A stretch of DNA of 64,000 bases, taken from Acidimicrobiia bacterium (GTDB lineage Bacteria; Actinomycetota; Acidimicrobiia; Acidimicrobiales; Bin134). Each line of letters starts with the position of its first letter. The first letter of the stretch is position 1. The notes beneath the pieces are model-generated. The model worked only from the letters and a program-made list of their open reading frames with translations. It was not told the origin of the DNA and ran no database searches. A program made the translations under genes and the position numbers. Shown piece by piece: positions 1 through 64,000 of this stretch. Where the stretch lies: NCBI GenBank assembly GCA_022819825.1, contig JAJEGM010000048.1:1-64000 (forward strand), read 5' to 3'.

Positions 1-21
1 ACGCCGCTGCACTACCTTCAA

Positions 22-95
22 CCACCGGGGGCCTCCCGTCTCTTGGACTATGTGTCAGTCACAAGAATCGGCGAGGCCCCCACCCTCAGTGGTGG
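22..95. repeat. Long inverted repeat downstream of the citrate synthase gene
   Basis: GGGGGCCTC at 27-35 is the exact reverse complement of GAGGCCCCC at 73-81. The flanking CCACC at 22-26 can also pair with GGTGG at 91-95, across a 9-base bulge. It lies past the 3' end of the minus-strand citrate synthase gene, so a transcript-end or processing structure is possible, but there is no T tract. No gene is recognisable in bases 1-147. Confidence 0.4.
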
Positions 96-147
96 ACCCC
101 CAAATCACCCTGGTCCCAGCTTCGACGCGAAGAGCCTGTAAACAGGG

Positions 148-1281
148 CTAACAGCCGTTGTGAAGGTGCCCGGTGTAGCGGGCGCTGGGGCGCATGATCT
201 TGTTGTTGGCGGCCTGCTCGAGCAGGTGGGCGCCCCAGCCAACAACGCGGCTGGTGGTGAAGGTAGGGGTGAACGCCTCCTGGGGAAGACCGGCCAGGTG
301 GAGCACCACTCCGGCGTAGTACTCCACGTTGGTCACGATCACCGCATCAGGCTTCCACTCGGCCAGATAGGCCAGGATCCGGCTCTCGATGTCGAGGGCC
401 CGTTCCACCAACTCGCCGCCCAGCTCTATGGCAACGGCTTTCAAAGTCTCAGAGCGGGGGTCGGCTGCCCGATACACAGCGTGGCCGAACCCCATGATCT
501 TGCGGCCAGCGTCGAGCTCAGCCGCGATCCAGGGCACCGCGTTGTCGGGATGGCCAATGGCGTGGAGCATGTCCAACACCCGACCCGGTGCCCCACCGTG
601 CAGCGGACCGGCCAACGCGGCCAGCGCTCCGCCCAATGCTCCGGCCACGTCGGTGCCGGTGCTAGTGATGACCCTGGCGGTGAACGTCGAGGCGTTGAAG
701 CCGTGATCAGCGGTCAAACACAAGTAGGTCTCCACTGCCCGAGCGTGCTCGGGGAGCGGTGTCTCACCCAAGGTCATGCGCAGGTAGTCGGCGCTGTGGG
801 ATAGCGACTCGTCGGGACCCAGCGGGTCAGACCCGGAGCGTATGCGGCTGACTGCCCCCAACACTGTTGGCGTGATTCCGATGGCTCGCATAGCCGCAGA
901 CCGCCGCTCGTTAGGCTCAAGGTCCAAGGTGGGGCGAGGATCTACCTCTACTCCCAGCACACTTCTCAATATCGACATCGGGGGCAGATCGGTCCTGGCC
1001 AGCGCGGTCACCAGCTCAACAGCTTCCGACGTCAGCCGACGGGCCGCGGCCAATTCCGCCCGGAATGTTTCCTCAGTAGCGCTGTCCGGCAGTGCGCCAT
1101 TCAAGAGCAAATGGGCCACCGCCTCAAACGAGTGCTTTCGGGCCAGCGCGGCGGCATTCCACCCTCGGTAGTGGTACCACCCCTCGTCCCCGCGGACTGA
1201 GCCCACCTCCGTATCAGCCACGATCAGTCCTTTGAGGCCAGGAGGAGCAACGTTCTCAGTCAGCGGGGAAATGGCATTCAT
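148..1281 (-). CDS. Citrate synthase family protein (citrate or 2-methylcitrate synthase)
   Basis: This 377-residue enzyme condenses acetyl-CoA (or propionyl-CoA) with oxaloacetate at the entry of the TCA or methylcitrate cycle. The family signatures are present: ADHGFNAST near 191, the active-site His228 in GPLHGG, His267 in MGFGHAVYR, and the end motif SRVVGWGAHLLEQ with IMRPSARYTG. The third catalytic position, usually Asp in NVDFY, is Glu320 here (NVEYY). The ATG at 1281 lacks a clear Shine-Dalgarno site. The gene lies 73 bases downstream of aapP on the same strand and could be read through from it. Sequence alone does not separate citrate from methylcitrate synthase. Confidence 0.9.
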   Translation of the reverse strand: MNAISPLTENVAPPGLKGLIVADTEVGSVRGDEGWYHYRGWNAAALARKHSFEAVAHLLLNGALPDSATEETFRAELAAARRLTSEAVELVTALARTDLPPMSILRSVLGVEVDPRPTLDLEPNERRSAAMRAIGITPTVLGAVSRIRSGSDPLGPDESLSHSADYLRMTLGETPLPEHARAVETYLCLTADHGFNASTFTARVITSTGTDVAGALGGALAALAGPLHGGAPGRVLDMLHAIGHPDNAVPWIAAELDAGRKIMGFGHAVYRAADPRSETLKAVAIELGGELVERALDIESRILAYLAEWKPDAVIVTNVEYYAGVVLHLAGLPQEAFTPTFTTSRVVGWGAHLLEQAANNKIMRPSARYTGHLHNGC

Positions 1282-1354
1282 GCCGCCAATGGTACCGGGA
1301 TATCGGATTGCTCCGTTTCTGAACCTGCTGGGCCGGATACGGAGGGAGCTGACT

Positions 1355-2146
1355 TTAGAGGATCTGGGAGAGGAAGAGTTGGGTGCGTTCTTCTTGGGGG
1401 TTGGTGAAGAAGTGCTCGGGCTCGCCTACTTCGACGATTTCGCCGTCGGCCATGAAGATGACCCGGTTGGCGGCTTCTCGGGCGAATCCCATCTCGTGGG
1501 TCACCACGATGAGGGTCATACCGGTTCGGGATAGCTCGAGGATCACTTCGAGCACTTCGGAGATCATCTCGGGGTCGAGGGCCGACGTCGGTTCGTCGAA
1601 GAGCATGATCTTGGGCTGCATGGCCAGCGACCGGGCGATGGCCACCCGCTGCTGCTGACCGCCGGAGAGCTGGCCGGGGAACTTGCGGGCCTGCTCGGGG
1701 ATCTTGACCCGCTCCAAGAGTTCCATTGCCCGGTCTTCAGCCTGCTGCTTGGGCATCTTCAGCACTTGGCGGGGTCCCAGGGTGATGTTGTCGATGACGG
1801 TGAGGTGGGGGAACAGGTTGAACTGTTGGAAGACCATCCCGGTCTCCCGGCGGATGAGGGCGATGTTGCGCACGTCGTCGGTGAGCTCAACGCCATCGAC
1901 CACGATGTGACCTCGGTCGTGGTGCTCCAAACGGTTGATGCAGCGAATGAGCGTGGACTTGCCTGATCCTGATGGGCCGATCACCACCACGACCTCACCC
2001 GCGCCCACCTTCATGTCGATGTTGGAGAGCGCTTGGAACGAGCCGAAGAACTTGTCCACTCCGGACATTTCGACAATGAGTTCCCGACCGCCGATCTGGG
2101 TGGCGTCGCTATTGACGTTGGATGTTGTTGTGGTTGTGTCTGTCAT
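1355..2146 (-). CDS. aapP: Amino acid ABC transporter ATP-binding protein
   Basis: This 263-residue cytoplasmic ATPase powers a polar amino acid importer. Walker A (GPSGSGKS) is at about 57-64, the signature LSGGQQQR at about 160, and Walker B (IMLFDEP) at about 180, followed by the switch region VVTHEMGFA. Its first 4 bases overlap the end of aapM (ATGA-type overlap at 2143-2146), so the two are translationally coupled. It is the last gene of the aapJQMP-type operon. The N-terminus carries a Thr-rich stretch before the ABC domain. Substrate range (general L-amino acids) is inferred from the operon order. Confidence 0.95.
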
Positions 2147-3642
2147 CGTTCTCCGACTCCGAGGTGGCGCTCAAGGCGCTGACTTTCTTTGGACATGGTG
2201 TAGCTGATGGCCCAGTAGACGAAGGCTGCGAAGACCAGTGTTTCCGCAATGGCAACTGTGGAGTATTCCTGCTGGGAGTGGATCAGCTCGCGGGCCCGAT
2301 AGAACTCCACCAAGCTGATGAAGGCGAATAGCGTGCTGTCCTTGAACAAGCTGATGAATTGGCCCACCATGGCGGGGATGACCGCCCGCAGGGCTTGAGG
2401 TAGCACGATCAGCCTCATGACGGCCGGTGGTTGCAGACCGACGGCTTGGCCTGCTTCGATCTGGCCCTTTGGTACGGCCTGAAGTCCACCGCGCACTACC
2501 TCGGCCACATAAGCCGAGCTGAAGATGGTGAAAACAATGATCGTCCGAGTGGTCAGGGAGAGCGGAGTGTCGACGTCGAGGAAGAAGTCGATGAAGATCT
2601 TGGCCACGAACAACAGGGCGATGAATGGAACACCCCTGAAGAACTCGATGTAGGTCACGCAGAGCCAGCGAATGGCGGGAAGCGAGGAGCGCCGTCCCAC
2701 TGCCAAAAGCAAGGCCAAGGGGAACGACAGGATGATGGCCGCACCGGAGGCCACCAGGGTGAGGTACAGGCCCGACCAGTCGTCCCAGCTCACGCTAGAT
2801 GTGTCGCCAATGAGCCAGTAGATCACCCTCACTGCGACGACTGCGGCGGCTACGGCCAAGATTTGGACTACCCGCCTGAGCCACACGAGGTCCTTGGCGG
2901 TGACTAATCGCGCTTGGCCGAAGATCGGCCAGACGATCGTGGTTCCATGGAGCTTCGTGAAGTCTCTCGCGTTGGCGAGTTGAAGGGCAGCAAATGCGAA
3001 AAGCCCGCTCATCCACCACCAGGCGTTCCCGTTTGCGCCCGAGACCACTTGGAAGGACAGGATGGCCATGAAGGCCGCCGCGAACCAGCAGATACGCCGA
3101 GAGGAGCGGGGTAAGCGTATGGCACCCGCCCTCATTGCGAGCCCGACTGCGATTGTGGAGAGAGTGAACAGCGTTGGCCAGATGGTGCGGGTGAACACCA
3201 GGATGACCACCAACATCAAGAGGATGGGCCAGTAGCGGCGCAGCAAATCGAGGGGACTGGGTCGCTGCGCTGCAACGCCAGTGTCCTCGGCCTGGTCATG
3301 GCTTCTGGCTGTGACCGTTCCCCAGGCCAACCCCAGGGCCGAGGCCACTAGGTACATCTGGGCCACCAGCCGCCAGTGCTCGTCGCGGGGGTACACGCCC
3401 AACATGAGGAGCGTGAGGTTCTTGCGCACCGCCTCCCACTGTCCGGTGACGAAGATGAAGCGCCCACCGTAGAAGAGAAGTATCGCTCCGACCACAACCG
3501 CTACAACGGTGATCAGAGTGTTGTACCAATTGTTGAATAGGTTCTTGCGTAGCCAGGTGCTGGGCGAGACCCGCATGTCAGGCGGCAGGCGGGTTGGATC
3601 ACCCTGCGGATTGGTCTCGGGGGGAGGCACGGTGGCGGTCAT
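2143..3642 (-). CDS. aapM: Amino acid ABC transporter permease (AapM type)
   Basis: This integral membrane permease of about 499 residues pairs with AapQ. The C-terminal half carries the HisM/GlnP permease domain, with the EAA-type loop around [21 protein letters not shown]. The N-terminal half holds several extra hydrophobic segments, typical of Aap permeases, which are longer than ordinary HisM proteins. The reading frame opens at 3684, inside aapQ, but the ATG at 3642 sits 4 bases after the aapQ stop and gives the start MTATVPPP, so it is preferred. It overlaps aapP by 4 bases. Confidence 0.93.
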
Positions 3643-3646
3643 CGGT

Positions 3647-5194
3647 TCATCGCTCTTTGAGCTGGATGGATCGGTTGTACACATTCAACAGCGCCGACAC
3701 GATGAGGTTTATGGTCACGTAGACAATCACGACTATGAAGATGAGCTGGGGGGCAGGGAAGTTGATGCCCCATGCGGTGACAACCACTTGGAAGAGGTCG
3801 GGGTAGGCCACAGCGATTCCCAAAGACGTGTTCTTGATCAGGTTGGCGCACTCGCTGATGTAGGGGGGAATGGCGATCCGCATTGCCTGCGGCAGCACTA
3901 CATAGCGGTAGCGTTGGCCAGATTTCAACGCCACTGATGTGGCCGCTTCCGATTGGCCCTTGGGGACGGCCAAAATGGACCCGCGGATGACCTCAGCCAC
4001 GAAGCTGGCCGTGTAGAGGCCCAAGCCCAGAGTCAGCGCCATGTACCCCGAGTTGGTGCCGAACCCCCCGACCACTCGCCGCCCGTTCTCCGACACTGCG
4101 GGCCACGACCAAGAGTAGGGGCCGCCCAAGGCAGCGAAACACGCGACCACGATCACTGCGAACACCCCCACTGACCACAGCACACGGTGATGGGGTTCGC
4201 CGGTGGCGGTGTTGCGACGAGTCCGCCATTGCCACACCGCTACGGCGACGATGGCCGCGGCCAGGGCAAGCAGCCAGAACACACCTACGTTGCTCTCAGA
4301 AGCCAGCGAAGGGATGGCCCATCGGTCCCGGCTGACAATGATCCAGTTGCTGTCCGAGCCGAAGAAGGTACCTTGCCACGGAGGGCTGGTTGGGTTGAAG
4401 CGGGGGAAGGGGCCGAAGGTGAACAGCGCAAAGCCGAAGAAAACGATGACCACCAGCGGCGGGATGTTGCGCAGGCTCTCCACAAAAAGACTCGCCGCTT
4501 TGGCCACCAGCCAGTTGGAGGAAAGCCGGGCGATCCCCACGAACAGTCCCACAATGGTGGCAATGAGAATCCCCACCACCGACGCCACGATGGTGTTTTG
4601 GAGGCCGATGAGCAACCCCTTCCAAACAGGATCGCGCACGTCAAACCCGTGGGCGTCCCGCAGGGCCACCCCGTAGGGGGAATCGAGAAAGCCGAAGCCC
4701 TTGGGCAGGCCGATTTCGTCCATACTCACGATGAGGTTGTGGAACATCCATCGGATGAGGGCTACTACGACCACCACGGCCATCACTTGTGCCGCGAATC
4801 GGAGGACTCGCACGTCGCGCCACAGGGCGGGGATACCGGGTTCAGGGACTCTCGGATCATCGGTGGGGAGAGCCCGACTTGAAGTGCCGTCGTGAATGTT
4901 TCGGATACCGGCGGCGGCCATGCCTGGCGTTTGGCCGATGCGAGTAGCGTCGATAAGAACGATGGCAACGACCGCCACAGGCACTGCCACCAGGAACACC
5001 CAGGCGAGGGCCAACTCTGGAATATCGCTGTAGTCGTCGAGCAGCCGCAGACCTAGCTGCCAAACGGAGATGACTCCCACGAGGGCCAGAATCACCAGGT
5101 CGGCCAGCAGCGCCAGCAGTCTTCGGCTGGGAGGCGCGGAGGGTACTGCGGTGAGATCAGCTTGTGTGCTGGCGAAATCAGCCGTGCTGCTCAT
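3647..5194 (-). CDS. aapQ: Amino acid ABC transporter permease (AapQ type)
   Basis: This 515-residue membrane permease is the partner of AapM in the amino acid importer. Hydrophobic segments begin near residue 27. The binding-protein-dependent permease domain is visible in two parts around a long periplasmic-type insertion, as in other AapQ proteins. The EAA loop is around SEAATSVALKSGQRYRYVVLPQ. The gene is second in the operon, separated from the binding-protein gene by a strong hairpin. The ATG at 5194 has only a weak Shine-Dalgarno site. Confidence 0.93.
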   Translation of the reverse strand: MSSTADFASTQADLTAVPSAPPSRRLLALLADLVILALVGVISVWQLGLRLLDDYSDIPELALAWVFLVAVPVAVVAIVLIDATRIGQTPGMAAAGIRNIHDGTSSRALPTDDPRVPEPGIPALWRDVRVLRFAAQVMAVVVVVALIRWMFHNLIVSMDEIGLPKGFGFLDSPYGVALRDAHGFDVRDPVWKGLLIGLQNTIVASVVGILIATIVGLFVGIARLSSNWLVAKAASLFVESLRNIPPLVVIVFFGFALFTFGPFPRFNPTSPPWQGTFFGSDSNWIIVSRDRWAIPSLASESNVGVFWLLALAAAIVAVAVWQWRTRRNTATGEPHHRVLWSVGVFAVIVVACFAALGGPYSWSWPAVSENGRRVVGGFGTNSGYMALTLGLGLYTASFVAEVIRGSILAVPKGQSEAATSVALKSGQRYRYVVLPQAMRIAIPPYISECANLIKNTSLGIAVAYPDLFQVVVTAWGINFPAPQLIFIVVIVYVTINLIVSALLNVYNRSIQLKER

Positions 5195-5221
5195 AGCAGT
5201 GTGACCTTGAACACTATACGA

Positions 5222-5256
5222 GAGCGGCCCACCGGCTGGTGACCGGTGGGCCGCTC
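5222..5256 (-). terminator. Intercistronic hairpin between aapJ and aapQ
   Basis: A perfect 14-bp stem (5222-5235 with 5243-5256) encloses a 7-base loop. It lies between the binding-protein gene and the first permease gene. No T tract follows on the minus strand, so an attenuator or an RNA-stabilising 3' end for aapJ is more likely than a full terminator. Such hairpins after binding-protein genes are known to raise the ratio of binding protein to permease. Confidence 0.7.
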
Positions 5257-5299
5257 ATCGTTTCAGAAACTGCTCGTCACGAGACGAGCGGGGTTTTCC

Positions 5300-6439
5300 C
5301 TAGCGGTAGGGCGGGACGTACATGAGCCCGCCGTTGGACCAGAGGTCGTTGACGCTGCCGGCGAGGACGCCCAACTGCGGATAGCGGTTGAAGATCTCCT
5401 CGTAGTTGCCGACCTGCGAGACCACCTGCACCGCGAAGTCGGTGGGCAGGCCGAGGCCGGGATCGAAGCCGTCGCGGCCCAGGAAGTTCAAGATGTTGGG
5501 ATCGGTGCCGTCATAGCTGGCGATGTTGGTGGAGTCGAGTCCGAATTCCCAGGCCTGAACGGTGGCCATGGTGGCCCAGTTCACAACCTGCGCCCACTCG
5601 GTGTCGCCGTCGCGAACCACGGTGCCGAGGGGCTCCTTGGAGATGAGCTCAGCCATGATGTGCTGGTCGGGCCCACCCTTGCCTTCGATCTCGAACTTGA
5701 ACACGCCGAGCACGCTGCTGTCGGCGGTCATCGCCTCGCACTGGCCCTCTTCATAGGCCGGCACCAAGGTGTCGAAGCCCTCGAAGGTGACCGGGTTGAA
5801 GGGAATGCCCCGAGCGGCGAACACCGCGGTGAGGTTCAGCTCGGTGGTGGTACCGGTGCTCACGCAGATGTTGGCGTCGGCCAAGTCGTCCAGCGTGGTG
5901 AAGCCGGTGGAGGCCGGCACCATGAGGCCCTGGCCGTCGTAGTAGGTGGTGAACAGGAAGTTGGCGCCCTCGGTACCGTCACGGGTGGCCGTCCAAGTGG
6001 TGTTGCGGTTCATCACCTCGAACTGGCCCGATGCCAGTGCGGTGAAGCGCTCGGCACTGGTGACCGGCACGATCTCGACAGCGTCGGCATCGCCGAAGAC
6101 GGCCGCTGCCACCACCCGGCACATGTCGATGTCGAAGCCCTCGTACTCGCCGTCCGCATTCAACAGCGCGAAGCCGGGCACGTCATCCCGGGAGCCGCAC
6201 AGCACATGGCCGCGATCCTTCACGGCCTGGAGGGTTCCGCCGTCCTGAGTGGTAACCACTTCGACGGTCTCTTCCGGTTCTGGCGCTTCCGGTGCTTCGG
6301 TACTGGCCGCAGTGGCTTCGGGTGCCTCAGGGGCCGCGCCGCCGCCGTCGTCATCATCGTTGCCGCAGGAGGCGGCGATCAACGAGAAGGCCAATACCAA
6401 CCCGAGCAGGGCCAGCAAGCGGTGAACAGATTTCTGCAT
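5300..6439 (-). CDS. aapJ: Amino acid ABC transporter substrate-binding lipoprotein
   Basis: This extracellular, lipid-anchored solute-binding protein of about 379 residues belongs to the AapJ/BztA group. The ATG at 6439 is preferred over the frame opening at 6475: GGGAG lies 6 bases upstream, and it yields a clean signal peptide (MQKSVHRLL then a hydrophobic run) ending in the lipobox LIAASC. An acidic and Ala/Pro/Glu-rich linker follows. The mature domain has AapJ-like blocks: LQAVKDRGHVLCG, FDIDMCRVVAAAVFGDAD, ERFTALASGQ, RNTTWT and YYDGQGLMV. It is the first gene of the operon and sets its specificity. Polar or general L-amino acids are the likely ligands. Confidence 0.94.
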   Translation of the reverse strand: MQKSVHRLLALLGLVLAFSLIAASCGNDDDDGGGAAPEAPEATAASTEAPEAPEPEETVEVVTTQDGGTLQAVKDRGHVLCGSRDDVPGFALLNADGEYEGFDIDMCRVVAAAVFGDADAVEIVPVTSAERFTALASGQFEVMNRNTTWTATRDGTEGANFLFTTYYDGQGLMVPASTGFTTLDDLADANICVSTGTTTELNLTAVFAARGIPFNPVTFEGFDTLVPAYEEGQCEAMTADSSVLGVFKFEIEGKGGPDQHIMAELISKEPLGTVVRDGDTEWAQVVNWATMATVQAWEFGLDSTNIASYDGTDPNILNFLGRDGFDPGLGLPTDFAVQVVSQVGNYEEIFNRYPQLGVLAGSVNDLWSNGGLMYVPPYR

Positions 6440-6592
6440 GGTTTTGCTCCCAACGTTGGACTCAAGGGACGGCAAAACGTTAGCGGCTGAATCGATCCCT
6501 GGCTAGACCGCGCGGTGATTTTTGTGTAGCGATTGAATGGGCCTGTTGTAGGGGTTTAGCCAGCTTGGGTCGATTGTCCGAGCTATCGCCGA

Positions 6593-7759
6593 CTACTCCG
6601 CAGCAGCCAGAGCCGCCTCGCGTTGGCGCGTGGAGCGGTGTACTGGGTCGGTGTCGATCACCGGGATCACGTGCTCGCCGAAGTTCACGATGGTCTCGCG
6701 TACCACGTCCATGGGCAGCGTGGAGGTTAGCGGGCTGATCACATACTGATCGGCGCCTACCCGCTCGTACTGGCGTGAAACGTGGATGCAGTCCTCGGCG
6801 TTGCCCACGCACAGCGAGCCGCCCTCGATGGCCATCTTCACGTCGTCGTGGGTGGGCTCGGGGATGACGGCGGGCCACTCGGGGATGCCGTCGGGCTTGG
6901 GGAAGGTATCCAGCCAGCGATAAACGAGGCATTGGTAGTAATACATGTGGCCTCGGGTGGCCCAGTCGATGGCAACCTCCCGGTCGTCCAGGCAGATGCC
7001 GAAGCCCACGCACATCACGTTGTCGTGTACGTAGTCGCCCACCGGGTTCTTGCAGCTGGCCACCTCGTTCTTGTAGATCTCGATCAGCGGCGCGATCTCG
7101 TCGGGCGTGCCGATGGTGAAGCACAGCACCCCGATACCCAGCTTGCCGGCCTTCTCGAAGGTGCCCGGGCTGCCGCATGCCACCCACAGCGGGGGATGGG
7201 GCTTGGTGACCGGCTTGGGGAAGATCTCCCGGGCCGGCATGGAGAAGCTGTCGCCCTCGAAGCTGTACGCCCCCTCGCGCCACATGTGGGGGATCTGGCG
7301 AATGGCCTCGTCCCACAGGCCGCGGGTGACCTCGGTATCGGCTAGGCCGGTTTCCGGGTCGCGGGGCGTTCCCGGCATCCCGAATCCCATCACCTCGGTG
7401 GAAGAGGAGCCCCGACCGGTGCCCAGCTCGAACCGCCCGTTCGACAGCACGTCGATCATGGCCGCCCGCTCTGCCGAGCGCACCGGATGGTTCACCGGGG
7501 CGGTGATGTTGAAGATAGCCGATCCCAGATGCACGTTCTCGGTGGTCGAGGCCACCGCCGACAGAAACACCTCGGGGGAGGACATGTGGGAGTACTCCCG
7601 CAGGAAGTGGTGCTCGGAGGCCCAGATGTACTTGAACCCGTTGCTGTCGCAGAGCTGGGAGATCTCCAAGTTGTCGCGGATGCGCTGGGCCTCCCAGTCG
7701 GGGTTGTCCTCGTAGCCGAAATCAGGCACGAAACACTGGGCAAAATATCCGAACTCCAT
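6593..7759 (-). CDS. LLM-class flavin-dependent oxidoreductase
   Basis: This protein of about 388 residues has the bacterial luciferase-like TIM barrel and would use FMNH2 or F420. Supporting motifs are the N-terminal strand MEFGYFAQCF, ASEHHF near residue 50, the SAxF segment VHLGSAIF, and GRFELGTGRGSSSTEVMGFG. The frame opens at 7822, but the ATG at 7759 matches the family N-terminus and leaves room for the divergent Nudix promoter. The substrate is unknown. It looks monocistronic, facing the Nudix gene at 7888. Confidence 0.9.
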   Translation of the reverse strand: MEFGYFAQCFVPDFGYEDNPDWEAQRIRDNLEISQLCDSNGFKYIWASEHHFLREYSHMSSPEVFLSAVASTTENVHLGSAIFNITAPVNHPVRSAERAAMIDVLSNGRFELGTGRGSSSTEVMGFGMPGTPRDPETGLADTEVTRGLWDEAIRQIPHMWREGAYSFEGDSFSMPAREIFPKPVTKPHPPLWVACGSPGTFEKAGKLGIGVLCFTIGTPDEIAPLIEIYKNEVASCKNPVGDYVHDNVMCVGFGICLDDREVAIDWATRGHMYYYQCLVYRWLDTFPKPDGIPEWPAVIPEPTHDDVKMAIEGGSLCVGNAEDCIHVSRQYERVGADQYVISPLTSTLPMDVVRETIVNFGEHVIPVIDTDPVHRSTRQREAALAAAE

Positions 7760-7887
7760 TTTGAGCAACCCCCGGGTAGTGGTTCTTCGAGCGGGACTGT
7801 ACCGGCGCGTGTTGGCGGCCATCTATTCCGCCGCAGGTTGATGTTGGAACCGCCCGCGGCCCGTGGGGGCGGGTATGGTCGGCGCCC

Positions 7888-8391
7888 ATGGCATGGACGC
7901 TGCGCCGCCCCGCCGCCCGAGTGGTGCTGTTGGACCGGCATGGGCACATCTTCTTGATGCAGGCCAGCGATCCCATCGACCCCCACAAGGAGCCGTGGTG
8001 GGAGATTCCCGGCGGCGGGCTGGGTCCCGGAGAGGATTCGGCCGCGGGCGCTCGTCGCGAGCTGTGGGAAGAGGCGGGGTTCGCCGACGTGGAGGTCGGG
8101 CCCTGCATCTGGACCCAGCACGTGGAGTTCGATTTCGCCGGCATCCACTTCGACTCCGATGAGCGCATCCACGTGGCTTGGTGCCCCGATGGGGGAGAGT
8201 GGAACCCCCAGCACTTGGAAGCGCTGGAGGCGGCCGCGTTCGAGGAGGCCCGCTGGTGGAGTTTGGAAGAGCTGTTGGCCTCTGAAGAGAAGGTGTTGCC
8301 CGAACGGCTGCGGGAGTTCTTGCCGGATGTAGTGGCCGGTCGACTGCCGTCGGAGCCCATAGACATAAGCCCTATAGACATCAGCCCTTAG
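7888..8391 (+). CDS. Nudix hydrolase
   Basis: This 167-residue cytoplasmic hydrolase acts on nucleoside-diphosphate-linked compounds. The full Nudix box (G-x5-E-x7-RE-x2-EE-x-G) is seen at about residues 46-68, with PGGGLGPGE, RREL and WEEAGF. The actual substrate cannot be read from sequence. The C-terminus ends in a short repeat (PIDISPIDISP). It converges with the small membrane-protein gene, and their stop codons overlap. Confidence 0.9.
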   Translation: MAWTLRRPAARVVLLDRHGHIFLMQASDPIDPHKEPWWEIPGGGLGPGEDSAAGARRELWEEAGFADVEVGPCIWTQHVEFDFAGIHFDSDERIHVAWCPDGGEWNPQHLEALEAAAFEEARWWSLEELLASEEKVLPERLREFLPDVVAGRLPSEPIDISPIDISP

Positions 8392-8401
8392 GGTAAGGGC
8401 T
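8383..8401. terminator. Small hairpin at the convergent gene ends
   Basis: AGCCCTTA (8383-8390) and TAAGGGCT (8394-8401) form a perfect 8-bp stem around GGG. It spans the overlapping stop codons of the Nudix gene and the opposing membrane-protein gene. It could act in both directions, but there is no T tract on either side. Confidence 0.35.
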
Positions 8402-8636
8402 CTTCCCGATCCGCGGCCCTCACGGCGTAGGAGAAGATGATGGCGGGAGCGAGAACGAGGGAGCCAACGAGCAGGCAGACGACAATGGCGGTAACCAGGG
8501 GGCTGCGGAAGCTGGTGGCGAAGCCGGTGAAGAAGAGGGCAGCGGCGGCTAGGTAGAGGAGGTAGCCCACCCGCTGGCCGACGGTGGTCAGCTGAGCAAT
8601 GCGTCGTCGTCGGGCCGCGAGGTTGTCGGGGCTCAC
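8388..8636 (-). CDS. Small two-helix membrane protein, function unknown
   Basis: This 82-residue protein has a basic, cytoplasmic-looking N-terminus (LAARRRRIAQ) and two hydrophobic segments at about 24-42 and 47-69. No catalytic motif is visible. It starts with GTG at 8636, overlapping the stop codon of the upstream glycosyltransferase by 4 bases (GTGA), so the two are coupled and may be membrane partners. No family is recognised. Confidence 0.75.
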   Translation of the reverse strand: MSPDNLAARRRRIAQLTTVGQRVGYLLYLAAAALFFTGFATSFRSPLVTAIVVCLLVGSLVLAPAIIFSYAVRAADREEPLP

Positions 8637-9667
8637 GGGAGCCAGCCAGCGTCGTCCAAGAGTGCGACCAGATCCGCTCGGACCCGCTCTAAGGAGAAGT
8701 GTCGTTGGGCGATGGCCTGATTCTGGTCCAATAGTTCGGTGTCAGGGCAGTCCAGGAACGAGCGCACCTCATCGAGGCGGTCGGGGGAGAACCAGCGGAA
8801 CCCGAACTCAGCCAACTCGTCGGCTACCGGATAGCTGCCCACCACGCAGGGCCGCCGCCAGATGGCCGCCTCCACAGGGGGATTGCCGAACCCCTCCCAC
8901 ATGGAGGGAAACACCACCAGATCAGCGGCGGCATAGATGTCGGGGGTACGAGCCACCGGCCGATGGATCACCGGACAGCGGGCGCTGGCCAGCAGCTGTA
9001 CCAAGGTGGCGTCGTAGCCCTCTTCGGCTTGCCCCATCAGCCAATAGGCGCCTTCCAGCTCTTCGGCGATGGCGATGGCCACGGGAATGTTCTTGCGGGG
9101 AATGGCCCGCACCGGGTGGGCCACCAGCAAGACATCATCGGCCACTCCCAGACTCTTTCTCATCGCGGCTCGGTCGCCCTCGGGGCGATGGGTGTCGAAT
9201 CCGTTGTAGATCACCGTTGCCTCGAGACCTCGCTGGGCGAACTGCTCGGCGGTGAGCCGATTGATCACCACGTGGCGCCACCGGGGGTCGTGGGCGGGCA
9301 ACTCGGTCACCGAGGCAAACCGCTCTCGCTGCCAGGGAGGGTCGTGGTGGTGGAGGATGGCGGGGCGACCGGCCAGCGTCCGGGCCACGGTGCGGGCTGC
9401 CGGGAGGTTCAGCGGGATGGTGCAGAGGTTCTCCACCACCACCAAGTCGACGTCGGCCACCGCGGCGGCGAACTCGTCGGGGTCAGGACCGTCAAGCTGG
9501 CCGATGCCCAAACCCGGTACCAGCCGGTCAACCGGGCCCTCCGCGGCCACCGTCACCATTTCGAAGCCGATGTCGGTGAGCATCTCTTGCCAGAGGCGGG
9601 CAACGATGGACACGCCGTCGCTCAATCCCAGTCGAAATGAGACGATCGCGCCCCGTGCCATTCCCAC
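8633..9667 (-). CDS. Glycosyltransferase, GT4-like (group 1)
   Basis: This 344-residue GT-B fold glycosyltransferase transfers a sugar from a nucleotide donor. The C-terminal donor site is clear: RAIPRKNIPVAIAIAEEL, then FPSMWEGFGNPPVEAAIWRRPCVV, which holds the E-x7-E type motif of GT4. The N-terminal acceptor half is less conserved (VVVENLCTIPLN, HHHDPPWQRE). It is divergently arranged with a GH63-like hydrolase at 9723, which suggests that the pair handles the same glycoside. Acceptor and donor are not determined. Confidence 0.85.
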   Translation of the reverse strand: MGMARGAIVSFRLGLSDGVSIVARLWQEMLTDIGFEMVTVAAEGPVDRLVPGLGIGQLDGPDPDEFAAAVADVDLVVVENLCTIPLNLPAARTVARTLAGRPAILHHHDPPWQRERFASVTELPAHDPRWRHVVINRLTAEQFAQRGLEATVIYNGFDTHRPEGDRAAMRKSLGVADDVLLVAHPVRAIPRKNIPVAIAIAEELEGAYWLMGQAEEGYDATLVQLLASARCPVIHRPVARTPDIYAAADLVVFPSMWEGFGNPPVEAAIWRRPCVVGSYPVADELAEFGFRWFSPDRLDEVRSFLDCPDTELLDQNQAIAQRHFSLERVRADLVALLDDAGWLP

Positions 9668-9722
9668 GAGGTAACCAGATATACCGGAAATGTGAGACCT
9701 TGAAGATCAGGAGGGGGAAGAT

Positions 9723-10880
9723 ATGGATGGGCTAGGCGAGCATGACCGCTCCGCGGTGCGGCAGGCGGCTCGAGCGGTTTTGGAGGCCCATTGGGTTCCC
9801 GAGGGCTATGCCGTCCCGAATCCAGCAACCTACCCCTGGCAGTGGCTGTGGGATTCCTGCTTCCACGCAGTGTGCTGGGCTGAGTTGGGCGACGATCGCG
9901 GCCTGACCGAGCTTCAGACCGCGCTGTCGGTGCAGGGCGCCGACGGGTTCGTCCCCCACATGAACTATGTGCGCCATCCCGGGGTGGCGGCCGATCTGTG
10001 GGGTCGAGACGATGCTTCGTGCATCACCCAGCCCCCCATGTACGGACATGCCGTTGCCGAACTGGTGCGGCGGGGGGTGGACGTGAGCGAGGAGACGGTG
10101 GCCAAGGCCGAGCACGGGCTGCGATTCCTACTCGTTTATCGCCGCCGCCTTGCCAACGGGCTGGTGGCGCTGTGCCATCCCTGGGAGAGCGGGGCTGACG
10201 ACAGTCCTCGCTGGGACGACTTCTGCCCTGGTGGGTTCTCCCTGGATTCTTGGCGACGAGCAAAGAACCGGCTCGTCGCGTCGATTGAGCGCAGCCCTGC
10301 TGGATCTCCCGTGGCCAACCCGGCATTCGAATCCGCGTCGGCGGGGTTCAACGCCTTGGTGGTGTTCAACGCCCGGGAGCTGGCCACGGTGTCCGGACGC
10401 TCAGAGACAACCGGGCATGCCGATGAGCTGGCGGAGTGCCTGGCCGATCAATGGGATCAATCCCTCCGCACGTGGGCGGACGCCGGAATGGCGGAGTCGG
10501 GTTCGGGGCGGGCTCGCACACTAGACGGCCTGCTGGCGATGCTGGTTGCCGCGGAGACCGACCGGATTGATGCCGTGGCTGCCGATCTGATCGATCCCTT
10601 GGCCTACGGCGGGTGGTGCGGCCCCGCTGGTGTTCATCGAGGGGAACCTGGATTCGACCCTCGCTCGTATTGGCGGGGGCCGGCCTGGCCCCAGCTCAGC
10701 TATCTGATGTGGGTGGGCCTGCGTGCACACGGGCGGCAAGAAGCTGCGGAGGCTGTGGCCTCGGCCACCGTCAGGGGCGCAATGCGGAGCGGCTTCTCCG
10801 AGTATTGGGATCCTGACGACGGCACCGGCTGCGGGGCCGCGCCCCAGTCATGGGCGGCATTGGCGGCGCTGATGGCCTGA
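9723..10880 (+). CDS. MGH1-like / GH63-type glycoside hydrolase
   Basis: This 385-residue (alpha/alpha)6-barrel hydrolase resembles mannosylglycerate and glucosylglycerate hydrolases. Motifs in order: YPWQWLWDSCFH, DGFVPHMNY, ITQPPM, HPWESGADDSPRWDDF (acid Asp region), YWRGPAWPQLSYLMW and FSEYWDPDDGTGCG (base Glu region). A strong Shine-Dalgarno site (AGGAGGGGG) precedes the ATG. It faces the GT4 gene across a 55-base divergent promoter region. A role in recycling a compatible-solute glycoside is an inference; alpha-glucosidase or trehalase-like activity is the alternative. Confidence 0.85.
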   Translation: MDGLGEHDRSAVRQAARAVLEAHWVPEGYAVPNPATYPWQWLWDSCFHAVCWAELGDDRGLTELQTALSVQGADGFVPHMNYVRHPGVAADLWGRDDASCITQPPMYGHAVAELVRRGVDVSEETVAKAEHGLRFLLVYRRRLANGLVALCHPWESGADDSPRWDDFCPGGFSLDSWRRAKNRLVASIERSPAGSPVANPAFESASAGFNALVVFNARELATVSGRSETTGHADELAECLADQWDQSLRTWADAGMAESGSGRARTLDGLLAMLVAAETDRIDAVAADLIDPLAYGGWCGPAGVHRGEPGFDPRSYWRGPAWPQLSYLMWVGLRAHGRQEAAEAVASATVRGAMRSGFSEYWDPDDGTGCGAAPQSWAALAALMA

Positions 10881-10892
10881 TCTGGCCGGGCC

Positions 10893-11450
10893 TCAGAGCC
10901 TGATGTCCTGCATGGTTCCGATGATGAGCAGACCCTTGTAGCTGTGTACGAAGCAGGAGATGCGCCTACGGGACTCCTCACCCTCCCAGTCGGTGCGGCT
11001 GGGGGTGATCATGCCGATGTCGAGTTGAGACTTCTCGTAGACGAGTCCGACGAAGGGCTCGAACTGGTCGTAGCACTGCTCCTGACCCCAGCTGTTGACC
11101 GCTTCCTCTCCGGGATAGGGGGTGCCGGGTGGGGCTTCGTGGGCCACAATGGCGTACACCTGGGCATTGTGGGGACGGGTACAGCCGATGGCGGTGGTCA
11201 GCTGAGCCAGTAAGTCGTTGCGGTCCCGGTAGGTGTACTGGTTGAAGCACGTCCCAACGAGTAGGTCGTAGGGATCGGTGACGGTTCCCTCGAACCGGTC
11301 GCGCAGATCCTCCTCAGTGGGCAGGAGGTCGGGTTCGGCGGTGGGCTGCACGAACACCTCGTCGAGCAGCGACTCCTCGGTCTCATCCCCGCCGCATCCG
11401 GCTGCCGCCAGCGCCAATGCCAGCACTAGGGGGAGGAAGAAGAGCTTCAT
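10893..11450 (-). CDS. Septum-formation family lipoprotein
   Basis: This surface lipoprotein of about 185 residues belongs to the actinobacterial septum-formation (Septum_form) family. The ATG at 11450 gives a signal peptide (MKLFFLPLVLALALAAAGC) with a lipobox Cys; the frame opens further upstream inside the sortase gene. The mature part has paired Cys residues around GTCFNQ, IGCTRPHNAQVYAI, EQCYDQF and ISCFVH. The H-x-AQVYA block is the family hallmark. It lies 13 bases after the sortase gene, so a shared cell-surface operon is likely. The exact role is unknown. Confidence 0.82.
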   Translation of the reverse strand: MKLFFLPLVLALALAAAGCGGDETEESLLDEVFVQPTAEPDLLPTEEDLRDRFEGTVTDPYDLLVGTCFNQYTYRDRNDLLAQLTTAIGCTRPHNAQVYAIVAHEAPPGTPYPGEEAVNSWGQEQCYDQFEPFVGLVYEKSQLDIGMITPSRTDWEGEESRRRISCFVHSYKGLLIIGTMQDIRL

Positions 11451-11463
11451 GGAATCCAGCACA

Positions 11464-12855
11464 TCAGTAGGAGGGCAGAACTCGGTCGATATGCCAGAAC
11501 GCCATGAACAACACAATGAGGAAGGGCACCGTGGATAGAGCGTAGGCCGGGAGCTTCCTCCACCGATGACCGGCGAAGAGGGCTGAGAACCAAATGGCCA
11601 TCGCGGCCAGGCCCCACAAGACAGCCGGGATCAGCCCGTCAGAATCTCCGTCGAGGCCTTCGCCGAAGGAATCAGCCGTCGGCGATGCTGCTGCTGCTGC
11701 GGCTGCTGTTTCCTCTTCTTCATCTTCTTCTTCTGTTTCTGGGGTCGGGTCCGCGGTCGGCGTAGAGGCGGGCGTCGGAGTCGTCACCTCATCGGTGGGC
11801 TCGGGTTCAGGCGTCGAAGTTGCCGTCTCGTCGGCAGGTTCAGGTTCGGGCGTCGCGGTCGTCGCCTCGTCGGTAGGCTCGGGGGCGGGGGTTGGAGTGA
11901 TCGTCTGGTTGCTGGACTCCACCTCATCCACATTCTCGTCGGCCAGCTGAAGCGCAGACTGCTGTTGTTGCCCGGGTCGGGGGTAGGTAGGGGCGGGTTC
12001 GCCCACTAGCTCCCCTACCACGATGATTCGCTGGCGGGCAGAGCCCTTGGGGTGACAAGCCGTCAGAGTGAGTCGGTTGGGGTGGACGGAGAAATCCTGA
12101 TCGAGGACCTCAACCGCGGTGGGGGGAACGATGAGGTGTCCGAATCCCTCTCCCTGCTCTATCACTCTGTAAATGAACTCCCCTTGGATGGTGGTGATGA
12201 TTATCTCGTCTCCGGGGAGCAACTCATCGATGTCGCCGAATGGTGCGCCATAGGTGGTTCGGTGACCGGCGATGGCCGCATTTCCCTCTTGGCCGAGCAT
12301 GGCAGTGGCTGGATAGTGGCCGGGCCCCTTGCGGAGATCGCCAACCCTCACGCCCTCCACAACGGTCTTGTCCAGTCCGATGCGGGGGATCTGGATCCGG
12401 GCGATGGCCGATCCCTGATCTCGGTAGAGCATGGCCAGCCATTCCGGGTGGGGAGTGGGCGGTGGCTGGGGATCTCCGGCTGGCTCCGCAGTGGGAGTCG
12501 GAGTGGGAGTCGGGCTCGGAGACGGCGGGCTTGGGTCGGGGTCGTCGGCAGACCGAGGAGTCTCGATGGGCTCGGGGGTGGCCGTGGGGTCAGCGGTGTC
12601 AGTGGGACCAGGAGTGGGAGTGGCGACTGGGGGAAGCGGGGCGGGCTCCCAGACGCTGGATGCCTCCAGCAGGTCGGAGAAGTCGTCGTCCAGATCTTGC
12701 TGGGCCCGGGCTTCGATGACACCAGTTCCCCAGAGCTGGAATATTCCGAACAGCAGAATGATGAGCCCGAGGGCAATGATGGTCTTTCCGAGTGTGCCCA
12801 GAACCCGTACAACCGTCACGGCGGAAATTGTACGAGCAGGAAGTGGACAACCCAT
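11464..12855 (-). CDS. Class E sortase with Pro/Thr/Glu-rich linkers
   Basis: This 463-residue membrane transpeptidase would anchor proteins to peptidoglycan. A first membrane helix is at about 20-45, followed by a Pro/Thr-rich linker (75-137) and the sortase domain (about 150-285). The catalytic residues are visible: His198 in AGHRTTYG, Cys267 in TLTACHPKG and Arg275. After it come a second repeat-rich acidic linker and two C-terminal hydrophobic segments. ATG at 12855 or GTG at 12819 could be the start; neither has a good Shine-Dalgarno site. No sortase substrate with a sorting signal was recognised in the window. Confidence 0.88.
   Translation of the reverse strand: MGCPLPARTISAVTVVRVLGTLGKTIIALGLIILLFGIFQLWGTGVIEARAQQDLDDDFSDLLEASSVWEPAPLPPVATPTPGPTDTADPTATPEPIETPRSADDPDPSPPSPSPTPTPTPTAEPAGDPQPPPTPHPEWLAMLYRDQGSAIARIQIPRIGLDKTVVEGVRVGDLRKGPGHYPATAMLGQEGNAAIAGHRTTYGAPFGDIDELLPGDEIIITTIQGEFIYRVIEQGEGFGHLIVPPTAVEVLDQDFSVHPNRLTLTACHPKGSARQRIIVVGELVGEPAPTYPRPGQQQQSALQLADENVDEVESSNQTITPTPAPEPTDEATTATPEPEPADETATSTPEPEPTDEVTTPTPASTPTADPTPETEEEDEEEETAAAAAAASPTADSFGEGLDGDSDGLIPAVLWGLAAMAIWFSALFAGHRWRKLPAYALSTVPFLIVLFMAFWHIDRVLPSY
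11776..11892 (-). repeat. Three 39-bp tandem repeats in the sortase C-terminal linker
   Basis: Three 13-residue units follow each other: TPAPEPTDEATTA, TPEPEPADETATS and TPEPEPTDEVTTP. They sit between the sortase domain and the last hydrophobic segments. Such coding repeats change copy number easily. They probably form a flexible cell-wall-spanning stalk. Confidence 0.8.
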
Positions 12856-12944
12856 GTCGTGCGTAAGCCATCAATAGAACTTGCCGGTAGGGCTGCGGCT
12901 GGCCGCCTGTGTAGATGGGCGGGCGGGATGGATACGGTGGGGCA

Positions 12945-14480
12945 ATGAAGGTAGCTCTGAGTGTGCGGGACTTCTTGGATCGGACCGAGACGGTGTACGG
13001 CGACCGGGTGGGGATCGTGGACGAACCGGATCAACCGGCCGAAGGGTGGGGCGAGCTGACCTACTCCCGTATGGCCGAACTAGCCCGAGCCCAGGCCGCC
13101 GCGTTGGACGAGCACGGGATCGGATTCGGGGAGCGGGTGGCCATCGTCTCCCACAACGCGGCCCGGCTTATGGTCTCCTTGTTCGGGGTGAGCGGATACG
13201 GCCGAGTGTGCGTGCCCATCAACTTCCGGCTCAACGAAGAGGAGATCAGATACATCGTGGAGCATTCCGGGGCCACGATGCTGCTGATTGATCCGGAGTT
13301 GGAAGACGCATTGGCCGACGTGGACTGCCGCCACCGCTATGTGATCGGCGCAGAATCCGACAAAGCCCTCTACCGATTCGGCGTGGAGCCCGAAGCATGG
13401 ACTCCGGACGAAGAGGCCACGGCCACCATCAACTACACCTCGGGCACCACTGCCCGCCCCAAGGGTGTGCAGATGACCCATCGTTCGCTGTGGCTGAACG
13501 CCACCACCTTTGGCTGGGCGGCCGGGGTGAGCGACCGGGACGTTTATCTCCACACCCTGCCCATGTTCCACTGCAACGGCTGGGGGATGCCTTACGCCAT
13601 CAGCGGTGCCGGTGCTTGCCACATCGTGCTGCGCAAGGTGGACGGCGCGGAGATCCTGCGCCGGGTAGAGCACCACGGCGTCACGTACCTGTGCGGGGCC
13701 CCGGCGGTGGTGGCCGCCGTTTTGGATGCGGCTCAAGATTGGGAAGGGGAGATTCCCGGTTCGGGACGAGTGCGAATGACGGTGGCCGGAGCACCTCCGC
13801 CCACCCGCACCATCGAGCGGATGGAGACCGAGTTGGGCTGGGAGTTCATGCAGCTCTACGGCCTCACCGAGACTGCTCCCTATCTGACCATGAACCGCCG
13901 CCGGGCGGAATGGGACCACCTGAGCCCGGCCGAACGGGCGGTCAAGCTATCCCGCCAGGGCGTTCCGGCGCTGGGCATTTCGCTGGACGTAGACGAATCG
14001 GGCGAGGTGCTGGCCCGGGGCAACCATGTGCTGGAGGGGTACTGGGAGCAGCCCGACGCCTCGGCCGAGGCCCTGGCCGGGGGTTGGTTCCACACCGGTG
14101 ACGGCGGCCTCATCGACGAGGAGGGCTACCTCACCCTTTCGGACCGCAAGAAAGACGTGATCATCTCCGGCGGGGAGAACGTGTCGTCGATCGAGGTGGA
14201 GGATGCTCTGTTCGCCCACGAAACGGTGGCTGAGGTGGCGGTGATCGGCGTGCCCGACGAGAAGTGGGGCGAGACGGTGAAGGCCCTGGTGGTGTTGGCC
14301 CCTGGCACATCGGCCACCGAGGACGAGCTGATTCAGCACTGTCGGAGCCGACTCGCCCACTACAAGTGCCCCACCTCGGTGGAGTTCCGCGAAGAGCTTG
14401 CCCGCACCGCCACCGGCAAGCTCCAGAAGTACCGCCTACGCGAGCCCTACTGGGCCGGCCACGACCGCCAGATCAACTGA
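12945..14480 (+). CDS. AMP-forming acyl-CoA synthetase
   Basis: This protein of about 511 residues activates a carboxylic acid to its CoA thioester through an acyl-AMP. The P-loop-like motif YTSGTTARPKG is near residue 160. MFHCNGWGMPYAI, the adenine-binding QLYGLTETAPYL, and the hinge GDGGLIDEEGYLTLSDRKKDVIISGGENVSS with the final catalytic Lys in RTATGKLQK complete the ANL fold. The MFHCNGW block is typical of medium-chain and DmdB-like ligases, but the substrate is not fixed. The ATG at 12945 has GGTGGGG upstream and is preferred over the frame opening at 12915. Confidence 0.92.
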   Translation: MKVALSVRDFLDRTETVYGDRVGIVDEPDQPAEGWGELTYSRMAELARAQAAALDEHGIGFGERVAIVSHNAARLMVSLFGVSGYGRVCVPINFRLNEEEIRYIVEHSGATMLLIDPELEDALADVDCRHRYVIGAESDKALYRFGVEPEAWTPDEEATATINYTSGTTARPKGVQMTHRSLWLNATTFGWAAGVSDRDVYLHTLPMFHCNGWGMPYAISGAGACHIVLRKVDGAEILRRVEHHGVTYLCGAPAVVAAVLDAAQDWEGEIPGSGRVRMTVAGAPPPTRTIERMETELGWEFMQLYGLTETAPYLTMNRRRAEWDHLSPAERAVKLSRQGVPALGISLDVDESGEVLARGNHVLEGYWEQPDASAEALAGGWFHTGDGGLIDEEGYLTLSDRKKDVIISGGENVSSIEVEDALFAHETVAEVAVIGVPDEKWGETVKALVVLAPGTSATEDELIQHCRSRLAHYKCPTSVEFREELARTATGKLQKYRLREPYWAGHDRQIN

Positions 14481-14507
14481 CCTATTGCCTGGCCAGCAGT
14501 CAGTCAG

Positions 14508-16142
14508 CTAGCTGATGGCCACCGGGGTGGAGACCTCGGTGAAGAAGTCGTTGCCCTTGTCGTCGGTCACGATGAAGGCGGGGAAGTCCTCCACCTCGAT
14601 GCGGAACACCGCCTCCATGCCCAGTTCGGGGTATTCCAGAACCTCCACCTTGCGGATCGAGTCCTTGGCTAGGCGGGCGGCGGGGCCGCCAATCGATCCC
14701 AGGTAGAAGCCGCCATGGCGGGCACAGGCCTCGACCACCTGGCGAGACCGGTTCCCCTTGGCCAGCATCACCATGCTGCCCCCGGCCGCTTGGAATTGGT
14801 CCACATAGGGGTCCATCCGGCCCGCGGTGGTGGGGCCGAATGACCCGGAGGCGTAGCCCTCGGGGGTCTTGGCCGGACCGGCGTAGTACACCGGGTGATC
14901 GCGCAGATAGTCCGGCATGGGCTCCCCGGCGTCCAGTCGCTCCTTGATCTTGGCGTGGGCCAGATCGCGCCCTACCACCAGGGTTCCGGTGAGCGAGAGC
15001 CGGGTCTTCACCGGGTACTTGGACAGCTCGGCGCAGATGTCGGTCATGGGCTGATCCAAGTCGATGCGCACCACCTGGCCGCTCAACTCCTCGTCGGTGA
15101 CCTCCGGCAGGAAGCGGGCCGGATCGGTTTCCAGCTGCTCCAGGAAGATCCCCTCAGAAGTGATCTTGCCCAGGGCCTGGCGGTCGGCTGAGCACGAAAC
15201 CGCCACCCCCACGGGGCAGGAGGCGCCGTGGCGGGGGAGCCGGATCACCCGGACGTCATGGCAGAAGTACTTGCCGCCGAACTGGGCGCCGATGCCGAAT
15301 TGCCGGGTCAGCTCCAGTATGCGGTCTTCCCACTCAAGATCCCGGTAAGCGTGGCCGGTCTCCGACCCCTGCGTGGGCAGCGTATCCAGGTAATGGGCCG
15401 AGGCGTACTTCGCCACCTTAAGCGTGTACTCCGCAGAGGTGCCGCCGATGACCACTGCCAAGTGGTAGGGGGGGCATGCTGCGGTGCCCAGGGTGCGGAG
15501 CTTCTCGTCCATAAAGCGGGTGAGCGAGTCGGGGTTGAGCAGCGCCTTAGTCTCCTGGAACAAGTACGACTTGTTGGCCGAGCCGCCACCCTTGGCCATG
15601 AACAGAAACGAATAGGCGTCCCCCGGCGCGGCGTAGATCTCGATCTGCGCGGGCAGGTTGTTGCCGGTGTTGCGCTCCTCGAACATGGTCAGCGGAGCCA
15701 TCTGGGAATAGCGCAGGTTTGAGGTCTGGAAGGTGTCGAAAACTCCTCGGGCGATGGCCCGTTCGTCGTCGGCGTCGGTGAGCACCCGCTCGCCCTTGTG
15801 GCCCACCACCACCGCTGTCCCGGTGTCCTGGCAGCTGGGCAGCACTCCGCCCGCGGCGATGTTGGCGTTGCGGAGCAGTTCGGTGGCCACAAATCGGTCA
15901 TTTTCCGACGCCTCGGGGTCGTCCAAGATGGCGGCCAACTGCGCCAAGTGCCTGGAGCGCAGCAGGTGGGAAATGTCCCTCATGGCTTCGCTGGTGAGCA
16001 GTCGGAGGGCTTCGGGTTCGACCTGGAGGAACTGGCGGTCGCCCAGCGAGATGGTGGAGACGTAATCCGTCGTCAGCAGGCGGTATTCGGTGGTGTTGTC
16101 AGGCCCCTTGGGGAGCAGTTCGGAGTAGGCGAAATCGGCCAT
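14508..16142 (-). CDS. fumA: Class I (iron-sulfur) fumarate hydratase
   Basis: This 544-residue fused alpha/beta class I hydro-lyase interconverts fumarate and malate in the TCA cycle. Three [4Fe-4S] ligand Cys regions are visible: [22 protein letters not shown] and [16 protein letters not shown]. The C-terminal beta part has [20 protein letters not shown] and [13 protein letters not shown]. The ATG at 16142 has GAGG three bases upstream; an in-frame TTG directly before it is the alternative. The labile cluster makes it a client of the Suf genes a few kb away (inference). Confidence 0.93.
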
Positions 16143-16178
16143 CAACCTCGGCTATCAACTCGGCTCAGTTGGCTCATC

Positions 16179-16667
16179 TCAGCCTAGCGCCGGGGTCCCG
16201 GCGAACGGCGATGGGTCTCCGGCGTCGGGGATCACCGGAGGGTGCCAGCTCATCGCCTGGCCGAGTTGGGTGGCGAAGTCCCTCCAGTCGGGAGGGTTCC
16301 AGCCCTCGGCGGAGGCCCGCAGGTTGAGCTGATGGTCGAGGTGGACGATGGCCGGCAGCGACTCCAGACCCAGAGCCCGCACCACAGAGCGGTCCTCGTC
16401 GGCAAACGTCAGGATCTCCTGGGTCCACGGCCCGAGGAACTCCTCGGTCTCCTGGGGCGAGGCAGTGACCATGAACGCCACCCGGCAGTCGGCGCCGACG
16501 AAGTTGCGCAGAATGCGACCAGCAGTGTCGATCATCCACGAGCTCTCATAGGTGTACGGGTCGAGAACCACGATCACCAGATGGAAGACGGTGACCCAAT
16601 CGCCAATCGGACGGGGTTCGCCGTTCAGCGGTGTGAGGTTCACATCGGCATCAAGCGTGGTGGACAT
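16179..16667 (-). CDS. Thioredoxin-fold-like protein without CXXC
   Basis: This protein of about 162 residues looks like a degenerate thioredoxin or peroxiredoxin fold. It contains VFHLVIVVLDPYTYESSWMID, a variable helix, and the cis-Pro-like strand LESLPAIVHLDHQ before EGWNPPDWR. No CXXC or peroxidatic Cys motif is present, so redox activity is doubtful. The ATG at 16667 gives the domain-like N-terminus; the frame opens at 16748, inside the divergent promoter of the next gene. It lies 36 bases upstream of fumA on the same strand. Function unknown. Confidence 0.6.
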   Translation of the reverse strand: MSTTLDADVNLTPLNGEPRPIGDWVTVFHLVIVVLDPYTYESSWMIDTAGRILRNFVGADCRVAFMVTASPQETEEFLGPWTQEILTFADEDRSVVRALGLESLPAIVHLDHQLNLRASAEGWNPPDWRDFATQLGQAMSWHPPVIPDAGDPSPFAGTPALG

Positions 16668-16759
16668 CGCATCTGAAATTAGCCCAGCCCGGGGGCCGAA
16701 CCCGGTGTCGTGGCTGATGAACGGGCTGATGATCAGATCGAATCGCATACGCTTGGGCG

Positions 16760-17560
16760 GTGCACCCCATCGAGCATCTGCGCTATGTGGCCCGGTCTTC
16801 CGGGGTGGGTCAGGAATCGCTGGTGCGGGAGACAGCCGGGGCGCTGTTGAGCTTCGGCCACGACCCGGCCGGGCTGGTCACCACCTGTCGGCGGATGCTC
16901 GCCCGCCAGCCCTCCTCGGGTCCGCTCATGTGGCTGGCCTCCCGGGTTCTCACCGCGGCCGACCCCCGGTCTGAAGTCCGGGCGTGTATGGAGGCGATTG
17001 CCGAAGACCGAACTGCTCGGCTGCTGTCGCGCGAGCTCCCAGTCGAGGCCTCGGTCTGCGTGCTCGGCTGGCCGGATCTGATCGGTCGGGCTTTGCGGCT
17101 CCGGGGCGATCTTCGGGTGCTGGTGGTAGACGTGTTAGGGGAGGGCCACCACCTGGTGCGGCGATTGTCGGAACAGGACAGCTGGGTGGACGAGGTGTCC
17201 GAAAGCGGGCTGGGTGCGGCGGCTGCGTCAGCAGATGTGGTGCTGTTGGAGACAGCCGCTGTCGGCCCCGATGGATTCCTGGCCGTCGCCGGGTCTCGGG
17301 CCGCGGCGGCGGTTGCCCATGCTGCCGATGTTCCGGTATGGCTGGTGGCCGGCAAGGGCACAGTGCTTCCTGGCCCCATGTGGGACTCGCTGATCGAGAG
17401 GGCGTTGGGAATGGTGGATGCGTGGGAGGCTGACGAAGAGGTCGTGCCGCTCGCTCTAGTAGACCAAGTGGCCGGACCCGATGGGCTGGTCTCGGTAACC
17501 GAGGCAGTATCGAGCACCGACTGCCCAGTGACTCCCGAGCTGTTCTGCTCAGCCATTTGA
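16760..17560 (+). CDS. Distant eIF2B/ISOCOT-like protein, function unknown
   Basis: This 266-residue protein starts with GTG. The region DVVLLETAAVGPDGFLAVAG, then a helix and ADVPVWLVAGKGTVLP, has the pattern of the eIF2B-alpha / methylthioribose-1-phosphate isomerase C-terminal domain (a gated Asp/Glu, a glycine, then a strand after an amphipathic helix). The N-terminal 90 residues are helical and could match the eIF2B cap. The catalytic residues of the isomerases are not evident. Family membership is inferred from pattern only. Confidence 0.6.
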   Translation: MHPIEHLRYVARSSGVGQESLVRETAGALLSFGHDPAGLVTTCRRMLARQPSSGPLMWLASRVLTAADPRSEVRACMEAIAEDRTARLLSRELPVEASVCVLGWPDLIGRALRLRGDLRVLVVDVLGEGHHLVRRLSEQDSWVDEVSESGLGAAAASADVVLLETAAVGPDGFLAVAGSRAAAAVAHAADVPVWLVAGKGTVLPGPMWDSLIERALGMVDAWEADEEVVPLALVDQVAGPDGLVSVTEAVSSTDCPVTPELFCSAI

Positions 17561-17595
17561 TCGAGGGGGAGCAAGATGCCCGACGGGAGGTCGTG

Positions 17596-17617
17596 GGAAG
17601 GCAGCCACTAACCTTCC
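17596..17617 (+). terminator. Weak hairpin after the eIF2B-like gene
   Basis: GGAAGG (17596-17601) and CCTTCC (17612-17617) can form a 6-bp stem with a 10-base loop. It lies between the eIF2B-like gene and the flavin reductase gene. No T tract follows, so this is a weak candidate. Confidence 0.25.
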
Positions 17618-17658
17618 TGCTGTTGAGGGACGAAGCCTGTTCCTCTTGAGGAGTCCAA

Positions 17659-18156
17659 GTGTCTGACAGCCCCCCGTTCGACTCGGCGTTCTTCCGCCAA
17701 GTGCTCGGACAGTTCCCCACCGGCGTGACCGTGGTCACCGCCGCGGGACCCGACGGGCCCGCAGGATTGGCCATCGGCTCCTTCGGCTCCGTATCGCTCG
17801 ACCCGGCGCTGGTGATGTTCATGCCCGGTAAGACGTCCACGAGTTGGCCGGCCATTGAGGCCGCAGGCCATTTCGGGGTGAACATCCTGGCTGAGGACCA
17901 AGTGGACATGTCCAACCTGTTCGCCTCCAAGGCTGAGGACAAGTTCGCCGGCTTGGGGTGGACGACCAAGGTCACCGGTGCCCCCATCTTCGAAACCTCC
18001 CTGGCCTGGATCGACTGCGAGATCGACCAGGTAGTGGAAGGAGGCGACCACTGGATCGTCCTGGGCCGGGTGTTGGATCTGGGAGTCCAGCGAGACGACG
18101 TGGGGCCGCTGGTGTTCTTGGCCGGAAAATACGGCTCCTTCGACCCGCTGGGCTGA
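17659..18156 (+). CDS. Flavin reductase-like domain protein
   Basis: This 165-residue FMN-binding split-barrel protein resembles the reductase component of two-component monooxygenases. Typical blocks are FRQVLGQFPTGVTVVTA at the N-terminus, a flavin-contact strand GLAIGSFGSVSLDP, and HFGVNILAEDQ. It would reduce FMN or FAD with NAD(P)H. The GTG start has GAGGAG 7 bases upstream. It ends 6 bases before the gamma-carbonic anhydrase gene, so they share a transcript. The partner oxygenase is not known; the LLM protein at 6.6 kb is one candidate. Confidence 0.88.
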   Translation: MSDSPPFDSAFFRQVLGQFPTGVTVVTAAGPDGPAGLAIGSFGSVSLDPALVMFMPGKTSTSWPAIEAAGHFGVNILAEDQVDMSNLFASKAEDKFAGLGWTTKVTGAPIFETSLAWIDCEIDQVVEGGDHWIVLGRVLDLGVQRDDVGPLVFLAGKYGSFDPLG

Positions 18157-18162
18157 TCGGCC

Positions 18163-18681
18163 ATGCCGCTGTACGCATTGGGGGACATCGAGCCCGACAT
18201 CCACCCCGAGGCGTTCGTTCACCCCCAGGCGGTGATCATCGGCCAGGTGAGCGTGGGGGCCGAGTCGACCATTTGGCCCGGAACGGTTCTCCGGGGCGAC
18301 GGGGCGGGAATCACCATCGGGGCCCGAACCTCGATTCAGGACAATGCCGTCATCCACAACACCGATGAGTTGACCACCGTGGTGGGCGACGACGTGACCG
18401 TTGGCCACCTGGCCCATTTGGAGGGCTGCACCATCGAGGACGAAGCTCTGATCGGTGTGGCGTCTGTTGTGCTGCACGAAGCGGTGGTGGGCCGGGGGGC
18501 ATTGGTGGGCGCTAGTGCAGTGGTCACCAATCACATGAAGATCCCACCGCTGGCTTTGGCCATCGGCGTGCCGGCCAAGATTCGGGAGGGTCACATGGCC
18601 GAAGGGCAGAACCGGGAGGACGCCCTGGGCTATGTCGCTCGCTGCCACCGATATCGGGCAGAGATGCGCTTATTGGGCTGA
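18163..18681 (+). CDS. Gamma-class carbonic anhydrase-like hexapeptide protein
   Basis: This 172-residue left-handed beta-helix protein of the gamma-carbonic anhydrase family (YrdA/PaaY/CaiE group) would form a trimer. Repeated hexapeptides run from SVGAESTIWPGTVLRGD to VTNHMKIPP. Metal-ligand His residues are seen in VIHNTD and in VGHLAHLEGC. It is co-transcribed with the flavin reductase and lies just upstream of the suf cluster. Whether it hydrates CO2 or is only structural cannot be told. Confidence 0.88.
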   Translation: MPLYALGDIEPDIHPEAFVHPQAVIIGQVSVGAESTIWPGTVLRGDGAGITIGARTSIQDNAVIHNTDELTTVVGDDVTVGHLAHLEGCTIEDEALIGVASVVLHEAVVGRGALVGASAVVTNHMKIPPLALAIGVPAKIREGHMAEGQNREDALGYVARCHRYRAEMRLLG

Positions 18682-18733
18682 TCGCCGGTAGTATTCAGGT
18701 CAACCACGCCACCCCTATTACTAGGATTTGGAT

Positions 18734-20137
18734 ATGTCGTCGGAAGCCCTCGCCTTAGATCTCGGACGGTACAAGCTCGGCTGGAGCGACGAAGAAGACT
18801 ACGTCTTCAAGCCCAAAAAGGGGCTGAACACCGACATCGTGCAGGAGATGTCGTGGATGAAGAGCGAGCCCGACTGGATGCGGAACTTCCGCATGAAGTC
18901 GCTGTCCCGATTCGAGAAACGGCCCATGCCCACCTGGGGTGGCGACATGTCGGGCATCGACTTCGACAACATCTACTACTACATCAAGCCCACCGAGAGC
19001 CTGGCCGACGACTGGGATGCCGTGCCCGACTCGATCAAGGACACCTACGAGAAGCTGGGCATCCCCGAGGCCGAGCGCAAGTACCTGGCTGGCGTGACCG
19101 CCCAGTACGAGTCTGAAGTGGTGTACCACCGCAACCGGGAGGACTTGGAGCGCCAAGGCGTGCTGTTCTGCGATATGGACACTGCGCTCAAGGAGTATCC
19201 CGAGCTGGTCAAGGAGCACTTCGGCACCATCATCCCGCCGGGAGACAACAAGTTCTCCGCCTTGAACTCCGCAGTGTGGTCGGGGGGAAGCTTCATCTAT
19301 GTGCCCCCCGGTGTGTCGGTGGAGATGCCGCTTCAGGCCTATTTCCGCATCAACGCCGAGAACATGGGCCAGTTCGAGCGGACCCTCATCATCGCCGACG
19401 AAGGCTCACAGGTTCACTACATCGAAGGGTGCTCGGCCCCGGTGTACACCAGCGATTCGCTGCACTCCGCGGTGGTGGAGATCCTGGTCAAGAAATCGGC
19501 CCGGGTCACCTACACCACCATCCAGAACTGGTCCAACAACGTGTACAACCTGGTCACCAAGCGGGCCAAGGTCGAGGCCGAGGGCCACATGGAGTGGATC
19601 GACGGCAACATCGGCTCCCGGCTCACCATGAAGTACCCCGCAGTGGTGATGGTCGGCCCCAAGGCCTCGGGCGAGGTGCTGTCGGTGGCCTACGCCGGTC
19701 CCGACCAGCATCAGGACGCCGGAGCCAAGATGACCCACGCCGCCCCCGAGACCACATCCAAGATCGTGTCCAAGTCGATCTCCAACGGCGGTGGCCGCAC
19801 CAGCTACCGGGGCTTGGTCCGGGTGGAGGACGATGCCTACGGGTGCCGCAGCCATGTGCAGTGCGATGCGCTGATCCTGGATGAAGACAGCGTGTCCGAC
19901 ACCTACCCCTATATGGAGGTGGGCACTCGGGACGCGGAGATCGGCCACGAGGCCACCGTCTCGAAGGTGGCCGATGAGCAGCTGTTCTATCTGATGAGCC
20001 GGGGACTGACCCAGGAGCAGGCCATGGGCATGATCGTCAACGGCTTCATCGAGCCCATTACCCGCACCCTGCCGATGGAGTACGCCGTGGAGTGGAGCCG
20101 GCTGATCGAGTTGCAGATGGAGGGATCTGTCGGCTGA
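18734..20137 (+). CDS. sufB: Fe-S cluster assembly protein SufB
   Basis: This 467-residue subunit of the SufBC(2)D scaffold builds [Fe-S] clusters. The SufBD core beta-helix is clear: [42 protein letters not shown] (with the conserved Cys), and the C-terminal [25 protein letters not shown]. The ATG at 18734 has AGGA 7 bases upstream; an in-frame TTG lies two codons earlier. Its stop overlaps the next start (TGATG). It opens the first suf operon. Confidence 0.96.
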
Positions 20138-20508
20138 TGCCCATGCGGCAGGATTGCAAGTTCTTCGAGAGCCGGTCGTACCCCAATGGCGAGACCGTCC
20201 GGAAGTGCGATTTGGATCTGGCCCCTGAGGCCCCGTGGCGCTGTCCTGACGACTGCTCGGCCTATGAACGGCGCATGGTGGACGTGAATTGGTCGCACGG
20301 CACCTTGGTCACGCCGCCCACTCCCGACGCGCCGGCCAGCGTGGGCAGCGATGAGAGCATCGGCGCCCTGTTGGACGCGGCCGAAGACATCGTGAACGAA
20401 GCAGGCCCCCGGGTGCTGGCCGAACTGGAGAGGGAGAAGTCCCGGCGGCGGTCAAGAGCGGGCGGCGGCGGAAAGGCCAAGCGGCGAAAGCGCCGTCGGC
20501 GTTCGTGA
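20137..20508 (+). CDS. Small Cys-containing basic protein inside the suf operon
   Basis: This 123-residue protein is encoded between sufB and sufD, with overlapping start and stop codons on both sides. Four Cys residues (7, 24, 36, 40) lie in CKFFES, RKCDLDLAP and WRCPDDC, which could bind zinc or an iron-sulfur cluster. The middle is acidic and the C-terminus is strongly basic (KAKRRKRRRRS), suggesting contact with nucleic acid or an acidic partner. No named family is recognised. Tight coupling argues for a role with SufB/SufD. Confidence 0.8.
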   Translation: MPMRQDCKFFESRSYPNGETVRKCDLDLAPEAPWRCPDDCSAYERRMVDVNWSHGTLVTPPTPDAPASVGSDESIGALLDAAEDIVNEAGPRVLAELEREKSRRRSRAGGGGKAKRRKRRRRS

Positions 20509-21770
20509 TCGAAACCCAATTCACCCCCGATGCGGCCGGTGCCATACCCGGCCCCGATTGGCTGGCCCGCCGTCGAGTGGCGGCTGCCGAACAGGTGGCT
20601 GCCGCGACGATGCCCTCGGTGGAGGAAGAGGTGTGGCGGTACACGCCTATCGGGCAGTTGGACCTGAGCCGATATCAGCTAGCCCACGATGGCGGTGGCA
20701 CCTCGACGGCCTCCGTTCCCGAACACAGCGCGATGGCTGAAACCAGCAACGGGCGTCTTGGCGTCGTTGAGCTGCCCGCCGAGGTGGCAGCCCAAGGCGT
20801 CGAGGTCCGGCCACTGGGCGAAGGCGACGCTGAGCTGGCCGCCTCGGTAGACGTGGACATGTTCGCCCTCATGAATGCCGCGTTCTCCGTTGAGCCGCTG
20901 CTGGTTCGGGTACCCCCGGGAGTGAGTGTGGAGGGGCCCATCGTGGTGCGCCATTGGCTCGACGCTGATGGGGGAGCGGTTTTCCCCCGGCTAATCGTGG
21001 ACGCCGGGGCCGATTCCTCGGTCGAGGTGCTGGAGCTGTACGGCTCAGCCGACATCTCTGCGTTCATCAGCCCGGTGATCGAGATCAGAGTGGCCGCCGC
21101 CGCCCGAGTGGGGTATCTGGCGGTGCAGGACTTGGGGCCCAAGGTATGGCACATCGGCTCGCAGGTCAGTCACATAGGCGCGCAGGCCCACCTGCGTTCG
21201 TCGTCGGCGGCGTTGGGTGGCGAATACGCCCGGACGCGGCTGGACACCCATCTTTCGGGCCGGGGGGCCACCGGCGATCTGATCTCGCTGTACTTCGGTG
21301 ACGGCGAGCAGACTCTCGACTTTCGCACCTTTCAGGATCACGCCGCTCCGGACACCACCAGCACCCTGCTGTTCAAGGGTGCGGTGGACGACTCCTCCCG
21401 GTCGGTATACACCGGGCTGATTCGGGTGCGCCCCGATGCCCGGGGCACCAATGCCTACCAGACCAACCGCAACATCAAGCTGTCGGAAGGTGCCTGGGCC
21501 GAGTCGGTGCCCAACCTGGAGATCGAGAACAACGAGGTCCATTGCAGCCACGCATCGGCGGTGGGCCCTATCAACAGCGATCAGCTGTTCTACCTGGAGA
21601 GTCGGGGAGTGCCCACCGAGACCGCCGAGCGCCTGATTGTTGCCGGGTTCTTCGACGAGGTGTTGGATCAATTTCCTGTCCTTGAAGCCGTGCCTGCTGT
21701 GCGAGATCGGCTCCAATCCAAAATCGAGGGGTTGGGCCATCGCGGTGTCGATGGAGAGGCCGGGTCATGA
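20505..21770 (+). CDS. sufD: Fe-S cluster assembly protein SufD
   Basis: This 421-residue paralogue of SufB completes the SufBCD scaffold. The SufBD core is seen at [32 protein letters not shown], and the C-terminal GPINSDQLFYLESRGVPTE with a final helix. The GTG start overlaps the previous stop by 4 bases (GTGA), and its own end overlaps the Rieske gene by 4 (ATGA). Confidence 0.94.
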   Translation: MIETQFTPDAAGAIPGPDWLARRRVAAAEQVAAATMPSVEEEVWRYTPIGQLDLSRYQLAHDGGGTSTASVPEHSAMAETSNGRLGVVELPAEVAAQGVEVRPLGEGDAELAASVDVDMFALMNAAFSVEPLLVRVPPGVSVEGPIVVRHWLDADGGAVFPRLIVDAGADSSVEVLELYGSADISAFISPVIEIRVAAAARVGYLAVQDLGPKVWHIGSQVSHIGAQAHLRSSSAALGGEYARTRLDTHLSGRGATGDLISLYFGDGEQTLDFRTFQDHAAPDTTSTLLFKGAVDDSSRSVYTGLIRVRPDARGTNAYQTNRNIKLSEGAWAESVPNLEIENNEVHCSHASAVGPINSDQLFYLESRGVPTETAERLIVAGFFDEVLDQFPVLEAVPAVRDRLQSKIEGLGHRGVDGEAGS

Positions 21771-22108
21771 ATCCAGAACGAGTTACTCTCTGCTCGCTCG
21801 CTGAGGTGGGCGATGGGGAAGCCCGGCGGTTCGATGTCGAGGCCGGCGGTCTGGTCCACCAGATTGCAGTCATTCGCTTGGGAGACGACCTGTATGCCCT
21901 GGGCGACACTTGCAGCCACGCCGATTACTCACTAGCGGAGGGAGAGGTGGACGCCGAGGAGGGCACCATCGAGTGCTGGAAGCACGGCAGCCTCTTCAAC
22001 CTGTCTACCGGGGAGGCCGAAACCCTCCCCGCTACCCGCCCGGTGCCGGTCTATGACGTGGGCGTGGAAGACGGCCAGGTCTGGCTAGAGGTCGGCCACG
22101 ATGAGTGA
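21767..22108 (+). CDS. Rieske-type [2Fe-2S] ferredoxin of the suf operon
   Basis: This 113-residue non-haem Rieske protein has both ligand motifs, C-x-H in DTCSHADYS and C-x2-H in ECWKHGSLF. Proteins of this kind occur in actinobacterial suf operons and may deliver electrons to the scaffold or to a partner oxygenase. It is coupled to sufD and overlaps sufC by 8 bases. Confidence 0.92.
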   Translation: MNPERVTLCSLAEVGDGEARRFDVEAGGLVHQIAVIRLGDDLYALGDTCSHADYSLAEGEVDAEEGTIECWKHGSLFNLSTGEAETLPATRPVPVYDVGVEDGQVWLEVGHDE

Positions 22109-22907
22109 GCAGCAGGGCGGTCCAGCTATGAGCGAATTGGTCGTTGAGGACCTGCATGTCCAAGTCGGCGGGCAAATGGTTCTGAACGGTGTGGACCTGC
22201 GGGTGGCGTCCGGCGAAGTCCACGCGGTGATGGGCCCCAACGGCTCGGGGAAGTCAACCCTGGCTTACGCCATCATGGGCCGCCCCGGCTACGAGGTAAC
22301 CGCGGGGTCGATCACTCTGAATGATGTTGATCTCGTCGAACTGTCCCCATGGGAGCGAGCCCACGCCGGGCTGTTCTCCACCCAGCAGTACCCCACCGAG
22401 GTCCCGGGTGTGGGTCTGGAGAACATGCTGGAAGAAGCAGTGGAAGCCGCAGGAGGCGATCGGAGCGCCGTGGAAGCCCAAGTTGCCGCCGAGGCCGAGC
22501 TGGTCGACTTCGACCCCGACCTCCTGTACCGCTCGCTAAACGTCGACCTGTCCGGCGGCGAGATGAAGCGAAGCGAAGCGGTGCAACTCGGCGTGCTCCG
22601 CCCCCGAATAGCCATCTTGGACGAGTTGGACAGCGGCCTCGACGTGGACGCTCTTGCCGCGGTGAGCCACCGGATCGAGCAGGCCACCCATGAGGACAAC
22701 CTCGGTGTGCTGGCCATCACCCACTTCAGCCGTTTGTTGACTGTGCTCCACGCCGACGTGGTCCACATCCTCATCGACGGTGCAATCGCGGAGACCGGAG
22801 GCCCAGAGTTGGCCGCCCAGCTTGAGGACACTGGCTACGATCCCTGGATCGACACCCGAGCCGAATCACCGGTTGAAATCCATCTAGGAGGCGACCCATG
22901 GCCGTAG
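22101..22907 (+). CDS. sufC: Fe-S assembly ATPase SufC (first copy)
   Basis: This 268-residue ABC ATPase drives the SufBCD scaffold. Walker A (GPNGSGKST), the signature LSGGEMKRSE and Walker B (IAILDELDSGLDVDAL) are all present. The C-terminal extension is longer than in the second copy at 28.2 kb, and the signature differs (FSGGEKKRNE there). ATG at 22101 or 22128 may be the start; both have Shine-Dalgarno-like sequences. It overlaps the pterin dehydratase gene by 10 bases. Confidence 0.93.
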   Translation: MSEQQGGPAMSELVVEDLHVQVGGQMVLNGVDLRVASGEVHAVMGPNGSGKSTLAYAIMGRPGYEVTAGSITLNDVDLVELSPWERAHAGLFSTQQYPTEVPGVGLENMLEEAVEAAGGDRSAVEAQVAAEAELVDFDPDLLYRSLNVDLSGGEMKRSEAVQLGVLRPRIAILDELDSGLDVDALAAVSHRIEQATHEDNLGVLAITHFSRLLTVLHADVVHILIDGAIAETGGPELAAQLEDTGYDPWIDTRAESPVEIHLGGDPWP

Positions 22908-23197
22908 ACGCCGATGCCAAGAGACTGCTAAGCGACGAGGAGATCGCCGCCGCCTTGGAAGACCTGCCCGGATGGGAGCACCAAGGAGACAAGCTCGCCG
23001 CCACATTCAACTTCTCGGATTTCTCTGAGGCCTTCGGCTTCATGTCCCGAGTGGCGCTGATTTCCGAGCGGCTATTTCATCATCCCGAATGGTCCAACGT
23101 CTGGTCCACCGTAGAGATCGCCATAACCAACCACGCCGCCGGCGGCCTCACCGAGTTGGACCTAGAATTCGCCCGCAGAGTCAACGCCCTCGTCTAG
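22898..23197 (+). CDS. Pterin-4a-carbinolamine dehydratase
   Basis: This 99-residue PCD/DCoH enzyme dehydrates 4a-hydroxytetrahydropterin. The active-site motif SERLFHHPEWSNVWSTV followed by ITNHAAGGLTELD is conserved. No pterin-dependent hydroxylase lies nearby. Its place at the end of the suf operon, overlapping sufC, may reflect molybdopterin or pterin repair, which is speculative. Confidence 0.9.
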   Translation: MAVDADAKRLLSDEEIAAALEDLPGWEHQGDKLAATFNFSDFSEAFGFMSRVALISERLFHHPEWSNVWSTVEIAITNHAAGGLTELDLEFARRVNALV

Positions 23198-23253
23198 CCA
23201 GCAGGACAACCTGGAGTTGGAAACCCTCTGCAACGAGAGCATCCGCCCTTCCA

Positions 23254-23802
23254 TTAGACCGGCCAAGAGTCGGGTTCTACTTGCAGACTGTCATTGACGA
23301 GGGCGGCTTTGCATGCCTCGATGACCTGGTCGGCCGGTGCGTCCGACGAGATGACATGAGATTCAAGCTCGACCAGGTCGGCGAACTGGTCGTACATGGT
23401 TTCGGCGCCAGAAGTCTCGGGTGTGTCGCCGCGATCCCGTACTCGATGCGATGCCGTGACGCGCTTCGGTCGCAGCACGAGGTACTGCACACGGATCTCA
23501 CGATCGCCAAGGCGTCGGGCAATCAGACCTAGGAACCACGGCCCGACAATTCCGTCCCACACGACCGTGTAGCCGGCATCGGCATATGCAGCCGCAGCAT
23601 CTGCCGCGGCCACCATTACCGCAGCATTCTGGCTGTGCGCGTCCGGTAGCCATGGTGCAACAAACCCGGACTTGATGGACCGAAAGAACCAGTCCGACTC
23701 CAGATGGACGCCTCGCTCAAAATCAGAAGCGAGAGCGGCGCTCACGGTCGTCTTCCCCGAGCCCGGCGGGCCTGACACGATCACTACTTCTCCTCGGGTC
23801 AC
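23254..23802 (-). CDS. P-loop kinase-like ATPase (AAA_33 / phosphotransferase type)
   Basis: This 182-residue nucleotide-binding protein has Walker A at the N-terminus (VSGPPGSGKTT) and a kinase-like layout with a GYTVVWDGIVGP strand. An R-x-R-D-R segment (SHRVRDRGD) acts as a lid. It resembles chloramphenicol phosphotransferase and small gluconate-kinase-like proteins, but the substrate is unknown. It converges with the suf operon across 56 bases that show nothing else. Confidence 0.78.
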   Translation of the reverse strand: MTRGEVVIVSGPPGSGKTTVSAALASDFERGVHLESDWFFRSIKSGFVAPWLPDAHSQNAAVMVAAADAAAAYADAGYTVVWDGIVGPWFLGLIARRLGDREIRVQYLVLRPKRVTASHRVRDRGDTPETSGAETMYDQFADLVELESHVISSDAPADQVIEACKAALVNDSLQVEPDSWPV

Positions 23803-23868
23803 GGAGAGTGAATGTAGGCGATAGCAGTTACAACTCCTTGGCGTTTCTTGAGGCAGCCGGAGTCAGCT

Positions 23869-24432
23869 TTAGTCGAAGGCCAAGGTTTCGCAGCGTTGGA
23901 GGGCTCGGTCTGCGGCGGCGCGGTCGGGGATGAGGATGGCGGTGAGCCAGACGCCGTTTTGCTCTATGAGGATGTCGGCGGCTCGGCGTTCGATGTCGGC
24001 TCGGGGGAGGTCGGGGCGGGCGGCGGCGATTAGCTCGGCGAGCTGTTCTAGGTAGCGGCGCTGGGCGGTTTGGTTGATGTCGGCGAACTGGGGGTCGACA
24101 CCGGCGAGCGACCACAACTGGAGCCGCAGGCTCAGGTAGTCGGGGGCGAGGAAGGCAGGGTCGAGGGCTCGTTGCAGGCAGTAGCGGAGCTGTTCGGCGG
24201 CATCGGCGTTGGGAGGGGGAGTGACCAGCTCCAAGTCTTGGTCGCCTACCCGTCGCAGGGCTGCGCAAATGAGCGCCGTCTTGTTGTCGAAGTGGTAGTT
24301 GGCCAGGCCCACTGCTACGCCGGCCTCCCGGGCCACGGCCCGCATGCTGACACCGGCGATGCCCTCCCGGGCCAGAACCGCAAGGGTGGCATCCAAGATC
24401 CGCTCGTCGGCCATGACCAATGTGTCGGCCAC
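23869..24432 (-). CDS. TetR/AcrR-family transcriptional regulator
   Basis: This 187-residue repressor has an N-terminal helix-turn-helix at about 20-50 (GIAGVSMRAVAREAGVAVGLANYHF) and a C-terminal ligand-binding helical domain. It is the last gene of the oxygenase-SDR-TetR set, 2 bases after the SDR gene. The 16-bp palindrome at 26399-26414 upstream of the first gene is its likely operator, giving autoregulation of the operon. Confidence 0.9.
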   Translation of the reverse strand: MADTLVMADERILDATLAVLAREGIAGVSMRAVAREAGVAVGLANYHFDNKTALICAALRRVGDQDLELVTPPPNADAAEQLRYCLQRALDPAFLAPDYLSLRLQLWSLAGVDPQFADINQTAQRRYLEQLAELIAAARPDLPRADIERRAADILIEQNGVWLTAILIPDRAAADRALQRCETLAFD

Positions 24433-24434
24433 GA

Positions 24435-25205
24435 TCAGAACCTCATTTGCTGGACTTGAGCGGAGATTCCGCCGTCGAGCACCCAGAGTTGGCCGGTGGC
24501 GTACCGGGCTTCGTCTGAGACCAGCCAGTGGACCAGGTTGGCCATATCGGTGGGCGTTCCGATGGTGCCCAGCGGGTGGACACGCTCAGCCTCGGCTAGG
24601 GCATCGGCGGGATCTACCCCATCGGGGTAGAACTGCTCCAGCATCGGGGTGTCGATGTAGCCGGGGCAGATGGCGTTGACCCGGATCCCCTCACGCCCAT
24701 GATCGCAGGCCATGGCCCTGGTCAGCGCGTGCACTGCCCCCTTGGTGGCGCAATAGGCGGCCAGCTTGGGGTCGGCGATGAACCCGTCGTAGGAGCCGAA
24801 GTTCACGATCGACGCATGGTCTGACCGGCGCAGCATCGGCAGGGCGTGCTTCGAGGTCAGGAACGTTCCGGTCACGTTGATGGCGAAGATTCGATCCCAC
24901 TCCTCGAGCGACGTGTCTTCGACGGTCTTCTCGATCTCGATGCCGGCCGCGTTGACCACGATGTCGAGGCGACCCCGAGCCGACTCAATAGCAGCGATGC
25001 CGGCGATGACCTCGTCTTCGGAGGTGACATCGAACCGGAGGAATTCCCCAGCCGGGGGCTCGCCCTCGACACCGTCATCGTCGTCGCTGAGTCCGGCGGC
25101 ATAAACGTGGGCACCCTCGTCAACAAAGCGGCGGCAGACGGCCCGACCCGCCCCACCCCGGCCGCCGGTCACCAAGGCGACCCGTCCTTCCAGCGTTCCA
25201 GTCAT
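24435..25205 (-). CDS. Short-chain dehydrogenase/reductase
   Basis: This 256-residue classical SDR has the Rossmann motif TGGRGGAGRAV, NAAG near 88, a catalytic Ser region (NFGSYDG), the YxxxK pair in YCATK, and the substrate loop CPGYIDTPM. It would oxidise or reduce a hydroxyl/keto group with NAD(P). It overlaps the Rieske oxygenase gene by 4 bases, so the two act in sequence on one substrate: hydroxylation, then dehydrogenation (inference). The substrate is unknown. Confidence 0.92.
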   Translation of the reverse strand: MTGTLEGRVALVTGGRGGAGRAVCRRFVDEGAHVYAAGLSDDDDGVEGEPPAGEFLRFDVTSEDEVIAGIAAIESARGRLDIVVNAAGIEIEKTVEDTSLEEWDRIFAINVTGTFLTSKHALPMLRRSDHASIVNFGSYDGFIADPKLAAYCATKGAVHALTRAMACDHGREGIRVNAICPGYIDTPMLEQFYPDGVDPADALAEAERVHPLGTIGTPTDMANLVHWLVSDEARYATGQLWVLDGGISAQVQQMRF

Positions 25206-26329
25206 GATGAGGCTCCCTTGTAAGCGTCCAGCACGAGTCCGTGGAAATGGTGCACGGCGTGTTCAGACAGCCCCGACCCGCTCGGGTCGTACACAATGCG
25301 GCCCTGCTGGAACGCCGGAGTGGACATACCCCGCTGCACGCTCTCGACCAAGTTGATGTCCTCTACCTGGAGCACCTCATCGAGGTAGCGGATCGACTCC
25401 AATTCCGCCTCGCTGGGCTCCGCGGTCTCCAAGAAGAAGTCGTAGGTCTCATAAGTGAGGTCGGGACCAGCGGGGATGATCTTCAACACGATGAAGTTGC
25501 CTCGCCCGGGGTACCGCATCATGCAGGTGTTAGGCCACAGCCACCACACCGCGTGGTCGGTCACCGTGGCCTTGCTCACGTCATAGGCGGTATTGGCGGA
25601 TTTGCCGGCCTCGGCCATGTGGCTGGAGTAGATGCCGTGGCTGGTCACAACATAGGTGTCCATGTCCACCAGCGACACGAAGTCCTTGTGGGCGATGTGG
25701 CAGTGGTAGCACTCCAAGAAGTTGTCCACCACGTTCTTCCAATTGCTGTTGATCCGGTAGGAGAGGCGATGCGCGTGAGTGAGCTGCTCCACATCGGGGG
25801 CCCAGTGGGCGATCTCGGCCCCCAGGTCGCCCGACTGCTCCTGAAGGGGAGCGGCCTCAAGGTCGAGGTTGACGTACACGAACCCGCCGAACTCGGTGAT
25901 CTGCACCGGGTCGAGGCAGATCTGATCGGTGTCGAAGTCGACGAGGTGATTGGTGTGGCGAGCGGCTTGAAGCTGGCCCGACAGGTCATAAGACCATCCG
26001 TGATAGGGACAGACCAGGTTCTTCAGCTGGCCTTCGCCCTCGACAAGCTCGTGGGCCCGGTTCTGGCACACGTTGTAGAACGCCCGTAGCTCCCCATCGA
26101 GGCCGCGGATGGCGAAAATCGGCTGCCCGGCGACGGCTTCAGCCACAAAATCGCCTGGTTCGCGGAGCTTCTCGCCGTGACAGATCCACTGCCAGGTTCG
26201 ACTGATGATTGCCGATTGGTCTGCGTCGAACCACCGCTTCTTGGTGTAGGCATCGGAGTGAAGCGAGAGCGAAACGCCGGGGTCAGGGTGCCAACCCTGT
26301 CCGATATCGACAGCAGACTCTCCGCTCAT
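25202..26329 (-). CDS. Rieske non-haem iron oxygenase, large subunit, with an altered cluster motif
   Basis: This 375-residue protein matches ring-hydroxylating and betaine-type oxygenases. The Rieske domain has Cys88 in NVCQNRAHELV and Cys107/His110 in CPYHGW. The usual second ligand His (C-x-H) is Asn90; the codon is AAC where CAC would give His. The mononuclear iron site is intact: Asp202, then ECYHCHIAH with His209 and His214. It is first in a three-gene operon with SDR and TetR. A reductase partner is not nearby. Activity is therefore uncertain. Confidence 0.88.
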   Translation of the reverse strand: MSGESAVDIGQGWHPDPGVSLSLHSDAYTKKRWFDADQSAIISRTWQWICHGEKLREPGDFVAEAVAGQPIFAIRGLDGELRAFYNVCQNRAHELVEGEGQLKNLVCPYHGWSYDLSGQLQAARHTNHLVDFDTDQICLDPVQITEFGGFVYVNLDLEAAPLQEQSGDLGAEIAHWAPDVEQLTHAHRLSYRINSNWKNVVDNFLECYHCHIAHKDFVSLVDMDTYVVTSHGIYSSHMAEAGKSANTAYDVSKATVTDHAVWWLWPNTCMMRYPGRGNFIVLKIIPAGPDLTYETYDFFLETAEPSEAELESIRYLDEVLQVEDINLVESVQRGMSTPAFQQGRIVYDPSGSGLSEHAVHHFHGLVLDAYKGASS

Positions 26330-26356
26330 TGCCCAAATCCGTGTATTGGGCCGTGA

Positions 26357-26389
26357 ATTGGAATGCGTTTCAACAGCACTGATTCCAAT
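26357..26389. repeat. Second inverted repeat in the oxygenase promoter
   Basis: ATTGGAAT (26357-26364) and ATTCCAAT (26382-26389) are exact inverted copies, centres about 25 bases apart. One arm overlaps the proposed -10 box. It could be a further regulator site or a leader hairpin. Confidence 0.45.
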
Positions 26390-26414
26390 CTAGCAGCGTT
26401 GAACGACCGTTCAA
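26387..26414 (-). promoter_or_regulatory. Promoter with an overlapping TetR-type operator
   Basis: On the minus strand TTGAAC (26409-26414) is followed by a 16-base spacer and TAGATT (26387-26392), a good sigma-70-type promoter for the oxygenase gene. The -35 box is part of the perfect palindrome TTGAACG-AC-CGTTCAA at 26399-26414. A repressor bound there would block RNA polymerase. The TetR gene at the end of the operon is the natural candidate. Confidence 0.65.
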
Positions 26415-26434
26415 GATGGGACGGTCTGGCCGAG

Positions 26435-26905
26435 TCAGGAGGTGGCTTGGGCCTCTTCGACGGCTTGGGTGAGGGTGTGCCAGGAGAGGGTGGCGCACTT
26501 GATGCGGACCGGGAACTTGACCACGCCTTTGAGGGCTTCCAGGTCGCCGAGCTTGACGTCGGCGCTGTTGCCGTTGGTGGGGGCGGGGTCGTCGGGGTCG
26601 GGCTCGATCGACATCATCGACCTGAAGGCATGGTTGAACTGTTGCAGCTCTTCGACAGTGCGGCCCTTGACGGCGGCCGACATCATCGACGAGGAGGCCT
26701 GACTGATTGAGCAGCCCTGGCCGCCGAACTTGATGTCTTCGATCACCCCGTCGGCCACTTGCACATAGATGATCACCTCATCACCGCACAGGGGGTTGAA
26801 GCCCTCGGCCCGGACGGCGGGCGGAGTGTCCAGCTCTCCCCGATTGCGGGGATTGCGGTAGTGGTCGAGGATGATCTCGCGGTAGAGATCTTCAAGATCA
26901 GGCAT
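26435..26905 (-). CDS. sufU: Fe-S cluster assembly scaffold / sulfur acceptor SufU
   Basis: This 156-residue SufU protein accepts sulfur from SufS. The three ligand Cys residues are Cys40 (NPLCGDE, with Asp42), Cys65 (GQGCSIS) and Cys137 (IKCATLSWHT). The insertion between the second and third Cys is typical of SufU rather than IscU. It is downstream of sufS on the same strand (64 bases). Confidence 0.94.
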   Translation of the reverse strand: MPDLEDLYREIILDHYRNPRNRGELDTPPAVRAEGFNPLCGDEVIIYVQVADGVIEDIKFGGQGCSISQASSSMMSAAVKGRTVEELQQFNHAFRSMMSIEPDPDDPAPTNGNSADVKLGDLEALKGVVKFPVRIKCATLSWHTLTQAVEEAQATS

Positions 26906-26969
26906 GGCGACGGTTCAACAGTCTACGGGCGAGGACTCAGCGATATGCAGTCTTTCTTCATTCAAGACT

Positions 26970-28202
26970 TCACTCGATGAAGAACGCGTCGGCATCGGCC
27001 AGGGCATCGGCCAGGGCATCGACGTCTGACTCATCGTTGTAGACGTACATTGATGCCCGACTGGTGGCGGAGCAGCCCAGCACCCGCATAAGCGGCTTGG
27101 CGCAATGGTGGCCGGCCCGCACGCACACCCCGGATCGGTCCAGCACCTGGGCCACATCGTGGGGATGGATTCCCTTGTACTCGAACGACAGGACTCCGCC
27201 TCGCTCAGCCGGCTCGGTCGGCCCGTGGATGGTGATGTCGTCGCCGTAGCGCTGATTCAGGGTCCGCAGGGCATAGCCGGTGAGGGCCACCTCGTGCTCC
27301 CGCACCTGCTCCATCCCCAGACCGGTCAGATAGTCCACCGCGGCTCCCAGTCCGACCGCTTCGGCAATGGGCGGGGTGCCAGCCTCGAACTTCCACGGTA
27401 CTGCCGCGGTGCTGAACCCCTCCTTGGTCACGTTCAGGATCATCTCGCCCCCGCCCAAAAACGGCGGCATGGCCTCCAGCAGCTCGGGCTTGGCCCACAG
27501 CACCCCGATTCCCGTGGGGCCGCACATCTTGTGCCCGGTGAAGGCCACAAAGTCGGCCCCCATCTCTTTCACATCGGTGGGCAGGTGAGGGGTGTACTGG
27601 CTGGCGTCCACCATCATCAGCGCGCCGGCATCGTGGGCGGCGTCGGCCAGTTGCCGGATGGGATTGATAGTGCCCAGCACGTTGGACACCGCGGCCACAC
27701 TCAGCAGCCGGGCCCCGTCGAGCAAACGGTCGAGATCGGTCAGATCCAGGTGGCCATCGCTGCGGATGGGGATCCAGCGCAGCTCGATGCCCTGCTCGGC
27801 GGCCAGCATGTGCCAGGGGACGATGTTGGCGTGGTGCTCCAATTCGGTGATCACCACCGGGTCGCCCGGCCCCAGATTGGTCCGGCCCCAGGTCCGGGCC
27901 ACCAGGTTGATGGCCTCGGTAGCGTTCTTGGCGAAGACGATCTCAGAGTCCTGGTCGGCTCCGATGAAGTTGGCGACCTTCCTCCGAGCCTCTTCCAGCG
28001 CTTCGGTGGCCTCCACCGCCAGCTGATAGGAGCCCCGGTGGACGTTGGAGTTGAAGCGCTCGTAGTAGTCGGTCACCGCGTCGATCACCGGCCTGGGCTT
28101 GTGAGAAGTAGCCGCCGAGTCGAGATACACCAGGCGACGGCCATGCACCTCTCGGCACATGATCGGGAAATCGGCGCGAACAGCAGCAGTATCTAGCGCC
28201 AT
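26970..28202 (-). CDS. sufS: Cysteine desulfurase SufS
   Basis: This 410-residue class II PLP enzyme takes sulfur from cysteine for Fe-S assembly. The PLP Lys is in TGHKMCGPTG and the persulfide Cys in RAGHHCAKPLM. N-terminal features FPIMCREVHGRRLVYLDSAATSHKP match SufS. It overlaps the second sufC by 10 bases and precedes sufU. Together these three supply sulfur and energy to the SufBD scaffold encoded at 18.7-22 kb. Confidence 0.95.
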   Translation of the reverse strand: MALDTAAVRADFPIMCREVHGRRLVYLDSAATSHKPRPVIDAVTDYYERFNSNVHRGSYQLAVEATEALEEARRKVANFIGADQDSEIVFAKNATEAINLVARTWGRTNLGPGDPVVITELEHHANIVPWHMLAAEQGIELRWIPIRSDGHLDLTDLDRLLDGARLLSVAAVSNVLGTINPIRQLADAAHDAGALMMVDASQYTPHLPTDVKEMGADFVAFTGHKMCGPTGIGVLWAKPELLEAMPPFLGGGEMILNVTKEGFSTAAVPWKFEAGTPPIAEAVGLGAAVDYLTGLGMEQVREHEVALTGYALRTLNQRYGDDITIHGPTEPAERGGVLSFEYKGIHPHDVAQVLDRSGVCVRAGHHCAKPLMRVLGCSATSRASMYVYNDESDVDALADALADADAFFIE

Positions 28203-28951
28203 GCCTCGTACCCTTCGGCGTCGAGCTGCGCGGCCAGTTCGAATCCGCCGCTGGCCGCGATCTTCCCGTTCATCAGGATGTGGACGTGGTCGGGGGCCAG
28301 ATGGTCCAGCAGTCGGCGGAAGTGGGTGATGGCCAGCACCCCCATCTCGGGGCGAGAGGTCCGCACTTCCTGCACTCCGTTGGCCACGATCTTCAACGCG
28401 TCGATGTCCAACCCCGAGTCGGTCTCGTCCAAGATGGCCATCTCCGGCTCCAAAATGGCCAGTTGGAGCACTTCATTGCGCTTCTTCTCGCCGCCGGAGA
28501 ACCCGTCGTTCAGATAGCGGTCGGCAAACGAGGGGTCCATGTCGAACCGCTCCATCCACTCCATCACCGCCAACCGCAATTCCAGCACCGACAAGTCGAT
28601 GCCCTTGCGGGCCGACAGCGCCTGGCGCAGGAAGTTCATCACCGACACACCGGGGAACTCCTGGGGGTACTGAAAGGCCAGGAACAACCCGGCCTTGCCC
28701 CGCACATCGGCGGGCCAGTCGGTGATGTCATCGCCCTTGAAGCGGATTCGCCCCCCGGTCACCTCGTACTCGGGACTGGCCAGCAGCGCGCTGGCCAGGG
28801 TTGACTTGCCCGAGCCGTTGGGCCCCATGAGGGCGTGTACTTCACCGGCCCCAACGGTGAGGTCGATGCCCGACAGGATCGGGATGCCGTCTTCCGCCGT
28901 GGCGACGTGCAGGTTTTCGACCTCGAACAGCGGGGCCTCGGGGGGGCTCAC
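28193..28951 (-). CDS. sufC: Fe-S assembly ATPase SufC (second copy)
   Basis: This 252-residue SufC has the canonical motifs: GPNGSGKST, FSGGEKKRNE and ILDETDSGLDIDAL. It looks closer to standard SufC than the copy at 22.1 kb. It is the first gene of the sufC-sufS-sufU operon. A promoter is expected in 28952-29022, but no boxes stand out clearly. Which SufC works with SufBD is not evident; a heterodimer of the two is possible. Confidence 0.94.
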   Translation of the reverse strand: MSPPEAPLFEVENLHVATAEDGIPILSGIDLTVGAGEVHALMGPNGSGKSTLASALLASPEYEVTGGRIRFKGDDITDWPADVRGKAGLFLAFQYPQEFPGVSVMNFLRQALSARKGIDLSVLELRLAVMEWMERFDMDPSFADRYLNDGFSGGEKKRNEVLQLAILEPEMAILDETDSGLDIDALKIVANGVQEVRTSRPEMGVLAITHFRRLLDHLAPDHVHILMNGKIAASGGFELAAQLDAEGYEAWR

Positions 28952-29022
28952 CAGATCAGTCTACGCCGGGGGAGTTGTTATCCCTATCACCGGAAAGCCG
29001 CATGAAGCACCGATGAGCGGGT

Positions 29023-29631
29023 CTACCAGCCCCGGTCGATCCACTCCTGGAGATGGGGAGTCTCGGTGCCGATGGTGGTCTGATCGCCGTGGCCCGGCAG
29101 AACCATGGTGTCGGCCGGCAGCGGGGAGAAGATCCGCCGGTCGATGGACTCGATGATGGTGTCAAAGTCGCCACCCTCAAATCCGGTGGCCCCGGGTCCG
29201 CCGGGAAAGAGGGTGTCGCCCGAGAAAAAGATGGGCGAGCCCTCCAAGCGGAACGACATCGACCCCGGGGTGTGACCGGGCGTGTGGACGCAGTGCAGGC
29301 GCAGTCGTCCCACTTCGATCACCGACTCGTCCTCGAGCAGGTAGTCATAGGAGTCGAGCATGGCGGCGTCCTCCGCAGTCACCCCCACGTCGTAGCCGGC
29401 GTCGCGCACCGCGGGGATGGCCTGAATGTGGTCCCAGTGCCCGTGGGTCTCCAGAACGGTTCGGACCCCGAGTGAGGAGCACATTTCCAGCAGCAGCTCG
29501 TGTTCGTTGGCCGCGTCGATGAGCACCGCATCACCGGTTTGGCGGCAGCGGACGACAAAGACGTTGTTGTCCATCGGACCGACGACCACTTTGTGGATCT
29601 CGGCCTGGGTGTCTTGCCAGTGCAATGTCAT
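29023..29631 (-). CDS. MBL-fold metallo-hydrolase (glyoxalase II-like)
   Basis: This protein of about 202 residues has the metallo-beta-lactamase fold. The metal motif is ETHGHWDHIQ, followed by CVHTPGHTPGS, FSGDTLF and VLPGHGDQT. The ATG at 29631 has AAGAG 5 bases upstream and is chosen over the frame opening at 29694. It resembles hydroxyacylglutathione hydrolase-type thioesterases. It is divergent from the acyl-CoA dehydrogenase gene. Confidence 0.9.
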   Translation of the reverse strand: MTLHWQDTQAEIHKVVVGPMDNNVFVVRCRQTGDAVLIDAANEHELLLEMCSSLGVRTVLETHGHWDHIQAIPAVRDAGYDVGVTAEDAAMLDSYDYLLEDESVIEVGRLRLHCVHTPGHTPGSMSFRLEGSPIFFSGDTLFPGGPGATGFEGGDFDTIIESIDRRIFSPLPADTMVLPGHGDQTTIGTETPHLQEWIDRGW

Positions 29632-29754
29632 GGCAGCTCTTTTCGGTCTCTGACTCGTGGGCGCTTTGTTGACACCCCGATTGTGCCCTATCAAACGGGT
29701 CTGTGGCAGGTTCGGGCGTGGCTACTCGCGGTGCGGTCTAGTAGAAACAAAGCC

Positions 29755-30870
29755 GTGAACTTTGCCTTCAGCGAGGAACAAGAAGAGCTGCGGCGTTTTG
29801 TCCGGCAGTTCTTGGAGGACAAATCCCCGGAATCGGCGGTCCGTGACCAGATGGACACCGAAAAGGGCTACGACGACGCCGTCTGGAACCAGATGGCCGA
29901 GCAGCTCGGATTGCAGGGCCTCATCATCCCTGAGGAATACGGGGGAAGCGGCTTCAGCTACATCGAGCTGATCGTGGTGCTGGAGGAGATGGGCCGGGCG
30001 CTGCTGTGCGCTCCGTTCTTCTCCAGTGTGGTGCTGGCCGCCAACACCCTCATCCACAGCGGCGACGAGGAGGCCAAGACAGCACTGCTGCCCGGCATCG
30101 CCGCCGGTGAGACGGTGGCCGCGTTGGCCTTCACCGAGGAGAACGGCCGCTGGGACGAGTCGGGCATCACCGTAGAGGCGACCGCCGACGGCGACGGCTG
30201 GCGCATCAGCGGCGCCAAGATGTTCGTGATCGACGGCCATACCGCCGATGTGGTGCTGGTGGCCGCCCGCACTGCTGGCGGGGTGAGCCTGTTCTGGTGC
30301 CCCAGCGACGCCGACGGACTGACCCGCACCGCGCTGTCCACCATGGACCAGACCCGCAAGCAGGCCCGCTTGGACTTCGACAACACCCCGGTCACGCTGA
30401 TCGGCGTCGAGGGCGGGGGCTGGGCCGTGCTGGAGCGGGTGCTCGACCTGGCTGCGGTGGCCCTGGCCGCTGAGCAGGTGGGCGGTGCCCAGATGTGCTT
30501 GGACATGTCGGTGCAGTACGCCAAAGACCGGGTGCAGTTCGGCCGGCCCATCGGGTCGTTCCAGGCCATCAAGCACAAGTGCGCCGACATGCTGCTGGAG
30601 GTGGAGTCGGCCAAGTCGGCCGCCTACTACGCCGGCTGGTGCGCCTCGGAGCTGAACGACGAGCTTCCCTCGGTGGCCAGCTTGGCCAAGGCCTACTGCT
30701 CGGAGGCCTACTTCCACGCCTCGGCGGAGAACATCCAGATCCACGGCGGGATCGGCTTCACCTGGGAGCACCCTGCTCACCTGTACTTCAAGCGGGCCAA
30801 GTCGTCGGAGCTGCTGTTCGGCGACCCGACGTATCACCGCGAGCTCCTGGCTCAGCGCATCGGCATCTGA
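29755..30870 (+). CDS. Acyl-CoA dehydrogenase family protein
   Basis: This 371-residue FAD enzyme oxidises an acyl-CoA at the alpha-beta position. Domains in order: N-terminal helices from NFAFSEEQEELRRFVRQF, the middle beta domain (ALAFTEENGRWDES), and C-terminal helices with YAKDRVQFGRPIGSFQAIKH and IQIHGGIGFTWEHPAHLYFKRAK. The end resembles the FadE-type subunits of actinobacterial steroid or branched-acyl catabolism, some of which need a partner subunit. The GTG at 29755 is the natural start; the frame stays open further upstream. Confidence 0.9.
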   Translation: MNFAFSEEQEELRRFVRQFLEDKSPESAVRDQMDTEKGYDDAVWNQMAEQLGLQGLIIPEEYGGSGFSYIELIVVLEEMGRALLCAPFFSSVVLAANTLIHSGDEEAKTALLPGIAAGETVAALAFTEENGRWDESGITVEATADGDGWRISGAKMFVIDGHTADVVLVAARTAGGVSLFWCPSDADGLTRTALSTMDQTRKQARLDFDNTPVTLIGVEGGGWAVLERVLDLAAVALAAEQVGGAQMCLDMSVQYAKDRVQFGRPIGSFQAIKHKCADMLLEVESAKSAAYYAGWCASELNDELPSVASLAKAYCSEAYFHASAENIQIHGGIGFTWEHPAHLYFKRAKSSELLFGDPTYHRELLAQRIGI

Positions 30871-31337
30871 CAGCTCTAATCATCATCGCCGCAGTCTTGG
30901 TGGTCGGCCTGGCCGCCTACGCGGTGATGCGGGCGTCGTCTCGACTGGCCCATACCCGGGCCCGGGCGGTGTACGACCTGTACGAAGCAGTGGAGTTCGT
31001 AGCTGAGCGTCTGCCCGACGAGCTGTCGGCCAAATTGAGCTACGACGATGTGGAGGCGGTGCTGCTGTGGCGGCTGGATCACCTGCGGCTCCAGGGCTCT
31101 GCCACCTACGGCCGGGGTGATGTGACCGCTGCCGAAGCCGAGGGCCGGAACGAAGAGGTGGTTACCAGCGACGACGACTCGGTGGACTATGTGCTGGCCA
31201 AGGCCACTGAGTCGGGCCGCGACGTCGACGCCCTCGATGTGGTGGTGGTGCTGGATTTGGAGAGCCAATACCTCGAAGCCATCGGTGCGCTGGGCCCTCC
31301 AGCCGAAGAATCCGGCCAACAAGGCGGTACGGTTTAG
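30867..31337 (+). CDS. Membrane-anchored protein of unknown function, unusual start
   Basis: This protein of about 156 residues has one N-terminal hydrophobic helix (LIIIAAVLVVGLAAYAVM), then a soluble helical part (YDLYEAVEFVAERLPDELSAKLSYDDVEAVLLWRLDHL) and an acidic tail. No ATG, GTG or TTG precedes the helix in frame. The best candidate is a CTG overlapping the acyl-CoA dehydrogenase stop (CTGA); TTG at 30897 would cut the helix. It ends 2 bases before the next small gene. No family recognised. Confidence 0.65.
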   Translation: MTALIIIAAVLVVGLAAYAVMRASSRLAHTRARAVYDLYEAVEFVAERLPDELSAKLSYDDVEAVLLWRLDHLRLQGSATYGRGDVTAAEAEGRNEEVVTSDDDSVDYVLAKATESGRDVDALDVVVVLDLESQYLEAIGALGPPAEESGQQGGTV

Positions 31338-31339
31338 AG

Positions 31340-31531
31340 ATGGACAGGCCGCGGTCGTTGGAGGGCTTCCGGTACGTGGGCGACAAGCGGTCCCAGCTGG
31401 TGTACGACTTGGACGAGATCAACGACGAGTCGGTCATCGAGGAGCTGGTGGCATCGGAGCAGTTCTTGGTGTTCGGACCCGACACCCTGGCCGAGGCCCG
31501 CAACCGCGGCTATCGGCCCCGAGCGGTGTGA
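31340..31531 (+). CDS. Small soluble protein, function unknown
   Basis: This 63-residue protein (start MDRPRSLEGFRYVGDKRSQL) has an acidic middle (DLDEINDESVIEEL) and a basic end. It follows the membrane protein gene by 2 bases, so the two are probably translated together. No motif is recognised. Confidence 0.65.
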   Translation: MDRPRSLEGFRYVGDKRSQLVYDLDEINDESVIEELVASEQFLVFGPDTLAEARNRGYRPRAV

Positions 31532-31592
31532 GCCGCTGGAAGTTGCCTCATTGGCCCGCACCGCGGGAGCAATTGACCGGGAACGTGGCGGT

Positions 31593-32351
31593 GTGACGCA
31601 CTGGCAGACCACCGATGGGCTGAAGCTTGCCGGGCACTTGGCCGTGCCGGAGAACCGGCGAATGCGGGCGCTGCCCGGCGTGGTGCTGTGTCCAGGGTTC
31701 CCATCAAAGGCCAACGGGGGTTCGAGGGCGGCGGAGCGGATCTATCCCCTGGCCGACCGGATCGCCCAGAACATGGAGTGGGCCGCGCTGGTGCTCAACT
31801 ACCGGGGGTGCGGAGACAGCGAGGGTGATTTCTCGCTGGACGGATGGACCGACGACATCCGCAGTGCCGTCGACTATCTGAACGGGCTCGAGCAGGTGGA
31901 AGGGGTATGGCTGGCCGGATTCGGCATCGGCGGGGCGCTGGCCGCCCACGTGGCCCAGGACGACAGCCGAGTCAGGGGAGTGGTCACCATGGGAGCACCG
32001 GTGGACTTCGCCCACTGGGGTCTCGATGCCTCTCGGGTTGTGGACTACGCCCGTTCCCTCGGGATCATCTCTGCCCCCGAATTCCCCGAGGCCATAGATT
32101 CCTGGGCCAAATCCGCCCGTTCGATCCAAGTAGACCGCTGCGCGGCCGAGATCGCCCCCCGCCCCATGCTGATACTGCACGGCTCCAACGACCGAGAGGT
32201 GTCGCCCCTCGACGCCCGAGCCATCGCCGACGCCCACGGCGACGCCGGCCTCCGCATCATCAGCGGCGCCGGCCACCGCCTCCACTCCGACCCCCGCTGC
32301 ATCGCCATCCTCCTAGGCTGGCTCGACTCCCAAATAACCCTCATCCCCTGA
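31593..32351 (+). CDS. Alpha/beta-hydrolase fold protein lacking the nucleophile Ser
   Basis: This protein of about 252 residues has an alpha/beta-hydrolase layout: VLCPGFPSKANG, ALVLNYRGCGDSEGDFS, the elbow WLAGFGIGGAL, an acid-loop region (LHGSNDREV) and a His in GAGHRLH. In the elbow G-x-S-x-G the Ser is replaced by Gly111 (codon GGC, one base from AGC). It may be a non-hydrolytic member or use another mechanism. The start is GTG 31593 or TTG 31551. Confidence 0.82.
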   Translation: MTHWQTTDGLKLAGHLAVPENRRMRALPGVVLCPGFPSKANGGSRAAERIYPLADRIAQNMEWAALVLNYRGCGDSEGDFSLDGWTDDIRSAVDYLNGLEQVEGVWLAGFGIGGALAAHVAQDDSRVRGVVTMGAPVDFAHWGLDASRVVDYARSLGIISAPEFPEAIDSWAKSARSIQVDRCAAEIAPRPMLILHGSNDREVSPLDARAIADAHGDAGLRIISGAGHRLHSDPRCIAILLGWLDSQITLIP

Positions 32352-32365
32352 CGGCTCTCCGCTCG

Positions 32366-32722
32366 CTAGTAGTTCAGGAGCGTCTTGATCACTGTGGCCA
32401 CTTGGCGGCAAAGGTCGGGCTCCAAAGTGCCCAGGCGGTGGATGAGGCGGTTGCGATTCACCGACCGGATGAGCTCGCATTGGGCGAAGCTGGTTTCAGA
32501 CAGACCATTGAGATTGGTGGCTTCTAATTCGATGTGGAACGGCAAGCCGCGATGAGTGGTTGTCAGCGGCACGACGATGATGAAGGGAAACTCCACATCT
32601 GATTGGTCAGGTTGGCTGAAGATGGAAGATGGCCCGATGACGAGCGCCGGTCGAATGGATCCGGGTTCTCCAGGATGGCGCTCTCCAAAGTCAATCAGCC
32701 ATAGCTCGTCAACTGATGCCAT
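32366..32722 (-). CDS. MazF/PemK-family toxin
   Basis: This 118-residue endoribonuclease toxin has PemK-family blocks: GEPGSIRPALVI, FIIVVPLTTTHRGLPFHIEL and SFAQCELIRSV. Such proteins cut mRNA or tRNA when free of antitoxin. It overlaps the upstream antitoxin gene by 14 bases, the usual toxin-antitoxin order. A 17-bp palindrome sits in front of the pair. Confidence 0.88.
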   Translation of the reverse strand: MASVDELWLIDFGERHPGEPGSIRPALVIGPSSIFSQPDQSDVEFPFIIVVPLTTTHRGLPFHIELEATNLNGLSETSFAQCELIRSVNRNRLIHRLGTLEPDLCRQVATVIKTLLNY

Positions 32723-32945
32723 CAGCGACGTGAGTCTCTTCAGCCTCAGCTAGATATTCCTGCCAGGCTTCTGGATCGTTCTGGAGTTCGCCGAGCTGCC
32801 TCATTGCGTGGCGAGCGAACCGTTCACGCCAAAGTGCCTCAGCAGCGTCTCGAACTGTTGCCACTAGGGACGTGTCTGCGTCGCGGCTCATCTCCAGCAG
32901 TCGAGCGTGAGTGTTGGTGTCCACACGGATCGTGGTGGTGTCCAT
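32709..32945 (-). CDS. Ribbon-helix-helix antitoxin
   Basis: This 78-residue partner of the MazF-type toxin has an N-terminal strand and helix pattern (TTTIRVDTNTHARLLEMSRDADTSLVATV) that fits an RHH DNA-binding domain. The C-terminal acidic part would wrap the toxin. It likely represses its own promoter by binding the palindrome at 32953-32969. Confidence 0.82.
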   Translation of the reverse strand: MDTTTIRVDTNTHARLLEMSRDADTSLVATVRDAAEALWRERFARHAMRQLGELQNDPEAWQEYLAEAEETHVADGIS

Positions 32946-32952
32946 GAATGAA

Positions 32953-32969
32953 GTCTACATTATGTAGAC
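32953..32969 (-). promoter_or_regulatory. Palindromic operator of the toxin-antitoxin pair
   Basis: GTCTACAT-T-ATGTAGAC is a perfect 8+1+8 palindrome ending 7 bases upstream of the antitoxin ATG. It contains a TACATAAT-type -10 element on the minus strand. No Shine-Dalgarno site separates it from the start, so the transcript may be short-leadered or leaderless. Confidence 0.7.
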
Positions 32970-33027
32970 AACAAACCAAGGGTGCATCGCGTCATAACTA
33001 GGGAAATGCCCGCTGAGGTTCAGCCTC

Positions 33028-33933
33028 TCAATCCATTCTTGGAGATAGGTACTGATGGACTTCATGGAGGGTGGAGATGACATTGCATCGGCCTTCGGAA
33101 AGGGTGATGGGATGGGGGTCATCTGGGTGGCGGGCAATGAGGAGTGCGGCCATGCCGAGGTTGAGGGCGGGGTTGATGTCGCGGGTGACGCTGTCGCCGA
33201 CAAAGACGGCTTGCTCGGGGGCTACTCCGAGTTGGTCTAAGGCAAGTAGGAACGGCTCAGGGCTGGGTTTGCCGATACCGATCTCGCCGGCGACGACAGT
33301 GGGCAAGCTGAAGCGATCGAGTCCGGTAAGGCTCAACTTGGTTCTCTGGGTGTCGGGGGCGCCGTTGGTCACGATGGCCATCGGTACCTCTGGCTGAAGC
33401 TGGCTGATTACTGGCTCGGCGTCGGGGTAAGCCTCCATGCGGTTGATGCGCTCGGCAACGAAGCGCTCGGACAGCTTTTCGACCGTGTGTGGGTCGACGG
33501 TGGTCTGGCGCTCAATCGCCTCACGCCACACGGCCTGTCGATGAGAAAGCCGCACTGCTCGGAGGTCACCTAGTTCTTCGCCGGGTCCTTCGAAGGTCGC
33601 CCACAGGGCTTCCCAACTGGCAATGCCTACCCGGCGAGCAAATTCAATAGTGGGCAGGCTCGACCACTGGGATTTGGCCTCGTCGAAGACATCTTGCTCG
33701 AGCTGGTCCGGATCGACGCTGAGCACGGCGGCGGCATGCCGGCACGTCGCCACCATTGCTGCTTCGGCCGCGGGCCGCTCGACAACGAGGGTGTCGTCGA
33801 GATCCCAGATCACTGCTTCAACTGGAATGGGTAGACCGTCTCCTTGATTCAGGTTGGCCAGGTGATCGCTCCATTTGGGTCCACACTGCCACGGTTGATC
33901 CTGGCGTCGCCTGAACCATACTGCGAGACACAT
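33028..33933 (-). CDS. HAD-superfamily hydrolase (subfamily IA)
   Basis: This HAD phosphatase has motif I IWDLDDTLV, motif II IVTNG, the motif III Lys in GIGKPSPEPF, and motif IV FVGDSVTRDI. The substrate is unknown. The start is uncertain: ATG 33933 gives 301 residues, but the first 35 residues do not look HAD-like. GTG 33813 starts right at motif I. A strong AAGGAG lies between them with no standard start at the right distance. Its order next to the toxin-antitoxin pair gives no functional clue. Confidence 0.82.
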   Translation of the reverse strand: MCLAVWFRRRQDQPWQCGPKWSDHLANLNQGDGLPIPVEAVIWDLDDTLVVERPAAEAAMVATCRHAAAVLSVDPDQLEQDVFDEAKSQWSSLPTIEFARRVGIASWEALWATFEGPGEELGDLRAVRLSHRQAVWREAIERQTTVDPHTVEKLSERFVAERINRMEAYPDAEPVISQLQPEVPMAIVTNGAPDTQRTKLSLTGLDRFSLPTVVAGEIGIGKPSPEPFLLALDQLGVAPEQAVFVGDSVTRDINPALNLGMAALLIARHPDDPHPITLSEGRCNVISTLHEVHQYLSPRMD

Positions 33934-33986
33934 CCAATTGAGATTGGCTTGAGAGCAACTGTCACTGCCTTCCGTATCATTGTTGC

Positions 33987-35159
33987 ATGGATTTTGGGGC
34001 TGTGACCTGCGGGAATACCCAAAGAGGTGTGCATGTCGAGGCAGTGGATGTGGCCGGGTTGGACGACGCCGGGTTGGAGGCTCGGCTTCGGTTGATCGGC
34101 TCTTCCCGCAATCGGCTGGAAGGGTTCTTGGCTGAGGTAGTGGCTGAGAAGACCAGGCGCAGCAGCTCGTTTGACGCGGCGAACTCTTTGAAGGCCGAGC
34201 TGCGGCAGTCGAGGCATCAGGCTGATCGGACGCTGCGCGATGCGGAGCAGTTGGAGAAGCTGGCGGCCACTCGGGATGCGTTGGTGGACAGTCGGATCAA
34301 TTCGGAGCATGCCCGGATTTTGGGGACGGCGGCTCAGAATGGGCCGCTGGATGAGGCCAAGATGCTGGAGGCGGCTGAGACGCAGACGCCGGAGCAGTTG
34401 CGCAAGACGGTGCGCGACCACCAGAACGAATTGGCCGGCGATGACGGGGCCAAGCGCTTTGAGCGCCAGCGCAAGGCTCGCACGGCCAGGTTCTCCGAAC
34501 GGGATGACGGGATGTGGCAGCTTTTCGCGCTGTTCGACCCGGTTGCGGCGGCGCGGATACGCAAAGTGCTGAACAAGGCGACCGACGATGACTGGCGAAC
34601 CGACAACCGCCGCGAGCACACCGCCGATCGGCACCGCCGGGCCGATGCTCTGGAGCGGCTCATCACCCGCACGATCTCCGCCGACGGCAGCGAACAGCCC
34701 CAGGGCACCACGCTGTTGTTGATGGCCGACTACGACCTAGTGGACGACAAGCTGGGCCGCCCCCGCCTAGCTGATGGCACTCCGCTCCCGCCACACGAGT
34801 TCCACCGACTGGCCTGCGATGCCGACATCTTGTGCGGACTGTTCAAGGAGGCAAGCACTGAGCCCATCTGGATGGGATCAACCAGCCGCCACCCCAACTT
34901 CGCCCTGCGGGCCGCCCTCGAAGCCCGAGACCAAGGCTGCATCGGCTGCCGAAAAGAACCAGAATGGTGCGTGTCGCACCACATCGTGGAATGGCAACAC
35001 GGAGGCCCCACCCAACCCGACAACCTCGTACTGGTATGCCACGACTGCCACCAAAAAGTGCACCACCGAAACTGGGCCGTCGAAAAACACCCAGACACCG
35101 GCCGCCCATACCTACGACCACCCTGGCAGCATCCTCCCGAACCTGCTTTGAGACGCTGA
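33987..35159 (+). CDS. DUF222 / HNH endonuclease domain protein
   Basis: This 390-residue protein belongs to the repeated actinobacterial DUF222-HNH (13E12-type) family. The long N-terminal helical DUF222 domain holds a coiled-coil-like stretch. It ends in an HNH site from about residue 325: CIGC, then VSHHIVEWQHGG, QPDNLVLVC and CHDCHQKVHH. Members are often scattered in many copies and linked to mobile DNA, but no flanking repeats are seen here. It converges with the orphan nuclease gene. Confidence 0.9.
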   Translation: MDFGAVTCGNTQRGVHVEAVDVAGLDDAGLEARLRLIGSSRNRLEGFLAEVVAEKTRRSSSFDAANSLKAELRQSRHQADRTLRDAEQLEKLAATRDALVDSRINSEHARILGTAAQNGPLDEAKMLEAAETQTPEQLRKTVRDHQNELAGDDGAKRFERQRKARTARFSERDDGMWQLFALFDPVAAARIRKVLNKATDDDWRTDNRREHTADRHRRADALERLITRTISADGSEQPQGTTLLLMADYDLVDDKLGRPRLADGTPLPPHEFHRLACDADILCGLFKEASTEPIWMGSTSRHPNFALRAALEARDQGCIGCRKEPEWCVSHHIVEWQHGGPTQPDNLVLVCHDCHQKVHHRNWAVEKHPDTGRPYLRPPWQHPPEPALRR

Positions 35160-35185
35160 TGGCAGGCTAAGGCCGTGAAATCGCG

Positions 35186-36652
35186 TCAGCTAGCGATCTG
35201 CTCACCAAGCTGTTTGAGGCGTTGTTGAATGACTCGTGGGGCAGTGGCAAGGACGTATCCAGTTGAAGCCGTGCCTTGGACTGCGCCCGCCAATGGGCTG
35301 GCAAGAGTGTCCAGTGTCTGTTGGATTTCCTGCTCGGAACTGGGCTTGTCGGGCTGCTCGATCATCACCATGAGTTGTGATGCAGTAAGTGGCCCAAAAG
35401 CGCCGGTCCTCTCAGCCAATTTCTCACAGAGCTCGACTGCGAGATTCCGAAGCCGGCCCAAGTCCTCGGCCGCCCTGCTGGTCGGTGTCGTGTCGACAGC
35501 ACCGCCAACCTCGAAGAGCGCACGGTAATCCTGGAGGCTTAGTGGCGCTTCGGCGTGCTGGATGCACAGGTCAGCAAGTTGTTCAGTTGAGAGCACCGCC
35601 ACCGACTTATCGATTGCCCGGCTCATCAGGCGTTGGCCAGAGGGGTTCGGTCCCACCAGCATTGAATAGTCGGCATTGTGCTGTCTGCGATGTTCTTCGA
35701 GGGTGACCCAGTCCACCTGGTGATCACCCAGGGAGCCAGAGCCGACTGTTTTGGCGTCTATGGCCACTGTGAAGGAGTCGTTCTTGCCCAACGGTGCTGT
35801 GGCCAGCACGTCAGTCTTGCCGCTGCCGCCTAGCTTCTCAGCGTCGAATCCAAGAAACCGGAGCGCATCTCGAACAGCGATCTCCAACCGATCCGGGCTT
35901 TTGCTGTTGGTGGCTGCGTCTCGGATTTCGCGTGCGAGAGCTTCAGCAGGGGAGAGGGCGTTCTCTGCCGGGGATTCATCTGACTCAGGGACGGTGGTCG
36001 AGGATGTGGTCTTGGGAGGGGAAGAAGGTGTGCTGCTGGATTGAGGTTTAGGGGGGAACTGCGGACGAGAGTGTTCTGATTCCGAGTTGGGGGTATGGAC
36101 GATCAGCTTGGCTAGCAGGTCGCGTCCCGCATCCGTGATCGCCAAGCGGCCGCTACCAATGGGTTCGATCAGCTTGGCTGATTGGAGCCAGCCCCTCCGT
36201 CTTTGGACTTGAGCCTTGCTATCCCAGTTCAAACCCAAGGCCTTCGCTGCTTGACGAAGCTCTTCGGTTGAACGGGGTTGGGTCCGCAACTCTGCTAGTA
36301 GTTCTCCGACGAATTGAACCCGGCTGTGCAGGAGCGCAATCAAGATGCCGTCGTCGTGGGTTTCGTACCATCGACTTGCTTGCTTTGTGAGATAGAGCAA
36401 GCCGTTTGTGTATTCAAGGATGCCACCCTTGCGGAGAAAATTCTCTTTACCCTCGGCGCTGCCTGGGGTCAATTTGTAGTTGTTCCGAAGCCATGTGACC
36501 AGGCTCTGAGATGTTGGATGTCGCGTGGCGGTGTGCTCACAGATGTTACGCAAAGTTCCGGTGTAGCCTGCATACCCGCCCGGCAAAGTCCCGATGTTCT
36601 TGCCGCGCTGCTCCCAAGGAAGCGGGGGTGGGATGTCGGCTGGGTTGGTCAT
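35186..36652 (-). CDS. Orphan restriction endonuclease-like protein (PD-(D/E)XK)
   Basis: This 488-residue protein has an N-terminal region (about 30-185) that looks like tandem winged helices, with a repeat of a 'YLT/AIT...LL' end. A low-complexity Ser/Pro/Thr linker (190-225) follows, then a nuclease core at about 250-345: Glu257, Asp281 in GSGKTDVLA and Asp299-x-Lys301 in AIDAKT. A C-terminal helical domain closes it. No methyltransferase or other restriction subunit is adjacent, so it may be a type IV-like or modification-dependent enzyme, or a stand-alone defence nuclease. Confidence 0.7.
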   Translation of the reverse strand: MTNPADIPPPLPWEQRGKNIGTLPGGYAGYTGTLRNICEHTATRHPTSQSLVTWLRNNYKLTPGSAEGKENFLRKGGILEYTNGLLYLTKQASRWYETHDDGILIALLHSRVQFVGELLAELRTQPRSTEELRQAAKALGLNWDSKAQVQRRRGWLQSAKLIEPIGSGRLAITDAGRDLLAKLIVHTPNSESEHSRPQFPPKPQSSSTPSSPPKTTSSTTVPESDESPAENALSPAEALAREIRDAATNSKSPDRLEIAVRDALRFLGFDAEKLGGSGKTDVLATAPLGKNDSFTVAIDAKTVGSGSLGDHQVDWVTLEEHRRQHNADYSMLVGPNPSGQRLMSRAIDKSVAVLSTEQLADLCIQHAEAPLSLQDYRALFEVGGAVDTTPTSRAAEDLGRLRNLAVELCEKLAERTGAFGPLTASQLMVMIEQPDKPSSEQEIQQTLDTLASPLAGAVQGTASTGYVLATAPRVIQQRLKQLGEQIAS

Positions 36653-36686
36653 GCAGGGGTAACCGTACTGAATCAGTCGGTTACGG

Positions 36687-37262
36687 TCAGTCTTGCTTGG
36701 TTTTGCCTTTGGCTTTTTGGGCTTTTTTCCAGGCCCTGACCTCCGCTAGGGCTTCGGGGCTGTCTATGTCGGCGACGGTGCGGGGGGTGGCGTCGGAGAA
36801 GGGGCCGGCGGCGGCTTCCCAGCCTTCGGGGGTGATGTTGAAGCGCTTGGCCAGCAGGGCGAGGAAGATCTTGGCCTTTTCGTCGCCGTAGCCGGGGAGG
36901 GCTTTGAGCCGCTTGAGCAGGTCTTGGCCGGTGGGGGCTTCGGCCCACAGCTTGGCGGCGTTGCCGTCGTATTCGTCCACGATGTGGCGGGCTAGGTCTT
37001 GGGCTCGGCGGGCCATCGATCCGGGGAAGCGGTGCAGGGCGGGCTTCTCCTTGAAGGCGGCCTCGGCCTTCTCGGGGTCCATCTCAGCCAAACCTGCGGC
37101 GGAGAAGTCCTCGGGGATGCGCTCCTTCAACCGCAGGGGCGACTTGAAGGCCCATTCCATGGGGATCTGCTGGTCGAGCATCATGGCCAGCAGCAGGGCG
37201 AACGGATCGTCGATGAGGAGTTGGTCGGCGTCGTGATCACCGGTGACGGCAAGTGTTCCCAT
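36687..37262 (-). CDS. HhH-GPD-type base-excision repair protein
   Basis: This 191-residue protein fits the small actinobacterial HhH-GPD group. The helix-hairpin-helix is LKALPGYGDEKAKIFLALLAKRF, but no catalytic Lys/Asp pattern as in EndoIII or AlkA is obvious. The N-terminal block DPFALLLAMMLDQQIPMEWAF is characteristic. The Lys-rich C-terminal tail may bind DNA. It is downstream of, and on the same strand as, nothing essential; the orphan nuclease starts 35 bases after its opposite end. Confidence 0.82.
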   Translation of the reverse strand: MGTLAVTGDHDADQLLIDDPFALLLAMMLDQQIPMEWAFKSPLRLKERIPEDFSAAGLAEMDPEKAEAAFKEKPALHRFPGSMARRAQDLARHIVDEYDGNAAKLWAEAPTGQDLLKRLKALPGYGDEKAKIFLALLAKRFNITPEGWEAAAGPFSDATPRTVADIDSPEALAEVRAWKKAQKAKGKTKQD

Positions 37263-37329
37263 CCCCCCATCGTACTGGCCGCCGAAGGAAGATCACGAGG
37301 GAAAGACCGTGAGGACGTAGCCTGGAACC

Positions 37330-37539
37330 GTGATTCGATCACTAGCCAAGTTGCTCGCGCGTCCCAGCCTTTGGACGACGGCCATTCGGCTCGGATGGCG
37401 GTTGAGGCTGGCCCCCGATCCGGCATATTTGAGGTTCCGGATGGTCACCATGTACGGGAATGCTGAAGCCCAGCCCCGCGCCCATGACCTGGTTACCTAC
37501 CTGCAATGGTGCAGGTCTTGGGAGCGGACCACGAGGTAA
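37330..37539 (+). CDS. Possible small protein, function unknown
   Basis: This 69-residue open frame starts with GTG (MIRSLAKLLARPSLWTTAI). It is rich in Arg, Leu and Trp, with normal-looking use of Tyr and Met, and ends before a small hairpin. There is no homology signal by eye and no clear Shine-Dalgarno site. It could be real because it fills an otherwise empty gap. Confidence 0.45.
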   Translation: MIRSLAKLLARPSLWTTAIRLGWRLRLAPDPAYLRFRMVTMYGNAEAQPRAHDLVTYLQWCRSWERTTR

Positions 37540-37546
37540 AGCCTTG

Positions 37547-37572
37547 TTGAACCGCCCCTTGCGGGCATTCAA
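37547..37572 (+). terminator. Weak hairpin between two small genes
   Basis: TTGAA (37547-37551) pairs with TTCAA (37568-37572), and CCGC with GCGG inside, around CCCTT. No T tract follows. It is a possible end for the 37330 transcript. Confidence 0.3.
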
Positions 37573-37623
37573 CCCAGAGGTGTGTTCTAGGTAATCCGCG
37601 CAAGGCAGCCCGGTGGGTTCACT

Positions 37624-38154
37624 ATGGTTTCCACCATGAGCCGGGCGCTGGTGCTCAACGCATCCTTCGAGCCGCTGAGTGTGGTGTCTCCCCGGCGCGC
37701 CCTAGTGCTGGTGATGGCCGAGAAGGCTGAAGTCGTGCTGGAGTCGGGCGAGCGAATCCGCTCGGAGCGGCTCGACCTGCCAGTGCCGTCGGTGGTCCGA
37801 CTGCGCTACTACGTCAAAGTGCCGTTCTTCCGCACCGGCGGGCTCAGCCGCCGGGGAGTGTTCGCCCGCGATGAATACCGCTGCCAGTACTGCGGTCGCC
37901 ACGCCGACTCCATCGACCACGTGCGGCCCCGCAGCCGGGGCGGCACTCACTCCTGGGAGAACGTGGTGGCCGCCTGTCGCCGGTGCAACATGGCCAAACG
38001 AGATCGGCTGCTCTCGGAGACGCAGATGAGGCTGATGCGCCCGCCGGCCGAGCCACCCCGCTCGGCCTGGGTAGCTTCGGCCGTGGGCCATGTGCCTTCC
38101 GACTGGCTGCCCTACCTAGACCCAGCAGCCGAGTCCGTCGCCCAGACTGCTTGA
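37624..38154 (+). CDS. HNH endonuclease family protein
   Basis: This 176-residue HNH protein starts at ATG 37624 (GGTGGG 6 bases upstream) or at ATG 37636 (MSRALVLNASFEPLSVV). The HNH site is CQYCGRHADSIDHVRPRSRGG, then SWENVVAACRRCNMAKRDR. This is a widely conserved single-copy actinobacterial type, separate from DUF222 proteins. The true substrate is not known. Confidence 0.9.
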   Translation: MVSTMSRALVLNASFEPLSVVSPRRALVLVMAEKAEVVLESGERIRSERLDLPVPSVVRLRYYVKVPFFRTGGLSRRGVFARDEYRCQYCGRHADSIDHVRPRSRGGTHSWENVVAACRRCNMAKRDRLLSETQMRLMRPPAEPPRSAWVASAVGHVPSDWLPYLDPAAESVAQTA

Positions 38155-38186
38155 GCCCGTCGCGGGATGCCCGACGACATGGATCG

Positions 38187-38867
38187 GTGAACACCAAGAC
38201 AGAACCTCTTTCGATCCAAGGGGGGTGGAAGGCGCACCGGCTGAGCGGAACGGTGGGGGAGTTGCATGCCCTGAGTCCCGATCCCGGTGCTGATCGGGAA
38301 GTGTGGCTGATGTCGCCCCTCGACACCGCGCTGGTGCTGGGGTCGGCCCAACCCGAGGAGACCGCCTCGAGCCCGATCACCGAAAGCACTGCGGTGGTGC
38401 GGCGCCGCAGCGGAGGGGGCGCAGTGCTGGTGGCCCCGGACCACTCGGTGTGGATCGACGTGGTAATCGGCCGGAGCGACCCGCTCTGGGACGACGACGT
38501 GAACCGGGCCCCCCTATGGCTGGGGGATACGTGGGTGGCGACCCTGGCCTCGCTGGGCATCACGCACGGGGAAGTATTCGACCGCTATGAACCCGGCCCG
38601 TGGGGACGGTTGGCCTGCTTCGCCAGCCGGGGGCCGGGCGAGGTGCTGGTGGGCGGGGCCAAAGCGGTGGGCATCACCCAGCGCCGCACCCGGACCACTG
38701 CACGATTCCAAACCCTCTTGTATCGCCACTGGGCCCCCGAGGAGCTATTTGCTCGCCTGGCGGAGTCATCTGAGGAGCTTCGAAACGCCCTCTCGTCGGC
38801 CGCGTGGCCAGTAGACGCCCAGCCCGACGACATTCACACCGCGTTCTTAGCCTCGCTGCCTCGTTAG
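38187..38867 (+). CDS. Lipoate-protein ligase A-like (BPL/LPL domain) protein
   Basis: This protein of about 226 residues has the cofactor-transferase fold. The lipoate-site motif RRRSGGGAVLVA and the ATP/Lys block GGAKAVGITQRRTRTTARFQT are clear. It may attach lipoate or octanoate to E2 or GcvH domains. None of these partners is in the window. The GTG at 38187 is the likely start; the frame stays open upstream inside the HNH gene. Confidence 0.85.
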   Translation: MNTKTEPLSIQGGWKAHRLSGTVGELHALSPDPGADREVWLMSPLDTALVLGSAQPEETASSPITESTAVVRRRSGGGAVLVAPDHSVWIDVVIGRSDPLWDDDVNRAPLWLGDTWVATLASLGITHGEVFDRYEPGPWGRLACFASRGPGEVLVGGAKAVGITQRRTRTTARFQTLLYRHWAPEELFARLAESSEELRNALSSAAWPVDAQPDDIHTAFLASLPR

Positions 38868-39005
38868 GCGGCCCAAGAGACCTCTCTGCCCAGTTATCCG
38901 GCCCAAGAGGGATCGCTCATCGCGCCCATGCTCATTCACATTCGCGGCTCCCCGCGAGCTCGGTGGAACCCCGGCCCTCTAGTTCACTGCATAGAGTTGC
39001 GCTGG

Positions 39006-39050
39006 TGGGGCTATGGGGGATAGTGTGGGACGAAGTGGGAGAAAAGGGGA
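39006..39050 (+). promoter_or_regulatory. MraZ operator: five G boxes at 10-bp steps
   Basis: Five boxes start at 39006 (TGGGG), 39016 (GGGGA), 39026 (TGGGA), 39036 (TGGGA) and 39046 (GGGGA), each exactly 10 bases apart. E. coli MraZ binds TGGGN repeats with 5-base spacers, the same pitch. The array ends 27 bases before the mraZ GTG, so it would give autoregulation of the dcw operon. Confidence 0.7.
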
Positions 39051-39077
39051 ATTGCTCGGGACCCGTTGGGGGGAATC

Positions 39078-39485
39078 GTGCTCACCGGTGAGCACACTCG
39101 CTCCCTGGACGACAAGGGCCGGCTCTCGTTGCCGCCGGCCTTCCGCTCGGTGCTGGCCGAAGGGGCGTACGTGGCCATCTACAGGCAGTGCCTCGGCATC
39201 TGGACTGCCGAAGAGGCCCGCAGTGCGCTGGAGCGATTCGAGGCGGCGGTTCGGGCCGGAGAGGCCTCCGGCGACGAGCTCCGGGCATTCTCCTCCAGCC
39301 TCGAACCGGCCACCGTGGATGCCCAAGGCCGGTTGAACCTCCCCTCCTCCAAGCGTGAGGTGCTGGGTCTGGACAAGAACGTGGTGCTGGTCGGTGTGTT
39401 CAACCGCGGCGAGGTGTGGAACGCGGAGCAATGGCAGTCGCTGCAAGCCGAACTCGGCGAGGCAGACGTAGACCGGTGGTTGTGA
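39078..39485 (+). CDS. mraZ: Transcriptional regulator MraZ
   Basis: This 135-residue AbrB-like double-domain regulator opens the dcw cluster. The two conserved blocks are HTRSLDDKGRLSLPPAFR near the N-terminus and TVDAQGRLNLPSSKREVLGL in the second half. The GTG at 39078 is chosen over the TTG at 39066 because family members begin just before the HTLD block. A GGGGGG stretch serves as the Shine-Dalgarno site. The 10-bp-spaced boxes upstream are its likely target. Confidence 0.93.
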   Translation: MLTGEHTRSLDDKGRLSLPPAFRSVLAEGAYVAIYRQCLGIWTAEEARSALERFEAAVRAGEASGDELRAFSSSLEPATVDAQGRLNLPSSKREVLGLDKNVVLVGVFNRGEVWNAEQWQSLQAELGEADVDRWL

Positions 39486-39509
39486 TGTGGATTCGCAGAC
39501 AGAAAACAG

Positions 39510-39690
39510 GGTCGGTGACCTCCATGTAGGCCGACCAGGAGTGCGCTCATGGGCAGTCCTCCGTCCGACGAGATGGAAGGCCCCTACTCCGCCCGCTTGC
39601 CATCTGACACAACCGGGGAGAAATCCCGGAGTGCGGTCGCCGGGCGGAGGACTGCCGATGGGCGACATTCTTGCCGTCCGATCCCATCGG
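39510..39690 (+). ncRNA. Structured leader RNA upstream of rsmH
   Basis: The 264 bases between mraZ and rsmH hold strong RNA structure. A hairpin (39510-39515 with 39531-39536, extended inside) comes first. A 16-bp stem (39552-39567 with 39641-39656, one G-U) then closes a junction with two inner hairpins: 39571-39576/39600-39605 and 39613-39617/39625-39629. An 8-bp stem follows (39655-39662/39683-39690), sharing two bases with the long stem. A structured 'mraW RNA motif' has been predicted in this position in other Actinobacteria; identity with it is inferred. Confidence 0.7.
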
Positions 39691-39749
39691 GCGCAAAAAA
39701 CAGGCCCTTCACGCAGCAGTCTGCTGAGCCGCCAGGGAGGTGAAAAATC

Positions 39750-40730
39750 ATGAACGGGGGGACACCGACAGCGATCGAACGTCGTTTCGTCCATCACCCC
39801 GTCATGGTGACAGAAGTGGTGGAGCACCTGTCTACGGTCCCGTCGGGAGCCTTTCTCGACGCCACCGTGGGCGGGGGAGGTCACGCTCGGGCGCTCTTGA
39901 ACGCCCGCCCTGACCTCTCGCTAATAGGCCTCGACCGTGACCCCTCCGCGGTCGAGGCCGCCACCACCGTCTTGGCCGGCCGCGGCGCCACGATCCACCA
40001 CGCCAGCTTCGGCCAGCTGGGCGACGTTCTGGATTCCCTGGGCGTTGCCCGCATTGTGGGATCGCTGTTCGACTTCGGGGTGAGCTCTCCGCAACTGGAC
40101 CAGCCCGAGCGCGGGTTCAGCTATCGCCACGATGGTCCGCTGGACATGAGGATGGACGGCGGCCAGCAGCTCTCGGCCGACGAAGTGGTGAACACCTGGT
40201 CAACAGACGAACTGGTCAAGATCCTGCGCTCTTACGGCGATGAGCGCTACGCCCACCGCATCGCCGCCGCCATCGCTTCGGCTCGGCCGATCGGGTCTAC
40301 CACCGAGTTGGCCGAGGTGGTTCGCAATGCCATTCCCGCTCCCGCCCGCCGCCGGGGAGGCCACCCGGCCAAGCGGACCTTCCAGGCCATTCGCATTGCG
40401 GTAAACGATGAGCTGAACCAGATCGAGCCTGCCTTGGAAACAACCATAAACCGGATGGCACCCGAAGGCCGGGGGGTGGTCCTCAGCTACCACAGCGGGG
40501 AGGACCGCATCGTCAAACAGGTTCTCCGCCGCCGGGCCGGACTTTCCGACGAGTCCCGCTATCTGGGACTGCCCCGCTCTGACACCCAGGCCCCACCCGC
40601 AATCGAATTGGTTCCCCGAGGCAGTCGCAAGCCCAGCCCTGCGGAGGTGGCCGACAACCCCCGAGCCTCCAGCGCCCGCTTTCGGGCCTTCTGCAAGCTG
40701 GGGGCCGACCAGGGTGAGGTGATCGGCTAA
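39750..40730 (+). CDS. rsmH: 16S rRNA (cytosine1402-N4)-methyltransferase
   Basis: This 326-residue SAM methyltransferase (MraW) modifies C1402 of 16S rRNA. It has VHHPVMVTEVVEHL, the SAM site FLDATVGGGGHA, FDFGVSSPQLD, and VLSYHSGEDRIVK near the C-terminus. A strong Shine-Dalgarno site (GGGAGGTGA) precedes the ATG. The stop codon overlaps the ftsL start (TAATG). Confidence 0.96.
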   Translation: MNGGTPTAIERRFVHHPVMVTEVVEHLSTVPSGAFLDATVGGGGHARALLNARPDLSLIGLDRDPSAVEAATTVLAGRGATIHHASFGQLGDVLDSLGVARIVGSLFDFGVSSPQLDQPERGFSYRHDGPLDMRMDGGQQLSADEVVNTWSTDELVKILRSYGDERYAHRIAAAIASARPIGSTTELAEVVRNAIPAPARRRGGHPAKRTFQAIRIAVNDELNQIEPALETTINRMAPEGRGVVLSYHSGEDRIVKQVLRRRAGLSDESRYLGLPRSDTQAPPAIELVPRGSRKPSPAEVADNPRASSARFRAFCKLGADQGEVIG

Positions 40731-41119
40731 TGGTCGCCCCGCAACACCGCCCCCAACCGTCGCCGGCCGACCCGGCCCACCAGACCGACCAGCCCCGCCA
40801 GCACCTCCGGGCGGCGCCACGGCCGAAACGCAGGCTGATGCCCGTGCTGGGCTGGGCTGCGGCCATCACCGTGGTTGTCGCCCTGTTCGCCCTCGCCCTC
40901 CTTCATGCCGTGATCGTGGACCGGCAAACCACTCTCGACAATCTGAATCAGCAGATTGAAGACGTTCGAGCCGTGAACGACCGATTGCAGCTCAACGTGG
41001 CCAGGGCAGAAGCTCCCAACCGCATCGTGGCCGAGGCGCTGTACCGGTTGGGGATGGTGGAGCCCGATGGCCGGACCTACCTGCCCCCGCTGGAATCGGA
41101 CGAGGGTGGAGCGAGGTGA
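40730..41119 (+). CDS. ftsL: FtsL-like cell division protein
   Basis: This 129-residue bitopic membrane protein has a Pro/Gln-rich cytoplasmic part, one helix (about 41-63) and a short coiled coil (QTTLDNLNQQIEDVRAVNDRLQ) as in FtsL. It would join FtsQ and FtsB to the divisome. Assignment rests on topology and gene order, since FtsL sequences are poorly conserved. It overlaps ftsI by 4 bases. Confidence 0.85.
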   Translation: MVAPQHRPQPSPADPAHQTDQPRQHLRAAPRPKRRLMPVLGWAAAITVVVALFALALLHAVIVDRQTTLDNLNQQIEDVRAVNDRLQLNVARAEAPNRIVAEALYRLGMVEPDGRTYLPPLESDEGGAR

Positions 41120-43125
41120 GCCCTTCCGAGGAGGTTGCCGGGCGGAGCTCGCGACGTCGCCGTGGTACGGCCATGGCGGTGGTGTTCGCCTTGGTGGCCG
41201 TGGTTCTAGGCATCCGGCTGGCCGACCTTCAGCTCTTCAGCTCTGACGCCTTTGTGGAGTACGGCCAGCAGCAGCGAACCCGAACGGTCAAGCTGACCGC
41301 GGATCGGGGCCAAATCTACGACCGAAACGGAGTGGCGCTGGCGCTGTCGGTGCCGCAGTGGACAATCTGGGCCGACCCCAGCCAGGTGGATGACCCGGCG
41401 GCGGCCGCGGCTGCCCTTGCCCCCGTGCTGGACATGGACGGGAACCATCTGCTTCAACTGCTGAGCGAGCCCGACCAGCACGCCTATCTGGCTCGGACCG
41501 TGCCCGACGACATCGCTGCGGCAGTGGCCGACCTCAACATCAAGGGAGTCTTCCGGTTGGAGGAGTCCGCCCGATTCAACCCGGCCGGCTCCCACCTGGC
41601 GCGGGCCGTGGTCGGAACCGTGGATGTCGACCAAACGGGCATCAGCGGCATCGAATACCAGTACGACGAGTTGCTGGGCGGCGTGCCCGGCGAGATGGTG
41701 TTGGAGAGCAGCCAAGACGGCCGAACAATCCCCACCGGCGCCCGCCACATCAGACCCGCGCAGCCGGGGGTCGACCTGTACCTGACCATCGACCGCTCCT
41801 TGCAGTTCGAAGCCGAGCGGGCGCTGAAGAACCAGATTGAAGAGGTGAATGCCGCCAGCGGCACCGTCATCATCATGGTGCCCAGCACCGGCGAGATCCT
41901 GGCCATGGCCTCGGTGGGTCGAGACCAAGAGGGAAATCCGGTCTCCCTCAGCGAGAACCGGGCGGTGACCTGGGCATTCGAGCCCGGATCGGTGATGAAG
42001 AGCGTTGCACTCTCCGGGGTGATTGAGACGGGGCTGGGCGAGCCGCACCATGTGCGCGAAGTCAATCACTGGCTTGAGCTCTACGATCAGACGTTCACCG
42101 ACCACACCGAGTACGGGACCGTGCTCTACAGCATGGAGGAGATCCTGGCCCGTTCGTCCAACACCGGCACCGTGGAGTGGGCTCTGGTTCTGGGCTCCAC
42201 CCGCCTGGCTGCCTACATGTCCCGGTATGGGCTGGGGACGCCCACTGGGCTGGGTTTCAGGGGCGAGTCGTCGGGATTGGTCCCGCAACTCTTGAGCTGG
42301 AGCGGCACCGACGTGGCCAGCTTCGCGCTGGGCCAGGGCATTCTGGCCACCCCGTTGCAGGTGCTGATGGTGTACAACACCCTGGCCAACGGAGGGGTGC
42401 GGGTGCCGCCCACCCTGGTGCAGTCGGCCGTCGATGCCGATGGCCAGACGATCCGATTGGAACAGGGCGACCCGGTGAGGGTGGTCTCCGCGCACACTGC
42501 CTCACAGATGACCGACATGCTGGTCACGGTTGTGCGGGAGGGAACCGGACGAAATGCCCAGGTCGAGGGCTACTCCATCGCCGGCAAGACGGGAACCGGC
42601 CAGAAAGTGCTGTCAGGCGGCAACTATGAGGACGACGAGGGGTTCAGCCGCTACACGGCCACGTTTGCCGGCTTCTATCCTGCCGAGGATCCGCAGCTCT
42701 CGATGATCGTGGTGATCGACGAGCCGGTGACCAACTTCTACGCCAGCCAGTCGGCCGCTCCGCTGTTCGCCGAATTGGCCAAGTACTCCCTCCAACGCCT
42801 CCGCATCGCCCCTCCCGCCGACTACTTCACCCTCGGGTCCAAGTTGGGACCGGCCCCCACCCCCCAGCCGGCCCCAACCCTGGATCCGGCCGCTGCTTCC
42901 GACCCAGAAACAACCAGCACCCCCGAGCCCGCGGCCGAACCGACGGGACCAGAGCCGGTGGCGGAACCGGTTGAGCCTGAAGCGGTGGCCGAGCCCGAAC
43001 CGGTGGCTGAGCCGGAGCCGTCGGCAACGCCTTCGCCGGTTCCCACGTCGGAACCCACCGCCGAGCCGAACGCCCAGCCTGTGGCCGAGCCGGCACCAGC
43101 CCCTGGAGCCGAGAACGGGCCATGA
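41116..43125 (+). CDS. ftsI: Penicillin-binding protein, septal transpeptidase FtsI (PBP3)
   Basis: This 669-residue class B PBP crosslinks septal peptidoglycan. It has one N-terminal helix (19-36), a dimerisation-like domain, then the transpeptidase: S292-V-M-K in FEPGSVMKSV, S347-S-N, and K491-T-G in IAGKTGTGQ. A long tail of about 85 residues, rich in Pro, Glu and Ala (PEPVAEP-type repeats), follows the domain and is unusual for FtsI. The GTG start overlaps ftsL (GTGA). Confidence 0.95.
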   Translation: MSPSEEVAGRSSRRRRGTAMAVVFALVAVVLGIRLADLQLFSSDAFVEYGQQQRTRTVKLTADRGQIYDRNGVALALSVPQWTIWADPSQVDDPAAAAAALAPVLDMDGNHLLQLLSEPDQHAYLARTVPDDIAAAVADLNIKGVFRLEESARFNPAGSHLARAVVGTVDVDQTGISGIEYQYDELLGGVPGEMVLESSQDGRTIPTGARHIRPAQPGVDLYLTIDRSLQFEAERALKNQIEEVNAASGTVIIMVPSTGEILAMASVGRDQEGNPVSLSENRAVTWAFEPGSVMKSVALSGVIETGLGEPHHVREVNHWLELYDQTFTDHTEYGTVLYSMEEILARSSNTGTVEWALVLGSTRLAAYMSRYGLGTPTGLGFRGESSGLVPQLLSWSGTDVASFALGQGILATPLQVLMVYNTLANGGVRVPPTLVQSAVDADGQTIRLEQGDPVRVVSAHTASQMTDMLVTVVREGTGRNAQVEGYSIAGKTGTGQKVLSGGNYEDDEGFSRYTATFAGFYPAEDPQLSMIVVIDEPVTNFYASQSAAPLFAELAKYSLQRLRIAPPADYFTLGSKLGPAPTPQPAPTLDPAAASDPETTSTPEPAAEPTGPEPVAEPVEPEAVAEPEPVAEPEPSATPSPVPTSEPTAEPNAQPVAEPAPAPGAENGP

Positions 43126-44540
43126 CCACTCCATCGATGGCGTTGCCGGTGCTGGCTGAATCTGCTCCCGGGCTGATCGACAAAAGCGGAAACGTCGAGA
43201 TCACCGGGTTGGCCCACGACTCCCGCACTGTGAATCCCGGCGATCTGTTCTTCTGCGTGCCGGGCGCCCAGCACGATGGCCACGACTTCGCAGCCGACGC
43301 ATTGGCCCGCGGGGCCGCGGGGCTGGTGGTGGAGCGACGGCTCGATTTGGACTGTCCCCAGTTGCAAACCAAATCAGTGCGCCAGGCCATGGGCCCCATC
43401 AGCTCGAAGTTCTACGGACACCCCTCCCACTCCATGGCGGTGATTGGGGTTACCGGCACCAATGGCAAGACCACGGTGTGCAGCCTGCTGAGGTCGGTGC
43501 TCGACACTGCTGGACTGCAAAGCGAGATCCTGGGCACGCTCACCGGAGTCTTGACCACCCAGGAGTCGGTGGACTTGCAGCACCAACTGGCCTGTTGGCG
43601 GTCGGCTGGGACCGAGGCGGTGGTGATGGAGGTTTCGAGTCACGCGCTGGCCCAGCACCGGGTGGACGGCATCCGCTTCGACGCCGCGGTGTTCACGAAC
43701 CTCACGCCCGACCACTTGGACTACCACCGCACCATTGAGGAGTATTTCGCCGCCAAGGCCCGACTGTTCACGCCCCAGCTATCCGACCGGGCGGTGGTGA
43801 ACAGCGGCGATGACTATGGCAAGCGGCTTGCGGACGATCCCCGCATCCCCACCGTGGTCTATGACCCCCAGAACATGCCGGTCCAGCTTGGATCCCGAGA
43901 TCTGGCCTTGAAGTGGAGAAAACAGGACGTGCGCCTGCCCCTCATCGGCCGGTTCAACGCCGCCAACGCCCTGGCTGCGGCGGAGACCGCCCTTCTGCTG
44001 GGCGCCAGCCCGTCGGAGGTCGTGGTCGGGCTGGAGTCGGCGGCCCCGGTGCCGGGCCGGTTCGAGACCATCGAGTCGGATAGCCCGTTCACGGTGGTGG
44101 TGGACTATGCCCACACTCCCGATGGCCTGGCCCAGGTGCTGACCGCCGCCCGTGAGCTGGTGGCCGGCTCGGGTTGCCTGCGGGTGGTGTTCGGCTGCGG
44201 GGGTGACCGTGATTCCGGCAAGCGCCCGATGATGGGCAAGGTGGCAGCAGAGTTGGCCGACCAAGTGATCGTCACCTCCGACAACCCTCGCACCGAGGAC
44301 CCCGAATCCATCATCGCCGGCATCTTGAGCGGAGTGCCCCAGGACTCCGGCGGAGTCTCCACCCAACCCGACCGGGCCTCGGCCATCGCCCAATGCGTCA
44401 ACGACGCATCCGACGGCGATGTGGTGGTGGTGGCCGGGAAAGGCCACGAGACCACCCAGGTGGTGGGCGACCGGGTGATTCCCTTCGACGACCGAGTCGT
44501 GGCCCGAGAGGCGTTGGCGGCCAGAGGGTCCACCCGATGA
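43122..44540 (+). CDS. murE: UDP-MurNAc-tripeptide synthetase MurE (mDAP-adding type)
   Basis: This 472-residue ATP-dependent ligase adds the third residue of the stem peptide. The P-loop GVTGTNGKTT, MEVSSHAL, FTNLTPDHLDYH and the substrate motif DNPR (TSDNPRTEDP) are present; DNPR marks the meso-diaminopimelate type. It overlaps ftsI by 4 bases and mraY by 4. No murF follows, contrary to the usual order. Confidence 0.96.
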   Translation: MTTPSMALPVLAESAPGLIDKSGNVEITGLAHDSRTVNPGDLFFCVPGAQHDGHDFAADALARGAAGLVVERRLDLDCPQLQTKSVRQAMGPISSKFYGHPSHSMAVIGVTGTNGKTTVCSLLRSVLDTAGLQSEILGTLTGVLTTQESVDLQHQLACWRSAGTEAVVMEVSSHALAQHRVDGIRFDAAVFTNLTPDHLDYHRTIEEYFAAKARLFTPQLSDRAVVNSGDDYGKRLADDPRIPTVVYDPQNMPVQLGSRDLALKWRKQDVRLPLIGRFNAANALAAAETALLLGASPSEVVVGLESAAPVPGRFETIESDSPFTVVVDYAHTPDGLAQVLTAARELVAGSGCLRVVFGCGGDRDSGKRPMMGKVAAELADQVIVTSDNPRTEDPESIIAGILSGVPQDSGGVSTQPDRASAIAQCVNDASDGDVVVVAGKGHETTQVVGDRVIPFDDRVVAREALAARGSTR

Positions 44541-45568
44541 TCCGCCTGCTGTTCGCTGTTGCCATTGCCGGTGTGGTCTCGGTGATCGGAACCCGTTTCT
44601 TGATCACCTTCCTGCGCAAGCACTCCATAGGCCAGCCCATCCGCCTGGACGGGCCGCAAGGCCATGTCAGCAAGGCGGGCACACCCACCATGGGGGGAGT
44701 GGCCATCGTGATCGGCGCGCTGGCCGGTTACGGCATCAGCGACCTCTACAACGGCATCTTCACCCGCACCGGCCTGATCGTGATGCTGGCCATTCTCGGC
44801 TCGGGCGTCGTCGGTTTCGTCGACGACTGGCTCAAGGTGTCCCGAGAGCGCAACCTGGGTCTCGGAAAGGGCACCAAGATCCTGGGCCTTCTCATCGTGG
44901 CGGTGGGATACGCGGTGCTGATGATCCATCTGACCGACGTCCGCACCGAGCTCTCCTTCACCCGCTACGACTCCCTGAACATCGACCTGGGGCCGTGGGG
45001 CTGGGGACTCTGGGCCGTGCTGTTGATCTTGGGCACGAGCAACGCGGTGAACCTGACCGACGGGCTCGACAGCCTGGCCGCCGGCTCTTCGGTGTTCGCC
45101 TACGCCGCCTTCGTGGTGATCGGCTTCTGGGCCTTCCGGAACGAGGACATCTACGGCATACCCCATGCTCTGGACCTGGCCATCTTGGCCGCCGCCATGT
45201 TGGGGGCCAGCGCCGGTTTCATGTGGTGGAATGCCGCGCCGGCCCGCATCTTCATGGGTGACACCGGATCGCTGTCGCTGGGCACCGGGATGGCCGCGCT
45301 GGCCTTGGCCACCAACACCCACCTGCTGCTGCCCATCATCGGCGGCTTGTTCGTGATGGAGACCCTGTCGGTGATCATCCAGGTGTTCAGCTTCCGGGTG
45401 TTCGGCACCCGAGTGTTCCGCATGGCCCCGATCCACCATCACTTCGAACTGGGCGGCTGGCCCGAGACCACCGTGATCATCCGGCTGTGGATCATGACCG
45501 GCTTCGCCACTGCGGTGGCCCTCGGACTCTTCTACGCCGACTTCGTTTCCATCGGAGGGGCAGATTGA
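44537..45568 (+). CDS. mraY: Phospho-MurNAc-pentapeptide transferase MraY
   Basis: This 343-residue multi-spanning membrane enzyme makes lipid I. Motifs: GTPTMGGVAIV, FVDDWLK, NLTDGLDSL, FMGDTGSLSLG and APIHHHFE. The ATG at 44537 overlaps the murE stop by 4 bases and is clearly the start; the frame is open further upstream by chance. Confidence 0.96.
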   Translation: MIRLLFAVAIAGVVSVIGTRFLITFLRKHSIGQPIRLDGPQGHVSKAGTPTMGGVAIVIGALAGYGISDLYNGIFTRTGLIVMLAILGSGVVGFVDDWLKVSRERNLGLGKGTKILGLLIVAVGYAVLMIHLTDVRTELSFTRYDSLNIDLGPWGWGLWAVLLILGTSNAVNLTDGLDSLAAGSSVFAYAAFVVIGFWAFRNEDIYGIPHALDLAILAAAMLGASAGFMWWNAAPARIFMGDTGSLSLGTGMAALALATNTHLLLPIIGGLFVMETLSVIIQVFSFRVFGTRVFRMAPIHHHFELGGWPETTVIIRLWIMTGFATAVALGLFYADFVSIGGAD

Positions 45569-46911
45569 GCCCGGCACCCGTGCTTCTGGTGGGCTTCGCC
45601 GTGACCAACCAGGCGGTCTGCGCCCAGTTGACCGAGCGCGGCCATGCGGTAGTGGCGGCCGACGATGCCCCCAGCGATCAGGCACGCCGCCAGGCTGCGG
45701 CGATGGGCGTCGACCTCATTGAGAACCCTGCTCCTGAAGACTGGCCGGCGCTGGTGGCCGACGCCCAGGTGGTGGTCCCCACTCCGGGCCTCCCGGAGTC
45801 CCACCCTTCGCTCGGAGCCGCCGAGGTCGCGGAAACACCGGTGATCTCCGAGTTCGACCTGGCTCAGCGGTGGGACGCGCGCCCCACGCTGGCGGTTACC
45901 GGCACCAACGGAAAAACCACGGTGACGCTTCTGGCCGCAGCCATGCTGGAAGCCTCCGGGGTGCCAACCACAGTGGCGGGCAATACCGAGACACCTTTGG
46001 TGGAGGCCATTCGAAACGAGCGCCCTTCGGTTTTTGTTGTGGAGGCGTCCTCGTTCCGGCTGGGCCACAGCCGGTGCTATCGGCCCGCAGTGGGGGCGTG
46101 GTTGAACTTCGCCCCCGACCACCTCGACGTTCACGCGTCCCTGGCCAGCTATCGCACGGCCAAAGCGGCGGTGTGGAGCAGGGCCGACGAGCAGTCCATC
46201 GCGGTGGTGAACCTTGACGATCCGGTGGTGGTCGCCCACACCCCTGATCGGGGCCAGGTGGTGACCTTCGGCGTCGATGAAGGCGATTTCCGGGTGAGGG
46301 GGGGAGCCCTGTGGGCGGGGTCGGAAAAGCTGGCCGACACCGCAGAGCTGCACCGGGCCCTTCCCCATGAGCTTTCCAACCATCTGGCCGCGGCGGCCGT
46401 GGCCATGGCCGCAGGCGCCCACCGGGAAGGAGTGAGGGAGGCTCTGCTGGCCTGGACCGGGCTTCCCCATCGGGTGGTCTTGGTGGCCGAGCACAACGGG
46501 GTGCGCTTCTTCGATGACTCCAAGGCCACCACGCCCCACGCGGTGTGCGCCGCAGTCCGGTCGGTAACGCAATCCTCGGGGCAAACCGCGCTCCAAGCAG
46601 TTCTCATCGCCGGGGGACGAAACAAGGGGCTCGATCTGGAGCCGATGGGCGAGGTGGCGCAAGGCCTGCGCGCGGTGGTGGCCATCGGCGAGGCTGCGGC
46701 CGAGGTTCAAGAGGTGTTCGCCGGCCGCTGCCCGGTGACCATCGCCCAATCCATGGAGGATGCGGTGGGCCAGGCCGCCGAGATCGCCCGATTCGGTGAC
46801 GCAGTGCTGCTGTCACCCGGCTGCGCCTCGTTCGACTGGTACGGCTCCTACGCCGAGCGGGGCGACCATTTCTCCCTGCTGGTACGCGAACTGATCGGAG
46901 GATCACCATGA
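45565..46911 (+). CDS. murD: UDP-MurNAc-alanine D-glutamate ligase MurD
   Basis: This 448-residue Mur ligase adds D-Glu. The P-loop VTGTNGKTT is near residue 110, followed by VVEASSFRLG, LNFAPDHLD, and FFDDSKATTPHAV near the C-terminal domain. The TTG at 45565 overlaps the mraY stop (TTGA) and has GGAGGGG upstream, so it is preferred. Confidence 0.95.
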   Translation: MSPAPVLLVGFAVTNQAVCAQLTERGHAVVAADDAPSDQARRQAAAMGVDLIENPAPEDWPALVADAQVVVPTPGLPESHPSLGAAEVAETPVISEFDLAQRWDARPTLAVTGTNGKTTVTLLAAAMLEASGVPTTVAGNTETPLVEAIRNERPSVFVVEASSFRLGHSRCYRPAVGAWLNFAPDHLDVHASLASYRTAKAAVWSRADEQSIAVVNLDDPVVVAHTPDRGQVVTFGVDEGDFRVRGGALWAGSEKLADTAELHRALPHELSNHLAAAAVAMAAGAHREGVREALLAWTGLPHRVVLVAEHNGVRFFDDSKATTPHAVCAAVRSVTQSSGQTALQAVLIAGGRNKGLDLEPMGEVAQGLRAVVAIGEAAAEVQEVFAGRCPVTIAQSMEDAVGQAAEIARFGDAVLLSPGCASFDWYGSYAERGDHFSLLVRELIGGSP

Positions 46912-48074
46912 CTACTTTCGCTCCCCAGATCCCCCGACGGGGGTTGGTGGCAGCACTCCGGTCGGCGCCGGCGGGTCAGGCCACCATGCCGTTCTACGTG
47001 CTGTTCGGGATGGTCCTCACCCTCAACGCCATCGGGCTGGTCATGGTGCTGTCGGTCTCCTCGGTCACCAATCACTATGTGGGACAGTCCACCTGGTACA
47101 CCTTCCAGCGCCAGCTGGTCTGGAGCGTCGGCGCGCTCTTGGCCCTGATCCTGGTGATGCGGGTGGACTACCGGCAGTGGCAGAAGTACTCCAAAGCCGT
47201 TTTGGCCTTCACCGGACTGCTGCTGGTGGCCGTGCTGATCCCCGGAATCGGCACCACGGCAAACGGCGCCTCCCGCTGGATCTACTTCGGGCCGATCAGC
47301 TTCCAACCCTCTGAGCTGGCCAAGTTGGCCATGGCCCTCTTCGCCGCCGCGTGGCTGGCCGACAAGGCGGGCAAGGAGCGCAACACCCGCACCACGATCC
47401 GACCTGTGCTGGTGGTGTGCAGCCTCATGTCCGGGCTCATCCTGCTCCAACCCAATCTGGGGACCGCGGTGATCATCGCGATGATCGCCTTCGCCGCCCT
47501 GTTCATGGCCGGGGTGCCCCTGCTCCCCCTCACCGGCTGGTCGCTGATCAGCGGAGGCGCGGCCGCCCTGGCCGCCTGGGGATCGGGCTACCGGCGCGAC
47601 CGATTGACCGCCATGCTCGACCCGTGGTCCGACCCCCTCGATACCGGATGGCAGACCATCCAATCGTGGGTGGGCATTGCATCGGGAGGCGCCTCCGGGG
47701 TGGGGCTGGGCGAGAGCCGGATCAAATGGGGCTTTCTGCCCGAGGCCCAAACCGACTTCATCTTCGCCGTTCTCGCCGAGGAGATGGGCTGGCTGGGCGC
47801 GATGTTCGTCATCGGGCTCTTCACCGGCTTCGTCGTGTGCGGGATGTGGATCGCCCTGCACACCCCCGATCGCTTCGGCCAAGTTCTGGCCACGGGCATC
47901 ACCGTCTGGGTGGGCGCCCAGGCGTTTGTGAATATCGCCGCGGTGGTCGGGGTGCTGCCCATCACCGGTGTTCCCCTCCCGTTCCTGTCGGTGGGAGGCT
48001 CCGCACTGCTTACCAGCATGGTGGCCACCGGCATTCTGCTGAACATCGCCCGCCAGACCCGAGTCGAGCCGTGA
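46908..48074 (+). CDS. ftsW: Septal peptidoglycan polymerase FtsW
   Basis: This 388-residue SEDS glycosyltransferase polymerises glycan strands with FtsI. About ten hydrophobic segments are seen. Conserved SEDS blocks are GASRWIYFGPISFQPSELAKLAM, LQPNLGTAV, LPEAQTDFIFAVLAEEMGW and GVPLPFLSVGGSALLTSM. It overlaps murD by 4 bases. Confidence 0.95.
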   Translation: MTTFAPQIPRRGLVAALRSAPAGQATMPFYVLFGMVLTLNAIGLVMVLSVSSVTNHYVGQSTWYTFQRQLVWSVGALLALILVMRVDYRQWQKYSKAVLAFTGLLLVAVLIPGIGTTANGASRWIYFGPISFQPSELAKLAMALFAAAWLADKAGKERNTRTTIRPVLVVCSLMSGLILLQPNLGTAVIIAMIAFAALFMAGVPLLPLTGWSLISGGAAALAAWGSGYRRDRLTAMLDPWSDPLDTGWQTIQSWVGIASGGASGVGLGESRIKWGFLPEAQTDFIFAVLAEEMGWLGAMFVIGLFTGFVVCGMWIALHTPDRFGQVLATGITVWVGAQAFVNIAAVVGVLPITGVPLPFLSVGGSALLTSMVATGILLNIARQTRVEP

Positions 48075-49222
48075 GCGAAAGCGCTCCGGTGTGGGCGGTG
48101 ATCGCCGGGGGCGGGACCGCCGGCCATGTCCACCCCGGCCTGGCCGTGGCCCGGGCCCTGGTTCGGCGCGGCCACCAACCCGAGAGCATCCACTTTGTGG
48201 GATCGGCCCGGGGAGTGGAGCGAGATCTGGTTCCGGCGGCCGGATTCGAGCTGACCCTGCTTCCGGGACGGGGGATCAAGCGCCAGCTCACTTGGCAGAA
48301 CCTCAAGTCGGCCGCCGGCCTGGCCCAAGCGGTGGTCCAGGCCCGAAGCCTGCTGCGGCGCTTGCGGCCCGAGGTTGTGTTGGGGCTGGGCGGCTACGCC
48401 AGCGTGCCCTGCGCCCTGGCTGCTCGAATGCTCAGGATCCCGTTGGTGGTAACCGAGCAGAATGCGGTTCCCGGTTTGGCCAATCGCTGGGCGGGGCGTT
48501 GGGCCCGAGCCGCCGCGGTGTCATTCCCCGGCACGAAGCTGCCCCGGGCGGTGCTCACCGGCAATCCAGTGCGCGATGAGGTCCAGAGGGTCAACCGGGA
48601 CGATGACCGGCCTGCGGCCCGAGCCTCCCTTGGGGTGGGCGAGGGGCGCCGTCTTGTGGTGGTGGCCAGCGGGTCATTGGGCGCGGCTCGAATCAACCGG
48701 GCCGCGTTCGAAGCTGTTCAACACTGGGCCGAACGGGAAGATCTGGCGGTACACCATGTGATCGGTCGAAGGGATTGGCAGGAGCTTTCCCACCTGCGGC
48801 CCGACCTCTCCCAGGCCGCGCTGGAATACCGGGCAGTGGAGTACGAGATGGACATGCCCACGGTGTATGCCGCCGCCGATCTGGTGGTGGGGCGAGCCGG
48901 AGCGTCGAGCGTGGCCGAGTTGGCGGTGGTCGGGCTGCCGTCGGTGCTGGTTCCGCTTCCGGGCGCGCCCGGCGATCACCAGACGGCCAACGCCGCCCAC
49001 CTGGCTGCCGTCGGCGGGGCCGTAATGATTCCCGACGCCGAGATGGACGGCCCCCGCATGGTCGAAGAGGTGGAGAATCTGCTGAAGGTTCCCGGCCTTC
49101 TTGGCGCCATGGGGAGAGAGGCAGCCGGTGTCGGTCGCCGAGATGCCGACACCCGGGTAGCCGATCTTCTCGAGCGGCATGCCCATAGACCCCACCAGAG
49201 GTACCGGAGGAAGCAAAAATAG
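48071..49222 (+). CDS. murG: UDP-GlcNAc:lipid I transferase MurG
   Basis: This 383-residue GT28 enzyme makes lipid II at the membrane. Motifs: AGGGTAGHVHPGLAVA at the N-terminus, VLGLGGYASVPCALAA, TEQNAVPGLANR, and VGRAGASSVAELAVVGLPSVLVPLP. The GTG start overlaps ftsW (GTGA); the frame stays open upstream through ftsW in another reading phase. Confidence 0.95.
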   Translation: MSESAPVWAVIAGGGTAGHVHPGLAVARALVRRGHQPESIHFVGSARGVERDLVPAAGFELTLLPGRGIKRQLTWQNLKSAAGLAQAVVQARSLLRRLRPEVVLGLGGYASVPCALAARMLRIPLVVTEQNAVPGLANRWAGRWARAAAVSFPGTKLPRAVLTGNPVRDEVQRVNRDDDRPAARASLGVGEGRRLVVVASGSLGAARINRAAFEAVQHWAEREDLAVHHVIGRRDWQELSHLRPDLSQAALEYRAVEYEMDMPTVYAAADLVVGRAGASSVAELAVVGLPSVLVPLPGAPGDHQTANAAHLAAVGGAVMIPDAEMDGPRMVEEVENLLKVPGLLGAMGREAAGVGRRDADTRVADLLERHAHRPHQRYRRKQK

Positions 49223-49226
49223 GGCC

Positions 49227-50600
49227 ATGGTCGATTTGTGCCCCACAACCCGGGTTCATCTCTTAGGAGTGGGCGGGGCGGGGATGTCGGCTATTGCCGT
49301 GGTGTTGCATGGGCTGGGGTGTCGGGTCAGCGGCAGCGACTCGGTCGACTCACCGGTGCTCCACCGCCTGCGGGAGGTCGGGATCGAAGTTTTTGTCGGC
49401 CACGACGCGGCTCAGGTCTCCGGTGCCGATCTAGTGGCCCGGTCCACCGCCGTGGGCGACGACAATCCCGAGGTGGTCGCGGCTGCACAGGCGGGCATCC
49501 CCCTCTATCGCCGGGCGGAGATCCTGACCGCGATCACCGCGCTGAGATCCACGGTGGCGGTGGCCGGCACCCACGGCAAGACCACCACCGCGGCCATGCT
49601 GTCCCATGTGCTGTTGGCGGTAGGCGCCGATCCCAGCTACGTGGTCGGCGCGGTGATGGCCGACGGCAGCATCGGGGCTCGCTGGTCGCAGAGCCCTTGG
49701 TTCGTGGTGGAGGCTGACGAGAGCGACGGGACCTTTGGCGAGTTGAGCGTTAACCGGGCGGTGCTCACCAGCGTGGAGCCCGACCATTTGCGCCGCGATC
49801 GCCCAGTAAACGAACTGGAGGCCGAGTTCGCCCGGTTCTGCGCCGGTGCCGCCGATGGGCTGGTGGTGTGCGCCGACGACCCCGGCGCCATGAAGGCCTC
49901 GGAGGGCTGCCCCCGGGTTCTGTACGGAACCGGCCCCGAGGCCGACTACCGCTGGCTACTCCTGCGGCGCCATCGGCACTCCATCGATGGGGAGGTGTCG
50001 TTCCGCGGCGATGTGCTCGGCCCGGTAACCGTGCCCATGCCCGGAGACCACAACGCGCTCAACGCCACGGGAGCGCTGGCCATGGCCTGCCAACTGGGGA
50101 TCGACGGAACCGATGCCGCGGCCGCGTTGGCCGACTTCGGGGGTGTGACCCGCCGGTTCGAATCGCGAGGAGAGGCCGCCGGGGTCGAGTTCATCGACGA
50201 CTATGCCCACCTGCCCACCGAGGTGGACTGCTCGTTGAAGACAGCATCCGAAGGGGGGTGGGACCGGGTGGTGTGCGTGTTCCAGCCCCACCGCTACACC
50301 CGAACCTCACAGCTTTGGTCGGAATTCGCCCATAGTTTCCAGGCCGCCGACGTGGTGATCATCACCGACATCTACTCCGCCGGTGAAATGCCCATTCCCG
50401 ATGTGTCGGGTGAGTTGGTCTGGCGGGCAGTAGCCGAGGCCCACCCCGAATGCGACGTTGCCTATGTGCCTCGCCTCGACGACGTCGCCACCCGATTGGC
50501 CGAGGTGCTGCGGCCCCAGGATCTGTGTTTGACCCTGGGGGCCGGTGATCTGACCAAGCTGCCCGACCAGGTGATCTCGATGCTCGCGGGACGCCGATGA
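49227..50600 (+). CDS. murC: UDP-MurNAc-alanine ligase MurC
   Basis: This 457-residue Mur ligase adds L-Ala. It has HLLGVGGAGMSAIA at the N-terminus, P-loop AGTHGKTTTAAM, VEADESDGTF, and FIDDYAHLPTEV. The ATG at 49227 follows the murG stop by 4 bases; an in-frame ATG at 49179, inside murG, is the alternative. It overlaps murB by 4 bases. Confidence 0.95.
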   Translation: MVDLCPTTRVHLLGVGGAGMSAIAVVLHGLGCRVSGSDSVDSPVLHRLREVGIEVFVGHDAAQVSGADLVARSTAVGDDNPEVVAAAQAGIPLYRRAEILTAITALRSTVAVAGTHGKTTTAAMLSHVLLAVGADPSYVVGAVMADGSIGARWSQSPWFVVEADESDGTFGELSVNRAVLTSVEPDHLRRDRPVNELEAEFARFCAGAADGLVVCADDPGAMKASEGCPRVLYGTGPEADYRWLLLRRHRHSIDGEVSFRGDVLGPVTVPMPGDHNALNATGALAMACQLGIDGTDAAAALADFGGVTRRFESRGEAAGVEFIDDYAHLPTEVDCSLKTASEGGWDRVVCVFQPHRYTRTSQLWSEFAHSFQAADVVIITDIYSAGEMPIPDVSGELVWRAVAEAHPECDVAYVPRLDDVATRLAEVLRPQDLCLTLGAGDLTKLPDQVISMLAGRR

Positions 50601-51544
50601 GCGCGCTTCGCTGGGATCGGCTGGCCCAAGACTTGGCCGGCGTGTTGGGGGAGCAGGCGGTGAGCCGGGAGCGCCCGATCGGACCCGACACCACCTATCG
50701 CGTCGGCGGCGCGGCCCGGGTCGGCGTGACGCTCCCCGTGGATGCTGATGTTGCGGCGATGGCCAAAGCGGTGGCCGCCCACTGCCCCGACGTGCTGGTG
50801 GTGGGCAAGGGCTCCAACATGTTGGTGGCCGAGGCCGGTTTCGACGGGGTGGCCATTTGGCTGGGCGCGGGATACGACTGGGTGGAGGTCAACGGCTTGC
50901 ACCTCAAAGCGGGGGCGGCGGCGGGGCTGCCGGTGCTTGCTCGCCAAAGCGCGGCCGCAGGACTGACCGGATTCGAGTGGGCAGTAGGGGTGCCGGGATC
51001 GCTGGGGGGAGCGGTCCGCATGAATGCCGGCGGCCATGGTTCAGACATGGCCGCCACGCTGGTGCAAGCCGAGGTCCTAGACCTGCGGCGCGGTTGCGTC
51101 GAGCAGTGGGCGCCGGGGCGGCTGGAACTGGGCTACCGGAGCTCGGCGCTGGCCGAACACCACATGGTGCTGGGAGCCGAGATGGGCCTGGCCACTGGTG
51201 ATGCAGAGTCATCCCAGGCCACCATCGCCGAGATCGTGGCGTGGAGGCGCGAGAACCAGCCGGGAGGGCAGAACGCAGGCTCGGTGTTCACCAACCCGGA
51301 GGGCGACAGCGCGGGCCGGATCATCGAAGCGGCCGGACTCAAGGGGCATCGGGTGGGGACTGCCTCGGTTTCAAACAAGCACGCCAACTTCTTCATTGCC
51401 GACCAGGACGGCGCTGCCGACGACCTTTACGTGCTGATGGGAGAGGTGTTCGAGCGCGTTCTCGCCGAATTTGATGTGACGCTGCGGCCCGAAACCCATC
51501 TCGTGGGATTCGGAGCTGGTCCATGGGCAGGTCAGGCAGGCTGA
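50597..51544 (+). CDS. murB: UDP-N-acetylenolpyruvylglucosamine reductase MurB
   Basis: This 315-residue FAD enzyme reduces enolpyruvyl-UDP-GlcNAc to UDP-MurNAc. Motifs: TTYRVGGAARV, VVGKGSNMLVAEAGFDGVA, GVPGSLGGAVRMNAGG, and NAGSVFTNP with the proton-donor Ser. Its place between murC and ftsQ is typical of Actinobacteria and Firmicutes. The last bases are one base away from the ftsQ start. Confidence 0.95.
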   Translation: MSALRWDRLAQDLAGVLGEQAVSRERPIGPDTTYRVGGAARVGVTLPVDADVAAMAKAVAAHCPDVLVVGKGSNMLVAEAGFDGVAIWLGAGYDWVEVNGLHLKAGAAAGLPVLARQSAAAGLTGFEWAVGVPGSLGGAVRMNAGGHGSDMAATLVQAEVLDLRRGCVEQWAPGRLELGYRSSALAEHHMVLGAEMGLATGDAESSQATIAEIVAWRRENQPGGQNAGSVFTNPEGDSAGRIIEAAGLKGHRVGTASVSNKHANFFIADQDGAADDLYVLMGEVFERVLAEFDVTLRPETHLVGFGAGPWAGQAG

Positions 51545-51545
51545 A

Positions 51546-52403
51546 GTGTCCTCTGATAAGCCCCCCCAGGATCCGTCCGAGGACCAGCCGGAAGACAAGC
51601 CGGAGAGCCCTAAGCCTCAAGTAGACCCTCCCGCTGAGTCTCCTAAGGGCCCTAAGCCTCAGGTCGATCCCCGCATCCAGGCCCGGCGCACCGGCGTGCG
51701 GACTCGGCGGCGTCTTCGAGTGTGGATCTCTATCGGGATCATCGCCGTGTTGGCGGCGGCGGCATACGGCGCCACCCAGAGTCCCCTCATGGACGTCGAC
51801 GAGATCGAGGTCATAGGCGCCGGGCGCACCAGCTCTGCCCAAGTCTTGGAGGCGGCGGGTATCGAGCTGGGGACTCCGCTGTTGGGCTTTGACTTGTCTG
51901 GCCCCCGTAGATCAATCGCTGCGCTGCCTTGGGTGGATCAAGTTCGTTCCAGCCGGACGTGGGGGGGCAAGGTCACGTTCGACATCACCGAGCGCGAGGC
52001 GGTGGCCCAGATTCCCGTCGGCGAGGAGTGGGCGTTGGTCGACCGTGAGGGAAGGGTGCTTCAAGTGAATCCGGTTCGCGGTGCTCTGCCGGTAGTGCAG
52101 TTCACCCCGGTTCCCCAGCCCGGCGGGTGGCTGCACGGGTTCGCCCTGCCTCTGTTGGAGGTGAGTGAGGCGCTCATACCCGTTCAACAAAGGGACATCG
52201 GGGCGGTTTATCTGATGGATGGGGAGGTGGTTGTGGATCTGCCCGGCGAAGGGCGGGCCCACTGGGGCGCCCAAGACGATCCTCACGGAAAAGCCGATGC
52301 GCTAGCCCGAGTATTAGCCGAAGTTGATATGAGTTGTGTGGAGATCGTGGATCTGAGCATCCCAGAACTTCCCGCCTTGACCCCAATCGACGACTGCTCG
52401 TAA
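51546..52403 (+). CDS. ftsQ: Cell division protein FtsQ
   Basis: This 285-residue bitopic divisome protein has a long Pro/Lys-rich cytoplasmic tail with two similar segments (SPKPQVDPPAE, GPKPQVDPRIQ), one helix at about 58-76, and a POTRA domain starting LMDVDEIEVIGAGRTSSAQV. The FtsQ domain follows (VTFDITEREAVAQI). The start is GTG at 51546, directly after the murB stop. Confidence 0.92.
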   Translation: MSSDKPPQDPSEDQPEDKPESPKPQVDPPAESPKGPKPQVDPRIQARRTGVRTRRRLRVWISIGIIAVLAAAAYGATQSPLMDVDEIEVIGAGRTSSAQVLEAAGIELGTPLLGFDLSGPRRSIAALPWVDQVRSSRTWGGKVTFDITEREAVAQIPVGEEWALVDREGRVLQVNPVRGALPVVQFTPVPQPGGWLHGFALPLLEVSEALIPVQQRDIGAVYLMDGEVVVDLPGEGRAHWGAQDDPHGKADALARVLAEVDMSCVEIVDLSIPELPALTPIDDCS

Positions 52404-52510
52404 GCTAGATACACCTCAACTAGAGGAATAGGTTCTAAAGCCTCAACTCTTCGTTCATATCAACCAAAAGTAGAGAGTGAAGTTTTGGGCTTTTGGAGTG
52501 AGGAATCACC
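52404..52510 (+). promoter_or_regulatory. AT-rich ftsZ leader and probable promoter region
   Basis: This is the first true gap in the cluster after rsmH and is much richer in A and T than its surroundings. CCTCAACT occurs twice (52414-52421 and 52441-52448), and the first copy is part of a CCTC/GAGG hairpin (52414-52426). A separate ftsZ promoter here is common in Actinobacteria. GTGAGG serves as the Shine-Dalgarno site. Confidence 0.5.
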
Positions 52511-53596
52511 ATGGCTGATCCCCAGAATTATCTAGCGGTTATCAAGGTCATCGGCGTCGGCGGCGGCGGTGTCAACGCAGTCGACCGCATGATCGAAGCT
52601 GGCCTGCGCGGCGTTGAGTTCGTCGCCGTCAATACCGATGCCCAGGCGCTGCTCATGAGCTCTGCTGAGGTCAAGCTCGACATTGGTCGAGAGCTGACCC
52701 GAGGTTTGGGCGCGGGCAGCGACCCGGAGGTCGGCTCCCAAGCGGCCACCGATCACCGCAAGGAGATCGAAGAGGCGCTCAGCGGCGCCGACATGGTGTT
52801 CATCACCGCGGGAGAGGGTGGCGGCACGGGCACCGGAGCGGCTCCGATCATTGCGGAGATCTCCAAGAGCCTCGGCGCGCTCACCATCGCGGTGGTTACC
52901 CGACCGTTCGGCTTCGAAGGTCGCCGCCGATCGGTTCAGGCCGAAAGCGGCATCCAGGCCCTCAGAGACAAAGTCGACACCCAAATCGTCATTCCCAACG
53001 ATCGACTCCTCACCATTTCCGACGACCACACGTCGGTGGTAGAGGCGTTCCAGAAGGCCGACGAGGTGTTGCTGCACGGCGTGCAGGGCATCACCGACCT
53101 CATCACCACCCCGGGGCTCATCAACACCGACTTCGCCGATGTGCGCATGGTGATGCAGGACGCTGGTTCTGCGCTCATGGGTGTGGGCATCTCCTCCGGC
53201 GAGGGGAAGGCCGTGAGTGCGGCCCGCAAGGCCATTGCCAGCCCGCTGCTCGAGGCTTCGATCGAAGGCGCTCGCGGGATCCTGCTGAGCATCTCCGGCG
53301 GTGCCGATCTGGGTATCTTCGAGGTGAACGAGGCCGCAGAGATCGTCCAGGGCGTTGCCCACCCCGATGCCAACATCATCTTCGGCACTGTGGTGGACGA
53401 GTCGATGGGCGACCACATCCGAGTCACCGTGATCGCCGCCGGTTTCGACCGGTGGGAGGGCGAGCGGGCCACCCGGATGACGGCCGCCGACGAAGGGGGC
53501 GCTTCAGGAGTGCCCGATGTGTTCGGCGACGCTGACGACGACCTGTTGTCGTCTGATGTCGACGACGAGTTCGACATCCCCTCATTCCTCCGGTAG
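52511..53596 (+). CDS. ftsZ: Cell division GTPase FtsZ
   Basis: This 361-residue tubulin homologue builds the Z ring. The GTP-binding G box [11 protein letters not shown] is at about 101-111, with [17 protein letters not shown] and [12 protein letters not shown] elsewhere. The C-terminal partner tail [11 protein letters not shown] is intact and is the binding site for SepF. The unstructured linker is short (about 40 residues). Confidence 0.98.
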
Positions 53597-53618
53597 CCAC
53601 GCCAGCTGAGACATTGAA

Positions 53619-54278
53619 TTGATCAGCGCCGCAGAGGTAGCCGATCGCTTAGGCGCACTGCGAGACCGGTTGTCCCGGGCCGGGGGCGGTCAAGTACAGG
53701 TGGTGGCGGTGACCAAGGGCTTCGGCCCCGATGCGGTGGCCGCGGCCATCGAAGCCGGTTTGGCCGATGTCGGCGAGAACTACGCTCAGGAACTTCTGGC
53801 CAAAGCAGGGGACTTGAGCAACCAGCCTGAAGCCGCGCTTCAGCCCCGCTGGCACTTCATCGGCCGGCTACAGCGCAACAAGATCCGCAAGATCGCCGGC
53901 TTGGTCCACCTTTGGCAGAGCGTGGACCGCTCCGAACTGGCCACCGAGATCGCTCGGCGGGCGCCGGGCGCCCGGGTGCTGGTGCAGGTGGACATCGCCG
54001 GCATGGGGGGCCGGGGCGGTTGTGCTCCCGAGGACACGGCCGGGCTGGTGCAGCACTGCCGCGACGCCGGTCTGGAAGTGGCCGGTCTGATGGCGGTTGG
54101 TGCGCCGGGGCCGCCAGAAGAGGCCCGCCCTGGCTTTCGCCTGCTGGCGTCCCAGGCCGAAGCCCTCGGCCTGGCCGAGCTGTCGATGGGAATGACCGAC
54201 GACATGGAGGTTGCCGTCGAAGAGGGTGCCACCATGGTAAGAGTGGGCACCGCGCTGTTCGGGCCTCGCCCCAGTTAA
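53619..54278 (+). CDS. YggS-family PLP homeostasis protein
   Basis: This 219-residue PLP-binding TIM-barrel protein keeps pyridoxal phosphate levels in check. The PLP Lys is in VVAVTKGFG. VGENYAQELLAKA, WHFIGRLQRNK, SVDR and the C-terminal SMGMTDDMEVAVEEGATMVRVGTALFG are conserved. It starts with TTG at 53619, 22 bases after ftsZ. Location between ftsZ and sepF is common in Actinobacteria. Confidence 0.93.
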   Translation: MISAAEVADRLGALRDRLSRAGGGQVQVVAVTKGFGPDAVAAAIEAGLADVGENYAQELLAKAGDLSNQPEAALQPRWHFIGRLQRNKIRKIAGLVHLWQSVDRSELATEIARRAPGARVLVQVDIAGMGGRGGCAPEDTAGLVQHCRDAGLEVAGLMAVGAPGPPEEARPGFRLLASQAEALGLAELSMGMTDDMEVAVEEGATMVRVGTALFGPRPS

Positions 54279-54376
54279 GCGTCTTCCAACTACTGCGCCC
54301 CCCTCCCCGAAACTGGGGGCTGCTTCCTGTACCATCGGAAAGGCTAAGTGATCCACTGCCGAAAGGGGATGAGCCC

Positions 54377-54898
54377 ATGTCGTCCGTGTGGCAGAAAACC
54401 AAGTTCTGGCTCGGATTCGGAACCGAGGAGGAGTTCGCTCCCGGAGGGTATGCCGAGCAGGAATCCGACATGCGCCTCGTGTCTCAGACGCCTGATGAGG
54501 AGTATCAGATGGGCCCTGAAACGGGTTCGGTCCGCCCCGTTCCCGCCGGCGACCATCCGGCGGGCGAAGGGACCGCTGAGCAACCTCGGACCAGCTTCGT
54601 CCGCCCCATCCCCTCTACCTCATCCAAGCCGTCGGTGGTCACCCCGATGTCGTTCGACGACGCCAAGGATGTGGCGGACTGCTTCCGAGGCGGACAAGCG
54701 GTCATCGTGAACTTGCAGCACAGCAGCCGGGAGGTGGCCCGCCGGCTCATCGACTTCTCCAGCGGCCTGTGCTACGGACTGGACGGCCGCATGGAGCGGG
54801 TGGCCGACCATGTGTACCTGCTAACCCCCACCAATGTGGAGGTGTCGGCCGAGGAGCGCCGCCGCATGGAGCAGGCCGACTACCAGAACAACGGCTGA
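54377..54898 (+). CDS. sepF: Cell division protein SepF
   Basis: This 173-residue FtsZ membrane anchor has an amphipathic N-terminus (MSSVWQKTKFWLGFG), an acidic linker, and the SepF domain from SFDDAKDVADCFRGGQAVIVNLQ to YLLTPTNVEVSAEERRR. The ATG at 54377 has AAAGGGGAT upstream. It ends the dcw run and converges with ileS, 6 bases apart. DivIVA, often next in line, is not present. Confidence 0.94.
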   Translation: MSSVWQKTKFWLGFGTEEEFAPGGYAEQESDMRLVSQTPDEEYQMGPETGSVRPVPAGDHPAGEGTAEQPRTSFVRPIPSTSSKPSVVTPMSFDDAKDVADCFRGGQAVIVNLQHSSREVARRLIDFSSGLCYGLDGRMERVADHVYLLTPTNVEVSAEERRRMEQADYQNNG

Positions 54899-54904
54899 CT
54901 ACTG

Positions 54905-57900
54905 CTAACCGGCTTTCGCTAAGCGGATCTGCAACCGGCCCGCGTCGATCGCGGTTTCGTTTACCAGCACCGCTTCTACCTCCGATTCAATGAGGTCCGG
55001 GTCGCCTACGGCCAGCACTTGCTCGCACACATACGTCTGGTGGGCCTGGACTGCCTTGATGATGTCGGGCCCCGCGGTCAAGGACAGCGTGATCCGATCG
55101 GTGACGTCCAGGTCTTGATTCTTGCGCTCGGCTTGGATCACCCGGACCACGTCGCGGGCGATGCCCTCCTCAGCCAGCTCACTACTCACCGCAGTGTCTA
55201 GGGCCACCAGGGCGTCGTTGGTGCGCAGCGCCGCCGCCGTGGTGCCCTCCACCGGATTCAACGCCAAATCGAACTCGCTCTCCGAGAGGGTGTGGCCGGC
55301 CACCGCCACCGAGCCGTCGGAAGTGAGCTCCCACTGGCCTTCCCGGGCGGCGGCGAACACCCCCTGCACGTCCTTGCCCAGTCGCGGGCCCAGTTCCTGG
55401 CCGTTGGGCCGGAGCACGAACTGCCCGTAGGCGGCCAGATCGTCACTGAGGCGGACCTCTTTCACGTTCACCTCGTCGGCAATCAAGGCGGTGAACGGCG
55501 CCAGCGTGTCGGCCTCTCGGCCGGCCACCGTGAGCGAGGGCAAGGGCTGGCGGACCCGAATGCCCTCATCCTCACGAACCCGCAGTCCGGTGGAACACAC
55601 GTCGCGCACCCGGTCCATGGCCGCCACGAGCTGGGGGTCGGCGGGAAGCTCGACGGGGTCGGGCCAATCGCACAGGTGGACACTCGACTCTCCAGTGAGC
55701 CCCCGGTAGATCTCCTCGGACACCAAGGGAAGGAACGGCGCCAGCAACCGGGCCAGGGTGGTGAGCACGGTGAACAGGGTGTCGTAGGCATCCTGCTTGT
55801 CGTCGGCCGACGACGGCCGGGCGGGGGCCCAGAACCGGTCGCGGCTGCGGCGGATGTACCAGTTGTTGAGGGAGTCGATGAACCCCTCCAACTCGGCCGC
55901 GGCACCGGGCAGGTCGTAGGCGTCCATGCGCTGGGTAACCGCCTCGGTCAACTGCCGGGTCTTGGCCAGGATGTAGCGGTCCAAGAGCTCCTCGGAGTTG
56001 GCCCGGGGTTTGGCCTGGATGCCGTCGGCGTTGGCGTAGAGGGCGAAGAAGTAATAGGCGTTCCAGATGGGGATGATCACCTGGCGCAGCACGTCGTCGA
56101 TCCCCGAGTCGTCCAAGCGGAGATCACCGCCCCGCACGATGGGTGAGCCCATCAAGTACCAGCGCAGCGCATCGGCCCCTTTGGTGGCGAAGATCTCCTC
56201 CGGCTCGGTGTAGTTCCTCAGCTTCTTGGACAGCTTTCGCCCCTTGGCGTCGAGCAGGATGCCGTGGCAGATCACGTTGTTGAACGCGGGCCGGTCGAAA
56301 AGGGCGGAGGCCAGCACATGGAGGGTGTAGAACCAGCCCCGGGTCTGGTTGATGTACTCCACGATGAAGTCGGCCGGGAAGTGGTGCTCGAACCACTCCT
56401 TGTTCTCGAACGGGTAGTGAACCTGGGCGAAGGGCATCGACCCCGACTCGAACCAGCAGTCCAGCACCTCGGGCACCCGCCGCATGGTGGACTGCCCGGT
56501 GGGGTCGTCGGGATTGGGCCGGGTGAGCTCGTCGATGAACGGGCGGTGCAGGTCCACAGGGCGCACCCCGAAGTCCCGCTCGATCTCATCCAGGCTGCCG
56601 TAGACGTCGATGCGGGGATACTCGGGGTTGTCGCTGCGCCACACGGGGATGGGGGAGCCCCAGAACCGGTTCCGGCTGATCGACCAGTCGCGAGCCCCCT
56701 CCAGCCAGGTGCCGAACCGGCCGTCGCGCACATGGCCGGGCACCCAGTTGATCTGCTGGTTCAGCTCCAGCATCTGCTGGCGGATCTCGGTGACCCGCAC
56801 GTACCACGAGCTGAGCGCCCGGTAGATGATGGGCTCGTCGGTGCGCCAGCAGTGGGGGTAGTTGTGCTCGTAAGTGGCGTGGCGCAGGATCCGCCCCTGG
56901 TCCTTGAGCCGGGCGATGATGCCGCTGTTGGCCTCGAACACGTTCACCCCTGACCAGTCGGTCACCTCCTCGGTGAAGCGGCCCTGGTCGTCTACCGGCA
57001 CCACCACGGGAACGCCGTTGGCCTCGGCCACCAGCTGGTCGTCCTCGCCGAAGCCGGGGGCGGCGTGGACAACGCCGGTTCCCTCGGCGGTGTCCACGAA
57101 GTCGGCGCCCACCACCTGGAAAGCGCCCTCGTCGGCCAAGGGGGCGAAGTAGTCGAACAATGGCTGGTAGTGCCGGCCGATCAACTCGGCGCCGGCCACC
57201 GTGCCCACCACCCGGCCTTGTCCCAGCTCGGCCTCGTAGGCCACCAGCGTCTCCGACGCCAACACCACGTGGCCGCCGTCGTGCTCCACGATGGCGTACT
57301 CGATCTCTGGGCCCACTACCAGCATCAGGTTGGACGGAAGGGTCCACGGGGTGGTCGTCCAGGCCAGCATGCGCAGCGGCCCAGGGTCTCCGGACTCGGG
57401 CCGCAGATCGAAGGCCACGGTGATGGCGGGGTCTTGGCGGGGCCGGGTGGCATCGTCCAAGCGGATCTCAAAGTTGGACAGCGGGGTCTCGGCCGCCCAC
57501 GAATAGGGCATCACCCGATAGGCCTCATAAACGAGGCCCTTGTCCCACAGCGTCTTGAACGCCCACATGACCGATTCCATGTAGGGCAGGTCCATGGTCT
57601 TGTAGTCGTTTTCGAAGTCCACCCAGCGAGCCTGGCGGGTCACGGTGGTCTCCCACTCCTGGGTGTAGCGCTGCACCGATTGGCGGCAGTAGTCGTTGAA
57701 CTGGTCGACGCCATAGGCGGTGATGGCTGCTCGACCGGAAACCGAGAGCTCTTTCTCGGCCTCCATCTCGGCGGGCAGGCCATGGCAGTCCCATCCGAAA
57801 CGGCGCTCCACGCGGCGGCCCCGCATGGTGTGGTAGCGGGGGATCACGTCCTTCACGTAGCCGGTGAGCAGGTGGCCGTGGTGGGGGAGTCCGTTGGCAA

Positions 57901-58120
57901 ACGGGGGCCCGTCGTAGAACACGTATTCGTTGTCGCCCTGATCGCCCGCGGGCCGCCCCTCTACTGAGTGGGCAAAGGTCTCATCGGTGTCCCACGAATC
58001 CAGAACCCGGCGCTCGATATCGGGAAAGGAGGGCTTGGGGTCGACCTCGGGGTAGTGGGCAGACGGTTCGGACAACGGGCCTCCAGGCATACTGGGAAAA
58101 CAAAAATAACCCGTTCCCAT
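54905..58120 (-). CDS. ileS: Isoleucyl-tRNA synthetase, type 2 (eukaryote-like)
   Basis: This 1071-residue class I synthetase charges tRNA-Ile. The HIGH box is PFANGLPHHGH (about residues 73-83), the editing domain has WTTTPWTLPSN and GTGVVHAAPGFGEDD, and the KMSKS box is GRKLSKKLRNY, a type 2 form. No C-terminal zinc finger is seen. Type 2 enzymes are known to tolerate mupirocin. ATG 58120 or 58090 may be the start; neither has a strong Shine-Dalgarno site. Confidence 0.95.
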   Translation of the reverse strand: MGTGYFCFPSMPGGPLSEPSAHYPEVDPKPSFPDIERRVLDSWDTDETFAHSVEGRPAGDQGDNEYVFYDGPPFANGLPHHGHLLTGYVKDVIPRYHTMRGRRVERRFGWDCHGLPAEMEAEKELSVSGRAAITAYGVDQFNDYCRQSVQRYTQEWETTVTRQARWVDFENDYKTMDLPYMESVMWAFKTLWDKGLVYEAYRVMPYSWAAETPLSNFEIRLDDATRPRQDPAITVAFDLRPESGDPGPLRMLAWTTTPWTLPSNLMLVVGPEIEYAIVEHDGGHVVLASETLVAYEAELGQGRVVGTVAGAELIGRHYQPLFDYFAPLADEGAFQVVGADFVDTAEGTGVVHAAPGFGEDDQLVAEANGVPVVVPVDDQGRFTEEVTDWSGVNVFEANSGIIARLKDQGRILRHATYEHNYPHCWRTDEPIIYRALSSWYVRVTEIRQQMLELNQQINWVPGHVRDGRFGTWLEGARDWSISRNRFWGSPIPVWRSDNPEYPRIDVYGSLDEIERDFGVRPVDLHRPFIDELTRPNPDDPTGQSTMRRVPEVLDCWFESGSMPFAQVHYPFENKEWFEHHFPADFIVEYINQTRGWFYTLHVLASALFDRPAFNNVICHGILLDAKGRKLSKKLRNYTEPEEIFATKGADALRWYLMGSPIVRGGDLRLDDSGIDDVLRQVIIPIWNAYYFFALYANADGIQAKPRANSEELLDRYILAKTRQLTEAVTQRMDAYDLPGAAAELEGFIDSLNNWYIRRSRDRFWAPARPSSADDKQDAYDTLFTVLTTLARLLAPFLPLVSEEIYRGLTGESSVHLCDWPDPVELPADPQLVAAMDRVRDVCSTGLRVREDEGIRVRQPLPSLTVAGREADTLAPFTALIADEVNVKEVRLSDDLAAYGQFVLRPNGQELGPRLGKDVQGVFAAAREGQWELTSDGSVAVAGHTLSESEFDLALNPVEGTTAAALRTNDALVALDTAVSSELAEEGIARDVVRVIQAERKNQDLDVTDRITLSLTAGPDIIKAVQAHQTYVCEQVLAVGDPDLIESEVEAVLVNETAIDAGRLQIRLAKAG

Positions 58121-58244
58121 CCCGGTCCAGACATCGTTATGCCGCTCTCAGCCCGATTGCGCCATTTGGTAGCAATCCGGGTTAAGCCGTTCTCAGACCA
58201 TTTGGCAGTAATCCGCGGCGGCGGCGGCTACACTCCCGCCTGCA

Positions 58245-58904
58245 ATGACCGCCAAGAAGACCGCTCGCAAGCCTCCGGCCAAGAAACCGGCAAAGAAGGC
58301 AGCCACCACCGCCAAGTCGGCTGCGAGCAAGCCGGCGGCCAAATCTGCGGCGAAAAAGCCCGCGGCCAAGTCCTCGACCAAATCCGCGAGCAAGCCGGCG
58401 GCCAAATCTGCGGCCAAAAAGCCCGCCGCCAAGTCCTCGACCAAAACTGCCAGCAAGCCTGCGGCTAAGACTGTGGCCAAGTCCTCGACCAAACCTGCGG
58501 CCAAAAAAACCGCCGCCAAGTCCACGGCCAAGAAGCCGCTGTTCGACAAGAAATATCTCGACAAGCAGCGCGATCTGCTTTTGGAAGAGCGCTGCCGCTA
58601 CATCACCTCGGCCACCAGGCTCAAGGCCGAGGCCGATTCCCTGGTGGAAGAGCGGGAGCCAGGCGATGTCCAATTCGATGAAGAGTCGGGGGAGGGCGAC
58701 ACCTTGGCGGTGGAGCGGGAACGGGATCTGGCCCTCAGCGCTCACGCCCGAGCGGCCGTCGACCAGATCGACGCCGCATTGGCCCGGATCGATAGCGGCA
58801 CCTATGGCATCTGCCTGGTGTCGGGCAAACCGATTCCCCGCCAGCGGCTGAATGCCATTCCGTGGGCCGCGGAGCGGGTTGAACACAAAGCCGGTGGATT
58901 CTGA
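58245..58904 (+). CDS. DksA/TraR-like protein with a histone H1-like N-terminal tail
   Basis: This 219-residue protein has a first part (about 1-98) that is almost only Lys, Ala, Ser, Pro and Thr in KPAAKS-type repeats, like histone H1 or the HupB tail. The second part is TraR/DksA-like (FDKKYLDKQRDLLLEERCRY, AVDQIDAALARIDSGTYGICLVSGKPIP). The zinc site is degenerate: only one Cys of the usual four remains. It may bind DNA and RNA polymerase together. The ATG at 58245 has no clear Shine-Dalgarno site. Confidence 0.85.
   Translation: MTAKKTARKPPAKKPAKKAATTAKSAASKPAAKSAAKKPAAKSSTKSASKPAAKSAAKKPAAKSSTKTASKPAAKTVAKSSTKPAAKKTAAKSTAKKPLFDKKYLDKQRDLLLEERCRYITSATRLKAEADSLVEEREPGDVQFDEESGEGDTLAVERERDLALSAHARAAVDQIDAALARIDSGTYGICLVSGKPIPRQRLNAIPWAAERVEHKAGGF
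58314..58505 (+). repeat. 63-bp tandem repeats encoding the Lys/Ala-rich tail
   Basis: The unit K-S-A-S-K-P-A-A-K-S-A-A-K-K-P-A-A-K-S-S-T starts at 58380 and recurs, diverged, at 58443, 63 bases later. An earlier copy with one extra residue starts at 58314. The units are nearly identical at the DNA level in the first two copies, so recent duplication is likely. Confidence 0.75.
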
Positions 58905-59475
58905 GATAGCTGCTTCGATTGACGAAGATCACCGGTCTCGTCGTCGCCACAACCTGGTACTTCTGGGGGTGGCTGCGCTAGTAGTCGCCATCGACCAGCT
59001 AACCAAGTGGTGGGCGCTGGAGACGTTGGAAAACCGGACCATCGATCTGGTGTGGACGCTGCGGCTCAACCTGGTTTACAACACCGGAGCCGCCTTCGGC
59101 CTGGCCCAAGACTGGGACACCGTGATCGCCGTGGTGGCCCTGTTGTTTGTGATCGTGGTGGCATGGGCCAGTTGGGGGGGTCGTCGGCTGTCGATGCCGC
59201 CGGTGCTTCTGGGCATGGTGCTGGGCGGCGCCATCGGCAACCTGGCCGACAGGGCGGTACGGGCCGGCGACGGGTTTCTGGGCGGGGCCGTGGTCGACTT
59301 CATCGATTTCCAGTGGTGGCCGGTGTTCAACGCGGCCGACTCCGCCATCGTGGTGGCCGGGATCATCCTGGTGCTGATTGCCCCCCGCTACCGCCAAACC
59401 CAAACCGCGGATGAGGCTGATCAGCCCGGAGAGCCCGGCGGCTTCGGAGAGTCCGATGAGCCCGATGGGCCCTGA
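58894..59475 (+). CDS. lspA: Lipoprotein signal peptidase LspA
   Basis: This aspartic peptidase of about 193 residues cuts lipoprotein signal peptides, such as those of AapJ and the septum-formation protein. Four membrane helices are seen. The catalytic Asp residues are in GNLADRA and FNAADSAI. The start is uncertain: GTG 58894 overlaps the previous gene by 11 bases. The C-terminus is Pro/Gly/Glu-rich and overlaps rluD. Confidence 0.93.
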   Translation: MDSEIAASIDEDHRSRRRHNLVLLGVAALVVAIDQLTKWWALETLENRTIDLVWTLRLNLVYNTGAAFGLAQDWDTVIAVVALLFVIVVAWASWGGRRLSMPPVLLGMVLGGAIGNLADRAVRAGDGFLGGAVVDFIDFQWWPVFNAADSAIVVAGIILVLIAPRYRQTQTADEADQPGEPGGFGESDEPDGP

Positions 59476-60409
59476 CGAGGTTGTTCCCGACGCGCTGACC
59501 GGCGAGCGCCTCGACCGGGTGGTGGCGCTGGTCTGGGAGTGCAGCCGGGCCGAGGCCGCCCGGTTGATAAACCAGCAGAAGGTAGAGGTCAACGGCATTC
59601 CGGCCGCAAGCCGATCGCAGCGGCTGGTGGCGGGGGACCAGATCCGGCTTTCCGAGGCACCGGCCATGGGACAGCCGCCACCAGGGCCCGATCCCGAGGT
59701 GGAGTTGAACGTGGTCCATGCCGATGAGTGGGTAGTCGTGGTGAGCAAACCGGCCGATCTGGTGGTACACCCCGGATCGGGCCACGCGGCGGGGACGATG
59801 GTGAACGGATTGCTGGCCCGATTTCCTGAGATCGCCGGCGTGGGAGAGCCGGAGCGCCCCGGCATTGTCCACCGGCTCGACCGAGGCACTTCAGGGCTGC
59901 TGATGGTGGCCCGCACTCGGCGCAGCTACGAGGCCCTCACCGCCGCGCTGGGCCGGCGGGAGGTGCATCGGGGCTATGTGGCCCTGGTGAGCGGGATGCC
60001 GGCCGACGATCGAGGGGTGATCGACGCCCCCGTGGGACGCTCCACTCGCCATCCCATCAAGATGGCGGTGACCGCCGACGGCCGGCCGGCCCGCACCCAC
60101 TACCAGGTAACCGCTCGCATGCCCGCCCCCACCGAGCCATCTGAAGAGTCGGTGCCGTTCGACACTGCTCGCCTGGAGTTGCAACTGGAATCCGGGCGCA
60201 CCCATCAAATCAGGGTTCACCTGGCTGCCATCGGCCACCCGGTTCTGGGTGACGACCTCTACGGCGGCCCCGATGCCCCCGGCATCAACCGCCCCCTCCT
60301 TCATGCCCACACCCTGGGCTTCGCCCATCCCGACACAGGCGAGGAACTCCGATTTCAGGTGGACCCCCCTGAGGACTTCTCCCGCCTCTACCAGCTTCTC
60401 TGCGGATAG
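59456..60409 (+). CDS. rluD: RluA/RluD-family pseudouridine synthase
   Basis: This protein of about 317 residues isomerises uridines in 23S rRNA. It has an N-terminal S4-like domain (ERLDRVVALVWECSRAEAARLINQQKVEVNG) and the catalytic HRLDRGTSGL. The RTHQIRVHLAAIGHPVLGD block is typical. The ATG at 59456 has GGAGAG upstream and lies 20 bases inside lspA. lspA-rluD order is common. Confidence 0.94.
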   Translation: MSPMGPDEVVPDALTGERLDRVVALVWECSRAEAARLINQQKVEVNGIPAASRSQRLVAGDQIRLSEAPAMGQPPPGPDPEVELNVVHADEWVVVVSKPADLVVHPGSGHAAGTMVNGLLARFPEIAGVGEPERPGIVHRLDRGTSGLLMVARTRRSYEALTAALGRREVHRGYVALVSGMPADDRGVIDAPVGRSTRHPIKMAVTADGRPARTHYQVTARMPAPTEPSEESVPFDTARLELQLESGRTHQIRVHLAAIGHPVLGDDLYGGPDAPGINRPLLHAHTLGFAHPDTGEELRFQVDPPEDFSRLYQLLCG

Positions 60410-60430
60410 CCAGATTCGATCGAACCTGAG

Positions 60431-60874
60431 TCAGTCTGATCCCGGCCAGGGGAGGAGGCCGCGTGCCGCTTTGGCAATGTCGTCCAGGGAGTAATCGCTC
60501 AGCAGGTCGTGCATGATGTCGCCCACGTGGGTCCAGATGGCCAGCAGCACACATTGGCCCTCGTGATCGCAGGCACCGTCACTATGGGGCTGGCCGAAGT
60601 CACCCAGCACAATGGGCCCGTCCACCGCGCTCACTATCTCGCTCAACTTGATCTCGGAGGCCGGTCGGGCCAGGGCGTAGCCACCCCCCGCACCCCGCTT
60701 GGAGCGCACCAGGCCGGCGCCCTTCAGCGCTTGGAGGATCTGCTCCAGATAGGGCTGGGGGAGTCCGGTGCGCTCGGCAATGTCCCGGGCCGAGGTGGGA
60801 CCGGACTCGTCGGGGTGCAGGGCCAGAGACAGCAGCGCCCGGCTGGCGTAGTCACCTCGAGTCGACACCCTCAC
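60431..60874 (-). CDS. Rrf2-family transcriptional regulator
   Basis: This 147-residue winged-helix regulator has the Rrf2 helix-turn-helix (SARDIAERTGLPQPYLEQIL) and RSKRGAGGGYALARP. Two Cys residues in GACDHEGQC fall in the cluster-binding region, so an Fe-S or NO sensor (IscR/NsrR/RsrR type) is possible. It could control the suf genes in this window, but no shared operator was found. The start is GTG at 60874. Confidence 0.9.
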   Translation of the reverse strand: MRVSTRGDYASRALLSLALHPDESGPTSARDIAERTGLPQPYLEQILQALKGAGLVRSKRGAGGGYALARPASEIKLSEIVSAVDGPIVLGDFGQPHSDGACDHEGQCVLLAIWTHVGDIMHDLLSDYSLDDIAKAARGLLPWPGSD

Positions 60875-60934
60875 GAGCCATCACACTACTTCTCAATCTT
60901 CCCCGCATGGTTGAGCCGATAGTTTGAAGGCCGA

Positions 60935-62122
60935 ATGGGAAGCCCAAGCCAGCACAGCACTCCGGCAGCCAGCGGTGGGATCATCGGCTTTCCGGTGTTG
61001 CCCGACTACCGGGGGTCTTGCCTGAGCAATGTGGTGCCGGCCCTGCTCGGCCCGCCCGATGCCGCCCAGTGGCTGCCCGATCCAATCCGTGAGGCCAAGG
61101 CAGTGGTGCTGTTGCTGATCGACGGGATGGGGTGGGAGCAGCTCCAAGACCGGGCCGAGCTGACCCCGGTGATGTCGGCCATGGAAGGAGACCCCATCAC
61201 CACGGTGGCCCCGACCACCACTACCACGGCCCTGACGTCGCTGGTCACCGGGGCGACGCCAGGCGAGCACGGCCTGATCGGCTACCAGATCTACATCCAG
61301 GGGCAGGTGCTCAACGCCCTGCGGTGGACTGCGGGCGCCAAACCGTCTGATGCCCGCAAGTCCCTCGTTCCCGAGCAGGTCCAAACCCGGCCCGCCTTCT
61401 TCGGGCGCCGGGTGCCGGCAGTGGGCCGCAGCGAATTCCGGGGTACCGGCTTCACCCGGGCCCATCTCGACGGGGTGGACCACAGGGGGTACAAGCTGAC
61501 CAGCTCCATCGCCGTAGAGGTGCAGAAGCTGGTGGAGGGGGGTGAGCCGCTCGTTTACGCCTACTACGACGGGCCCGACCGGATTGCCCACGAGTACGGG
61601 TTCGGCCCCCACCTGGACGCCGAGTTCGCAGAAGTCGACCGCCTGGTGGCCCAGATCCTGGCCGTGCTGCCCCCAGAGGCGGCGCTGCTGGTGGTGTCCG
61701 ACCACGGTCAGGTCATGGTGGGCGACAACAAGGTGGAGCTGGCCCGCGACGTTGTCGCCCTCACCGCGGTCACCTCGGGAGAGGCTCGATTCCGCTGGCT
61801 CCACGCCCGTCCCGGGCGAGCCGGCGAGCTTCTGGAAGCGGCTTCCGAGCGCTATGGCCGCCATGGCCTGGTGGTAAACCGCCAGCAGGTGCTGGACGAG
61901 GGCTGGTTCGGTCCCCATGTGGGGCCGGAGGCCCGTTCTCGGATGGGCGACGTGGCCCTGGTGCCCTGCGACCCGGTGGCCTTCGTGGAGCCCAAGCCCG
62001 TGCCTCAGAGCCAAACCGGGGGAGGGGGCCGGCCCACGTTTGAGCTGCTGGGCCGCCATGGCTCGCTGACATCGGCGGAGATGTTGGTTCCCTGCCTGGC
62101 CGCGTTCGGCGCCCGCGCCTGA
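60935..62122 (+). CDS. Alkaline phosphatase-superfamily phosphodiesterase / nucleotide pyrophosphatase
   Basis: This 395-residue type I phosphodiesterase-like protein has VVLLLIDGMGW (metal Asp), TTTTTALTSLVTG (nucleophile Thr), YDGPDRIAHEYG, VSDHGQ and GRHGSLT, in the order of the family's two-metal site. There is no signal peptide, so it is cytoplasmic. The substrate is unknown. It is divergent from the Rrf2 gene. Confidence 0.9.
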   Translation: MGSPSQHSTPAASGGIIGFPVLPDYRGSCLSNVVPALLGPPDAAQWLPDPIREAKAVVLLLIDGMGWEQLQDRAELTPVMSAMEGDPITTVAPTTTTTALTSLVTGATPGEHGLIGYQIYIQGQVLNALRWTAGAKPSDARKSLVPEQVQTRPAFFGRRVPAVGRSEFRGTGFTRAHLDGVDHRGYKLTSSIAVEVQKLVEGGEPLVYAYYDGPDRIAHEYGFGPHLDAEFAEVDRLVAQILAVLPPEAALLVVSDHGQVMVGDNKVELARDVVALTAVTSGEARFRWLHARPGRAGELLEAASERYGRHGLVVNRQQVLDEGWFGPHVGPEARSRMGDVALVPCDPVAFVEPKPVPQSQTGGGGRPTFELLGRHGSLTSAEMLVPCLAAFGARA

Positions 62123-62148
62123 GGATGTGCCCGAACTCGCCGGTGGGC

Positions 62149-62225
62149 GGGTAAATTTCCAGCCATGTCAGACACCGGTCAGTTGGCCAGAGGGTAGGTT
62201 TCCAGCCATGTCAGACACCGGTCAG
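62149..62225 (+). repeat. 34-bp direct repeat duplicating the bpa start region
   Basis: Bases 62149-62182 and 62192-62225 are identical except at two positions, with an offset of 43 bases. Each contains CCAGCCATGTCAGACACCGG. The first ATG (62165) opens a frame of 10 codons (MSDTGQLARG) ending in TAG at 62195-62197, out of phase with the main gene. Confidence 0.85.
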
Positions 62226-62711
62226 CCGGCATCGGCTGAGCCTGCGGAGATCGTCCACGAGACGCCGCCCGTCGACGGCGACCCGGCGGAGCTCGCATCG
62301 GCCCGGGAGGCCATCGAGCAGCCGGCCAAGGTCATGCGGGTGGGCACGATGATGAAGCAGCTCTTGGACGAGGTGCGCGATGCCTCCCTCGACGAGTCGA
62401 GCCGCGACCGGCTGAGAGAGATCTACGAAACCTCGATCGAAGAACTGGGTTCCGCGCTGTCGCCCGACCTCAATGAGGAGCTCGACCGCCTGATCCTGCC
62501 CTTCCCCGAAGACCACCCTCCCAGCCAAGCCGAGCTCCAGGTGGCGAAGGCCCAGCTGGTGGGCTGGCTGGAGGGCCTCATCCAGGGCATCCAGGCTGCT
62601 CTGTTCGCCCAACAGGTGTCGGCGCAGCAGCAGTTGGCCAACATCCGCGCCGAACTTCCCCCCGGCGCCGCCCGCCTCCCGCAAGACAAAGCACCGGGAA
62701 CGTATCTCTAA
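62208..62711 (+). CDS. bpa: Bacterial proteasome activator Bpa
   Basis: This protein of about 167 residues resembles mycobacterial Bpa (Rv3780, DUF2587), an ATP-independent ring that opens the 20S proteasome. The core is helical (KVMRVGTMMKQLLDEVRDASLDESSRDRLREIYETSIEEL, then VGWLEGLIQGIQAALFAQQ). The last residues, GTYL, match the GQYL-type docking tail. The second of two duplicated ATGs is the real start; the first opens a 10-codon frame. The proteasome genes themselves are outside the window. Confidence 0.92.
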   Translation: MSDTGQPASAEPAEIVHETPPVDGDPAELASAREAIEQPAKVMRVGTMMKQLLDEVRDASLDESSRDRLREIYETSIEELGSALSPDLNEELDRLILPFPEDHPPSQAELQVAKAQLVGWLEGLIQGIQAALFAQQVSAQQQLANIRAELPPGAARLPQDKAPGTYL

Positions 62712-62784
62712 CGGTCCAACAACCAGGGAAAACAGGGGAATTCTCGGGCGGCGAGCATGGGCTCTCCCGTCTTGGTATGGTCAG

Positions 62785-62832
62785 AAACTACAGAGCTGTA
62801 GTTTTCCACAACCCAGCCACAGATTGTCCACA
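62785..62832 (+). promoter_or_regulatory. dnaE control region: palindrome and two DnaA boxes
   Basis: AAACTACAG-AG-CTGTAGTTT (62785-62804) is a perfect 9+2+9 palindrome. TTTTCCACA (62802-62810) and TTGTCCACA (62824-62832) match the DnaA box consensus, the second being the form common in high-GC Actinobacteria. The boxes lie in the same direction 22 bases apart, the second ending 8 bases before the dnaE GTG. Confidence 0.65.
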
Positions 62833-62840
62833 GGAGTGCT

Positions 62841-64000
62841 GTGTCCAGTTCCTTCACCCACCTCCACGTCCACACCGAGTACTCCATCCTCGACGGTGCC
62901 TCCCGGGTGGGAGAGCTGGTCAAAGCGGCCGCGGCCGACGGGCAGCCGGCACTGGGCATCACCGATCACGGCAACATGTACGGGGTCATCGACTTCTACC
63001 GGGCCTGCCGGACCGAGGGCGTCAAGCCCATCATCGGCATGGAGGCCTACATGGCCCACGAGAACCGGTCGGAGCGTCCGCCCAGGCGGGGCAAGTTGGA
63101 TGATGGCGGGGGCAGCACGGAGGGTGGGGGCAAGATCTACTACCACCTCACCCTTCTGGCCGAGAACAACACCGGCTACAAGAACCTCATCCAGCTTTCC
63201 AGCCGGGCCTTTCTGGAGGGCTATTACTACAAGCCCCGGCTCGACTGGGATCTGCTGGCCGAGCACAGCGAGGGGCTGATCTGCTCCACCGGGTGTCTGG
63301 GCGGCCACGTACTCCAAGCCCTGCTGCGCGACGACTACGACGACGCGGTGGCCAAGGCCGCCCGCCTTCAGGACATCTTCGGCAAAGACAACCTGTTCGT
63401 GGAGATCCAAGACCACGGCATCCCCGAGCAGCACAAGACCAATCCCGATCTGCTCCGGTTGGCCGACCAGATCGGCGCTCCCTTGCTGGCCACCAACGAC
63501 AGCCACTACACCCACCGGGCCGACGCTGAGGCCCACGACGCCCTGCTGTGCGTGCAGACCGGCTCGTTGGTGAGCGATCCCGACCGCCTCAAGTTCCACG
63601 GCGACGAGCACTATCTCAAGTCAGCGGAGGAGATGCGCTACGTGTTCTCCGAGCTCCCCACCGCGTGCGACAACACCCTGTGGATTGCGGAGCGGGCCGA
63701 CGTGGAGATCGAGTTCGGCAATCCCCAGCTTCCCGACTTCCCCATCCCCGGCCAGTACGAGAACGCCGACGACTATTTGCGGGCACTGACCCTGGAGGGC
63801 GCCGAAGGCCGGTGGGGAAGCCCGCTGACCGAGGAGATGGCCGATCGGCTGGCATTCGAGCTCAAGGTCATCTCCGACATGGGCTTCTCCTCCTACTTTC
63901 TCATCACTTGGGACCTGATCCGCTACGCCCGAGAGCGGGGAATCAGGGTGGGGCCGGGCCGGGGGAGCGCGGCGGGTTGCGCAGTGGCCTATTGCCTCCA
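62841..64000 (+). CDS. dnaE: DNA polymerase III alpha subunit (5' part, runs off the window)
   Basis: This is the first 386 codons of the replicative polymerase subunit. The N-terminal PHP domain has [23 protein letters not shown] and [15 protein letters not shown]. The polymerase domain begins at the window edge with [10 protein letters not shown]. The GTG at 62841 has AGGAG about 6 bases upstream. The frame is open to base 64000 without a stop. Nothing downstream can be seen. Confidence 0.96.

Follow-up and report, generated by a model that had tools for sequence, protein, structure and literature searches.

A conserved RNA structure between mraZ and rsmH of Acidimicrobiia, a candidate cis-acting leader of rsmH

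The described RNA that comes closest to the one reported here is the mraW RNA (Rfam family RF01746), which occupies the same place between mraZ and rsmH and is built of a long closing stem and a C-rich hairpin loop; it has no known ligand. Another leader of a 16S rRNA methyltransferase gene, that of sgm, is reportedly subject to translational autoregulation (a finding said to go back to Kojic in 1996), and its regulatory signal is said to be CCGCCC. The present RNA resembles the sgm leader in that both precede genes for methyltransferases of the 16S decoding site and both contain CCGCCC, a likeness drawn by sequence only, but it differs in being a large fold conserved across a bacterial class in front of the gene for a housekeeping enzyme. 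A third counterpart, UpsM, is the 5' leader RNA of the dcw operon in Rhodobacteraceae and likewise a structured untranslated RNA; according to the report on it (PMC5089854), UpsM precedes mraZ, runs up to a terminator, and very probably exerts its effect in trans, whereas the present RNA lies behind mraZ and has no terminator-like site around it. The ranges differ as well, in that one survey lists mraW among candidate structured RNAs for Actinomycetales (PMC2864571), whereas the RNA described here belongs to Acidimicrobiia.

The locus and the fold of the RNA core

The window, by which we mean the whole stretch of DNA analyzed, comprises 64,000 nucleotides of an Acidimicrobiia bacterium (contig JAJEGM010000048.1, positions 1 to 64,000, forward strand) from assembly GCA_022819825.1, which amounts to 3.4 Mb in 57 contigs. 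The genes that we take to be mraZ and rsmH (also called mraW), named from gene order and from family features, are separated by 264 bases (39486-39749), counted from the mraZ stop codon at 39483-39485 to the rsmH ATG at 39750. The tight packing of the other dcw genes that an earlier note on this DNA had pointed out is evident: rsmH shares its final base (40730) with the next open reading frame, which begins there, and the frame after that overlaps its neighbor by 4 bases (41116-41119). Repeated GTGGG-type boxes stand directly upstream of mraZ (39005-39041) and presumably resemble MraZ operators. A search with the mraZ protein returned 15 relative loci, all in metagenome assemblies with titles that read Acidimicrobiia, Acidimicrobiales, Candidatus Poriferisocius, or simply bacterium, and the class name given to the compared genomes follows these titles. 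Between 38850 and 39800 we found no terminator-like site, that is, a GC hairpin with a U run (0 versus 0.4 expected), and an attenuator with an intrinsic terminator was rejected on that count.

Table 1. Positions of the flanking genes and of the parts of the RNA in the window; R2 is the order-built model described in the text
Feature	Positions	Strand	Basis or remark
mraZ	39066..39485	+	Upstream flank; reading frame from TTG, true start possibly slightly further in
RNA core, long stem P1 enclosing hairpins P2 and P3	39545..39663 (119 nt)	+	Fold z score of -5.98; R2 match
P1, 5' strand	39545..39569	+	Outer 6 bp, 39545-39550 with 39658-39663; inner 16 bp, 39552-39567 with 39641-39656
P2 hairpin	39572..39604	+	39572-39579 with 39596-39604; covariation
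P2 unpaired, near-invariant loop CUCCGCCC	39587..39594	+	ACUCCGCCCG at 39586-39595
P3 hairpin with AGAAA-type loop	39608..39633	+	Covariation
P1, 3' strand, with purine-rich run GGCGGAGGA	39639..39663	+	Inner pairs 39641-39656, outer pairs 39658-39663
AUG inside P1, opening a 31-codon frame	39658..39660	+	Frame ends at 39751-39753, overlapping the rsmH start (ATGA)
Shine-Dalgarno-like AGGGAGGTG for the rsmH start at 39750	39734..39742	+	Sequence
rsmH (mraW), 16S rRNA C1402 methyltransferase	39750..40730	+	Downstream flank of the leader

Folding bears out the description of a strongly structured leader in the earlier note, with z scores of -4.05 for the whole 264-base leader and -5.98 for the core and with none of 200 shuffles as good in either case (Table 1). 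The 16-bp stem is present and encloses a junction from which two hairpins emerge, as described, and P1 has a further outer segment of 6 bp. The flanking elements in that description do not stand out from chance: with 82 of 200 shuffles as good, the upstream region of the separate hairpin (39486-39544) folds like shuffled sequence (z score of -0.08), and the downstream region (39664-39749) folds no better than chance (z score of -0.40; 66 of 200 as good). Congeners differ in the sequence 5' of the core, and a local downstream hairpin (at approximately 39675-39694), with some compensatory change within the genus, is absent from the order model. A competing stem, CGATGGG/CCCATCG, occurs, by reading, only in near-identical sequences, and a switch helix in which the P2 loop would pair with the 3' side of P1, which by reading is perfect over 9 bases in the window, was rejected because the G at alignment column 116 is standard-paired in just 5 of 83 sequences.

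Covariation was assessed on 83 sequences of the order, obtained from 98 loci with 107 matches after removal of 11 antisense matches (leaving 96) and of 13 near-duplicates, and aligned with MAFFT, which is blind to structure. On this alignment the proposed structure has 90.2% of cells paired, compared with 34.8 to 46.8% when the partner strand is slid by 1 to 3 columns, a comparison in which the tested structure enjoys an advantage, having been derived from the same sequences. Covariation of the stems among related genomes is strong, with compensatory changes on both sides at 35 of the 40 pairs (25.1 in shuffles) and in 433 cells (129.8 in shuffles; 0 of 500 shuffles as good), the shuffles being of a kind that does not preserve relatedness among sequences. 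By helix, both-side changes affect 20 of 22 pairs in P1, 6 of 8 in P2 (helices 2 and 3), and 9 of 10 in P3; RNAalifold alone, applied to the same alignment, returns only P1, with both-side changes in 20 of 22 pairs. Within the genus, where 22 loci less 4 duplicates left 18 aligned sequences, both sides have changed with pairing kept in 10 of 49 predicted pairs. G-U combinations (310 cells) exceed A-C combinations (93 cells), being in excess at 28 pairs and fewer at 9 (sign test, p = 0.0013), which points to an RNA transcribed from the rsmH strand. The structure, conserved through compensatory changes and read from the same strand as rsmH, conforms to what is expected of a cis-regulatory leader RNA.

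These patterns make it highly improbable that the region is a DNA palindrome (a protein site or a cruciform) or a small coding gene. P1 is indeed an inverted repeat, and the 31-codon frame that opens within it touches the rsmH start, but the sequence of P1 varies freely with its pairing kept, and G-U is far more frequent than A-C. The frames, moreover, are broken by an indel of one base that three congeners carry between P2 and P3, which speaks against coding, and by the loss of the AUG in several: this AUG is missing from 5 of the 9 genus sequences listed (L016, L018, L023, L048, and L049), and on that ground the frame was rejected.

Distribution in the class and relation to the mraW RNA

The core precedes rsmH in 20 of 21 congeners by DNA search, the remaining genome (G001) giving a chance-level match only. 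In the order, a search for rsmH matched 144 of 148 genomes, and 142 upstream regions (30 plus 112) were read, two loci at contig edges being left out. With a model built from the genus (R1) and then one built from the order (R2), a match on the rsmH strand at an E value of ≤0.01 was obtained at 114 of the 142 loci, a count that includes the locus of the window and sequences on which the models were trained and in which a few matches are marginal (e.g., L142 and L170). R2 scores the core of the window, itself one of its 83 training sequences, at 121.2 bits (E value of 1.2e-21), the sole match listed for that genome at an E value of ≤0.01. The 28 matchless loci show that the element is dispensable, and since in none of them are the mraZ stop and the beginning of the rsmH match more than 163 nt apart (no more than 100 nt in 24 of the 28), the element seems mostly to have been lost as a unit where it is absent in the order. 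In some genomes of the order (loci L099, L127, L186, and L171), the rsmH match follows the mraZ stop after at most 2 bases, which looks like clean loss of the element.

Across the class Acidimicrobiia, a whole-genome search with R2 (E value of ≤0.01) matched 166 of 198 genomes, 31 within the order of the window and 135 outside it, and in a draw across the phylum it matched 13 of 246 genomes, all 13 within the class; with up to 18 candidates scored per genome in the class search and up to 14 in the phylum search, weak forms could escape these counts. Fifteen class genomes yielded two R2 matches each, which, among the matches listed, fall on opposite strands of a single site, and among those matches there is one site per genome. 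Of the 135 genomes outside the order, 79 were checked, and the link to a single downstream gene is constant, with rsmH downstream at 79 of 79 and mraZ upstream at 78. The constancy of the partner gene and of the strand, together with the single site, argues for a cis element of rsmH. In other families of the phylum, an unfiltered R2 search of 20 rsmH regions gave two chance-level hits only (E values of 0.61 and 0.81).

The sequence of P1 is almost wholly replaced across the class, the P2 loop is retained, and several families outside the order have short forms that lack P3. The distance from the mraZ stop to P1 ranges from -8 to 228 (median of 52.5 at 172 loci), and coupling to mraZ translation through a fixed spacing was rejected on account of this variation. 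In a family with small genomes (0.6 to 1.1 Mb; L293, L295, L296, L297, and L300), the element is kept with an AT-richer core (GC of 0.45 to 0.47) that directly adjoins the mraZ stop. Two diverged mraZ-rsmH loci with the RNA at each (L038 and L044; also L009 and L023) occur in a single assembly, Candidatus Poriferisocius anaerobius m_rhhh12, which likely reflects a mixed bin. A metabolite riboswitch, responding to a wall precursor or to S-adenosylmethionine, would account for a compact junction, invariant unpaired letters, and a single target operon, but the invariant letters form one C-rich loop with no junction pocket, P3 is dispensed with in the families that have short forms, and no second site appears among the matches listed; we regard a riboswitch as improbable.

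The earlier note had placed the mraW motif at this position in other Actinobacteria, and this part of its claim stands, whereas identity with the RNA of the window is not supported. RF01746 (gathering score of 50 bits) matched its Corynebacterium glutamicum control and found nothing in the window or in the whole genome, and of 149 genomes from the phylum it matched 9 (7 above the cut-off), all nine outside the class. At 8 of the 9 loci read (L190 to L197), the match lies between mraZ and rsmH and has a long stem and a CUUCCCC-type loop, as against CUCCGCCC here; at the ninth (L198), where the match is subthreshold (E value of 9e-4), neither mraZ nor rsmH was found. A scan of the window at Rfam gathering scores gave no match at all, and a lax scan of 39000-39900 gave four (E values of 3.5 to 9.2), of which two overlie the core and every one scored well under its family cut-off, so that the RNA has no match in Rfam 15 beyond chance level. 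In 20 class relatives outside the order, a lax scan produced a single chance-level hit, which belongs to a different family and does not fall on the core.

That the RNA is a distant member of the mraW family, diverged beyond the reach of its model, is possible but doubtful. Such a kinship would fit the shared place, long stem, and C-rich hairpin loop of the eight mraZ-rsmH loci and the weak sense-strand hits of an unfiltered R2 search on the mraW sites of L194 (E value of 0.015) and L195 (E value of 0.019), in which the loops line up. In the same search, however, a palindrome elsewhere scored better (E value of 0.0066), and the remaining mraW sites had E values of at least 0.28, lay partly on the wrong strand, or had no listed hit; against kinship stand also the failure of RF01746 in this genome, the restriction of its nine matches to genomes outside the class, and the chance-level hits in other families mentioned above. 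The two RNAs share their place and perhaps an origin, and by RF01746 the RNA of the window is not a member. In C. glutamicum, a mapped mraW start site (2,266,932; PMC3890552) falls inside the RF01746 span (2,267,021 to 2,266,916, minus strand), which implies either a transcript without most of the motif or an end that is a cleavage product.

Searches of open-licence papers turned up no description of this leader, and the main texts of two surveys of new RNAs contain none of the terms rsmH, mraW, mraZ, Acidimicrob, and Ilumatobacter. The RNA is a family of a known kind, the cis-acting leaders, near mraW in place and shape and with a conserved loop of its own.

The start codons, the P2 loop, and the probable control of rsmH

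At 94 of 175 loci, the end of P1 carries a start triplet that shares the reading frame of rsmH. At 69 of these, no further in-frame start intervenes before the rsmH protein match, so that translation must begin in P1 or further up; the P1 triplet is the sole in-frame start within the core at just 14 of the 69, which leaves the true start unproven in the remainder. Predicted openness was scored for the 69 loci and for 67 with a downstream start (the other 39 of the 175 are not in this count): where the start is in P1, the AUG is predicted to be unpaired with a probability of 0.10 and the stretch preceding it with 0.01, compared with 0.47 and 0.43 for downstream starts, and the value for the AUG falls below 0.1 at 49 of 69 versus 13 of 67 loci. 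A purine run is present in P1 at 164 of 175 loci, a loose pattern in GC-rich DNA. Masking of both the start and the ribosome site by the stem is plausible at 69 of the 175 loci and unambiguous within the core at 14 of them, and the start triplets in P1 suggest control at the level of translation in part of the class. It could not be the whole function, since the P1 triplet is out of the rsmH frame or interrupted by a stop at 41 loci and there is no triplet at 40.

In the window, the rsmH start lies outside the core, its AUG being predicted to be 0.82 unpaired (0.57 for the preceding stretch) in the whole leader and 0.47 unpaired without the first 59 leader bases. Throughout its genus, P1 lies approximately 90 nt or more upstream of the rsmH start, so that masking there would be indirect or the RNA would act through processing or stability of the message. 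Another proposal is that the RNA governs processing or stability (e.g., as an RNase III site) and in this way fixes how much mraZ message there is relative to rsmH message, or that it is the source of a small RNA: the stem is long and near perfect, it is retained where the start codon lies elsewhere, and in Rhodobacteraceae a dcw leader reportedly gives rise to an RNA that acts in trans (UpsM; PMC5089854). We consider this unlikely, as it leaves unexplained both the near-invariant loop and the many in-frame start triplets of P1. That the RNA is kept where the start is outside P1, as in the window, suggests that the loop does something more, and most simply that it binds a partner.

Of 175 sequences, 159 have an exact CTCCGCCC in the loop stretch (153 of the 168 that are distinct), the other 16 loops, including that of one congener (L048), having drifted letters. 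None of the 19 gaps that were delimited in the 20 rsmH regions of other families contains CTCCGCCC, and CCGCCC alone occurs in two short ones. The loop could be a copy of the site on which RsmH acts: ACUCCGCCCG resembles ACACCGCCCG of 16S rRNA, a stretch that includes C1402 in the usual numbering, and RsmH or another decoding-site factor might then bind its own leader and repress. In the 3-kb strand around the 16S gene of the genome itself, the best match to the 10-base loop is ACACCGCCCG (9 of 10 bases), a score that shuffled loops equal within the 21-base region in 1.3% of 20,000 trials (post hoc p of 0.013) and, for 7 of 7 bases, in 2.3%. The idea was nevertheless conceived after the loop had been seen, and 9 of 10 bases anywhere in 16S rRNA are reached by 16% of 400 shuffled loops. 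No perfect 8-base match to the region exists, 8-base windows tie with other rRNA sites, the long-form loop, taken in 12-base windows, matches best elsewhere in 16S rRNA (10 of 12), and the mismatching U is itself near-invariant (171 of 173). The absence of CTCCGCCC from the 19 gaps of other families and the different C-rich letters of the mraW loops weigh in the same direction. RsmH, which N4-methylates C1402 of 16S rRNA, moreover acts on the 30S subunit and not on protein-free 16S rRNA, as reported in PMC5053481. Mimicry of this sort thus appears quite unlikely. A copy of helix 44 in both its strands by the entire P2 hairpin was rejected, as the letters of the P2 stem vary outside the order and the loop alone is constant. 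We rate as distinctly unlikely the more specific possibility that the rsmH mRNA carries, throughout the class, a decoy of the decoding-site strand methylated by RsmH, such that the supply of free RsmH or of unmodified 30S subunits would set rsmH translation; if it were true, the output of the division operon would be tied to ribosome assembly.

The reading that we prefer, to which we assign a probability of roughly one half (0.52), is a cis-acting, structured mRNA leader that controls expression of rsmH after transcription in most of the sampled Acidimicrobiia genomes. The structure, its strand and position, the near-invariant loop, and the in-frame start triplets of P1 in part of the class can be read from the sequences themselves, and they suggest that the RNA is transcribed and regulatory. 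The long and freely varying P1 would present the P2 hairpin with its C-rich loop, which in the simplest view a trans-acting partner would recognize, and in many species the 3' strand of P1 would hold, along with the purine-rich run, the triplet at which rsmH translation really starts. The folded RNA would keep translation of rsmH off, and binding of the partner to the loop would shift the balance, the controlled step being, we infer, the initiation of translation. The earlier note's proposal of an RNA control element for the wall operon is therefore to be narrowed: the RNA is structured and probably a control element of rsmH, and its control perhaps extends to the dcw genes behind rsmH.

The dcw operon of a little-studied class thus gains a likely point of post-transcriptional control. 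The RNA also opens a direct test of why rsmH, a gene for ribosome modification, sits in a cell-division operon, namely, whether the output of rsmH may be set by the state of the ribosome.
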